Virus record (IMG/VR): IMGVR_UViG_3300048033_000553
Location: 1 to 37,485 of that record
Length of the DNA stretch: 37,485 nucleotides
From: a virus
Strand: one strand, 5' to 3'
This document shows, piece by piece, positions 1 through 37,485 of this stretch. The notes beneath the pieces were generated by a model that was not told the DNA's origin, searched no databases, and was given only the letters and a program-made list of their open reading frames with translations. Within the stretch, counting starts at the first letter, position 1; each line of letters opens with the position of its first letter. Position numbers and translations under genes: made by a program.

Positions 1-1
1 G

Positions 2-301
2 CAAGCGAGCCTATACATTGGCCGTGGATTTCTACAGCTCACCGGGAGAAACAATTATCGCTCGTTTGCATCTGATATGGGTGTGCCGGAGGTTATGACT
101 GACCCAGACTTGGTGGCGGACGATTACGCTTTTGAGACTGCTTTGTGGTTTTTCGAAAAGAATGACTTGTTTAAGATTGCCGATGAGGGCGTGACGGATG
201 ACGCAATCAAGCGCATAACGCGCCGCGTGAATGGCGGCTATCACGGGCTGGATGATCGAAGCCAACAGAGCAAGAAGATCCACACTTGGCTAATGGCCTA
301 G
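2..301 (+). CDS. GH19-type endolysin, C-terminal part (5' cut by window edge)
   Basis: Open from base 2 in the frame set by the complete copy at 36450-37070. The first residues read QASLYIGRGFLQLTGRNNY, the conserved GRG-QLTGRxNY segment of family 19 chitinase/lysozyme-like endolysins. The upstream catalytic-Glu part lies outside the window on this side. Compared with the full copy only two residues differ in the overlap (D for G after the EKN segment, Q for N near the C-terminus), while most nucleotide changes are synonymous. It is the same gene seen across the contig join, or a truncated duplicate. It hydrolyses peptidoglycan at lysis. Confidence 0.85.
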   Translation, partial: QASLYIGRGFLQLTGRNNYRSFASDMGVPEVMTDPDLVADDYAFETALWFFEKNDLFKIADEGVTDDAIKRITRRVNGGYHGLDDRSQQSKKIHTWLMA

Positions 302-319
302 TCTAGCTAGGTTAGCTAA

Positions 320-703
320 GTGCGGGTCCAAGATCAAAAGGCCAGCGCGGCAGTAGGCAGGGCGGGCGAGCATTTAGCACTCGCCCGGCTTTCGCTTGCT
401 GGCTATCTCTGCACCCTGTGCCAAATCAGAGACCACGATGCGTATATACAGACGGATACACGCACGCTCACATTGCAAGTAAAAAGCGCAAGCAAAACGC
501 ATGGGGTAGGGCAAAGGTACAAATTCTACACAGCAAAGAAGAGCGGGCAAAGGTCAGACGTTTATGCCTTTGTTGCGGTGGATCTGGATGCTGTAGTTTT
601 TCGCCGGGGCGACGAAATCTCCAAGACAACAACATATGTATATGAGTCGGAATTTCTAAACGAAAGCCATTCGATGCAAAAAACTCTGGGCAGCTTTAAA
701 TAG
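320..703 (+). CDS. PD-(D/E)XK endonuclease-like protein (left copy)
   Basis: 127 aa from a GTG start, 18 bases after the endolysin stop, with only a weak ribosome site. The N-terminus holds a helix with GRAGEHLALARL (candidate acidic residue E17), then RDHDAYIQ (D about residue 41) and LQVKSA (Q-x-K about residues 53-55). That order matches the small PD-(D/E)XK nuclease-like families (PDDEXK_5 type). The family links to DNA cleavage or Holliday-junction-like functions, but its role in a phage lysis operon is not known. The copy at 37089 differs at five residues, three of them (TDT versus MYE) in the hairpin between the putative catalytic D and K. Nuclease activity is inferred. Confidence 0.7.
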   Translation: MRVQDQKASAAVGRAGEHLALARLSLAGYLCTLCQIRDHDAYIQTDTRTLTLQVKSASKTHGVGQRYKFYTAKKSGQRSDVYAFVAVDLDAVVFRRGDEISKTTTYVYESEFLNESHSMQKTLGSFK

Positions 704-818
704 TGTCTTGCGGGTCGGTGTGGGTTTGACTACAAAGTCTGAGTGGGTGGCTCAACCGTAACCGTTTATTGGTTATCGCGTTACCGAATGTGCCAACATC
801 ACGCCACCCACACGACTA
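704..818. terminator. Structured convergent gap, possible bidirectional terminator
   Basis: This gap separates the + strand lysis operon from the - strand methyltransferase operon. It holds a perfect 9-bp inverted repeat, GTGGGTGGC at 743-751 and GCCACCCAC at 803-811. An inner imperfect stem has arms CGTAACC (757-763) and GGTTATC. A wider pair lies at 714-725 and 806-816. No T-tract follows on either strand, so a classic intrinsic terminator is not shown. Its placement between two gene ends makes transcription termination the simplest reading. Confidence 0.35.
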
Positions 819-929
819 CTAAAATATAATCCCCACCAACGTCATCAGGCCAGCGCCAGCAACGAAGCCAAAAATAGCTCCAATCAGACCGGCTGCGTTT
901 ATCATGCGCTCCATTTCTTTGTCACTCAT
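819..929 (-). CDS. 36-aa single-pass membrane protein
   Basis: Starts at an ATG at 929, inside the last codons of the methyltransferase gene (8-base overlap), and ends with TAG at 819. A GGAGAG ribosome site lies 5 bases upstream, inside the methyltransferase reading frame, so translation is probably coupled. The protein has a short charged N-terminus (MSDKEMERM) and one Gly/Ala/Ile-rich hydrophobic segment from about residue 11 to 36. It would be a tiny inner-membrane protein at the end of the accessory operon. No family recognised; holin-like or antiholin-like roles are possible but unsupported. Confidence 0.6.
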   Translation of the reverse strand: MSDKEMERMINAAGLIGAIFGFVAGAGLMTLVGIIF

Positions 930-2028
930 CTAAACTCTCCACCATTTGTATTCTTTCGCCAATCCAGCGCATCACTGGTACGGCCATTGAGTTGCCCATT
1001 GCTTTGTATCGAGGACCGTCCGGGCAGTCTTTAGCGGCCTTGTTGCGCCACGGTATCTGCGTGTAGTTATCAGGGAAGCCTTGCAGGCGCTCGCATTCTG
1101 TTGGGGTTAGGCGTCGTACTTGTGCGCCTTGTGAAATAGCATTTCTTGGCGCACCTTGTGGTCCTCTTATTAACGGCCCCATAAGCTCTTTCGCTCCGTT
1201 CAAGTCGTGGTCAATCCCAAATGCCACCGCTGGCGTCTTACTCTTATCCAGCGTTGGCGTGACTTCAGTTGACACGCTGTCGCCTTGGTTGGCGCTGTTT
1301 TGTGCGCCGAAGGCTATTGGCAATGTTTCTGTTGTCGGATCGTATTCGCTTCCCGTGCGAGTTGTAAGGCACTGAGCCACAACAGCCTCCGCTTCTACTC
1401 GCTCGTTGCCTGTGCGACTGAATGGAGCGCCTTGTGTAACTGTGGGGGCAGCTTCTTGCCCCGCTTCTCTGCGCGGTGCAGGATGCCCTGACATGCTTTC
1501 GCGCTCAAAAAGAACCGCTGCGGCACGTCGCCAGTCTCCAAGGTATCCGACAACGAACACACGGCGGCGTCTCTGGGCCACTCCGAAGTATTGAGCGTCA
1601 AGCACTCGGTAGGCGAACCCATACCCGAGCTGGCCCAGCGCCCCGAGGAAGGTTCCAAAATCCCGTCCTCGTTGGCTAGACAGGACGCCGGGGACGTTCT
1701 CCCAAACCAACCACTTGGGCTGATATTGTGCAGCAATGGCAAGATAGGTGAGCATGAGATTTCCCCTTGGGTCATCAAGTCCCTTGCGAAGTCCTGCGAC
1801 TGAGAAACTTTGGCAGGGGGTTCCTCCGACCAGAAGGTCAATTGATCTGTCAATGGGCCACTCCTTAAATTTCGTCATGTCGCCCAAGTTGGGGACATCT
1901 GGGTAATGATGCGCCAGCACGGCGCTCGGGAACTTTTCTATTTCGCTGAACCATTGCGGCTCCCAGCCAAGAGGATGCCATGCTGCGGTGGCCGCTTCAA
2001 CGCCAGAGCAAACTGAACCATATTTCAT
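922..2028 (-). CDS. C5-cytosine-specific DNA methyltransferase
   Basis: 368 aa with the standard C5 methyltransferase motifs in order: SAM-binding GSVCSGVEAA near residues 4-13 (motif I), GGTPCQSFS with catalytic Cys72 (IV), ENVPG 110-114 (VI), QRRRRVFVVG 152-161 (VIII), RRLTPTECERLQGFP (IX) and YKAMGNSMAVPV (X). The target recognition region lies between VIII and IX, about residues 170-310. It would methylate cytosine in the phage genome, most likely to block host restriction or mimic host methylation. Start ATG overlaps the stop of the HTH gene (ATGA). No partner restriction enzyme is seen. The target sequence cannot be read from the protein by eye. Confidence 0.95.
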   Translation of the reverse strand: MKYGSVCSGVEAATAAWHPLGWEPQWFSEIEKFPSAVLAHHYPDVPNLGDMTKFKEWPIDRSIDLLVGGTPCQSFSVAGLRKGLDDPRGNLMLTYLAIAAQYQPKWLVWENVPGVLSSQRGRDFGTFLGALGQLGYGFAYRVLDAQYFGVAQRRRRVFVVGYLGDWRRAAAVLFERESMSGHPAPRREAGQEAAPTVTQGAPFSRTGNERVEAEAVVAQCLTTRTGSEYDPTTETLPIAFGAQNSANQGDSVSTEVTPTLDKSKTPAVAFGIDHDLNGAKELMGPLIRGPQGAPRNAISQGAQVRRLTPTECERLQGFPDNYTQIPWRNKAAKDCPDGPRYKAMGNSMAVPVMRWIGERIQMVESLDE

Positions 2029-2792
2029 GCCTCATCCTCAAAGCAATTGTTCAACGGCTGAATAGGCTGCTTGCTGAATACCCAACGCCATTGGCGCTTG
2101 GTGTAGCCCGGCACTTCAACAAAGTCACGCACGCGGTATATCTTGTCAGCCTCCCACATCTTTTTGAGATAGCTTGACGTGCGCGGCACGCTATCGCCTA
2201 GAAGCTCTGCGGCCTCTGCTGCTGTCACACGCTGGTCGTAAGGTATGAGCGAGAACAGGCGGTTGCCTTGGTCGATGCTGTGCTGCTTCATTTTCTCAGC
2301 GGCAATCAACATTGACGGTGAGGTTGTTAACGGCCTACGCGGGCCAGACGGAAGCGGGTCACGCTTGCGCTGCCTGTACATGAGTGTTTCAAACTCCCAC
2401 AGGCAGTGGCCGTATGTAATCTCAAAGCGCTCATGCTTATCCGTAACGCCTTCTAGCTTTGCCTTCAGTCGCTCTGCTGCGTCTTTTGCATCTCGCGCTT
2501 TAGCACGTCGATTAGCGCTTGCTGCTCTTCCAGCCGCTGCTTCAAGTTTGGCCTCATCGCCGTCTTCTGCTCCGTCAGCATGATGCTCGTTATCCGCTCG
2601 AGGCGCCCGATAATGATCTGAGTTTGGTCCGTATTCACGGGGCTTCCTTTCCAGTTTGATGTTTAGCTTGCTAGTTATGCGGTGGACTGTTGAGCGCGAC
2701 ACGCGCAGCAAGTCTGCCACGTCGGCCTGGGACATGCCCTGCTCCGCGCAGTCGATGACGTGACGCGTGAGCGCCTCCGGGTCATACTTCAT
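2025..2792 (-). CDS. Helix-turn-helix DNA-binding protein
   Basis: 255 aa. Residues 1-45 form a clear resolvase/sigma-like HTH: GMSQADVADLLRVSRSTVHR. The middle (about 55-115) is a charged, low-complexity linker rich in Ala, Glu, Asp, Lys and Arg. The C-terminal third (about 180-245, AAEAAELLGDSVPRTSSYL then KIYRVRDF and WRWVF) looks like a second, winged-helix-type DNA-binding unit. Overlaps the methyltransferase (ATGA) and the zinc-motif gene upstream. It may regulate phage transcription or act in replication; I cannot place it in a named family. It is a good candidate reader of the recurring TGTTAAC sites. Confidence 0.75.
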   Translation of the reverse strand: MKYDPEALTRHVIDCAEQGMSQADVADLLRVSRSTVHRITSKLNIKLERKPREYGPNSDHYRAPRADNEHHADGAEDGDEAKLEAAAGRAASANRRAKARDAKDAAERLKAKLEGVTDKHERFEITYGHCLWEFETLMYRQRKRDPLPSGPRRPLTTSPSMLIAAEKMKQHSIDQGNRLFSLIPYDQRVTAAEAAELLGDSVPRTSSYLKKMWEADKIYRVRDFVEVPGYTKRQWRWVFSKQPIQPLNNCFEDEA

Positions 2793-3001
2793 TCGTCTTC
2801 CTCCTCTTCCTCTTCTTCCTCAGGCGGCGGGATCTCGCCCATGCCGCCGCACTCTGGACACGATACGGTCTCCATGATGATTTCGCCGATGTCGCGGCCC
2901 GCGTTGTGAGGGTATGCGTACCCCTCTTCTATAGTGCCCTCACCGTGGCACTCAGGGCACGCTACCAGCCTCGGTAAGATGGCCGCCCATGCTTCGCTCA
3001 T
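2789..3001 (-). CDS. Small DnaJ-type zinc-motif protein with acidic tail
   Basis: 70 aa. Two paired CxxC motifs of the DnaJ cysteine-rich type are visible: CPECHGEG at about residues 15-22 and CPECGGMG at about 48-55, which together can bind one zinc. The last 15 residues are almost all Glu/Asp after PPPEEE. Such small proteins are common in phage early regions; binding to a nucleic acid or a host protein is plausible. Overlaps its neighbours on both sides (ATGA-type), so it is part of one co-translated operon with the HTH and methyltransferase genes. Confidence 0.75.
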   Translation of the reverse strand: MSEAWAAILPRLVACPECHGEGTIEEGYAYPHNAGRDIGEIIMETVSCPECGGMGEIPPPEEEEEEEEDE

Positions 3002-3291
3002 GTCGAACCCTCCGTGCGCTCAGCGGCCAGCTCACCGCCGCAGGCGGCGTATCCGACTAGATCCACCCAGTTGTCGGCGTGGGCGGCGTTAGACTTGAGG
3101 CGCGCAATCTTGATCTGTGCGCACATAATTGCGCAATCGGCGGCGGACACCTCAACCCCCAGGTGGATGCTCCAGTACGCCGCAATTGTCGAGAAGTTTT
3201 CCTCCATGTCGCCGTGCGTCGCGGCGCGATCTTTCGTAATACATTCGCTCGCCATGTCGAGGATGTCGGAGCGTGAGTATGCTTTAGCCAT
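2998..3291 (-). CDS. DUF6378-type phage protein
   Basis: 97 aa, soluble and mostly helical. The arrangement with RAATHGDMEENF near residues 23-34, then AYWSIHLG and ARLKSNAAHADNWVDLVGYA, fits the DUF6378 family of small phage proteins, from memory of the pattern. The biochemical role of that family is not known. The C-terminus (ELAAERTEGS) is charged. Its start overlaps the stop of the small membrane gene upstream by 8 bases, and its end overlaps the zinc-motif gene. Confidence 0.7.
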   Translation of the reverse strand: MAKAYSRSDILDMASECITKDRAATHGDMEENFSTIAAYWSIHLGVEVSAADCAIMCAQIKIARLKSNAAHADNWVDLVGYAACGGELAAERTEGST

Positions 3292-3433
3292 GTGTGGTCT
3301 CCCAGTGTGTTGGACGCGCCTTCGGGCGCATTGTTTCGTCTGAAATATTAGCGGTTACCGTGCAGGCGATCAACAGCCCGCAGAGCGACGTCCAGATGGC
3401 GAGGATCGCCCAGTCTTGTTTCGTTGGCATCAT
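3284..3433 (-). CDS. 49-aa single-pass membrane protein
   Basis: ATG at 3433 (a second ATG follows at 3430) with a good GGGAGAG ribosome site 6 bases upstream, ending in TAA at 3284 inside the start of the DUF6378 gene (8-base overlap). The protein starts MMPTKQDW and has one hydrophobic helix, about residues 8-30 (AILAIWTSLCGLLIACTV), then a polar tail. Ribosome site, overlap and coding direction support a real gene. No family recognised. Confidence 0.6.
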   Translation of the reverse strand: MMPTKQDWAILAIWTSLCGLLIACTVTANISDETMRPKARPTHWETTHG

Positions 3434-3452
3434 GTTATGCTCTCCCTGTGGG

Positions 3453-3470
3453 CGGGGGCCGTAGCCCCCG
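3453..3470 (-). terminator. GC hairpin with UNCG tetraloop
   Basis: Perfect 7-bp stem CGGGGGC/GCCCCCG closing a 4-base loop that reads UACG on the - strand. It lies just after the stop of the 68-aa gene and before the ribosome site of the 49-aa gene. No U-tract follows. It could be a partial terminator or a 3' end/stability element in the operon mRNA. Confidence 0.5.
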
Positions 3471-3476
3471 GGTTGA

Positions 3477-3683
3477 TTAGGCGCCCCACATTTCTTTTGC
3501 GATTTGTTCGCCAGACTTGTTGGGGTTGCGGATCAATCGGTCGCTAATGCGCAACAATTCATCTTCATCTTTTGCGTAAATGCCGACGTTACCGTTTGAG
3601 TGCTGGACTGCGTAGCAGTCGTCACCAAAATCAACAATGATGTTTGCGCCTTCAAACGGAATTGCTGTCATCTTTAAAATCAT
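3477..3683 (-). CDS. 68-aa hypothetical protein
   Basis: Starts ATG at 3683 with a GGGAG ribosome site 8 bases upstream. No membrane helix. The sequence alternates beta-like segments (PFEGANIIVDFGDDCYAVQHSNGNVGIY) followed by a short helix (DEDELLRISDRLI), suggesting a small beta-rich fold. It is the first gene of the - strand accessory operon that ends with the C5 methyltransferase, and faces away from the + strand gene at 3812. No family recognised. Confidence 0.65.
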   Translation of the reverse strand: MILKMTAIPFEGANIIVDFGDDCYAVQHSNGNVGIYAKDEDELLRISDRLIRNPNKSGEQIAKEMWGA

Positions 3684-3712
3684 GTCCGTGTCTCCCTTGT
3701 TTCTGTCTATAC

Positions 3713-3730
3713 TGTTAACATAAGGCTAAC
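3713..3730 (+). promoter_or_regulatory. TGTTAAC-type element in divergent gap
   Basis: TGTTAACATAAGGCTAAC. It matches the element at 24432-24449 at 16 of 18 bases and contains two TAAC half-sites 11 bases apart. TGTTAACAT can be read as an extended -10 (TGnTAACAT) for the + strand gene at 3812. A TATAGA-like -10 for the - strand 68-aa gene starts a few bases away on the other strand. Operator or promoter is undecided. Confidence 0.55.
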
Positions 3731-3755
3731 ACACACGCCTTGCAAGCACAAAATG

Positions 3756-3782
3756 TTCACAAAGCAAAAAAAATGTTATAGG
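3756..3782 (+). promoter_or_regulatory. Candidate promoter for the 66-aa gene
   Basis: TTCACA (3756-3761) and TATAGG (3777-3782) are 15 bases apart, with TG one base before the -10 (extended -10). The spacer is A-rich. Transcription would begin about 20 bases upstream of the ATG at 3812. Sequence match only. Confidence 0.4.
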
Positions 3783-3811
3783 GTGCCAGGGTGACATTCA
3801 TGGAGGATCAC

Positions 3812-4012
3812 ATGCTCGACGATCAAACGAAAGAACTGGTGCGCAATCTCAACAATCCGCACCGCGTAACAAACATCATGGCGCTGTTCAAATTCTGCGA
3901 ACAGGCGGCCACGATCATACAGGAGCAGTCGGCTCAGCTGCACCAGCTGGCGGCGGACACGCTGAAGGCGCAGCCCGCTAAGACTGCGCCTAAAAAAGCT
4001 GCCAAGAAGTAG
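3812..4012 (+). CDS. 66-aa hypothetical protein with basic tail
   Basis: The start chosen is ATG at 3812 because a strong GGAGG lies 5 bases upstream; an upstream in-frame GTG at 3791 lacks a ribosome site. The protein begins MLDDQTKELVRNL, is helical in the middle (ATIIQEQSAQLHQLAADTL) and ends in a Lys/Ala-rich tail (KTAPKKAAKK) that could bind nucleic acid. It stands alone on the + strand between two - strand operons and converges on the large ejection-protein gene, 3 bases apart. Function unknown. Confidence 0.7.
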   Translation: MLDDQTKELVRNLNNPHRVTNIMALFKFCEQAATIIQEQSAQLHQLAADTLKAQPAKTAPKKAAKK

Positions 4013-4015
4013 CGT

Positions 4016-6349
4016 TTAGCGGGGGCCGGCGAGTAGCCTCAGAAGGTCGGGGTACGGCTCAACAATGGGCTCCGCTCCGGCTGGTTGCTGAGCAATTCCT
4101 GCGCCCAAAATCCCGCTAGTTACGGCGCCCCTGGTCGCCTGCCCGGTTTCTCGGGCTGCGGCTATTCCGGGGGCCGCGCGCTCCATAGCCTGCGCCTGGC
4201 GCATTAAATCGTCCGGCGTCATGCGGCGGGACAGGATCGGCGCCAGCTGCTCTTTAGCCCCCGCAATTCGGTCTGCTTGGGTTCCGCCGGTAAGGGCCAT
4301 TTCTGTTGCGGCAGCCACCGGGGCGTTTAGCAGACCTTGCTGGCCGATGCGCTCCCCCATACTTGGCCCGATAAGTTGCTTGAAGCGCTCTTCAACGAGC
4401 TGGCGTATCGCGGTTTTAGAATTTTGCGTGACGGTTGCTGACATCATCATCGCGTCGCCAGTGTTTCTGATCTGGCTTGAGAGCTTTTCAAACCCGACAT
4501 CACCCAACACCATGCGCAACTTGTCTGCCACAGCCCGAGTATTTAGCGTTCTAAGCGTTGCCAAAGCCTCTACCACTTCAGCGTCTGCTTTTCGGACAGG
4601 GCTGACCCTTGCGTTTGCGGCTATGTCTTCAATTTTGTTCCTCAGAGCTCTCCTGACCTGTTTGATCTCGACTGGCCCCATAGTCTCTAGAGCAATACTA
4701 ACCTGCTCTCGCGACATATTCGGGTTAAGAAGCCCGTCACCCAACTCGGCAGCCAGCCTCTGGTCTATGGCGTCCTTGCCGGCGGCGCGGGCGGCGGCAT
4801 ATGCCGGACTGACCTCGTCCACGGCCTGCCGGAGCTGCATCGCTTGCTTCAGAATTGCGCTATAATCTCCAAACCTGCCGGCCCTCTTGGCCGCTTCGGC
4901 GTCGTCGATAAGTGTTCGCGTTAAGTAATCAATAGACTTTACGGATGGAGGACGCATGACGGTGTATGTGCCATCCTCATTACTGGAGATCGTAAGTTCA
5001 TTTGCGTCAGATCTTTTCCTGATCTCATTTAAGGCGTCTTCACTTACAGCCGTAGGCAGCACAAAGTCTTCGTCGAAGCCTTCCCTGCGCATCAGGCGAG
5101 CGGCACGGTTCATCTCCTCCGGCTCTAATCGAGAGAACAGGTCCAGCACTCTATCGGACGCCTCTTCTCCCGGAAGGATCTCAACGTCGTATGCTTGCCC
5201 ATATAGATCGTAACGATCTTGCTTTGTGAGCTGCATGATCTGTCGCTGCTGACCTTCTAATGACTGCGGCTTTTCCGGCAGCTTCCCGAGGACGTCGTCG
5301 AGAGATCTGTTGAGATCGTCTGACGCCGCGCGAGACGTCTCGTTGAGGTTCTTCCTGATAATTGCGGCGCCGGGGCCGGGGGTGTTTGCTACCACGTCCA
5401 GCAGGTTTGACATATTTGGCCCTAGCGTAGAGATTGAGCCATATGGGGTGCCAGTGGAGGCCGCCAGAACGGCGCTTGAGCCGTCCGCCTCAATTGCGTC
5501 TTTGATAATCTTCTTCGCGTCGCCCTTTGCGCCAATGCTACGGATTTCAGCTTTGACCGGAGCCTCCGCTTTGAACCTGCTGATGCCGCCGGCGATTGCG
5601 CCAGCCAGCGGAGCAACGATACCAGCGGCAGTACCAAACACGCCACCGACTTGCGCCTGCCGTGCCGCTTCCTCCGCGCCACCCTCGCCGTAGCCGGCAA
5701 TTGCGCCCTCTGCTGCGCCCAATCCGCCGCCAACTCCGATACCTTGTAGCGCTCGGATTAAAGGGTTTTGGCTACTAATTAACTTATCAACGCCAGACGC
5801 TATACCCGTCGCTGCGCCAGTTGCCGTTCGAGCAAGGCCAGTTGCCGCCGGATACTGCGCCTCCTGTGATCCTATGGCTGCGCGGATAGTTTCCTCGCTG
5901 ATCGGTGGGTTTCCAGTAAACTGGCTGCCTAACTCGCTGGCCTTAGCCCCGCCCTGCGCAATGTACCCGCGCAATCCGAATAGACCTCCACCAACTCCGC
6001 TGGAAATAGCCGTCAGCCCCTCACCGACGACATCGCGGGACATTTCACCTCCCACAACTTTTTTGAAATCTCCGCCCTCGCGCATGATGCTGGTGATTGT
6101 GCCCTGATCCGCGGACACATATGCGCCCTCTGGGTTCACATAATTCATCTGCCGCGTCTTGCGGTCTTGCGTGATGTATCCGCCGTCCGGGTATTGCTTT
6201 AGCAGCGTGGAGCCCTCGGGGACGTTTATTGCGGAGGCCGAGGCTTCGGCCTCTCTCGCGCGCTCCATGAAGCGGGCGGCCGCGGAACTGTCGCCCGCCG
6301 CATGTGCCTGCCGCGCTTGGTCTCTTAACTGTGCTGCCGTGGAGGCCAT
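4016..6349 (-). CDS. Large internal virion / DNA-ejection protein
   Basis: 777 aa, last gene of the virion operon. The first 45 residues form a charged helix (AAQLRDQARQAHAAGDSSAAARF). Two long Gly/Ala-rich hydrophobic stretches follow, about 110-135 (VGGGLFGLRGYIA) and 200-255 (GIGVGGGLGAAEGAIAGY, then GIVAPLAGAIAGG), of the type able to insert in membranes. The rest is mostly helical and polar. Size, composition and position beside two other Ala/Gln-rich proteins after the tail genes fit the ejection proteins of podoviruses (P22 gp16/gp20, T7 gp15/16 in role). No catalytic motif seen. Family assignment is by context. Confidence 0.65.
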   Translation of the reverse strand: MASTAAQLRDQARQAHAAGDSSAAARFMERAREAEASASAINVPEGSTLLKQYPDGGYITQDRKTRQMNYVNPEGAYVSADQGTITSIMREGGDFKKVVGGEMSRDVVGEGLTAISSGVGGGLFGLRGYIAQGGAKASELGSQFTGNPPISEETIRAAIGSQEAQYPAATGLARTATGAATGIASGVDKLISSQNPLIRALQGIGVGGGLGAAEGAIAGYGEGGAEEAARQAQVGGVFGTAAGIVAPLAGAIAGGISRFKAEAPVKAEIRSIGAKGDAKKIIKDAIEADGSSAVLAASTGTPYGSISTLGPNMSNLLDVVANTPGPGAAIIRKNLNETSRAASDDLNRSLDDVLGKLPEKPQSLEGQQRQIMQLTKQDRYDLYGQAYDVEILPGEEASDRVLDLFSRLEPEEMNRAARLMRREGFDEDFVLPTAVSEDALNEIRKRSDANELTISSNEDGTYTVMRPPSVKSIDYLTRTLIDDAEAAKRAGRFGDYSAILKQAMQLRQAVDEVSPAYAAARAAGKDAIDQRLAAELGDGLLNPNMSREQVSIALETMGPVEIKQVRRALRNKIEDIAANARVSPVRKADAEVVEALATLRTLNTRAVADKLRMVLGDVGFEKLSSQIRNTGDAMMMSATVTQNSKTAIRQLVEERFKQLIGPSMGERIGQQGLLNAPVAAATEMALTGGTQADRIAGAKEQLAPILSRRMTPDDLMRQAQAMERAAPGIAAARETGQATRGAVTSGILGAGIAQQPAGAEPIVEPYPDLLRLLAGPR

Positions 6350-6358
6350 AGTAATCCC

Positions 6359-7411
6359 CTAGTTTGCTGGTGGAGTTGATGGCGGGTAAAGATTATCCAA
6401 TTCTTCATCGCTAAGCGGATCTGTCGAACCGCCCTGCGGACCTTGCCCCGGAGTGTAGATCATCTCGTCGGGGATGCTCTCCCCTTGCAGCCTGCGGGAA
6501 AAAATATCAACGTAGAAGCGCAGCTCCTTGAGTGAGTTTACATAATCTCCGTAGCTCTGCATCTGGCCGAGGCGCGCGTAGGCTTGCTCGGCCTTCAAGC
6601 CTTCCAGCTCGGTGATTTGGCCGGCGCCCTTTAGCTTTTCAAACCCCTCCAAGAACACTTCACCACGCACCTGCTTTATCATCTCGTTAACTCGGGCAAC
6701 ATTCGCGTCGAGGCCAATGTTTGAGGCAAACCCCCGGACAATGCCTTCAAAGCCCAGAGCGTCTTCCAAGTTTGGGTCATTAATCAGCGCGTCAATACGC
6801 GCCATGAGTGCCGCTTTACCTTGAATACTTGTCTTCTCAGTCTTCTGGCGCTCCAGCTCCTCGATCATTAGCCTAGCCGCCGGCCCCTCTATGAGCCCCG
6901 CAGCCGCCGCGTTAAGTATCGCCTCACGGCTGGCCAGTCCACCGCCTAGAAGCTGATTGCGCTGCTCCGCCGCCTTAGCCTTGCGCTGCATGTCGACCTG
7001 CTCGTTGAACCGGCCGAGCAAAGCGTTGAAGTTTCCACCCTGCCGACCCGCCAGCGATGCCCCTGCGTCAGATAATGCAGAAAACGCCAACATCCGGCGC
7101 TGCGTTTTGCTCAGGTTCGCGTATGGATCTGCCGGGGTCGTCGTTTGCGGCGCCAGAAGCTGCTGGAGTGTTGCCGCGCCGCTTGTGTTTTGTGCAGCCA
7201 AAGGCGCAGCGGTGGTATCTACGATTGGCGCGGCCTCGACGACTGTCGCAGCGACAGGGTCCATAGTCGGCGCGGGATCTTCCGCCGCTGACCCGTACCC
7301 CAATTCCTCGATCTCATTAGGAAGCATCAATGTGCCCACCTTGACGCCGGTCATGTCCTTGTTCATGGCCTTCATCCGGTCGATGTCTTCCTGCGTGAAT
7401 AGTCTTTCCAT
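6359..7411 (-). CDS. Putative internal virion / ejection protein
   Basis: 350 aa. The N-terminal 30 residues include a helix with TQEDIDRMKAMNKDM. A Pro/Ala/Thr-rich linker spans about 45-100, followed by a helical region starting at NLSKTQRRMLAFSALSDAG with GGNFNALLGRF and a long coiled-coil-like segment (about 135-300). The tail is acidic and Pro-rich (DPLSDEELDNLYPPS). Immediately downstream of the Gln/Ala-rich protein and upstream of the 777-aa protein, it probably belongs to the same set of capsid-internal proteins delivered with DNA. No named family recognised. Confidence 0.6.
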   Translation of the reverse strand: MERLFTQEDIDRMKAMNKDMTGVKVGTLMLPNEIEELGYGSAAEDPAPTMDPVAATVVEAAPIVDTTAAPLAAQNTSGAATLQQLLAPQTTTPADPYANLSKTQRRMLAFSALSDAGASLAGRQGGNFNALLGRFNEQVDMQRKAKAAEQRNQLLGGGLASREAILNAAAAGLIEGPAARLMIEELERQKTEKTSIQGKAALMARIDALINDPNLEDALGFEGIVRGFASNIGLDANVARVNEMIKQVRGEVFLEGFEKLKGAGQITELEGLKAEQAYARLGQMQSYGDYVNSLKELRFYVDIFSRRLQGESIPDEMIYTPGQGPQGGSTDPLSDEELDNLYPPSTPPAN

Positions 7412-7413
7412 GT

Positions 7414-8565
7414 CTATCGTCCTCTGTAAGCCGTGTAGCCCGTCATCGCCTGCCCGTACCCGCCGAGCAAGTTTCCAACCGCCGTCAACCCGCCAAACGG
7501 ATCGCGCTGCGTGACGGTCCCGAGGCCTGCCGGAACGCCAGATCCGGCCGCCAATACGGCGTTAAGCTGCGAAAGCGGATACGCCTGCTGCTCTTGGAAC
7601 ATCGCATAATCCGACTGCAATTGAGCCTGCTCCAGGGCGCGCTGCTGCTCGCCCGCAGACATCTGCGCGCCGAGGCCCGCCATTTCCGACTGTAAGCGCT
7701 GGCCAGCGAGGGCGCCCATCGCGTTGGCGGCTTGACCCCGTATGCCCGCAGCCTGGAACTGCCCTTGGTAGTTGGCAGCGTTTGCCGCCTGCTGCAATTG
7801 TGCCTGCTGCTGCGCAAACTGGTTGGCAGCCGCCATGTTGCCTGCGCGTGCCGCCTGGTCGCGAGCCGCTGCCGCTTCGCGCGCCTGCTGGCCAAGTGTC
7901 TCAGCTGTCATCTGCTGACCCGACTGCAATGCGCGAGCCTGCTGCACGTTTCCGATGTCAAACTGGCCAGACTGAAGCGCCTGCGTAAACGCCTGCTGCC
8001 GCTGCTGAGCGGACAGCGCGCCGGCTTGGCGTAGGGCTTCTCCGGCTAGGACGCCTTCCTGCACAGCCTGGCGAGATCCTCCAAATGCGTCGGCAGCTTC
8101 CGCCTGCGCGCCGAGCCTGTCCGACGCCATCTGGCGCTGGCGCTCGATGTCCTGCTGGCCGAGCTCAATTACGTTTTGAGTGTATGGCGACAAATACGGG
8201 TCGAAGCTGGTCGCCGCCAGTGTGTCGACGCCGATCTGCCCCGGAGCGCGCGCCCCGCGCACCGCCCCAACACCCTGCATACGCTCAGCCTCTGCGAGCT
8301 GAGCCGCAGACATGTCTCTCGGGTCAAAGCCGGTGAGGCGCCGCTGCACGCCTATCGCCTCATCGTATGTCTGGCCGCCCATGTCTAAGCCGCCAAAGCC
8401 GGAAAGAGCTTGCTGCTGGGTAGGCGTCATGCCGGCAATCGTCTCGCCTTCGTATGGCGTATATTCCGTTTCAGCGATTTCGATGCCGCGCGGCAGGATC
8501 TGCTCGCGGATGAAGTCTTCTTGCCACTGAGGCAGTTTGGTTTCTTGCGTCTTGGTCGAACTCAT
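7414..8565 (-). CDS. Gln/Ala-rich virion protein (ejection-type)
   Basis: 383 aa. After an N-terminal domain (PQWQEDFIREQILPRG, then TPTQQQALSGFGG) the region from about 130 to 330 is rich in Gln and Ala with long helices (QQRQQAFTQALQSGQFD, NQFAQQQAQLQQAANAA). The C-terminus is Gly-rich (GGLTAVGNLLGGYGQAMTG). Such proteins are found next to ejection proteins in podoviruses. Start overlaps the end of the GNAT-like gene by one base (TGATG/TAATG type). Structural role is inferred from composition and position. Confidence 0.6.
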   Translation of the reverse strand: MSSTKTQETKLPQWQEDFIREQILPRGIEIAETEYTPYEGETIAGMTPTQQQALSGFGGLDMGGQTYDEAIGVQRRLTGFDPRDMSAAQLAEAERMQGVGAVRGARAPGQIGVDTLAATSFDPYLSPYTQNVIELGQQDIERQRQMASDRLGAQAEAADAFGGSRQAVQEGVLAGEALRQAGALSAQQRQQAFTQALQSGQFDIGNVQQARALQSGQQMTAETLGQQAREAAAARDQAARAGNMAAANQFAQQQAQLQQAANAANYQGQFQAAGIRGQAANAMGALAGQRLQSEMAGLGAQMSAGEQQRALEQAQLQSDYAMFQEQQAYPLSQLNAVLAAGSGVPAGLGTVTQRDPFGGLTAVGNLLGGYGQAMTGYTAYRGR

Positions 8566-9029
8566 CAGCTCAGCTCCATCTCATAATGCCTGCGCGTTTC
8601 ACGGAAGGAAGCCGCTTCTGCGTATTTTGCAAACCCCTTGCGACCGTCAGTCTCAATTGCGTCCATTTTAGCGTCTTTCGCTATTTTTGTCAAAGTGGCC
8701 AAGGCTTCATTGGCCCAAAGGTGCATGTCCTCTCCGCCCATCCACTCAATCTTCATATTGCGACGAAGTGGGTGGTGCAGAATGCAGGTCACGACGGACG
8801 CCATTGGAGTGCCGTCGACGTAAACCATCCAGAGCAAAGACATGCCATCATAGAGATCTTGGATGATGTGATCGGCGTTTACATTGTCCTGGCGCGCAGT
8901 GGACATGGCTATGAAGCGCCGCGCGTCGTCTATCACCGATGGAAGGTTCTCCGGCAAAACGGCGAACATTTCCACCATAGGATCTTGCTGCGGCTCAAAG
9001 CTGACCTTTATGACGTTTTCACTGGTCAT
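8565..9029 (-). CDS. GNAT-like acetyltransferase-fold protein
   Basis: 154 aa. The middle has paired beta strands (LLWMVYVDGTPMASVVTC, then KIEWMGG) followed by a helix (LWANEALATLTKIAKDAKMDAIET) and RKGFAKYAEAASFRETRRHYEMEL at the end. This matches the C-terminal half of the GNAT fold, where the last strand-helix-strand packs on CoA. Proteins of this type sit among tail genes in some podoviruses. A classic acetyl-CoA R/Q-x-x-G-x-G/A loop is not obvious, so it may be a structural or inactive version. Confidence 0.5.
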   Translation of the reverse strand: MTSENVIKVSFEPQQDPMVEMFAVLPENLPSVIDDARRFIAMSTARQDNVNADHIIQDLYDGMSLLWMVYVDGTPMASVVTCILHHPLRRNMKIEWMGGEDMHLWANEALATLTKIAKDAKMDAIETDGRKGFAKYAEAASFRETRRHYEMELS

Positions 9030-9682
9030 CCGTGCAGCCTCGTAATTGACAGTGTTGAAGCCGGAATATTTGGCACAGGAGACGCTGCCGCCGTGGCGTT
9101 TAAGTGGCCAGAAGTGCTGTCCACCATCCAGTTGACCTCCAGGTAATCGTTGGCCGCCACCGTAAATATTTGCGTTCTGGACGTAATCAAAGTTGCGTTG
9201 TTTTGGTGCAGTGCAGTTGTCATCGCGCTGTTGTTTATGTCCGTACCATTGACGCTGGGCCAGAAATAGAAGTGTACTGTGCTACTCGATGTCGACGAAA
9301 TTTGCGCAGAGAAGGCTATAACGTACTCCCCAGCTTCCTCAAATACAATTCGGGTTGCTGGTGTGCCGAGAGTGATGCCGCTGTTTGACGCTTCGGCGGT
9401 GTAAGTTAATTTGTATCCTGTGTTTGCGCTTGCCGCCGTGACGTCTGCGTCAATGTAGAAGTCGCCGTGGCCATCCTCTAAAACAATTTGACGCCACTCA
9501 CCGTTCTTTGAGACCACCGGGTATCCATATTCTCGGTCCCAGAGCAGAACACCATCCTCGGCCGCACTTTCGTATTCGCGCCTGTGTGTGAGGAAAGATC
9601 GCGTACTGGTCAGCCACGCACTAAACTTTTCAGCCCACACCTTAAAGTCGGGACCGACAGGAGGTGCTCCGTAGAAACTCAT
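9026..9682 (-). CDS. Tail-associated protein with C1q/TNF-like C-terminal domain
   Basis: 218 aa. Residues 1-70 carry a helical attachment region (WAEKFSAWLTSTRSFLTHRREYES) and a short WDREYGYPVV segment. From about residue 85 on it reads as a beta sandwich: YKLTYTAEAS, RIVFEEAGEYVIAFSAQIS, VHFYFWPSVNG and YLEVNWMVDS, ending in LSITRL. That order resembles C1q/TNF-like jelly-roll domains used as trimeric receptor-binding tips. It lies directly after the gp10-like gene with a 4-base overlap. Receptor binding is inferred. Confidence 0.6.
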   Translation of the reverse strand: MSFYGAPPVGPDFKVWAEKFSAWLTSTRSFLTHRREYESAAEDGVLLWDREYGYPVVSKNGEWRQIVLEDGHGDFYIDADVTAASANTGYKLTYTAEASNSGITLGTPATRIVFEEAGEYVIAFSAQISSTSSSTVHFYFWPSVNGTDINNSAMTTALHQNNATLITSRTQIFTVAANDYLEVNWMVDSTSGHLNATAAASPVPNIPASTLSITRLHG

Positions 9683-11187
9683 CGCTTGGAACCCGGCCTT
9701 GCGTCAAGGCGCATGATACCGACGCGCCAGTCGGCGCCCTGAGCTCCTTCAACTCGCATCCTAATCTGACGACCCTGGAAGCGGACAGAAGTCGGGTTCG
9801 CTGGGCTGAATGGCCCGTGTTCTGCTTCTGTGGCGTTTGGATATAGGCGAGACTTGAATTTCAAGTCGACTTGCCCTTGCGTTTTTTCGTCTGGGATTAC
9901 ACTCGTGACGCTTATCTGCTGTTCGCCAGTGCCGATTGCGATTGGCCCAGTCTCCGCAAATGGAGTAATGCCGTCATATTCAAACCCGACCTCATGCTCA
10001 TACACCACGCCGTCTGACTTCACCAGGAATGGCAAACGGAACACGCCGCGATCTACGCCTGCGGTGCGGTCGATACTGCCTGTAGTCCAGATGTTTTCGA
10101 CATAATCATATGCAACGTACTTGTCGCATTCTGACGCATCTTGCGACTGATAGACCCACCAGATTTCATTCCATTGCGAGTTGACCATTGCCTGCACTTT
10201 TGACGCCTGATCGTAATTGATATTGCTAAACACCAGATCGGCGACTTCGCACGGTATTTCTTGGACCTGACCGCCAGAATAAATATAGAAGTTTCGTCGG
10301 CCCATCCAGATTACACCAGCATCAACAGAAGCATATGCCCCCGCCGCAATCATACCACACGCCGTGCCGACCCTCTGGAAGCCGAAAACAAACGGCGGGC
10401 CTGAGTATGTCATTGAATGTGCGTCTTGGTCGGTTAGGATCAATGACTGACCCCGAGTTTTCACCGCTGCCAGAATTGTGCCGCTGGTTTGCAGCTCGAT
10501 GTCGCCAGCCTCGTTTGTAGCCGCCGCAGTCCATGTATTGTAATCCTCGCGGTCTGACCATGCCACGCGCTTACTAGAAGCCTGAGAGCCGCTGTAATCA
10601 GCCGCTAGAGCCACCAAAAACCGCTCTTCAGTTACAAATGCTGCCGTGCATCCTGTCGGTGCTCCTGTCACCGGGGCGGCGGGCGTTCCAGTTGCCAAGT
10701 CCCATGAATAAATAACGCCATCATCGCTTGAGCAAGCAATTAACTCCTCACCCCAATTATCCAAGCTCCAAGTCGTAGCACGCAAAATACTTCCGAGATC
10801 AGGACGAGCAACGCCCCAACCGAACAAACCCCAGCCGCCAGATCCCCAGCCAGTATTGATGGTAGCGTCCACTCGCCCGGTCGTTAGGGCTGTCGGTGTT
10901 ACGTCTGCCGTGACAGAGCTTTCCAACATGGCTGTCAGAGTGTCGTGAGACCCGAAAGCCGCATATCGCTCACCGTCGTTGTCAATCCATGTATGGACGC
11001 CTCGGACAATACCGCCCGCCGTGACAGCAGTGTTATCCGACTGCGCACGGGGCCGCCAGCCACCCACCGGACGTAAAGCATCCTCATGCCAACGGACAAG
11101 GTTTACGTCACGCCAGCGGCCCAGAGACTGATACTCAGTACCGTTTGCATATTGGCCCTTGGGGATGTTCAGCGGGATTAGTGGCAT
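9679..11187 (-). CDS. P22 gp10-like tail hub / stabilisation protein
   Basis: 502 aa. It starts MPLIPLNIPKGQYANGTEYQS, then RWRDVNLVRW and RPVGGW. This opening is typical of podovirus proteins that plug the portal-tail junction. The rest is beta-rich with Trp/Gly repeats (GWGSGGWGLFGWGV, LIACSSDDGVIYSWD, YVAYDYVENIWTTG), consistent with a propeller-like hub as in P22 gp10. It would stabilise packaged DNA and link the adaptor ring to the distal tail. Assignment rests on pattern and position; a different nozzle family is possible. Confidence 0.6.
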   Translation of the reverse strand: MPLIPLNIPKGQYANGTEYQSLGRWRDVNLVRWHEDALRPVGGWRPRAQSDNTAVTAGGIVRGVHTWIDNDGERYAAFGSHDTLTAMLESSVTADVTPTALTTGRVDATINTGWGSGGWGLFGWGVARPDLGSILRATTWSLDNWGEELIACSSDDGVIYSWDLATGTPAAPVTGAPTGCTAAFVTEERFLVALAADYSGSQASSKRVAWSDREDYNTWTAAATNEAGDIELQTSGTILAAVKTRGQSLILTDQDAHSMTYSGPPFVFGFQRVGTACGMIAAGAYASVDAGVIWMGRRNFYIYSGGQVQEIPCEVADLVFSNINYDQASKVQAMVNSQWNEIWWVYQSQDASECDKYVAYDYVENIWTTGSIDRTAGVDRGVFRLPFLVKSDGVVYEHEVGFEYDGITPFAETGPIAIGTGEQQISVTSVIPDEKTQGQVDLKFKSRLYPNATEAEHGPFSPANPTSVRFQGRQIRMRVEGAQGADWRVGIMRLDARPGSKR

Positions 11188-11198
11188 TTGCGCTATCC

Positions 11199-11645
11199 TT
11201 ACGGCTTAGTCGGCCAATCAGCCTCTTCAAGGTGAGGCCAGTTAGCGTGGCCGGTAATGTCACGAAGTGCTTGGCGATATGCTGTTTGTTCAGCAGTCAT
11301 GGTCAAGTCAGAGGATGCCCACCAATCAGTTTCATTAAGCAATTCAAACCGAGTTGCTCTTGATGCTATAGACTGCGCTTCATTTCTGCTTGCAATCTCT
11401 TCGCTAGAAGCGTCACTGACATCCCAAACCTGCGTCCAAGCACCGTCTACTTCAGTAGGGGTGCCTTGGCGGATATTTTTGGTGTGGTCGTATGCAGGTG
11501 ACGCTGTGGGGGAAAGCGGAAAAACATCGTATGAAGCAAGAACTGCATCAGATACAGCTTTAGGAAAAGAGGTGTTTGGGTTGTCACGACGTAGTTGCCC
11601 GATTGTGTATATTTCGGGGGTGCCGTTTGTAAGCTTGACGTACAT
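11199..11645 (-). CDS. Tail assembly chaperone-like protein (Phage_tail_APC type)
   Basis: 148 aa. The last 50 residues carry the signature seen in many phage tail-fibre-associated proteins: LLNETDWWASSD, MTAEQTAYRQALRDIT and a closing WPHLEEADWPTKP. That pattern matches the phage tail assembly chaperone family (Phage_tail_APC) as I know it. The N-terminal part (YVKLTNGTPEIYTIGQLRRDNPNTSFP) is also typical of such proteins. It sits between the propeller protein and the hub gene, where it may help fold or attach a fibre, or remain as a small virion subunit. Confidence 0.65.
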   Translation of the reverse strand: MYVKLTNGTPEIYTIGQLRRDNPNTSFPKAVSDAVLASYDVFPLSPTASPAYDHTKNIRQGTPTEVDGAWTQVWDVSDASSEEIASRNEAQSIASRATRFELLNETDWWASSDLTMTAEQTAYRQALRDITGHANWPHLEEADWPTKP

Positions 11646-11679
11646 TATATTTCCCTATCCTTTTAAGGTGAAGTTAAAA

Positions 11680-12720
11680 CTAGTAGTTTTGGCAGAACAT
11701 TAGTCCATTTGAGAAACAAAGCTGTGACATAGCTACGCCGCCGGGGACAAACGTATCTTCAAGTGAGACAAACTGATACGAAGAGTTGAGGCTAAAGAGG
11801 GAAAGCTTGTTGTAAGTGTTATCAGCAAGGCCCGCAACTATATATGCCCCGTCGTTTGTCACGTCTAATCCTCGACCGTCTAAGCCATCATTCCCTTGAG
11901 TGTTGGTCATATACTCGACATCAATCACTGACGAAGAACTAGGACTAACATTAAAGGTTGAGAGGCTGCCTCTACCCGCCCCAATTCCTCCAACTCTAGC
12001 CACCACGTCATTAGTAATATATGTTATTTGATTGCCGCTCTGGCAAGAAATACTGTTAACTGATCCCCAGCTATCCGCTGACGTATCATATGTAAACAAA
12101 GATGATGATCCGCTAACGGTGAGCTGATTTCCATTAGGGCTATAGGCAAGAGAGTAAGCTCCACCGATAATTTTAGTCCCTAAATTTGAGATAGAGGTGC
12201 CATTGAAGGATAGCATATAACACCTATTTGACCAACCAGATGCTATCGTTAACTTGTCACCGTCTGGATGCCATTTTATATCAGCCACTCCTGTGGAAGT
12301 TACGCTAAAGCTATCCACTAAGCTAGCGGTGTCAGAGCCGTTCCATGAGAAAATTTGAAGCCTATTAGTCCCGCTTCCTCCAGTTGTCCCAATAGCAAAA
12401 TAATCGTCATCAGGAGACCATGCGCAAGCATACGGTCCACCATTGAGAGTAAACGTCTCCGCCAGAGAGCCAATAACGCCGTTGCTGTAAGTGTAAATGC
12501 GACCTTCAGTATTGCTCTGATAGTCTCTAGTGAGAATGAAATTCCCGCCACGATTAATGGCTGCGAATTGATCGGTATCCGCTTGAGTGTCAGTGACGGA
12601 ACCTAGTGTACCGGGCGTGTTGTGGTCTAAAACTCTTACATTTGTGTTTAGTTGGCCCAAAGCAAGATACGATTGCTCACCGCCAGCACTCGCCATCATT
12701 AATTTCTTGAAGTTGCTCAT
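11680..12720 (-). CDS. Beta-propeller (WD40-like) tail protein
   Basis: 346 aa built from repeats of about 40-50 residues with the pattern hydrophobic strand, turn, strand: YACAWSPDDDYFAIGTTGG, DIKWHPDGDKLTIASG, SLAYSPNGNQLTVSGSS, RGLDVTNDGAYIVAGL. This is the SPDG-type repeat of WD40/lactonase-like propellers, and about six to seven blades are countable. Start ATG overlaps the stop of the preceding fibre gene. Located between fibre and hub genes, it is probably a distal tail protein or receptor-binding ring. Codons and sequence look AT-richer than the neighbours, which may indicate separate acquisition. Confidence 0.65.
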   Translation of the reverse strand: MSNFKKLMMASAGGEQSYLALGQLNTNVRVLDHNTPGTLGSVTDTQADTDQFAAINRGGNFILTRDYQSNTEGRIYTYSNGVIGSLAETFTLNGGPYACAWSPDDDYFAIGTTGGSGTNRLQIFSWNGSDTASLVDSFSVTSTGVADIKWHPDGDKLTIASGWSNRCYMLSFNGTSISNLGTKIIGGAYSLAYSPNGNQLTVSGSSSLFTYDTSADSWGSVNSISCQSGNQITYITNDVVARVGGIGAGRGSLSTFNVSPSSSSVIDVEYMTNTQGNDGLDGRGLDVTNDGAYIVAGLADNTYNKLSLFSLNSSYQFVSLEDTFVPGGVAMSQLCFSNGLMFCQNY

Positions 12721-13775
12721 TAGCTCAAATCCTCACCCGCTAAGAAGCCATACCAAGTTGTGCCACCATCATGCGTGTAAAACACAAACTGATCTACTGC
12801 GCTTGCTGTACTTGTCAGCGAAGGTGCTGACCCACCAGACCAATCCACTGCGGCGGGCCATGTTACAGTGTAGCCACTAGAACTTGCATCCTGCACGATC
12901 TTTAGAATAAAGCCCGAAGCCTTGCCGGACGCCGCAGGGTTGCTGAAAGTAAATGTAGTGTTCTCCGTCAGCGTGTGACTAAACACTGTGCCATCACGCG
13001 AGTTAACCGTTGTCGCGTTGCTCGACGATGTGACCGCCGTGAACTCCTCGGTAATCCCGTTGTCAAAAGTAACAACGCCATTTGCATCCGCAGTGACAAC
13101 CTTGCTGGCCTCAGAGGTGCCAAGCGTTGTGATGTCATTATAGTTTAATTCTGCGGCTGTGGCTGTCACACCATCAAGGATGTTCAACTCGCCAGTGGAA
13201 GCGGTTAAGCCGTCAAGGATGTTCAACTCGCCAGTGGAAGCGGTTAAGCCGTCGAGAATGTTCAGCTCGGCTGTAGTGGAAGTCACGCCGTCGAGGATGT
13301 TTAGCTCTGCGGCTGTGGCGGTAATACCCAGAGCTGTTAGAGTTGTTGCGTCTATTATTGCTTTGACGTTTGACGCTGCGCCAGTGCCATCGCAGTATAT
13401 TACGCCCGTTGATCCGTTAGCGACCGTGACATTAGCGCCTGTGCCTTGCGTAAATATGGCATCATGTCCGCTGTTATTGTCTATCAAGTAAAACTTAGAA
13501 GCGTCATTTGGCGTCACTGTAATTGTGCAATCCTCTGTCGCACCAGATAGCACCAGAACCTTATACATTCCATCGCTGAGAGCGTCACCAGTTGACCCGT
13601 TTGCAGTATTAAGAGTGTGTGCAGCCGCAGAAGACGATAAGTCAATCGTGCCAACCCCAGATGCGGCACGATCTAGGATGTCAAAGTTTCGGTTCGTGAT
13701 CTGACCCCATGTGTCAGTCTTCTCTCCGTCAGCGATTTTTTCAACCGCGTTATTGAGTGTCCAAGTGCTTGCCAT
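12720..13775 (-). CDS. Tail fibre protein with 13-residue ILDG repeats
   Basis: 351 aa. The N-terminal part (TWTLNNAVEKIADGEKTDTWGQITNRNFDILDRA) is the type found in marine phage fibre proteins. Beta-rich sequence follows, then about four tandem copies of a 13-residue unit [AG]ELNILDG[LV]T with variable ending (about residues 155-215). The last 110 residues (NTTFTFS, TWPAAVDWSGGSAP, FYTHDGGTTWYG) form a domain shared with the C-terminus of the neighbouring 841-aa protein. Probably a distal fibre or capsid/tail decoration that contacts the cell. Confidence 0.75.
   Translation of the reverse strand: MASTWTLNNAVEKIADGEKTDTWGQITNRNFDILDRAASGVGTIDLSSSAAAHTLNTANGSTGDALSDGMYKVLVLSGATEDCTITVTPNDASKFYLIDNNSGHDAIFTQGTGANVTVANGSTGVIYCDGTGAASNVKAIIDATTLTALGITATAAELNILDGVTSTTAELNILDGLTASTGELNILDGLTASTGELNILDGVTATAAELNYNDITTLGTSEASKVVTADANGVVTFDNGITEEFTAVTSSSNATTVNSRDGTVFSHTLTENTTFTFSNPAASGKASGFILKIVQDASSSGYTVTWPAAVDWSGGSAPSLTSTASAVDQFVFYTHDGGTTWYGFLAGEDLS
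13140..13310 (-). repeat. 39-bp tandem repeat encoding ILDG units
   Basis: Two exact adjacent 39-base copies lie at 13173-13211 and 13212-13250, flanked by two diverged copies. Each codes for one 13-residue unit of the fibre protein. The exact pair indicates recent expansion or gene conversion; the copy number may change by slippage or recombination and so alter fibre length. Confidence 0.85.
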
Positions 13776-13824
13776 CTAAATTTCCTCTGGTTCTCGGGAA
13801 CATACCAATTTTACGCCGCCTCGT

Positions 13825-16350
13825 CTACGCATAAGCTGCCGATGACAAAACGCCGACCCAATTGCTTCCGCCATCTCTAGTGTAGAATACATATAGGTTG
13901 CTTGCGCCACTTGCGGGGGCATCTGGAGCTGTACCACCAGCCCAATCTACGGAGCTGGGCCAAGTGAGAGTTGAGCCGTTTCCTGTTATCTGTAGAACAA
14001 ATCCTACTCCAACACCTGAAGTACATGAGCTAAAAGTAAAGGTTGTATTACCTGTCATGGTAAGGCTAAACGCACCGCCTGCATCTACGTCTATTGTTGG
14101 CGTTGTTCCTGATAGTGCATCATAATCTTCTTTTAATGCACTATGAATAGTGACATCACTATTATTTACCTCAAGGCGTTCTGCACCACCTGTAACTACA
14201 CGCCACTGATCTGCTGCGTGGAACTGCATGTAAGTGTTTGTGTCGCCGTGGTGGAATATCTGGTCTATGCCATAGATGTCGTAGTTGTTGAGATCAAGGT
14301 GCTGCGACATTTCCATGTAGGTGGCGTCTATGCGTACTTTCTCTGTACCATTGTTGTACAGACGAGTGCTGCCATTCAGATCAGCTCTAAAGAGCCACTC
14401 GTTATTTACGTCATTATACAGACCCATAGTAACACTGTTATCGTGCATAAGGACAACACGACCACCGATGCTGTAGCCTTCGTAACCGCCATGCGCACCA
14501 CCATCAATCTGGATGGAGCCGTAGTCACCAGAGACAGGCTGGAAGTAGCCGTTGCCTGTGTCGCCTAGACGTACACCTGTGGTATCAACTGTAATCTCAC
14601 GTGATCCACCGACATAAACGTTCCATTGGTTTGTGCCAAACTGCATGTAGGTGTCAGTGTCACCATTGTGGAAAATCTGGTCCCCTACATATACATCCCC
14701 TGTAGCCGTGACGTTTGTAAAGCTAGGGCTGGAGTCCACGTTTAAGGTGACTGTGCCGCTTGTGCCACCGCCGTTAAGGTTAGTGCCAGCGGTGACGCCC
14801 TCAATATCACCAGTACTGCCCGTAGTAATCGCCGTAACGTGACCACGGGCATCTACTGAAATCGTGTCAATCTTTGTACCATTGGAGGTCGAGCCGTAAT
14901 TACCGCTTAGTGTAGAGGTGTCCGCGTGGTTAATTGTGATAGCGCCGCTTGAACCGCCGCCTGTCAGGTCGGTGCCAGCGGTCACACCCGTGATATCGCC
15001 TACATTCGTTGTATAGCCAGCGCCATTGGTTAGTTGGTTATTGTTTGTGACGTTTGTTGCACCAGCGGCAATACCATTTAACTTCGTGTGGTCTGCGTCT
15101 GTAAATACATTGCTATCAGTAGCACTTTCAACAAGCGCCCGTATTTCAGCCGCTGTTTGGTCTGCGGTTGCTCCCGCCTCAATACCATCCAGCTTAGTGC
15201 CATCAGCAGCAACGTCACGGCCATCAACGGTTCCTGTAACAGTTACGCTTCCAAATGTTGGGCTGTCGCTTGGTTGAACCGCGCTATCAGCCAGTGTGCC
15301 TTGAGCGGCAGTTGCGTAGTCGGTTGACGCCGTTGTGGCGGCAGTGCCAAGGCCAAGATTGGTTCGCGCTGTCGCGGCATTCACTAAATCGCTGAGATTG
15401 TTAGTTGTAAGCAATGCGCCAGAAAGAGACGCATAAGCCGCGACCCATGCGCTGCCCGTATAAACTTTCATGACATCGTCGGTCGTGTTGAAATAGAGCA
15501 TCCCAGCCTGCAATGGATCGCCGTCATTGTCAGTCGTGGGGTCTGTCGCAAAATCACCTAGATATTGATCTTGGAAGTTGTCTAAAGCGGAGAGCGCCGC
15601 GTCTTTTGCAGCCTCAGACGCAGTTGCCGAAGAAGCACTAGCCGTGGCAGATGCTGCGGCTTCACTAGCCTTTGTGGTGGCAATGCCAGCCTGCGTGGTT
15701 GCAGTTGCGGCGCTAGTTGATGCAGATGCGCTAGAACTAGCAGCATTCGTCTCAGCGGTCTCCGCGGCTGCCTGTGCGGTCTCCGCGTTTGTCTCTGCCG
15801 CCTCAGCATTTGTCTCTGCTGTTTCAGCGGCGGCCTGCGCAGCTACAGCAGCAACGCGGGATGCTTCACTTGCGGTGGCGCTTGTGCCAGAGTTTGTGGC
15901 TTGCGTGGTCGCAATAGCAGCTTGCGCGGTTGCAGTGGCTGCGTCAGCGGCGACACCAGCTTCGGCGGCTTCCGCTGCGGCCTGAGCGGTCTCTGCGGCT
16001 GTTTCTGCGGTCTCAGCGGCGGCTTGCGCGGCAACAGAGGCAACTCGTGACGTTTCACTAGCAGTTGCGCTTGTCGATGAGTTTGACGCCTGAGTGGTTG
16101 CCGTTGCGGCTGATGAGGCTGCATTTGTCTCCGATACAGCGGCGGCATTCTTACTTGCTAATGCTTCGGCTGCGCTAGTAGATGAACCAGACGCGCTTGA
16201 GGCAGAAGCGGCGGCAGAATTAGCTGACGCAGTTTCAGATGCTGCGGCGGCATCTTTTGACGCTTCCGCCTGCTCCGCGTAATCCTCAATATTGTCAGTG
16301 CCTGTTTCGCTGGTCATACCAGCGGTTTGGGTCCATGTCGTAGTAACCAT
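13825..16350 (-). CDS. Large tail stalk/fibre protein
   Basis: 841 aa. Residues about 20-265 are almost only Ala, Ser, Thr and Glu in a repeating coiled-coil-like pattern (AEASKDAAAASETASANSA and many relatives), forming a long trimeric stalk. Then comes a conserved module DPLQAGMLYFNTTDDVMKVYTGSAW (residues about 282-306) common in phage fibres. Next are repeats of the type DGTKLDGIEAGAT and two copies of QIFH(N/H)GDT(D/N)TYMQF, and finally a C-terminal domain (about 737-841) with TWPSSVDWAGGTAP and FYTRDGGSNW shared with the next gene. It starts one base from the adaptor stop. Host-recognition role is inferred. Confidence 0.8.
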   Translation of the reverse strand: MVTTTWTQTAGMTSETGTDNIEDYAEQAEASKDAAAASETASANSAAASASSASGSSTSAAEALASKNAAAVSETNAASSAATATTQASNSSTSATASETSRVASVAAQAAAETAETAAETAQAAAEAAEAGVAADAATATAQAAIATTQATNSGTSATASEASRVAAVAAQAAAETAETNAEAAETNAETAQAAAETAETNAASSSASASTSAATATTQAGIATTKASEAAASATASASSATASEAAKDAALSALDNFQDQYLGDFATDPTTDNDGDPLQAGMLYFNTTDDVMKVYTGSAWVAAYASLSGALLTTNNLSDLVNAATARTNLGLGTAATTASTDYATAAQGTLADSAVQPSDSPTFGSVTVTGTVDGRDVAADGTKLDGIEAGATADQTAAEIRALVESATDSNVFTDADHTKLNGIAAGATNVTNNNQLTNGAGYTTNVGDITGVTAGTDLTGGGSSGAITINHADTSTLSGNYGSTSNGTKIDTISVDARGHVTAITTGSTGDIEGVTAGTNLNGGGTSGTVTLNVDSSPSFTNVTATGDVYVGDQIFHNGDTDTYMQFGTNQWNVYVGGSREITVDTTGVRLGDTGNGYFQPVSGDYGSIQIDGGAHGGYEGYSIGGRVVLMHDNSVTMGLYNDVNNEWLFRADLNGSTRLYNNGTEKVRIDATYMEMSQHLDLNNYDIYGIDQIFHHGDTNTYMQFHAADQWRVVTGGAERLEVNNSDVTIHSALKEDYDALSGTTPTIDVDAGGAFSLTMTGNTTFTFSSCTSGVGVGFVLQITGNGSTLTWPSSVDWAGGTAPDAPASGASNLYVFYTRDGGSNWVGVLSSAAYA

Positions 16351-16955
16351 TAGCCTGGTATCCCCATACGAAGTGGGCCTGAGACCCGTGATTTCTCATT
16401 GTCCTGGTTCAGCGCGTCGACTGCTGCCTTGTACAATGACGCCCAAACAGTAGTCCTCTGATCGTCCGCCAGGTAAGGCGCAGTGTGCAATAATGAGCCG
16501 TAAAGATAAATGTCTGGGTAATAAGTCAAAACCCAATTTGCAGTGTCTGTAGATGTCAGGGCCGGTATGCGCGCATAGTACTGCATAGAAATTTCATACG
16601 ACGTGTCTGGCACAGGGTAGAGCTCAATTTGGTCAGATGTCAGCCGATAATACTTTGGCTTCTGAGCGGTGGAGCTTTCCTCCCTCAGCTTTTGCAAGCC
16701 TTCAGCGGATATGGCTTGCAATCGCCCGCCCGCCGAAAGTTGTATCTGGATCATCTCAAGCCAGTCGAGCGGCAGGTTTTCGTACCGCTCGTCAGCTGTT
16801 GTAGATACGCGCTTCTCCTGACGCCAGTGGCGGACGTCTCGCGCAATTTGCGCCTCCGCCATTGTAATAAAATCCGGTATGACCGCCGTCAGGTCGTCGC
16901 GGTTTAGCCAGTTGGCTATGCTAGACTTTAGCTCGTCATACGTTGTTATCGCCAT
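16350..16955 (-). CDS. Head-tail adaptor protein (SU10 adaptor-like)
   Basis: 201 aa from the ATG at 16955, chosen because it overlaps the upstream stop (TAATG) and has AAGGT 8 bases before it; a longer frame to 17009 exists but overlaps the previous gene. The N-terminus (AITTYDELKSSIANWLNRDDL) followed by IPDFITMAEAQIARDVR is typical of the helical adaptor that binds the portal ring. The rest (YENLPLDWLEMIQIQL, YYRLTSDQIELYPVP, MQYYARIPAL) fits the same family in podoviruses with SU10-type heads. It sits in the expected place between capsid and fibre genes. Confidence 0.7.
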   Translation of the reverse strand: MAITTYDELKSSIANWLNRDDLTAVIPDFITMAEAQIARDVRHWRQEKRVSTTADERYENLPLDWLEMIQIQLSAGGRLQAISAEGLQKLREESSTAQKPKYYRLTSDQIELYPVPDTSYEISMQYYARIPALTSTDTANWVLTYYPDIYLYGSLLHTAPYLADDQRTTVWASLYKAAVDALNQDNEKSRVSGPLRMGIPG

Positions 16956-17254
16956 TACAGTGTACCTTCTCGCGTGCGAAACGCCTGATTTTCCGACTGG
17001 TTGAGCCACTTGCGCAGCGCCTTGGGATCGTCAGCGATCCCCTGCTTCTTCAGCTCATAATACACGGAAAGCGGGATGGAGGCCACCTTGGCGTGTTCTC
17101 CGAATTTTCCCGACACGTCGTTATACGAGCGCTTGTTTGCTTCGATGATCTTTGTGCTGTCCTGCACGGTCTCAATGACATATTCGCCATTGCTTTTGAC
17201 GTGCCAATATTTCGTAATCCCTGTCGCCTCGTCGCGGCTAAAAAGTCTTTTCAT
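16955..17254 (-). CDS. 99-aa protein after the capsid gene
   Basis: 99 aa with a GGAGGG ribosome site 5 bases before the ATG. Contains DEATGITKYWHVKSNGEYVIETVQDST, a likely beta region, then helices (IEANKRSYNDVSG, LSVYYELKKQG, DPKALRKWLNQSE). Small proteins of similar pattern follow the major capsid gene in other marine podoviruses. It could be a head-completion or capsid-associated protein; function is not established. Confidence 0.65.
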   Translation of the reverse strand: MKRLFSRDEATGITKYWHVKSNGEYVIETVQDSTKIIEANKRSYNDVSGKFGEHAKVASIPLSVYYELKKQGIADDPKALRKWLNQSENQAFRTREGTL

Positions 17255-17272
17255 CTTACCCTCCAGAGTAAT

Positions 17273-17292
17273 GGGGCGGCCGAAGCCGCCCC
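17273..17292 (-). terminator. GC hairpin with UUCG loop after major capsid gene
   Basis: Perfect 8-bp GC-only stem, GGGGCGGC with its complement, around the loop UUCG as read on the - strand. It lies 7 bases after the capsid stop and just upstream of the ribosome site of the 99-aa gene. No U-tract follows. It may act as a partial terminator or protect the 3' end of the abundant capsid message. Confidence 0.6.
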
Positions 17293-17299
17293 ACCATAT

Positions 17300-18256
17300 T
17301 TACGATACGTTCAAGTCAGCGATCAGGCCGTGGGCCTTTTCATTGGATACCTTGAGGCCGGTTTCGCAGATGAGCATTGATTTTTCTGCATCCCCGGTGC
17401 GGGCAAGATCCACTTTCTGGATCGGACGCAGAGTTGCGATTGACGCGTACTCGGTGTCGAGGCACCAGGCGTCCCGTTCCCGAGAAAACCTATTAGGAAC
17501 AACGGTTAAGGCGCCAAAATCTGACAGATAAACGTCAGCTGCACCGATGATGGTTGTTGGGCCATCAGATGGTGCTTGGTAGCGCTGAGCCGCAATACCT
17601 GCAAAGCCGGACACGACCGTTTTGTTGAACGGGCCAACCATCAGCATGGATGGGTTGCCGCCTGATGTGTACGCCTGCTGCATCACGTCTTTGAGCATGG
17701 CTTCTGTGAAGTCACGCTGCGTGCCGTCATTACGGGCGTCGGAGCCGTCTGCCGCAGTCGGGTTAGTACCGTCTCCAGCTTTGTTCACGTTGGTTGCAAC
17801 CCACGCACCCAAGCCAGCAGTTACGCGACCAGCGGAAGCTGAACCGGCGGAACGGGCTGTGTTGCCTGTGTAGATTGTTTCCAAGTCGCGCTTGATCTCC
17901 TTGCCGCGCTTGGCGAGCTGATATGCAACCTCATCGTTGCGGCCAGCCAAATCTTGGAAGCCGAGGTTGTCAGCAATAATCATGCTGCGGCGGCGGATTT
18001 GCGTGTAGTTTCCGACCCTTACGGTGGCAGTTGTTGCGTCAAACGATGCAACATCGTCTCCGTCTATAATTGGCGAGACGTCAACAGACGACAAATCATC
18101 CAATTGCCACTCAAAAAATGTGTTGGACACATTTTCGGAACCGACGTTAGATGAGAAGGGCGTCTCCTCCGGGGCTATGTTACTGATAACATTGGCCAAT
18201 TCTTCTCGGATACCCTTGGCGTCAAAAGACGTAAAGGTGTTTGCAATGATAGTCAT
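17300..18256 (-). CDS. Major capsid protein (SU10/DUF5309 type)
   Basis: 318 aa. The start (TFTSFDAKGIREELANVISNIAPEETPFSSNVG) is the conserved opening of the SU10-type major capsid family, followed by EWQLDDL and RRRSMIIADNLGFQDLAGR, then a long helix with EIKRDLETIY. The middle has MLMVGPFNKTVVSGFAG and the end RPIQKVDLARTGDAEKSMLICETGLKVSNEKAHG, the HK97-fold P-domain part. Its place after the scaffold gene and before a UUCG hairpin supports the call. Forms the icosahedral shell. Confidence 0.9.
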   Translation of the reverse strand: MTIIANTFTSFDAKGIREELANVISNIAPEETPFSSNVGSENVSNTFFEWQLDDLSSVDVSPIIDGDDVASFDATTATVRVGNYTQIRRRSMIIADNLGFQDLAGRNDEVAYQLAKRGKEIKRDLETIYTGNTARSAGSASAGRVTAGLGAWVATNVNKAGDGTNPTAADGSDARNDGTQRDFTEAMLKDVMQQAYTSGGNPSMLMVGPFNKTVVSGFAGIAAQRYQAPSDGPTTIIGAADVYLSDFGALTVVPNRFSRERDAWCLDTEYASIATLRPIQKVDLARTGDAEKSMLICETGLKVSNEKAHGLIADLNVS

Positions 18257-18267
18257 AGTTTATGCTC

Positions 18268-19284
18268 CTATAGCAAGGCTTTGATTGCGGCCGCGGCGTC
18301 GTTGACGCGACCAGTTTTTCGTGCGCGGTTCTGCGCTTCCTGTGCTGCTGAGGTGCGTTTAGGCTGTGACGCTCTGGAACCCGATTTCAATGTCTTGGCG
18401 CGCGACTTCTTAGGTTTAGCTTTAACCTCGTTGGCCCGCGTTTCTCCACGATCATATAACATCGCCTTCCTCGCTAATTTCACAAGCGTTGCATTTGACA
18501 TCCCGCTAACGTCTTGCTCGCTGAAACCTTCGCCGAGTAGGAAGTCCCGGATCTGGGTTGCTTCCGTGGCTGCGACTTTGCTGTCACGCCACTCGGGTAT
18601 GATGTCAGGCAAGATATGACGCTGCTGCTCCAAATACGATTGCTGCATCTGCTCTTGCTTCTGCGCTGCAATCTGCTGCATTCTTTGCTGCTCAGCTTGG
18701 ACGGCCTGAAGCTGCGCGGTGCGCGCCTCCTGTTCCTTCCGCCACTGGCGCTCTGCCTTCGCTGCCATCACGGGGTCTGTGTCATACAGAGTGTCCCAGT
18801 CCGGCTCCTGTTCCGCTGCCTGTTGGATGCGCTCCGCCATTGCCGGCAGTAGTTGCGCATATTCAGCACGCTCACGCTCAATCTCCTGATACTGCGCTTC
18901 CATAGCCTTTCGGTTTTCGGCGAGCTCCTGAGTTTTGCGTGTATAGTCCTTCTGCCGGAGGTGTCCGCTGCGCAGCTCCTCAATGGTTATCTCTTCGCCA
19001 TCGACCTCAATGGTCGTGGACAAATCAAGAGATCCATATTGGTCGCCGTCATCGTCGCCTTCGTCGTCCAGATCGCTTTCAGACCCCTCAACGGCAGAGT
19101 TATCAGCTTGCGCCTCATACCCGTCCTCTTGGCCATCCGGCATTTCGGCTTCGTCCACTTGCGCGGCTTCTGCCTCAAGCGCATCGTCCGTCGTCACGTT
19201 ATCCTCTTGGGGCGTGAGCATACTTCTGATTGCATTCTGAGCGCTGTACAGGTCAGTCCCTTGCGGGGTGCTGTTGTCTGACAT
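18268..19284 (-). CDS. Scaffolding protein
   Basis: 338 aa. The N-terminal 100 residues are strongly acidic (EGSESDLDDEGDDDGDQYG). A short ordered segment VDGEEITIEELRSGHLRQKDYTRKTQE (about 94-120) follows, then a long Glu/Gln-rich coiled coil (about 120-225) and a basic C-terminus (KAKPKKSRAKTLKSGSRAS) that would bind capsid subunits. This acidic/coil/basic layout and the position between portal and capsid are typical of podovirus scaffolds. It guides procapsid assembly and is expelled or degraded later. Confidence 0.85.
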   Translation of the reverse strand: MSDNSTPQGTDLYSAQNAIRSMLTPQEDNVTTDDALEAEAAQVDEAEMPDGQEDGYEAQADNSAVEGSESDLDDEGDDDGDQYGSLDLSTTIEVDGEEITIEELRSGHLRQKDYTRKTQELAENRKAMEAQYQEIERERAEYAQLLPAMAERIQQAAEQEPDWDTLYDTDPVMAAKAERQWRKEQEARTAQLQAVQAEQQRMQQIAAQKQEQMQQSYLEQQRHILPDIIPEWRDSKVAATEATQIRDFLLGEGFSEQDVSGMSNATLVKLARKAMLYDRGETRANEVKAKPKKSRAKTLKSGSRASQPKRTSAAQEAQNRARKTGRVNDAAAAIKALL

Positions 19285-19304
19285 CTCTTTCTTCCTCTAT
19301 TATG

Positions 19305-19550
19305 CTACTTTTTCATCTTCATTTCAATAGTAGCGTTATCAACCATGCTGCGCAGCGACTGGCGGACCATGTCAATTCCGCGCAACTTCATGTAAACAGC
19401 CTCGCGGCCGTCGGTGTCACTGGGGCCAGTCGCCTTAAACTGTGTCCAGCAATCCGCCTCGGCTTCCTCAAGAAACCGAAGCAAATCAGTGTCAGCGAGC
19501 AGGCGCTCCGCCTGCTTTCCGTCCGTGATGATCTGCTGCTTAGTCTTCAC
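19305..19550 (-). CDS. 81-aa hypothetical protein after portal
   Basis: Starts with GTG at 19550, overlapping the portal end by 11 bases. Almost fully helical and charged: KTKQQIITDGKQAERLLADTDLLRFLEEAEADCW and a C-terminal helix (YMKLRGIDMVRQSLRSMVDNA). Small proteins in this position are common in podoviruses of this type. A role in head assembly or as a portal partner is likely by position but not shown. Confidence 0.65.
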   Translation of the reverse strand: MKTKQQIITDGKQAERLLADTDLLRFLEEAEADCWTQFKATGPSDTDGREAVYMKLRGIDMVRQSLRSMVDNATIEMKMKK

Positions 19551-21663
19551 GCGTCGCCTCCGTGATTATGTCAGCTTGCGCCTTCATTACTTCGCGGTTG
19601 ATCGCCATGTCAGCGCGGATCTGGGCAACGTCAAGCTGCGTGCCGTATTTCGCCTTCAGCTCCTCCGCCTTGACGCGGATGTCGGCCTCGAGCTCGTCGC
19701 GCTTGCGGTCGTCTTCCATCATCATCTGCTCGCGCTTCAGCTGAAGGTCTGCCGCCTTCTTCTGCATGTCCGCCTGTATCTGTTGGATCTGCACTTGGAT
19801 CAGCTGCTCGTTGATGTCTGGCTTGTTGTCTGGCGGCGGCGGCTGGAACTTCGCAGGATCGCTCCAGAATTGCGACGTGTCCTTGAAACCGGCCAGCGAC
19901 GTCATCTCCTTGAGCGTGTTGCTCAGCTTGGCGATGTCAGTCAGCGGATTATTCGGGCCCATCGTCGACATGGCTTCCTTCTGCATCTCGCCGATCTGGC
20001 GCAACATCATCATCCGCTCAGTGTCAGTCCCGCGGCCCAAAGCCACATTAATCGAGACATCCATGTTCGAGCTCCAAACTCTAGGATCGATTTCGACGAA
20101 ATCGTTATTCAGGCGGATCATGCGCGCCTTGTCCTGGTGTGTGGTGATGTTGTGCAGGACAAGCTCGTACAGGCGCTTAATGCCTGTCTCAGCGAATACC
20201 CTCGCAATCATCTCGATGTGCTGCTGTGCGGCGCTCACAGTGGCTGCCACGGCCGTTGCGGTGCTAGACTGTAGGGCGCCGGCGTCTAAGCCCATAGATG
20301 CCTTGGAGATGCCTGTGCGGGCCTCCTTGACCTCGTCCATGTATTGCAGGACCGGAAACGCCTGCTGGCCCACAAACGGCACGGTGAGCTGTTGGACCGA
20401 ACCAGGGGCGCGTTGGCGGACGATTGAACCCATCTCTGTATTCATGGCATCGTCCATGTTCACCATGCCTTCGACAACAGCAATTCTCGGGTGAATACTG
20501 AGACTTAGGCTGTCCAGTGAGTTGCGCATGACGGATGACTTGATGCGCTGGATGTCGGCGACGGCATCAAAAATGCTCATGCCGAAGAAGTCATGCGGCT
20601 CTGGGTCTGGGCATAGTGTGGCGAAGGGCGCCATGGCGCACGGCTCGTTGTTCAGTATGACGTTTCCGTCGCCGCCGGTGCAGATCTTGCGCAGCTCGGC
20701 GATGCCGTCACCGTCGTAGTCCACGCGGATGTAGTTTTCGACGTATAGCACCTTCCGCATCGCCGGGTCGCTGCGAGAATTCATCTCGTTGGTCAGGGCC
20801 GGGTTTCGCGTGTTGCGCTCGACGTTAGTGTCCATGTCGTCGTGCTCGGACGAGAGGTTGTAGACCTCGTCGTAATCGTAGCCCATAGCTACAAGCTCTG
20901 ACACGGTCACGATGCGGCGGTGCGCGACATATTCGGCTTCCTCGACGGATTTAGCCTCGCGGGAGATCAGGAACTCCTCCGGCGGCAGAGCCTCCACCTT
21001 CACGCGTCCGTCTGGCCGGGTGTAGGTGACGCGCAGGTCGTGTGACATGGGCGGCATGATGATCTGGCCAGTCGCAGGGTCGATCTGCGGCTCGCCGACC
21101 GGCGTACTCACGGTAATGTCAACCTCGGCGGCTGGGTCAGCCATAAGGGCAGCCAGCGCAGTGTCATCGACGCCGGTGTATTCGATTGTGTCAAACTCGG
21201 TCTTGTCTTCCCAGTAGCATTTGAGAATGCCGACCTTGCGCACCAGGGCGTCCATAAACGCGCTGTGCATCTCCATGAAGCCGCGGTTGTCGCGGTTGAT
21301 AATGAAGTTGGCGTACTCGGTGGCCTGCTTTGCCGCCGGCACGTCCTCCGCGTTTTGCGGGACGTATTCGACGGTGCGGTCGGATCCGTTAAAGATGCGC
21401 ATCAGAGACGGAATGATCGCCTGTACGGTATCCCGTACGTCCATGCTAACAACTTGGCTGCGGCCCTCTTCCTCGTCGCCAAACGGCTCGCCCCGATAGT
21501 ATTGCGTCGCCGTGGCGCGGATCGGGGAGATCCAGTTGTCGATGAAGTCTATGGCGTCGTCGATCTCGTTGCCGACAATGCCTTGCAGCTCCTGGTCGTC
21601 CATGACGTCCGGGTTCAGTTCAGCCTCGAGCTCGGAGGCCATTTCGTTTATCTCATAGTCCAT
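19540..21663 (-). CDS. Portal protein (SU10/P22-like)
   Basis: 707 aa. Features of the SU10/P22 portal group are present: an N-terminal helix with DEIDDAIDFIDNWISPIRATATQYYRG, then SQVVSMDVRDTVQAIIPSLMRIF and VRKVGILKCYWED. A central region has EEFLISREAKSVEEAEYVAHR, and DFFGMSIFDAVADIQRIKSSV leads to the stem/wing. A long charged coiled coil (about 610-700) at the C-terminus resembles the P22 barrel. It forms the dodecameric DNA gateway at one capsid vertex and binds TerL and the adaptor. Length fits (P22 portal about 725). Confidence 0.88.
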   Translation of the reverse strand: MDYEINEMASELEAELNPDVMDDQELQGIVGNEIDDAIDFIDNWISPIRATATQYYRGEPFGDEEEGRSQVVSMDVRDTVQAIIPSLMRIFNGSDRTVEYVPQNAEDVPAAKQATEYANFIINRDNRGFMEMHSAFMDALVRKVGILKCYWEDKTEFDTIEYTGVDDTALAALMADPAAEVDITVSTPVGEPQIDPATGQIIMPPMSHDLRVTYTRPDGRVKVEALPPEEFLISREAKSVEEAEYVAHRRIVTVSELVAMGYDYDEVYNLSSEHDDMDTNVERNTRNPALTNEMNSRSDPAMRKVLYVENYIRVDYDGDGIAELRKICTGGDGNVILNNEPCAMAPFATLCPDPEPHDFFGMSIFDAVADIQRIKSSVMRNSLDSLSLSIHPRIAVVEGMVNMDDAMNTEMGSIVRQRAPGSVQQLTVPFVGQQAFPVLQYMDEVKEARTGISKASMGLDAGALQSSTATAVAATVSAAQQHIEMIARVFAETGIKRLYELVLHNITTHQDKARMIRLNNDFVEIDPRVWSSNMDVSINVALGRGTDTERMMMLRQIGEMQKEAMSTMGPNNPLTDIAKLSNTLKEMTSLAGFKDTSQFWSDPAKFQPPPPDNKPDINEQLIQVQIQQIQADMQKKAADLQLKREQMMMEDDRKRDELEADIRVKAEELKAKYGTQLDVAQIRADMAINREVMKAQADIITEATRED

Positions 21664-21686
21664 CTTGTGGCCCTTCTTGCGCTTTG

Positions 21687-21714
21687 CCTAACACTGTGTT
21701 AACTGTTCACAGTT
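21687..21714. promoter_or_regulatory. Divergent gap with TGTTAAC element and AACTG palindrome
   Basis: The 70-base gap between portal (-) and the 52-aa gene (+) holds CTAACAC, then TGTTAAC (21697-21703), which runs into AACTG TTCA CAGTT (21701-21714), an inverted repeat. Read on +, TGTTAACTG could be an extended -10 giving a leader of about 20 bases. On -, AGTTAACAC could serve the portal gene. Promoter activity is inferred. Confidence 0.45.
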
Positions 21715-21733
21715 CAATTGGGAGGATACCACC

Positions 21734-21892
21734 ATGACTGATGATAACATAGATGAAGATTTAGATCTTACAGATCCGCTTAGAGCTGGCATATACTCAC
21801 TGGCGTTTATGCTTTTGGATCGCGAGGGCGATCTGCCGAAAGGTGTGGCAGAGATCATTGAGGATATAATCGTACAAGAGCGCAATTTTTAG
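21734..21892 (+). CDS. 52-aa acidic protein encoded against the virion operon
   Basis: ATG at 21734 with a strong GGGAGGA ribosome site 7 bases upstream; ends TAG at 21892, overlapping the convergent stop of the 589-aa gene by 4 bases. Starts MTDDNIDEDLDLTDPLRAG and continues with a helix (YSLAFMLLDREGD, VAEIIEDIIVQE). Acidic, soluble and small, so it could be a regulator, a DNA mimic or a host-protein inhibitor; nothing more can be said from sequence. It fills exactly the gap between two - strand virion genes, which supports it being a real single-gene insertion. Confidence 0.7.
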   Translation: MTDDNIDEDLDLTDPLRAGIYSLAFMLLDREGDLPKGVAEIIEDIIVQERNF

Positions 21893-23658
21893 AGCCCCCT
21901 CAAATACGCTTCTAGAAGGCCCATCTCATAGCGAGTTGCGTCTTCTAGTCCGCCGCGCTGGAAGCGATCAATGTAGGTTGACGCTTCGTCAACGTACTGT
22001 TGGTCCCCCGTCTGCATTGTTTTCGGGTTCATGGTGAACACGCGCTGATCCGACGGAAGAGTATAAGACCTGCCCGAGAACGGCATATTTTGCCCCGGAT
22101 AAAATGTGCCTTTCTCAAGGGCGGCTGCCGCCAGTCTTGGCAAGGCTGTGTCGCGGGCTGAGATAGTCCACGGGACGTCAACGCCAAACGTCTGAGATCC
22201 CGTTCCCTGCACCTTACCTAGACCTGTATCATATGACGCATGATCCGCCGAGAGCAAACCGCGCTTAATATCGGGTGTTGCAAACCTATAGCCAGCGCTG
22301 AAACTTGGTGACTGGACTAGATCTGGGTTTGTCGCGGCAAAGCGCATCTCCCCGACATCAGGCAACCCTGGCAGCTTCTTCATGTCGGACTTATCCATAC
22401 GCTGAAGAAAAGGCTTCCTGACTTGTTCTGGAGACTGAGTATCAAACCAATCTCTAAACTCGGGGCTGTCCACGCTCGGAATGTCTGATGTTGTTACGCG
22501 CGTTAAAGGCTTCAAACCGTCCTTAACGCGCTGCTTGTTCTGCTTATTTAGCGCCTTCTGCCTAAAGTCTCCAACAATTGACTTGAGCTCTTGGTTTACG
22601 GTCTTGACCACTTTTCGAGGCATTTGAGATGAGAAGAGCATTTCTGAGTATAGCTGGCCCTGATGCTTTGCAAAGTCTCCAGACCTTTCACCCATTGGCG
22701 AGAAGCCCACACGAATGTCACGCTCCGCGTTTTCCGGGCTTGAGAACACGTTTTGTTTTGGCTTCATTACGCCAGAGTGCGATGCCCACACCTGATCCGT
22801 ATCCATGTATTCCGCTCCAGCCTCGAGCCGGACAGGACGTTGCAGTTGAAGCTGGCCAACTCTGGTCACCTCTCGGCCGCCTGCCGTGCGATCTCCAGCA
22901 AGGAAATACATATCGGTGCCTTGCATGTCGGACGGCGTAATCAATGTCGGCGGCGTGTAGCCAGCGTCCACCGATCTGGTCTCAGCTTCCCACTCATATG
23001 GCGCCGTTTTCTGCTTCACATTTTGCGAAAACGGCGTGAATAGCGCGGCGTCTCTTGCACTACCGCCTCCAGAGCGCGGAGGGTCGAAGTAATCCGAACC
23101 ACGCATAATTTGCGTATTTTTCGCAGCGCTCAGGTTTTCACCCTCGCCGCCACGCTGGAACGCCTCGATGAGGCCGCGCGGATCTCCCTGCGCAATTGAC
23201 CGTCCGGCGTATGTCGCGTCTGCCGCGAGGCCCGAGATGTCAACTTCGCCAGCAGCTTTTGCGCCTACTTTCAACGCCTTAGTGCCCGGTATCGCCATCG
23301 CAGCGGTTGACGCTAGGTCAGCGTACCGCGCGTCGTTGGCCATCTTGAGCTGCTCGGGCGTCGCGGTGGAGAGCGTCACGCCCTCCGGCAGGTAGTCCAC
23401 CGCCGTATTCGTCAGCGCGCGCTGCACGGTGCCGGCGGTGTCGCTGACGACGCCCCGCACGGTGCCGACTGGGTCGGTGGCCATAGACTGAATACCGCCG
23501 ATCATGCTCTCGCCGATTGCCTTGTTGACTGCCAGCGGATCCTCTTGGACTGCGCGCAGGATGCCGGCGCCGCCCTCGCCTGTCACTCGAGCCATGCCCA
23601 ATAGGTCTCTGAGTGGGCCGCGCAGACCCGGTGGGATGTATTGCTCGTAACCTGCCAT
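21889..23658 (-). CDS. 589-aa virion-associated protein, unknown
   Basis: Starts MAGYEQYIPPGLRGPL. Residues 20-125 are helical with amphipathic, Gly/Val-rich segments (AIGESMIGGIQSMATDP, GTVRGVVSDTAGTVQRAL, AMAIPGTKALKVGAKAAG) similar to membrane-active ejection proteins. The rest is soluble with MYFLAGDRTAGGREVTRVG, DIRVGFSPMGERSGDF and PGQNMPFSGRSYTLPS. FQRGG occurs twice. It shares a one-base overlap with the transglycosylase gene and precedes portal, so a virion or ejection role is likely. The C-terminal part could hide an enzyme domain that I do not recognise. Confidence 0.6.
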   Translation of the reverse strand: MAGYEQYIPPGLRGPLRDLLGMARVTGEGGAGILRAVQEDPLAVNKAIGESMIGGIQSMATDPVGTVRGVVSDTAGTVQRALTNTAVDYLPEGVTLSTATPEQLKMANDARYADLASTAAMAIPGTKALKVGAKAAGEVDISGLAADATYAGRSIAQGDPRGLIEAFQRGGEGENLSAAKNTQIMRGSDYFDPPRSGGGSARDAALFTPFSQNVKQKTAPYEWEAETRSVDAGYTPPTLITPSDMQGTDMYFLAGDRTAGGREVTRVGQLQLQRPVRLEAGAEYMDTDQVWASHSGVMKPKQNVFSSPENAERDIRVGFSPMGERSGDFAKHQGQLYSEMLFSSQMPRKVVKTVNQELKSIVGDFRQKALNKQNKQRVKDGLKPLTRVTTSDIPSVDSPEFRDWFDTQSPEQVRKPFLQRMDKSDMKKLPGLPDVGEMRFAATNPDLVQSPSFSAGYRFATPDIKRGLLSADHASYDTGLGKVQGTGSQTFGVDVPWTISARDTALPRLAAAALEKGTFYPGQNMPFSGRSYTLPSDQRVFTMNPKTMQTGDQQYVDEASTYIDRFQRGGLEDATRYEMGLLEAYLRGL

Positions 23659-24200
23659 TAGCCGAGTAGACCTTTCGGGCGAGCCACTGGCCGCGGTGAC
23701 GTCTCAGGCGGCAGCAGACCCTGCGGGCGCATACGCGGACGGGGCGGCGTCTCGTTGTACAGGCTCTGGCCGGAAAACTTCCTGCCGTAATCCGAAATAA
23801 ACGTGCCGAACTTGTCCTTCTTGTCCAACTCTCCGCCGCTCTCGAGAAAGTCGCGCATCCCCTTACGGCCGCCGAGGTGGGCCATGCCAACGACTGCCGA
23901 CATATCCACCGGCACGCCCTTGATCTCTTGGCCGAAGAAGCGGTCCAGGCCATTCTCCATGGCGTAGTCCACGACGTCCTGCTCGTGCCAATTCATAACG
24001 CGCTCTTGTAGCTCTGGGCTGGCAAGGAAGTCTTCGCGGGTGAATTTCTCTCCCGTGTCATCCATAAAGTCTTCCAGGCGTGCGTCTCCGAACTGGTAGG
24101 CGCCTGCAACCATGTCACCGCCGCCGGCGTCGGTCAGGATGCCATAGTTTCCGCTGCTCTCGCTCTGCGCCATTAAGTTTCTAAAGTCACTGCCCGGCAT
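23658..24200 (-). CDS. Virion-associated lytic transglycosylase-like protein
   Basis: 180 aa from the ATG at 24200; a GTG at 24227 adds nine residues, and neither start has a strong ribosome site (GGGGG upstream of 24200). The N-terminus reads RNLMAQSESSGNYGIL (candidate catalytic Glu in SESSGNYG), then GDMVAGAYQFGDARLEDF, an arrangement seen in lysozyme-fold transglycosylases. VVGMAHLGGRKGMRDFL and FISDYGRKF complete the fold. The tail (PRPRMRPQGLLPP, SPRPVARPKGLLG) is Pro/Arg-rich, likely a tether. First gene of the virion operon; it would open peptidoglycan during DNA entry. Confidence 0.7.
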   Translation of the reverse strand: MPGSDFRNLMAQSESSGNYGILTDAGGGDMVAGAYQFGDARLEDFMDDTGEKFTREDFLASPELQERVMNWHEQDVVDYAMENGLDRFFGQEIKGVPVDMSAVVGMAHLGGRKGMRDFLESGGELDKKDKFGTFISDYGRKFSGQSLYNETPPRPRMRPQGLLPPETSPRPVARPKGLLG

Positions 24201-24255
24201 GTGATGCCCCCGATGTTGTTTGCGCACATGCGCTTATTTAAGCCCTCTTCCCGCA

Positions 24256-24284
24256 ATAATACACCAAACCCGCCTTCAGTGTAA
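24256..24284 (-). promoter_or_regulatory. Candidate promoter of the virion operon
   Basis: On the - strand TTACAC (24284-24279) and TATTAT (24261-24256) are 17 bases apart, with TG next to the -10. The -10 matches the sigma-70 consensus at 5 of 6; the -35 is poor. Transcription would begin near 24249, about 50 bases before the transglycosylase start. Sequence match only. Confidence 0.4.
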
Positions 24285-24431
24285 CCCCGCGCACCTGGGG
24301 GAAGAACCAAGCGCACGGGGGAGCCGTAAAGCTCAACGGCTGGGTGGGAGGGTAGCCGCTAACAGGCGCAGGATAACAAAAAAGTTTGCCGGAAGCCAGT
24401 TTTTTGCATTTTAGGGGTTGTAGTCTGTAGA
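24285..24431. other. Non-coding part of divergent gap with small hairpin
   Basis: No convincing gene. A purine-rich stretch includes a perfect 6-bp inverted repeat AGCCGT (24322-24327) and ACGGCT (24336-24341) around AAAGCTCA. Further on is an A/T-rich segment with a run of T at 24400-24405. It could hold promoter or packaging signals. Together with the flanking sites it separates the virion operon from the + strand methyltransferase island. Confidence 0.4.
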
Positions 24432-24449
24432 TGTTAACATTAGGTTAAC
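24432..24449 (+). promoter_or_regulatory. TGTTAAC-type element upstream of methyltransferase island
   Basis: TGTTAACATTAGGTTAAC, with two TTAAC half-sites 11 bases apart; 16 of 18 bases equal the site at 3713-3730. GTTAACATTAG is also found on the - strand at 28684. As an extended -10 (TGtTAACAT) it would start transcription about 50 bases before the ATG at 24499. Operator function is equally possible. Confidence 0.55.
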
Positions 24450-24498
24450 TGATATAGCCGAGGCAATCCCGCCAACGCACGCCGATATGGAGGTTCCT

Positions 24499-24759
24499 AT
24501 GGCACATTCTCTTTCTTTCCTGCTTTCATCCGAGGCCGCTCAAGGTCGCATGGTCGATCGCAAGCCAGCGTTTGTTGTCCATGTTGAAACATCCAGCGAC
24601 ATGAATGTTGCTGATCGTTTCGTTGAGCTTGATGCTGACGACCTCGGTCACGCTGGCGACCTTGCCGACGCATGGGTCAAGTCAATGGGTAACGCCTCCG
24701 CCGCGATCCGCCGCGTGATGCACAATGGCGAGCTGCACAAGCCGTGCGCCATCATCTAA
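24499..24759 (+). CDS. 86-aa hypothetical protein
   Basis: Start ATG at 24499 is chosen because GGAGG lies 5 bases upstream; the earlier ATG at 24487 has no ribosome site. Sequence: AHSLSFLLSSEAAQGRM, then KPAFVVHVETSSDMN, DRFVELDADDLGHAG, LADAWVKSMGNASAAIRRV. A mixed alpha/beta small soluble protein. First gene of the + strand island and the only one followed by a strong hairpin, so it may be transcribed at a higher level than the rest. No family recognised. Confidence 0.7.
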   Translation: MAHSLSFLLSSEAAQGRMVDRKPAFVVHVETSSDMNVADRFVELDADDLGHAGDLADAWVKSMGNASAAIRRVMHNGELHKPCAII

Positions 24760-24765
24760 TTAACA

Positions 24766-24785
24766 CGGGGAGCTCCGGCTCCCCG
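24766..24785 (+). terminator. GC hairpin with UCCG loop
   Basis: Perfect 8-bp stem, CGGGGAGC and its complement, around UCCG, 6 bases after the 86-aa gene. It is followed by CAAACTTGAAAAAAA and not by a T-tract. Probably a weak terminator or an mRNA 3' stabiliser that sets relative expression in the island. Confidence 0.55.
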
Positions 24786-24822
24786 CAAACTTGAAAAAAA
24801 TCCGGCTACGAAAGGGAGTGAA

Positions 24823-25026
24823 ATGCTATACCGCCGATACATGAATAAACACGAAATCAACGAGATGGCGCAGGCAGCGCTGGGCGCGTACACCGACACC
24901 GGGCACTGGCCCGACGCATACGGCGCCGCGAGGAAATACGCCGAGGAGACGCTGGGCGCCAAGCCAGACAGCGCGCAGGTCTTCGCCGCCGTCACCATCG
25001 CAAAGTCTAACAACAAGGGAGAGTAA
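24823..25026 (+). CDS. 67-aa hypothetical protein
   Basis: ATG at 24823 with AAGGGAG 5 bases upstream. Begins MLYRRYMNKHEINEMAQAALG, then WPDAYGAARKYAEETLG and AQVFAAVTIAKSNNKGE. Fully helical, soluble. A second in-frame ATG (MNKHEINE) could be used. Next gene starts 2 bases after the stop with its ribosome site (AGGGAG) inside this gene. Function unknown. Confidence 0.7.
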   Translation: MLYRRYMNKHEINEMAQAALGAYTDTGHWPDAYGAARKYAEETLGAKPDSAQVFAAVTIAKSNNKGE

Positions 25027-25028
25027 CA

Positions 25029-25229
25029 ATGCACAGCGAAACACCACAAAACACGCAGGAAGCCGTCGAGCTGGGCCTGTACCTCGCAATCACCGCCGAC
25101 ACCGACGAGAAGTCGGCGGACGCGCTGCAACTCGCCAAGGAGCTCGCTTTGGGTCTCAGCCCCGCCGAGATGGAAGACGCCAAGGCAAACGTCTTGGCTC
25201 GGATCGAGCGCGAGGGCAAAAATGATTAG
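25029..25229 (+). CDS. 66-aa hypothetical acidic helical protein
   Basis: ATG with GGGAGAG 5 bases upstream. EAVELGLYLAITADTDEKSADALQ, LAKELALGLSPAEMEDAKANVLARIE. Almost all helical, with an acidic balance. Overlaps the methyltransferase start by 8 bases, so the two are probably co-translated. Similar small helical proteins occur widely in phages without known function. Confidence 0.7.
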   Translation: MHSETPQNTQEAVELGLYLAITADTDEKSADALQLAKELALGLSPAEMEDAKANVLARIEREGKND

Positions 25230-25827
25230 ATCATGCGAATACGACCAGAGTGTCATTCTAAAAAACATAATGGAGCTGTGCGGCGTCTATCAATTTGACG
25301 CCGACATCTCATTCGGCAACGGTGCATTTTACAAAAACATACCGCAGCCGCGCTTAAAGTTTGACATAGATCCGCAATTAGACGGAGTAACTGAGGCTTG
25401 CAGTACAAATCTGCCGATTGATGACGCGTCGCTGCAATCTCTTGTGTTCGACCCTCCCTTCATGACTTACGTTCGATCTGGCAGGAGCGGGAACGGCAGT
25501 ATGATTATGGCCAAACGGTTTGGGGGCTACTGGAGGTATGACGAGCTCGAAGATCATTACCGCGGCACGCTAGAAGAGAGCGCGCGTGTGCTAAGGAGAA
25601 AGGGGGTCATGATCTTCAAGTGCCAAGACATCGTTCACAATCACAAACTGCACCCCACGCATATTTTTATAACCGAGTGGATGAAGCCGTGGTTTCGCCT
25701 CAAAGACTTATACGTTTTGGCCGCTAAAAACCGAATGCCCATACCACAAAAAGCCGGGGAAAAGAAAAAAGTGCAACGTCACGCACGAATTCATCACTCG
25801 TACTTCATGGTGCTGGAGCGCTCCTAA
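25222..25827 (+). CDS. DPPF-motif DNA methyltransferase-like protein (N6-adenine/N4-cytosine type)
   Basis: 201 aa. LVFDPPFMTY near residues 74-83 is the DPP(Y/F) catalytic motif IV of amino-methyltransferases. FDIDPQLDGV (about 47-56) may mark part of the SAM pocket, and the segment LEESARVLRRKGVMIFKCQDI (about 115-135) is the motif V/VI-like strand-helix that follows motif IV. HHSYFMVLERS closes the fold. It lacks a clear N-terminal FxGxG motif, so motif order may be permuted (beta type) or diverged. Adenine-N6 or cytosine-N4 methylation of phage DNA is inferred. It converges on terL with a 4-base overlap. Confidence 0.7.
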   Translation: MIRSCEYDQSVILKNIMELCGVYQFDADISFGNGAFYKNIPQPRLKFDIDPQLDGVTEACSTNLPIDDASLQSLVFDPPFMTYVRSGRSGNGSMIMAKRFGGYWRYDELEDHYRGTLEESARVLRRKGVMIFKCQDIVHNHKLHPTHIFITEWMKPWFRLKDLYVLAAKNRMPIPQKAGEKKKVQRHARIHHSYFMVLERS

Positions 25828-27245
25828 ACCACCCCTCTGATACCACGCTTCAGCGGCTTGCCCCACGAGCCGCTGGCCGACGTACCATATGCCATCGTCG
25901 TGTGGTCGTTGGCCAAAGCTAAGCACAGCGCGTCGGCGCGGTCGGGAGATCGCACGCCGCGCTTTTTCATGCTGTCCTTGCTCTCAACCTGGATCTTGCC
26001 GGACGACGTAAACATGTAACGCGGCGCCACTAGCTCCGAATACAGCGCGTCATCCTTGGGCAGCGACACATCCATATTCTCGAGCCACGCCTTGCACTTG
26101 AACCACAGCTCCGCGCGCAGGTTCAAATACGTCTGCTTCGCCATCGCGCGCTCAGACACGTTCAAGCCGCGCGCCGGCAAGCCGAGCTCACGCAAACGAT
26201 CCAACACCCCGGCGCCAAACCCGTTGCTGTCGACGATGATCTCGATCGGCCGCTTAGACGGGGGCGCCGCATCGTATTCCGCCTTCACAGCGCCGGAGAG
26301 CTGCATCAGGTCCAAGTTGCGCCACACAGTCAGCGGGTGCACCACCGGCCCCTGGCGCTTGCACAGGACGCTGCTGTCATCCCCCTGACGCGCCACGTCC
26401 AAGCCCCAGACGGACGCCGTATCCTCGTGAACCTTCACCTCGTTGTTAAACGCGTGCTCCACCAACGCCACCGGGATCACCGTGTCCTCCTCAGACGGAG
26501 GAAAGTTGCCCAGGACGCGCACATGGTACGCGGGGCTGTCCTCGCCGTACCGGCGCTGCATGTCGGTGACGAAATCCTCGGACACGCGCGGGCTGTCGAC
26601 GCACGAGACGTGCATCGTGTACCAGTCATCCCGTAAACGCGTGTGGGTGTCGTAAAAAAAGCCAGTGTTACGCGTCGGGTTGCCCGTGAGCACCGTCGTG
26701 GCGTTGTGGCCCGACATCGAGCCCGAGGCAGCCTCAAAAACGGCCTCCGGGATACCGCTGGCCTCATCCGCCAGCAGGAGCACGTTCTCAGAGTGAACAC
26801 CGGCCAAGGCTTCCGGCTGCTCCGACCTCGACGTCCTGCACGAAATAAACGTGCTCTCAGGCGCGCTTTTCAGCTCAATCCGATCAGACTTGATCTCCAG
26901 CAAATTGTTGAACGGGGGCTTCAGGCGCTTGGCCACGTTTTTCATCTCCGCGAAGCACGCGTCAAACAGCTGCGCGGACGTGGGCGCCGTGACCACCGTC
27001 TTGCTCGGATACCGCATCAAGACGTGCCAGATGGCCGCCATGGCGACGCCCGTGGACTTGCCGACGCCGTGGCCAGACCTGACGGATACGCGGCGCACCG
27101 CTGGGGCGGCGATCGCGTCCAACAGCTCAACCTGCCACTCGTCGGGCTCGATGCCAATGACCTCCTGTGAGAAGCGCACCGGATCATCGCGGTAGCGGCG
27201 CATCAACTTCAGAAACGGGTTATCTTGGGGGCTGGGGGCGTTCAT
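25824..27245 (-). CDS. terL: Terminase large subunit
   Basis: 473 aa with both domains complete. ATPase: RSGHGVGKST (Walker A, 56-65), VLLLADEASG (Walker B with D160/E161) and TVLTGNP (coupling motif about 184-190). Nuclease: WGLDVARQGDD (D283), IEIIVDSNG (D339) and SPDRADAL (D435/D438), the RNase H-like metal site. It pumps DNA into the procapsid through the portal and cuts concatemers. AAGGAG lies 9 bases before the ATG. Last gene of the replication/packaging operon. The sequence alone does not tell cos from headful packaging. Confidence 0.97.
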   Translation of the reverse strand: MNAPSPQDNPFLKLMRRYRDDPVRFSQEVIGIEPDEWQVELLDAIAAPAVRRVSVRSGHGVGKSTGVAMAAIWHVLMRYPSKTVVTAPTSAQLFDACFAEMKNVAKRLKPPFNNLLEIKSDRIELKSAPESTFISCRTSRSEQPEALAGVHSENVLLLADEASGIPEAVFEAASGSMSGHNATTVLTGNPTRNTGFFYDTHTRLRDDWYTMHVSCVDSPRVSEDFVTDMQRRYGEDSPAYHVRVLGNFPPSEEDTVIPVALVEHAFNNEVKVHEDTASVWGLDVARQGDDSSVLCKRQGPVVHPLTVWRNLDLMQLSGAVKAEYDAAPPSKRPIEIIVDSNGFGAGVLDRLRELGLPARGLNVSERAMAKQTYLNLRAELWFKCKAWLENMDVSLPKDDALYSELVAPRYMFTSSGKIQVESKDSMKKRGVRSPDRADALCLALANDHTTMAYGTSASGSWGKPLKRGIRGVV

Positions 27246-27246
27246 G

Positions 27247-27254
27247 TGTTAACA
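27247..27254. promoter_or_regulatory. TGTTAACA palindrome between terL ribosome site and start
   Basis: The perfect palindrome TGTTAACA (extended gTGTTAACAc) lies between AAGGAG and the terL ATG. It is the same core found at operon heads. Here it cannot be a -10 for terL; a protein bound at this site could control transcription through the gap, or the match is chance. Confidence 0.35.
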
Positions 27255-27590
27255 CTCCTTTGGCGTGAATTTGTGGAAAATTTTTCTCGGGGTGCGTGAA
27301 GGGGTCATGAGCATTTGCGCCCGATCGAAATCTGAGAGGGGGGGGTCAAATCGCGGATCTCGGCAGCGATTTGGCGTCGGAGCGGGCGAAAAACGCATAA
27401 TCCGTATTATGTTAAATTTAATATCGTTGAAACTCAGCGACTTAGCTGTTTTGCCCCGCTTATGCCTTACTTCTGCCACATTTGCACGCCCGAAAGTGTC
27501 CAATTGTGGCACATTGTTGACGGATCGGCGCGATGATGTCACGCGCGCACGCGCACGCTTCGCTGCGTCGATGTGCGTTTTCGCGCTCAA
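27249..27590 (-). CDS. Possible 113-aa basic protein filling the terS-terL gap
   Basis: A frame opens with TTG at 27590, overlapping the terS stop (TTGA) with GGAGGA 6-7 bases upstream, and closes 3 bases before the terL ATG, thus spanning the whole gap. The product is basic: DAAKRARARVTSSRRS, VRHKRGKTAKS, FSPAPTPNRCRD, FHKFTPKEC. Exact fit, overlap and ribosome site argue for a gene. Against: the GGAGGA also codes for the acidic terS tail, the frame includes a run of seven C, the opposite strand is open too, and no family is recognised. The gap may instead hold a packaging signal. Confidence 0.35.
   Translation of the reverse strand: MSAKTHIDAAKRARARVTSSRRSVNNVPQLDTFGRANVAEVRHKRGKTAKSLSFNDIKFNIIRIMRFSPAPTPNRCRDPRFDPPLSDFDRAQMLMTPSRTPRKIFHKFTPKEC
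27396..27411. other. 16-bp palindrome in terS-terL gap
   Basis: CATAATCCGTATTATG, 6-bp arms around a 4-base centre, followed at once by the palindrome TTAAATTTAA (27412-27421). This AT-rich island contrasts with GC-rich flanks. Candidate binding site for TerS (cos/pac) or a regulator; no direct proof. Confidence 0.45.
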
Positions 27591-28042
27591 TCGTCATCCT
27601 CCACCTCGACTGCCTCGCCCTCGATGACGTCGCCACCCACGCTGTTGAGCAGCTGCGCTGCCTGCGCGTGCAGGTCGTTCACGCTGATGTTGATCGCGAC
27701 GTCACGCTGCCTCGTGTCATACTCTGGCGACGCTTTCGCCGCCTTCCACTTCAACACGTCGACCGCCAGCTTCGCGCTGTTCACGCTCGCCTCGTGCTGG
27801 TGGATCTCGTCTGCAATCTTCTGCGCCTGCGACGCGTAGTAGTGACCAGCCATCTGCTTGGCCTCGTCATACCGCTGAGCTCTGCCCTCGCCGGACGCTA
27901 TCCACTTGTGAAACAGGTTCCAGCCCACATCGTAGTGAGCGATCACGTCGGACGCGTTCTTGCCCGCCGCGATCATGCCGAAGATCTCGTCCTCACCGGC
28001 AGCTTCTAGCGCTGCCATCTTAGCCTTGCCAATGGCACCCAT
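27587..28042 (-). CDS. terS: Terminase small subunit
   Basis: 151 aa. N-terminal HTH region (GEDEIFGMIAAGKNASDVIAHYDVGWNLFHKWIA, about 16-50) would bind the packaging site. A long helical oligomerisation region follows (AKQMAGHYYASQAQKIADEIHQH, VNSAKLAVDVLKWKAAKASP), then a segment DVAINISVNDLHAQAAQLL and an acidic tail (EGEAVEVEDDD). This layout and a place just before terL are typical of TerS. It recognises phage DNA and hands it to TerL. Confidence 0.85.
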   Translation of the reverse strand: MGAIGKAKMAALEAAGEDEIFGMIAAGKNASDVIAHYDVGWNLFHKWIASGEGRAQRYDEAKQMAGHYYASQAQKIADEIHQHEASVNSAKLAVDVLKWKAAKASPEYDTRQRDVAINISVNDLHAQAAQLLNSVGGDVIEGEAVEVEDDD

Positions 28043-28056
28043 CTAAACTTCTCCTC

Positions 28057-28662
28057 TCAAAACGGTATCTCGTCTCCCAGCTCGACGTCAAACGTGCTGT
28101 TCGCTGGGCCGATGCACCGCGTCACCTTTGCCTCTGGAAACTTCTCCAACGTCTTCTGGATGAACTCGCTGCTAAAGTTATTCCCGAGCACGATTGCTGC
28201 GTCGATCATATCATACACCAACCACTCTGGATGTTCACGCCTTATGCCGGCCGCGTCATGCAGCGCGATGCACACGATGTTGCCGCTGGCAATCTCGATG
28301 CAGTATGCGTGCCGACCCACCGGCTGATGCCCGTTAGCCTCCGCCTCCGCTTCCAGCACGTCCCAGGCGCGTATCAGCTGCGTCGCAATCTGGTTGACCG
28401 CCACGACGTCATCCGCTTCCACCTTCGCCCGCAGCGCTTCATACGCCGCCTCAAAGCGTCCAGCGAGCTCAGGGCTCACGAGACCCGGCAGACTGTCACC
28501 CCACTTCAGCGTCTTCTCCCTCGCCTTACGATCTAGCGGAGCCAGCTGACCATCGACTTGCCTCGAGATCGGCTTGCTCTGTGTGCCGGTCTCAAACGTC
28601 CCACGATCTTTCCGCGCCTTCGCATATCCCGCCTTTGCTTTCCCACTCACCTTCGCTGCCAT
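28057..28662 (-). CDS. 201-aa hypothetical protein before terS
   Basis: ATG with GGGGGAG 8 bases upstream. The first 25 residues are basic (KVSGKAKAGYAKARKDRG). The middle is helical (LAGRFEAAYEALRAKVEADDVVAVNQIATQLIRAWDVLEAE); the C-terminal half is alpha/beta (AYCIEIASGNIVCIALHDA, WLVYDMIDAAIVLG, AKVTRCIG) and ends DVELGDEIPF. The ending DEIPF resembles SSB-type tips, so contact with a host replication hub is conceivable but unproven. A TGTTAAC-type element lies 22 bases upstream of the start. Confidence 0.65.
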   Translation of the reverse strand: MAAKVSGKAKAGYAKARKDRGTFETGTQSKPISRQVDGQLAPLDRKAREKTLKWGDSLPGLVSPELAGRFEAAYEALRAKVEADDVVAVNQIATQLIRAWDVLEAEAEANGHQPVGRHAYCIEIASGNIVCIALHDAAGIRREHPEWLVYDMIDAAIVLGNNFSSEFIQKTLEKFPEAKVTRCIGPANSTFDVELGDEIPF

Positions 28663-28683
28663 GATACCACTCCCCCTTCGTTG

Positions 28684-28695
28684 CTAATGTTAACC
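28684..28695 (-). promoter_or_regulatory. GGTTAACATTAG element upstream of the 201-aa gene
   Basis: On the - strand GGTTAACATTAG points at the start at 28662. It shares GTTAACATTAG with 24432 and GTTAACAT-AG with 3713. As an extended -10 (TGGTTAACAT) it would leave a leader of about 15-20 bases with the ribosome site. It would start a packaging/late transcript inside the operon. Confidence 0.45.
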
Positions 28696-28712
28696 ACACC
28701 CAATTCAAAACG

Positions 28713-28826
28713 CCACCACACACCACACCACACCACGCTATACAATAGCGGGTGGTGGTGTGGAACGTGAAATGGCCTTATTCTCCACACACACCACACC
28801 CCCCCACACCACAAGTGTGGTAAGTG
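28713..28826. repeat. CCACA/TGTGG repeat cluster with hairpin (possible origin or operator region)
   Basis: A 114-base stretch rich in CCACAC/CACCAC units. It contains an imperfect inverted repeat with 18-base arms (28723-28740 and 28746-28763) around TACAA, and a 14-bp palindrome ACCACA AG TGTGGT (28808-28821), followed by a further AAGTGTGG. No gene is credible here: frames across it give Cys/His/Trp-rich nonsense. Iteron-like repeats in the gap of a replication operon suggest a replication origin or a regulatory site. Confidence 0.5.
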
Positions 28827-28834
28827 TGGAAGTA

Positions 28835-29086
28835 TTAATGCAACAACTCCGCACCACTGCGCACCTCCACCATCTGATCGTCGAGGCGCACCAATGCGTG
28901 CTCCAGGCACTGCATGGTCGCCACGATAATCTCCTGCACGCGCATCCGCTCCTCGACGGTGCGCGGCTGCATAAGATCGGGTTGAAACTCGATGGCGCAG
29001 GCTCTGAATATGTCGGACCAGTAGACCGCCATGATGAGATCCTCATCCTCGAGATCCATTGCCGCCTTGTCATCGAATTCTATCAC
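28835..29086 (-). CDS. 83-aa hypothetical acidic protein
   Basis: GTG start at 29086 overlaps the stop of the HNH gene (GTGA). Acidic N-terminus (IEFDDKAAMDLEDEDLIMAVYWSDIF), then QPRTVEERMRVQEIIVATMQCLEHALVRLDDQM, a likely long helix. Soluble, and conserved operon position between HNH and the repeat cluster. No family recognised. Confidence 0.6.
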   Translation of the reverse strand: MIEFDDKAAMDLEDEDLIMAVYWSDIFRACAIEFQPDLMQPRTVEERMRVQEIIVATMQCLEHALVRLDDQMVEVRSGAELLH

Positions 29087-29730
29087 AACGTCTTCGCCCC
29101 CTTAGCCAAGTTGTCCTTGGCCCACAGTGGCTGCAAATTCGTGTAATTGAAACACTCGCGTTGCTTTTCTGCGTCTGCCAGGTCAAACGAGGCGCACGGC
29201 CTGATGTGGTCTATGTGCCACTCGCCGTGATTGTCCCACGTCATGCCGTCGGTGAACTGCGCCTCGAGGTGCTGGCGTAGTTGCGCGACTGAGCAGCCAA
29301 CAAGTTGCGCGGTTTTATGTGACTTCTGGCCACCGTTGTTTACGATTGCCGCTCTCACTCTAGCGCGCAGCACTCCTTTGAGCTTAAACTCCACATCATT
29401 GGCGGCGCGATCCGCCATATAGTTTCGCATGTATTCACGATGGGCGTCCGGGTCGCGATCACGATGATCTTGGCTGCGCTGCCTAATTTGAGATGGGGGC
29501 AGCTTCTTATAGGTTTCGCTAGAGCGATCTATGCATTTTTGGCGGTACTCCGCGTCGGTTTCGTACTTCCTCTTTTTGCGTTTGTTTTCGCCAGCTCTAT
29601 ACGCCCCGGCGTTGCGAAGCCTCCACGCCTGCTTAGCATCGTTTAAATTGCACCGCTCTGAACAGAATTTCTTTTTCCGCCCCAGCGTGAAGAAGTTGCA
29701 GCACGTCTTATACCCACACGCCTTAATCAT
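29083..29730 (-). CDS. HNH endonuclease with N-terminal zinc motif
   Basis: 215 aa from the ATG at 29730, which overlaps the primase-helicase stop (ATGA) and has GAGGAGG 8 bases upstream; a longer frame to 29757 is less likely. The N-terminus has CGYKTCCNFF and KKFCSERC, a four-Cys zinc-binding pattern. A basic, Tyr/Arg-rich linker repeats D-x-x-YR/HR units. The C-terminus is a clear HNH of the recombination-endonuclease type: EWHIDHIRPCASFDL, NYTNLQPLWAKDNLAKG. It may be a mobile (homing) nuclease or a resolving/packaging nuclease. Located in a replication operon without an intron or obvious insertion scar. Confidence 0.85.
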   Translation of the reverse strand: MIKACGYKTCCNFFTLGRKKKFCSERCNLNDAKQAWRLRNAGAYRAGENKRKKRKYETDAEYRQKCIDRSSETYKKLPPSQIRQRSQDHRDRDPDAHREYMRNYMADRAANDVEFKLKGVLRARVRAAIVNNGGQKSHKTAQLVGCSVAQLRQHLEAQFTDGMTWDNHGEWHIDHIRPCASFDLADAEKQRECFNYTNLQPLWAKDNLAKGAKTL

Positions 29731-31922
29731 AAACCTGCCTCCTCGCCCGTAATCCACGTCCCCACGACCACCACCGGCACTTCACGCCCCGTGCGCTGGT
29801 CCTTCTCACGCTCGATGCGCAGCACGTCTGTCTCGATCCACTTCTTGACGATCGCGTTGATCTTGGCCTTCTCGTGCTTCTTGTCCACGTCTAAATCGAG
29901 GTGTAGCGCCACGATGTTGCCCACCCACTGCTTTGCCTGCGGGTTTTGGCGCATAAACTCGCCGCGCTGGGCGCACTGCCCGACGTCACGCTGCACCTTC
30001 ATCGCGTCCTTGGCGCTCACCCCGTCGAAAAGGTCAGGCATAGAGAACGGCTCAGCCACACCCACATATTCTTTGTTTGGCAGCTGCACGCCGACCATGC
30101 GCCGATACACCGCCTTCGCTGCCGGCGGCGCCATGTTAGACTTGCCGTCGTCGACACGGAATATGCCCAGCGCCTCAGTCTCGGACACGCCCAGCTTGAG
30201 CGCGTCCTCCATCGACACGCGGTTGATGACGCGCGCTGCGCGGGCTGCGCCGATAAGGCTGCCTGCTCCCCGTATGCTGTCGACCGTGGCGTCGTCGCCG
30301 TTGCCCTTGCGTATGTGGTGAACGAGGGATGCCGCACAGTCTGTAACGTCACACACGGCACGCACGGCCCCGACGGCGGCGTTCATTGCGACATTATCAT
30401 TCTCTCCCACGGCTGTAGCAGCAACCCACGGGTCGATCGAGACCAGACCGATTTCATTCTCCGAAATCTTGGCCGTCAGATAGTCGACCAGCGCGTCGTC
30501 GACGGTGATGCCCTCGCGATCCTGTCTGGCGAATATGATGTTCATATCGCGGCCCGCATCCAGGAATAGCTTGCCCCGGATTTCGTCGGCCGTGACGTTG
30601 TAGTGCATCATCGCCGCCGCGACCCTGCGCTGAAGCTCCTCGAGCGGATCCTCTAAATTAATTATCCAGCAATTGCACGGCTCGTGCACGGTCTCACCGA
30701 GCAGCGGCCTGCCGGTGCAAATTGCCAGCGCCTCCACGATCTGCATGGACGTCTTGCCCACGCCACCAGCCGATGCCAGCACGGACACGTTTGACCGGAT
30801 GTAGTGCTGCCCGTATATCCAGCGCCGCGCCGGTATGCTCGCCGGGTCGATTGGATCGTATGGCGTCGGGTAGCTGCGCTCTGACTGCGCGATCTCGGCC
30901 TGCACCTGCGCGACCGGCTTGGCCAGCGCCAATGCCTCACGCAATTTTTCGGCGGACGTCTCGCGCAGGTAGTCGTTGGCGTCCTTCACGCCGTCGACGC
31001 CCAGCATGTCGAAGCGCACGACGTGCACGTCGGTGCTGCCGTCGCCGCGCAGCACGTCGGCCACCGCATCCACGTCAAGGTCGGGGTCGGCGCAGATCGT
31101 AACGTCAGATGCGCGCGGCACCGGGTAAGTTGACATGCCAGCCTTGCCGAATGTGCAGACGACTGTCGCCTCGTCTCCGACCGCCTGGTACACGCTCAGC
31201 GCATCTTCTGGCCCCTCGGCCATGATGATGACGCCGCCCTCGTGCTCATCTCCGATCCGCATTACATTTCCAGCAATGACGCCCCTACTGTATTTTGTAA
31301 TGCCGTTGTGCTCTCGCTTCTGGCCGTCGGGTGTGAGCAGCACGCTCTGCACGCCGCACACTTCTCCGCTTGGACTGAGCGCGGGAAACATAATTGCGGG
31401 GCCGTCGTATATATTCGGGTTAAACCGCGCCGCATGCGAGGCTGTACTGGCTCTCAGGCCCCGCGAGTTGAGGTAGAGCAGCGCCGGACGCACGGCGTCG
31501 ACATTGTCACGCGAAATTGTTACGCCCCGCTCCCAGATCTCGCGCGCCTTGCGCATCTTATCTGCGCGGCTCTCGTCGTCACGCGCCAAAACTTCCTTGG
31601 CGGCCAGGCGCGTCATCAGGCGCTCGAACTCTGACGGCGTGTACGGCAGCGCGTCGGAGTTTTCGAGCTCCTTCGGGCTGTCGCCGCCGCGCTTAAATCC
31701 GCTTCCGATTGTCGCCTTGATCTCGTGATCTTGGAGGCCCATGTTCCTGGCCGCGCTGTGCAGCTCCATGAGTGCCGCGTCTAGGTTTGCCGGCGCCATG
31801 TGCGCGTGTCGGCCTAAGCTGAATGCGGCCTTGTTTAAAATTTCGTTGCGGCTTCCCTTGATCGCACCGGCCACGTCGGCCACTGCGCTCTCCGCAACTT
31901 TGCTGAAGTATCTCTCGCTCAT
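29727..31922 (-). CDS. TOPRIM / RepA-like primase-helicase
   Basis: 731 aa. N-terminal 80 residues form a PriCT-like helical region. A TOPRIM domain holds AEGPEDALS (E236) and CADPDLD (D279, D281). The RecA/RepA-type ATPase has ASAGGVGKTS (Walker A, 383-392), VSIDPWV (Walker B, D497) and the LVHHIRKG loop (533-540). No zinc-ribbon is seen at the N-terminus. The C-terminus (about 620-731) is a winged-helix-like tail. It should prime and unwind DNA for the phage fork; with no phage polymerase present, the host replicase would be recruited. Largest gene of the replication operon. Confidence 0.88.
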   Translation of the reverse strand: MSERYFSKVAESAVADVAGAIKGSRNEILNKAAFSLGRHAHMAPANLDAALMELHSAARNMGLQDHEIKATIGSGFKRGGDSPKELENSDALPYTPSEFERLMTRLAAKEVLARDDESRADKMRKAREIWERGVTISRDNVDAVRPALLYLNSRGLRASTASHAARFNPNIYDGPAIMFPALSPSGEVCGVQSVLLTPDGQKREHNGITKYSRGVIAGNVMRIGDEHEGGVIIMAEGPEDALSVYQAVGDEATVVCTFGKAGMSTYPVPRASDVTICADPDLDVDAVADVLRGDGSTDVHVVRFDMLGVDGVKDANDYLRETSAEKLREALALAKPVAQVQAEIAQSERSYPTPYDPIDPASIPARRWIYGQHYIRSNVSVLASAGGVGKTSMQIVEALAICTGRPLLGETVHEPCNCWIINLEDPLEELQRRVAAAMMHYNVTADEIRGKLFLDAGRDMNIIFARQDREGITVDDALVDYLTAKISENEIGLVSIDPWVAATAVGENDNVAMNAAVGAVRAVCDVTDCAASLVHHIRKGNGDDATVDSIRGAGSLIGAARAARVINRVSMEDALKLGVSETEALGIFRVDDGKSNMAPPAAKAVYRRMVGVQLPNKEYVGVAEPFSMPDLFDGVSAKDAMKVQRDVGQCAQRGEFMRQNPQAKQWVGNIVALHLDLDVDKKHEKAKINAIVKKWIETDVLRIEREKDQRTGREVPVVVVGTWITGEEAGL

Positions 31923-31940
31923 CTTCCCACCCCTTTGTTT

Positions 31941-31964
31941 GGCCGCCCACCGAGGCAGGCGGCC
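31941..31964 (-). terminator. Intercistronic hairpin after SSB-like gene
   Basis: GGCCGCC and GGCGGCC pair perfectly. The stem extends to about 10 bp with two G-U pairs and leaves a CUCG loop as read on the - strand. It lies between the SSB-like stop and the primase-helicase ribosome site. No U-tract. Likely reduces read-through or stabilises the upstream message, allowing more SSB than helicase. Confidence 0.5.
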
Positions 31965-31970
31965 ACGTTA

Positions 31971-32558
31971 TCAGAAACCGAAGTTATTATCGGCTGCCGG
32001 AGCTGCGGCCGGAGCCGGAGCTGGTGCGGGCGCCATTTCGGGTGCCGCTGCCGCCGCCGGGTGTTCAGCGCCGTTCTCTGGGCGGTTGATCCACTTCGAG
32101 ATGTTGAAGCCCACGTCATATGATGTGCCCTTTCCGATCACGATCGGCGTTGAGCTTGTGACCTGCACGATTGGGATCTGCGTCGCAAACTCGGGAGCCT
32201 GCTCAGCCTGATTGTACAGCTTGGCGATGAATTGCCCGAGGCCATACGAGTTGCCGCTGAAAGAAGCCTCGCGACCGTCGACGAGCCAGCACTTAACCTC
32301 GAAACCCTGCTTGTAGACCTCGCTTGGGCGCGGGATCTGCTCCGAGGGTGACGGCCAGGGCTGCCAGTCGCGCACGCCGATGTCGATGTGCAGCCAGCCG
32401 AACTGTACGTTTTTGATGTCTACCGCGAAGCCACGAGACATGTCGATGTTCTCGTCGCCGGCCTCCGTCTTAACCCACCAACGGTTTTGCGGTAAATTTG
32501 ATCGTATGAATAGTGAGCTCCCGGAACCCTCTGAACCTGATCCGAATGATATTGGCAT
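31971..32558 (-). CDS. Putative single-stranded DNA-binding protein
   Basis: 195 aa. Beta-rich core (LFIRSNLPQNRWWVKTEAG, FAVDIKNVQFGWLHIDIGVRDW, FEVKCWLVDGREASFSG) with many Trp/Phe residues suitable for stacking on bases. A Pro/Ala linker (about 165-190, PEMAPAPAPAPAAAPAA) leads to a short aromatic tip, DNNFGF. Core plus disordered linker plus tip is the SSB/gp2.5 layout. Neighbours are a RecE-type exonuclease and the primase-helicase. Homology to a named SSB family is not certain. Confidence 0.6.
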   Translation of the reverse strand: MPISFGSGSEGSGSSLFIRSNLPQNRWWVKTEAGDENIDMSRGFAVDIKNVQFGWLHIDIGVRDWQPWPSPSEQIPRPSEVYKQGFEVKCWLVDGREASFSGNSYGLGQFIAKLYNQAEQAPEFATQIPIVQVTSSTPIVIGKGTSYDVGFNISKWINRPENGAEHPAAAAAPEMAPAPAPAPAAAPAADNNFGF

Positions 32559-32589
32559 ATGTTGTCTCCTAGACTATGGTTGCCGTTTC

Positions 32590-33384
32590 TCAGTCAATCT
32601 GACTGAACTTGAATGAGTAGCGCGGAATTTGGATCGTTTTCAAGTCCCCAAAATCGTAGCCCCACTCGTTGCTCTCGCTCGCCTTGCGATATTTCTCGAG
32701 AGCGTACTGCACTGCGGCCTTCCCTTCGTTTAGGCTGGCCCAGTCCAATTCGTATATGCCCACTAGGTGTGGACGGGTCTTTTGAACCGCAATGAAGCAA
32801 AAGCGGTCTATCTCAAAGCCGGCATTTTCCATGCACCGGCGGTAAAACATATCCTGTATATGATACCCCAGGTTTGCGCATTGCTTTGCAAAGCCCTCCG
32901 GGTCTGACGCAATAGTAGTCTTGAGATCTATCAGCGCGCCGATGTCACGGCGCCATCCGTCCGGGCGGCACCGCATCTCGACGCCGGTCGCCGGATCTTT
33001 GCTGAATATACTGGCCTCGCACACAAGGTCGCCGCTGAGCAGCTCCGCGGCTGCACGATTTGACCGCACCGCCTCCGCCATGTCAGCGGCCAGACGGTAG
33101 TCGCCCTCCGTGAGTAGCAAGGCGCCAGCCTCCTCGGCCTCTAGCTTCTTGCGCTTCCAGTCGAGGCCGCGGCGCGTCTCCGGCCCGCACCAAATACTTT
33201 CCGCGTTCTGCGGCTCGAACACCATCGTGTGCGTTGCCGTGCCTGTATCAAACGCCGGGTTGCTCTTAAACTCGCCGTATTTAAACTCGGCCAGCGAGCC
33301 CAGCGCGATCTTCTTAGCGCCGCTGGCGCTCAGCGACGGCTCGAGGTGATACGCCTCGTTTGTCATATCAAGTTTTACAGTCAT
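32590..33384 (-). CDS. RecE-like PD-(D/E)XK exonuclease
   Basis: 264 aa. Motifs of the exonuclease VIII-type PDDEXK family are in order: FDTGTATHTMVFEP (G49/H52 region), VCEASIF (E123), RCRPDGW (D142), LIDLKTT (D153-x-K155) and YHIQDMFY (about 174-181, Q177). The C-terminal half (FCFIAVQKTRPHLVGIYELD) fits the same family. It digests one strand from dsDNA ends to start recombination or annealing. No RecT-like gene is recognised; the adjacent SSB-like protein may serve as partner. Confidence 0.88.
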   Translation of the reverse strand: MTVKLDMTNEAYHLEPSLSASGAKKIALGSLAEFKYGEFKSNPAFDTGTATHTMVFEPQNAESIWCGPETRRGLDWKRKKLEAEEAGALLLTEGDYRLAADMAEAVRSNRAAAELLSGDLVCEASIFSKDPATGVEMRCRPDGWRRDIGALIDLKTTIASDPEGFAKQCANLGYHIQDMFYRRCMENAGFEIDRFCFIAVQKTRPHLVGIYELDWASLNEGKAAVQYALEKYRKASESNEWGYDFGDLKTIQIPRYSFKFSQID

Positions 33385-33429
33385 CTTTTACCCGTCAAAA
33401 TATCCGTTACTTTTACCCGTTAAAATATC
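33385..33429. repeat. Direct 20-bp repeats across a gene end and ribosome site
   Basis: CTTTTACCCGTYAAAATATC occurs at 33385-33404 and 33410-33429 (one mismatch, 25-base period). On the - strand the first copy met by transcription codes DILTGKS, while the second covers the stop codon of the 79-aa gene and the leader of the exonuclease. Either a short tandem duplication or a translational control element. Confidence 0.7.
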
Positions 33430-33627
33430 TGCTTCGATTTTACGGCCCACCTCTGTAAAGGTCTGCTTAACTTCCAGAACAAGCGCCTTATACCCACGCT
33501 CCCTATGCTGGTCGTGCTTCCAGAGCATGTATTGCGCTACATCGTCGAGCCCCTCCGTTTTGAAGTAGATCCCATCAATCTCAATGCACGTCTTTCCGTC
33601 CTTAACGACGGCCACAATATAACTCAT
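33388..33627 (-). CDS. 79-aa hypothetical protein
   Basis: The chosen start (ATG 33627) overlaps the RuvC-like stop (ATGA) and follows a strong GGAGGGGAG; a longer frame to 33780 would run inside the resolvase gene and is rejected. MSYIVAVVKDGKTCIEIDGIY, then LDDVAQYMLWKHDQHRERGYKALVLEV and a helical, charged C-terminus. A compact alpha/beta protein. Function unknown; conserved position between two recombination genes. Confidence 0.65.
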   Translation of the reverse strand: MSYIVAVVKDGKTCIEIDGIYFKTEGLDDVAQYMLWKHDQHRERGYKALVLEVKQTFTEVGRKIEADILTGKSNGYFDG

Positions 33628-34082
33628 CTCTCTCCCCTCCCAAATGCTGCCACCAGCAGACTTTCTGCACGGTGCTCGTCTTTCTTGCGCTTCAGTCGCA
33701 GCGCGAGATCCGGGAACCACTGCTGAGCCTGCCGGCGCGCCGCGTCCTTGTCCTTCGGCAAATTCATGCTCGACTTCCACTTGGCGGGCCGCACTTCGCT
33801 GTACGGGTGGCCAGACAGTGCGGCTGTCGTTAAAATTTGGCCGTAGGCAAATCCCAGCTTAAACACCGACACCACACCCTGTTTCGGCATAGCCTGTTGT
33901 TTTTCAAGCCAAATATGCTCAACCGGCCCGGCGCTGTTAATGATGTCGAGCAGCGCGATCACGTCGACGCCGCCCTCGGTGTAGACCGGCAGGTCGTGCA
34001 CTTCAGCGAAGCCGTCACCCAGAAGCGCGACGCCCCCGGTGCGGTAGCCGGGATCAATACCGATTGTAATCTTCGACAACAT
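33624..34082 (-). CDS. RuvC-like Holliday junction resolvase
   Basis: 152 aa from ATG 34082 (AGAAGG upstream); GTG at 34088 adds two residues. RNase H-fold signature: ITIGIDPGYRTGGVAL (first Asp), HIWLEKQQAMPKQGVVSVFKLGFAYGQI (Glu in LEKQ), RPAKWKSSMNLPKDKDAARR, and DEHRAESLLVAA (final acidic pair). Matches phage RuvC-like resolvases. It would resolve branched DNA made by recombination-dependent replication before packaging. Overlaps the small RHH-like gene by 29 bases. Confidence 0.88.
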   Translation of the reverse strand: MLSKITIGIDPGYRTGGVALLGDGFAEVHDLPVYTEGGVDVIALLDIINSAGPVEHIWLEKQQAMPKQGVVSVFKLGFAYGQILTTAALSGHPYSEVRPAKWKSSMNLPKDKDAARRQAQQWFPDLALRLKRKKDEHRAESLLVAAFGRGER

Positions 34083-34224
34083 ATCCACCCTTCTTGAGAT
34101 GCTCGACGATCAGTCGCTCTATCGTCAACGACGCGCTGACGCGCTGGCTGGCGCAATGCTCTTTCAGCATCTCAGCTATATCGGAGCGGATGCGTGGCCC
34201 GATTTGTTTTAACTCGTGTTTCAC
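34054..34224 (-). CDS. 56-aa ribbon-helix-helix-like protein
   Basis: GTG start at 34224 with GGAGGA 6 bases upstream, ending TGA at 34054 inside the resolvase gene. The product begins MKHELKQIGPRIRSDIAEMLKEHC, then RVSASLTIERLIVEHLKKGGYVV. A strand followed by two helices, with SASLTIERLIVEHL like the second RHH helix, suggests a dimeric DNA-binding regulator. It is the first gene of the early/replication operon and directly faces the TGTTAACA site at 34251, making it a natural candidate for an autoregulator. Confidence 0.65.
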   Translation of the reverse strand: MKHELKQIGPRIRSDIAEMLKEHCASQRVSASLTIERLIVEHLKKGGYVVEDYNRY

Positions 34225-34249
34225 AGTGGTTCCTCCATTTGTTTGTGCA

Positions 34250-34277
34250 GTGTTAACAGAATGGGAGCAGGGGTCAA
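34250..34277 (-). promoter_or_regulatory. Promoter of the replication operon
   Basis: On the - strand TTGACC (34277-34272) and TAACAC (34255-34250) are 16 bases apart, with TGT in front of the -10 (extended -10, part of TGTTAACA at 34258-34251). It starts about 20-25 bases before the GTG at 34224. Best sigma-70-like promoter in the window, and the clearest case where TGTTAAC overlaps a -10. Confidence 0.6.
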
Positions 34278-34312
34278 GGTGTTGCCGAGATATTTCTTTT
34301 CTGCCGTCGTCG

Positions 34313-34321
34313 TGTTAATAT
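34313..34321 (+). promoter_or_regulatory. Candidate extended -10 for the lysis operon
   Basis: TGTTAATAT reads as TGnTAATAT, a variant of the recurring TGTTAACAT. Transcription would begin near 34328, about 20 bases before the ATG at 34347, leaving room for the TTGGAG ribosome site. No convincing -35. Confidence 0.4.
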
Positions 34322-34346
34322 GGCCGGGAACCTTTTGGAGCCAACC

Positions 34347-34580
34347 ATGGAAGTTGACGCAATCTTGAATATACTTTTTGGAGTTGTCATCGCCGGCATT
34401 GGCTGGTGGCTCAAAACTCAGCGAGAAGAGTTGGATCGCCTGCGCATCCTGCTTAACCGCACCCGCGAAGAAATGGCCAAAGAATATGTCACCAAGTCAG
34501 ACAGCTCTGAAGTGCTATCACAAATCATGAATAAGTTTGACCGGCTCGAAGAAAAAATTGATCGGTTGATGGAGCGGTGA
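34347..34580 (+). CDS. 77-aa membrane-anchored coiled-coil protein (holin/XhlA-like)
   Basis: Start at ATG 34347 is chosen for GGAG 6 bases upstream; an ATG at 34320 lacks one. MEVDAILNILFGVVIAGIGWWLKT gives one membrane helix (about 4-22), followed by a coiled coil (EELDRLRILLNRTREEMAKEY, SEVLSQIMNKFDRLEEKIDRLME). This layout is like XhlA-type and other phage lysis membrane proteins. First gene of the lysis operon. Could be a holin, a spanin-like part or an unrelated anchor. Confidence 0.65.
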   Translation: MEVDAILNILFGVVIAGIGWWLKTQREELDRLRILLNRTREEMAKEYVTKSDSSEVLSQIMNKFDRLEEKIDRLMER

Positions 34581-34581
34581 T

Positions 34582-35052
34582 ATGGACCCGGTCACCTGCA
34601 TAGCCGCGGCGTCAGCAGCCTATAAAGGTATCAAGAAGGCGGTGGATTTTGGGAAAAGTGTCCACGAAATGTCTGGCACTATATCGCAATTTGCCAAGGC
34701 CGCGTCCGATCTGGATTTCCTGGAAAAGAAGTCGCAGAAGCCGCCGCTGTATAAAATGTTCAGCGACAATGAGGCTAACGCCCTAGAGATATGGTCGCAA
34801 AAGCAGAAATTGGCTGAATATCGAGAGGATCTCCGCAGCCATATTTCGTGGCATTACGGGCCCAGCGCCTGGAAGGCCATAGTAAAAATTGAGGGCGAGC
34901 AACGCAAACGTCAGCAGGAGCTGGTCTATAAGAAGCAGGAGTTTATTGACAAGTGCATAAGTTTGGCAGTCGGCACAGCGCTTTTGCTTGCTGGATTTGG
35001 TGCATTGATCGTCATTCTGTATTTCTTGGGCCTCAAGCATGGGAAGTTTTAA
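34582..35052 (+). CDS. 156-aa protein with C-terminal membrane helix
   Basis: Helical, charged body (AAYKGIKKAVDFGKSVHEM, DFLEKKSQKPPLYKMFSDNEANALEIWSQKQKLAEYREDLRSHI, then EGEQRKRQQELVYKKQEFIDK) and one hydrophobic helix at about 126-149 (LAVGTALLLAGFGALIVILYFLG). N-terminus is also mildly hydrophobic. Similar proteins are found next to holin/lysin genes of marine podoviruses as I recall. Tail-anchored topology fits an accessory lysis role; unproven. Confidence 0.6.
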   Translation: MDPVTCIAAASAAYKGIKKAVDFGKSVHEMSGTISQFAKAASDLDFLEKKSQKPPLYKMFSDNEANALEIWSQKQKLAEYREDLRSHISWHYGPSAWKAIVKIEGEQRKRQQELVYKKQEFIDKCISLAVGTALLLAGFGALIVILYFLGLKHGKF

Positions 35053-35217
35053 ATGTATTTATTGCTTTGGTTCCAGCTAACAGCGCAGGTCATCCACTTT
35101 GAGGTGGGCCAGTATGGCAGTGAGAAAGAGTGCTTTGATGCGCTGCGCAAGGCGTCTGTTCTGGTAACTAAAAACAATGAATATCTGCAATGTTTCAAAA
35201 TTGGAGTTAGCCAATGA
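35053..35217 (+). CDS. 54-aa small protein with Cys pair (paralogue of the 62-aa gene)
   Basis: ATG at 35053 right after the previous stop, ending in TGA that overlaps the next ATG (ATGA). Sequence opens MYLLLWFQLTAQVIHFEVG, a short hydrophobic start, then KECFDALRKASVLVTKNN and LQCFKIG. The pattern E-C-(x)n-C-F-K-I/V-G is shared with the gene at 35854, so the two are likely old duplicates. The cysteines may form a disulphide in the periplasm. No strong ribosome site; probably coupled. Confidence 0.6.
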   Translation: MYLLLWFQLTAQVIHFEVGQYGSEKECFDALRKASVLVTKNNEYLQCFKIGVSQ

Positions 35218-35513
35218 CTGAGTATGACCTAAACGGTAACGGCAAGATTGACCTAGATGAGCGCGAGCTTATGCTCGAGGATCGACGCCTCCGCATGGAA
35301 GACGCCGACCACAAGCGCGATGCGCAGCTACGCATGACGTGGTTCGCGCTTTTTGGATTGCTGATCTACCCGTTTGGGATAGTTGCGGCTGACATCTGGG
35401 GCTATGACACAACAGGGCAGCTTTTAGCTACAATCGCCCCCACATATTTCATAGCCATATCTGGCCTTGTCGCCGCGTTCTTTGGATTTAGCGCAATGGG
35501 GGCTAAGAAATGA
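35214..35513 (+). CDS. EF-hand-bearing two-helix membrane protein (holin candidate)
   Basis: 99 aa. Residues 5-16 read DLNGNGKIDLDE, a full EF-hand loop with Ca ligands at positions 1, 3, 5, 9 and 12 (D, N, N, D, E). A charged helix follows (RELMLEDRRLRMEDADHKRDAQLRM), then two hydrophobic segments at about 42-60 (WFALFGLLIYPFGIVAADI) and 73-94 (IAPTYFIAISGLVAAFFGF). Similar EF-hand proteins occur in lysis regions of marine phages by recollection. A holin or pore regulator that senses calcium is a hypothesis. Confidence 0.65.
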   Translation: MTEYDLNGNGKIDLDERELMLEDRRLRMEDADHKRDAQLRMTWFALFGLLIYPFGIVAADIWGYDTTGQLLATIAPTYFIAISGLVAAFFGFSAMGAKK

Positions 35514-35854
35514 TCGGCCAGATAATCGGATCACTCGGCGGGCTTGCTGCCAGCTACATTGACGGCAAGACTGCCGTGAAGAAAGCGGAAGCTGAGACCA
35601 AGATGAAAATCGCCACTGGCGAAATCAGCTGGGAACAAGCTGCTATCGAGGCCAGCAACAATTCGTGGAAAGATGAGGCGTGGACCGTGGCATTCATAGC
35701 CATCGTTCTTGGCAGCTTCATACCGGGCATACAGCCTTACATGGCGCAGGGTTTTGCAAATCTTGATGCTGCGCCTCAGTGGTTCCAATGGGCAATGTAT
35801 GCCAGCATCGCGGCGAGCTTTGGCATACGCACAGTGAAGGGGCTGAAGAGGTAA
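35510..35854 (+). CDS. Holin-like membrane protein (GTA_holin_3TM type)
   Basis: 114 aa. N-terminus MIGQIIGSLGGLAASYIDG, an amphipathic/hydrophobic helix, then a charged part (TAVKKAEAETKMKIATGEISWEQAAIEAS). NSWKDEAWTVAFIAIVLGSFIPG has the W-x-D-E-x-hydrophobic pattern of 3TM phage holins, and AMYASIAASFGIRTVKGLKR ends the last helix with positive charge. Good candidate for the main holin that lets the endolysin out. Overlaps neighbours at both ends (ATGA and TAATG). Confidence 0.7.
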   Translation: MIGQIIGSLGGLAASYIDGKTAVKKAEAETKMKIATGEISWEQAAIEASNNSWKDEAWTVAFIAIVLGSFIPGIQPYMAQGFANLDAAPQWFQWAMYASIAASFGIRTVKGLKR

Positions 35855-36042
35855 TGTTTCTTGCGGCCCTCCTCGTATGTTCTACGCTGCAAGCTCAGTC
35901 CTGTGCAGTGGTCGCAAACTTAAACGATATATGGTATACCGAGGCCGAGTGCCAAGCAGACGCAATGAACTTTGCTTTGAAGTTAGTTGACAAAGGTTTT
36001 TCGGTCAGGCCGTATTGCTTCAAAGTTGGAGAAAACACATGA
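35854..36042 (+). CDS. 62-aa secreted Cys protein (paralogue of the 54-aa gene)
   Basis: Start ATG 35854 overlaps the previous stop (TAATG) and has GAAGAGG upstream; a longer frame from 35779 runs inside the holin gene and is rejected. FLAALLVCSTLQAQS looks like a signal peptide with cleavage after AQS or ATL-type site. The mature part has TEAECQADAMNFALKLVDKG and PYCFKVGENT, sharing the E-C ... C-F-K-V-G pattern with the 54-aa gene. It would be a small periplasmic disulphide protein acting at lysis or superinfection; function unknown. Confidence 0.65.
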   Translation: MFLAALLVCSTLQAQSCAVVANLNDIWYTEAECQADAMNFALKLVDKGFSVRPYCFKVGENT

Positions 36043-36299
36043 GTAGAGCTACACCAGCGAAGGGCAAAGCCCGCGTTAAAGTTACCTCAAGCGGACGTAA
36101 AGTCAGCTACGGTCAAGCGGGCAAAGCAAAAGGCGGTGGCCCACGGGTCAAGCCCGGCACCAAGAAGGGCGATGCGTATTGCGCACGATCCGCGGCGCAG
36201 AAGAAGAAGTTTCCGAAGGCGGCGAAAGATCCTAACAGCCCGCTAAATCTTTCACGCAAGCGCTGGAAATGCAGCGGCACTAAATCGAAGAGGACTTAA
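36039..36299 (+). CDS. 86-aa basic protein (DUF6321-like)
   Basis: ATG 36039 overlaps the previous stop and has GGAG upstream. SRATPAKGKARVKVTSSGRKVSYGQAG, GGGPRVKPGTKKGDAYCARSA, then DPNSPLNLSRKRWKCSG. This pattern is common in tailed phages and fits the DUF6321 family as I know it. Strongly basic with two spaced Cys. DNA or RNA binding is plausible; role unknown. Found near lysis genes in many phages. Confidence 0.75.
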   Translation: MSRATPAKGKARVKVTSSGRKVSYGQAGKAKGGGPRVKPGTKKGDAYCARSAAQKKKFPKAAKDPNSPLNLSRKRWKCSGTKSKRT

Positions 36300-36303
36300 T
36301 GAA

Positions 36304-36453
36304 ATGGGACTGTATTCAAACATTGCTAAAAAGCGTGCGCGCATCAAGGCCGGAAGCGGAGAGAAAATGCGCAAGCCCGGCACTAAAGGAGCGCCAACGG
36401 CCAGTGCATTTAAAGCGGCTGCCAAGACAGCAAAGAAAAAGGTTAAGAAATGA
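36304..36453 (+). CDS. 49-aa basic phage protein
   Basis: Starts MGLYSNIAKKRARIKAGSGEKMRKPG, then TKGAPTASAFKAAAKTAKKKVKK, ending in a TGA that overlaps the endolysin start (ATGA). The RIKAGSGEKMRKPGTKGAP pattern is very common in tailed phages next to the DUF6321-like gene. Highly basic. The alternative frame from ATG 36299 (MKWDCIQT) is rejected. Role unknown. Confidence 0.75.
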   Translation: MGLYSNIAKKRARIKAGSGEKMRKPGTKGAPTASAFKAAAKTAKKKVKK

Positions 36454-37070
36454 GCAAGGCAATGGCTAGCCTCCAGACTAAAATCGGGTCAAGTCCCGAT
36501 GGCGAGTTTGGGCCGAATACAGCGCGAGCAATCGCAAAGTATTTTAACCTATCCCCGGCGCGCGGCGCACACTTGATGGGGCAGGCATCACACGAAAGCG
36601 GTGGCTTCAAGCGCACCCGTGAAAGCCTGTATTATAGCTCACCAGAGCGCATACAGGCTGTGTGGCCCTCGCGCTTCCCAACCGTTGAAGATGCAGAGCC
36701 ATACGCCAAGAACCCAAACGGGCTTGCTGGCAAGGTTTACGCTGGCCGCATGGGTAACGAGAATGAGGCGCAAGCGAGCCTATACATTGGCCGTGGATTT
36801 CTACAGCTCACCGGGCGAAACAATTATCGCTCGTTTGCATCTGATATGGGTGTGCCGGAGGTTATGACTGACCCAGACTTGGTGGCAGACGATTACGCCT
36901 TTGAGACTGCGCTGTGGTTTTTTGAGAAGAATGGCTTGTTTAAGATTGCCGATGAGGGCGTAACGGATGACGCAATCAAGCGCATAACGCGTCGCGTGAA
37001 TGGCGGCTATCACGGGCTGGATGATAGAAGCAACCAGAGCAAGAAAATCCACACTTGGCTCATGGCCTAG
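36450..37070 (+). CDS. GH19 (chitinase-like) endolysin
   Basis: 206 aa. N-terminal residues 1-35 (LQTKIGSSPDGEFGPNTARAIAKYF) resemble a minimal peptidoglycan-binding repeat. The catalytic domain follows: LMGQASHESGGFKRTRE (candidate catalytic Glu48), YSSPERIQAVWPSRFP, then YIGRGFLQLTGRNNY (113-127) and VNGGYHGLDDR with the final Gly-Gly motif. This matches phage GH19 lysozymes. No signal peptide, so it needs the holin. From base 36770 on it is repeated at the left end of the window. Confidence 0.9.
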   Translation: MSKAMASLQTKIGSSPDGEFGPNTARAIAKYFNLSPARGAHLMGQASHESGGFKRTRESLYYSSPERIQAVWPSRFPTVEDAEPYAKNPNGLAGKVYAGRMGNENEAQASLYIGRGFLQLTGRNNYRSFASDMGVPEVMTDPDLVADDYAFETALWFFEKNGLFKIADEGVTDDAIKRITRRVNGGYHGLDDRSNQSKKIHTWLMA

Positions 37071-37485
37071 TCTAGCTAAGTTAGCTAAGTGCGGGTCCAA
37101 GATCAGAAGGCCAGCGCGGCAGTAGGCAGGGCGGGCGAGCATTTAGCACTCGCCCGGCTTTCGCTTGCTGGCTATCTCTGCACCCTATGTCAAATCAGAG
37201 ACCACGATGCGTATATACAAATGTATGAACGCACTCTCACGTTGCAGGTAAAGAGCGCCAGCAAGACGCATGGGGTGGGCAGAAGGTACAAATTCTACAC
37301 AGCTAAAAAGAGTGGGCCTCGGTCAGATGTTTACGCCTTTGTTGCGGTGGATCTTGATGCTGTAGTCTTCCGCCGGGGCGACGAAATCTCCAAGACAACA
37401 ACATATGTATATGAGTCGGAATTTCTAAACGAAAGCCATTCGATGCAAAAAACTCTGGGCAGCTTTAAATAGTGTCTTGCGGGTC
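36770..37485. repeat. Right copy of imperfect terminal direct repeat
   Basis: Matches bases 1-716 without gaps at about 94%. Substitutions end at 37370; the last 115 bases are exact. This copy includes the codons of a complete endolysin and PD-(D/E)XK gene and is the more informative one. See the left copy for interpretation. Confidence 0.9.
37089..37472 (+). CDS. PD-(D/E)XK endonuclease-like protein (right copy)
   Basis: 127 aa from GTG, 18 bases after the endolysin. Same motif order as the left copy (GRAGEHLA, RDHDAYIQ, LQVKSA). Differences from it: MYE instead of TDT between the presumed catalytic D and K, R for Q (VGRRY) and P for Q (SGPRS). The many silent changes show selection to keep the protein. 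It closes the lysis operon and may process DNA late in infection; nuclease activity is inferred. Confidence 0.7.
   Translation: MRVQDQKASAAVGRAGEHLALARLSLAGYLCTLCQIRDHDAYIQMYERTLTLQVKSASKTHGVGRRYKFYTAKKSGPRSDVYAFVAVDLDAVVFRRGDEISKTTTYVYESEFLNESHSMQKTLGSFK

Follow-up and report, generated by a model that had tools for sequence, protein, structure and literature searches.

The unequal repeats at the two ends of this phage contig are, with a probability of roughly 93%, one gene pair from two coexisting phage strains that the assembler joined round a circular map. The window, meaning the whole stretch of DNA that was analyzed, is the virus record IMGVR_UViG_3300048033_000553 (37,485 bases), which is classed as linear, i.e., without end repeats. 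The 716-base repeat is an ordinary assembly artefact: its two alleles exist in nature, but the genome itself has neither the repeat nor a duplicated gene. Strain joining is supported because a contig from a different assembly has a single copy at the junction, the states of the left-end copy are natural alleles, and relatives have diverged end overlaps elsewhere. The same three lines of evidence favor the first of the two alternatives in the first-pass annotation, which had proposed either two coexisting strains in one contig or a tandemly duplicated endolysin/PDDEXK pair.

Differences between the two copies

Copy A (1..716, + strand) comprises the 3′ part of the endolysin gene and an entire small PDDEXK-like ORF (320..703, +) and is assigned to the second strain. 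Copy B (36770..37485, +) is the equivalent segment of the main strain. The intact endolysin gene, which is of the glycoside hydrolase 19 type and encodes 206 aa, lies at 36450..37070 (+), and the small ORF of copy B (127 aa) lies at 37089..37472 (+). The comparison of 1–716 with 36770–37485 gave one gapless diagonal with 671 of 716 bases identical and 45 substitutions (6.3%), in agreement with the earlier description of a 716-base end repeat with about 45 mostly silent substitutions and no indels. The substitutions were distributed among the codon phases as 32/8/5. Synonymous changes accounted for 33 of the 40 differing codons (12 of 14 in the endolysin and 21 of 26 in the PDDEXK-like ORF), and one further difference was intergenic. 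The NG86 estimates of dN and dS were 0.013 and 0.214 for the endolysin part and 0.024 and 0.302 for the small ORF. That most differences are silent would reflect purifying selection, with each strain having its own intact gene.

The differences were not spread evenly. The first 46 bases were free of them, as were the last 115 (602..716, +), whose right-end counterpart (37371..37485, +) is flush with the contig end. The 115 bases had been described as following the repeat; they are indeed identical, but they lie inside the 716. Identity along the segment was 99% (1–117), 92% (118–301), 98% (320–450), 83% (451–601), and 100% (602–716). Of the 45 differences, 26 fell in the patch at 451..601 (+), the allelic patch of copy A, and the loop changes discussed below are among them. 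When the differences were placed at random over bases 1–601 20,000 times, a 151-base stretch reached that count in 0.015% of the trials. The identity of A and B in 602–716 does not come from constraint, because this stretch is unconserved in the family (median identity to B of 66%, best 96.5%).

The endolysin matched PF00182 with 34.7 bits (cut-off 25.5), which places it in the glycoside hydrolase 19 family, and it also matched phrog_181 (endolysin). The small ORF is PD-(D/E)XK-like by conserved residues only: E17, D40, and Q53-V-K55 were invariant and presumably correspond to the PD-(D/E)XK motif. A profile search gave PDDEXK_5 for 1 of 48 members, a weak match with an E-value of 0.035, and searches against Pfam at loose thresholds otherwise returned names at chance level. 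There was no match to the small ORF among PDB sequences or phage records, and an AlphaFold2 model built from 48 relatives was unusable (mean pLDDT 35.6).

Next to the repeat, a gene for a cytosine-5 DNA methyltransferase (922–2028, minus strand) is a presence/absence gene: a methyltransferase longer than 300 aa was found in 22 of 81 homologous loci, while 42 of the 81 were without the gene and had its flanks (window about 923 and 2032) within 40 bp of each other. For the terminase large subunit (25824–27245, minus strand), no relative of at least 60% identity was found among 50,697 phage records. Its best match there was an uncultured phage from Manatee Spring (57%), and the best isolate among the matches listed was Sinorhizobium phage phiM5 (52%).

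Allele states and copy number in related phages

The 45 sites were examined by aligning copies A and B with 80 homologous loci, after L094, which is cut, had been dropped. One or more relatives had the A base at 42 sites and the B base at 43, and the A base was the commoner of the two at 21. Copy A is thus a natural allele. An alternative is that only one circular genome was present and that copy A carries errors of sequencing or assembly. The three A-states that were absent from the 80 relatives are compatible with such errors, whereas the 42 natural states and the 33 silent codon changes speak against them, and this explanation has a nearly negligible probability.

The small protein differed at five amino acids, three of which were at residues 45–47 (TDT in A, MYE in B), so the earlier observation that the changes cluster in one loop of the PDDEXK protein was correct. 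At the three loop codons, relatives were mostly A-like. Among 88 sequences, with A, B, and L001 included, TDTR occurred in 12 and MYER in 10. The loop cluster is an existing allelic polymorphism that is also found in other phages and is not special to the A/B pair. Positive selection in the loop was considered and rejected, as both TDTR and MYER are present in relatives.

Relatives differed in which allele they resembled. Over 451–601, 23 of 26 sites carried the A base in locus L017, and 21 of 26 carried the B base in L013. Up to base 310, L017 was more B-like than A-like (8 sites versus 5, with 3 neither). These states form a mosaic pattern, and the allelic patch has probably been exchanged by recombination. 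The pattern suggests that strains of this phage group exchange alleles at their lysis locus.

A genome of strain A was sought in viral_contigs with two A-specific patterns, and no contig matched, which counts against the strain-joining reading. A shorter loop pattern matched six contigs, which were relatives 86–91% identical to A and not strain A itself. Copy B aside, the closest sequence to A among the relatives compared had 91% identity. Related strains do co-occur: sample 3300048011 contains L001, L044, and L094, and at this locus L044 is about 20% and L094 about 16% different from copy B.

The copy number was assessed in 81 distinct loci (L002–L080, L091, and L094), with L001 and re-fetched duplicates omitted. 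Each had a single match to the 1036-base endolysin/ORF query, and no second adjacent copy was found, although many loci are fragments and a copy past their ends is possible. Eight whole records were also searched. Seven of them had one match, and G008 had a second, partial match at its other end, which is another end overlap.

The second alternative in the first-pass annotation, in which the phage really carries the 716 bases twice in tandem and the copies have drifted apart, is not borne out by these counts. It would fit with the small ORF being complete in both copies and with the changes being mostly silent in both. Against it stand the single copies in all 81 loci and the state of the endolysin fragment in copy A, which is headless and has no reason to be conserved, yet 12 of its 14 changed codons are silent. 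The other assembly of the same genome, which has one copy at the junction, and the end overlaps of relatives in unrelated genes also count against a duplication, which is therefore very unlikely. Lower still is the probability that minority molecules carry a partly duplicated endolysin/PDDEXK-like segment formed by inter-strain recombination and so keep two alleles of the small protein per genome.

The junction and end overlaps in related contigs

The reading of two strains joined in one contig is supported by the other assembly. Locus L001, the first among 80 loci from the endolysin search, was identical to copy B plus both flanks. Its whole contig, L099 (IMG/VR 3300048011_000199, 15,995 bp), comes from a different assembly, that of sample 3300048011. 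It consists of window 34596–37485, with one intact copy (B), followed directly by 717 onward, with a single mismatch up to about 13.3 kb. Copy B is thus contiguous with 717 there and leads straight into it, which gives a closed map of 36,769 bp. The odd one is copy A, despite its attachment to 717 in the window, and it was joined to 717 by assembly. A 45-base pattern over the 716/717 junction was found in the L099 contig only, and as its bases are common to A and B, it cannot separate them.

L099 and the window differed by 14 mismatches in total, one isolated and 13 in a patch by the right end of L099, and the final identical run was 126 bases, not 127. The patch corresponds to window about 13320–13695 (L099 15494–15869), in a gene (12720–13775) that adjoins the tail fibre gene, and represents a second site of strain variation at a contig end.

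End-to-end comparisons, with 2.5 to 5 kb per end, covered the window and 17 of the 18 available relatives with contigs of at least 34 kb (all but G025). Of the 18 near-full-length contigs compared, with the window counted, six had diverged end overlaps, five had exact overlaps, and seven had none. Besides the window (716 bp, 94% identity), diverged overlaps of 177–3313 bp occurred in 5 of the 17 relatives, and their positions on the window were obtained by translated comparison: G003 (3313 bp, 93%, at 28–31 kb), G007 (1253 bp, 80%, at 9.0–9.9 kb), G008 (177 bp, 97%, one end not flush, at 36.4–36.6 kb), G020 (213 bp, 94%, at 13.2–13.7 kb), and G022 (1205 bp, 97%, at 29.9–31.1 kb). They map to the endolysin, primase/helicase, and tail regions. 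Contigs thus end at many places, and such overlaps are not specific to the endolysin. Exact overlaps were found in G006 (73 bp), G016 (123 bp), G017 (99 bp), G009 (127 bp), and G018 (59 bp). No end overlap was found in the compared 2.5–5 kb per end of G002, G004, G005, G010, G019, G021, and G023.

In G022, 38 of the 40 overlap differences fell in a single codon phase, and this silent pattern matches that of the window, as expected of strains. The phase signal was weaker in the gapped alignments of G003 and G007, where the commonest phase held 82 of 192 and 90 of 209 differences, respectively. The overlap of G007 terminates in an exact 127-base run flush with the contig end. G003 (IMGVR_UViG_3300046167_000283) is a 40,853-bp relative that probably has a true map of about 37.5 kb, since its two ends share 3.3 kb with 93% identity.

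These overlaps also bear on the possibility that the phage chromosome is linear and that the two copies are its genuine direct terminal repeats, since diverged. Both copies are flush with the contig ends, as such repeats would be. Terminal repeats regenerate from one another during replication and packaging and should be identical, whereas 45 differences were found here. Moreover, the overlaps of relatives vary in gene and length, and L099 passes unbroken through the supposed end. The probability of this explanation is close to nil.

Proposed assembly path and comparison with known cases

With the two ends taken as alleles of two strains, the genome would form one circular assembly map of about 36,769 bp in which the endolysin/PDDEXK-like pair occurs once. 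At least two related strains, differing in patches at this locus, would have been present in the sample. The assembler may have started in strain A, within the endolysin gene, then circled the map on main-strain sequence, and stopped after re-reading the locus in strain B, probably at the node that joins both branches. The 716-base repeat would then represent two alleles of a single locus, and 602–716 is likely the shared node where two graph branches meet. The 115-base shared end would fit k=115, and the counterpart in G007 is 127; among the literature listed, nothing useful turned up on 115 as an assembler setting. The k may have been about 115. This rule does not account for the left end, whose 46 identical bases are fewer than k.

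The case serves mainly as a caution, because near-complete circular viral contigs can have diverged overlapping ends that escape exact-repeat tests. The assembled genome is then overlong, one gene copy is broken, and a duplication is falsely suggested; such ends were seen in 5 of the 17 relatives examined.

The behavior of assemblers at such places has been described. A simulation study reports that viral assembly is hampered by strain heterogeneity. According to the CheckV authors (PMC8116208), many end repeats are of k-mer length because circular templates seem to be cut by assemblers at random positions. The window resembles those cases in that a contig with a circular map is broken at an arbitrary place and repeated at both ends, and five relatives overlap exactly. 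It differs in that its ends overlap by 716 bases that are 6.3% different, which an exact-repeat test would miss. The COBRA authors (PMC10914622) report that de Bruijn assemblers stop a contig where several paths are possible, which leaves end sequences of the largest k. Like the strain-variation breaks considered by those authors, the window ends where two paths appear to meet, with 115 shared bases. In their case, however, separate contigs share an end, while here both branches are the ends of one contig.
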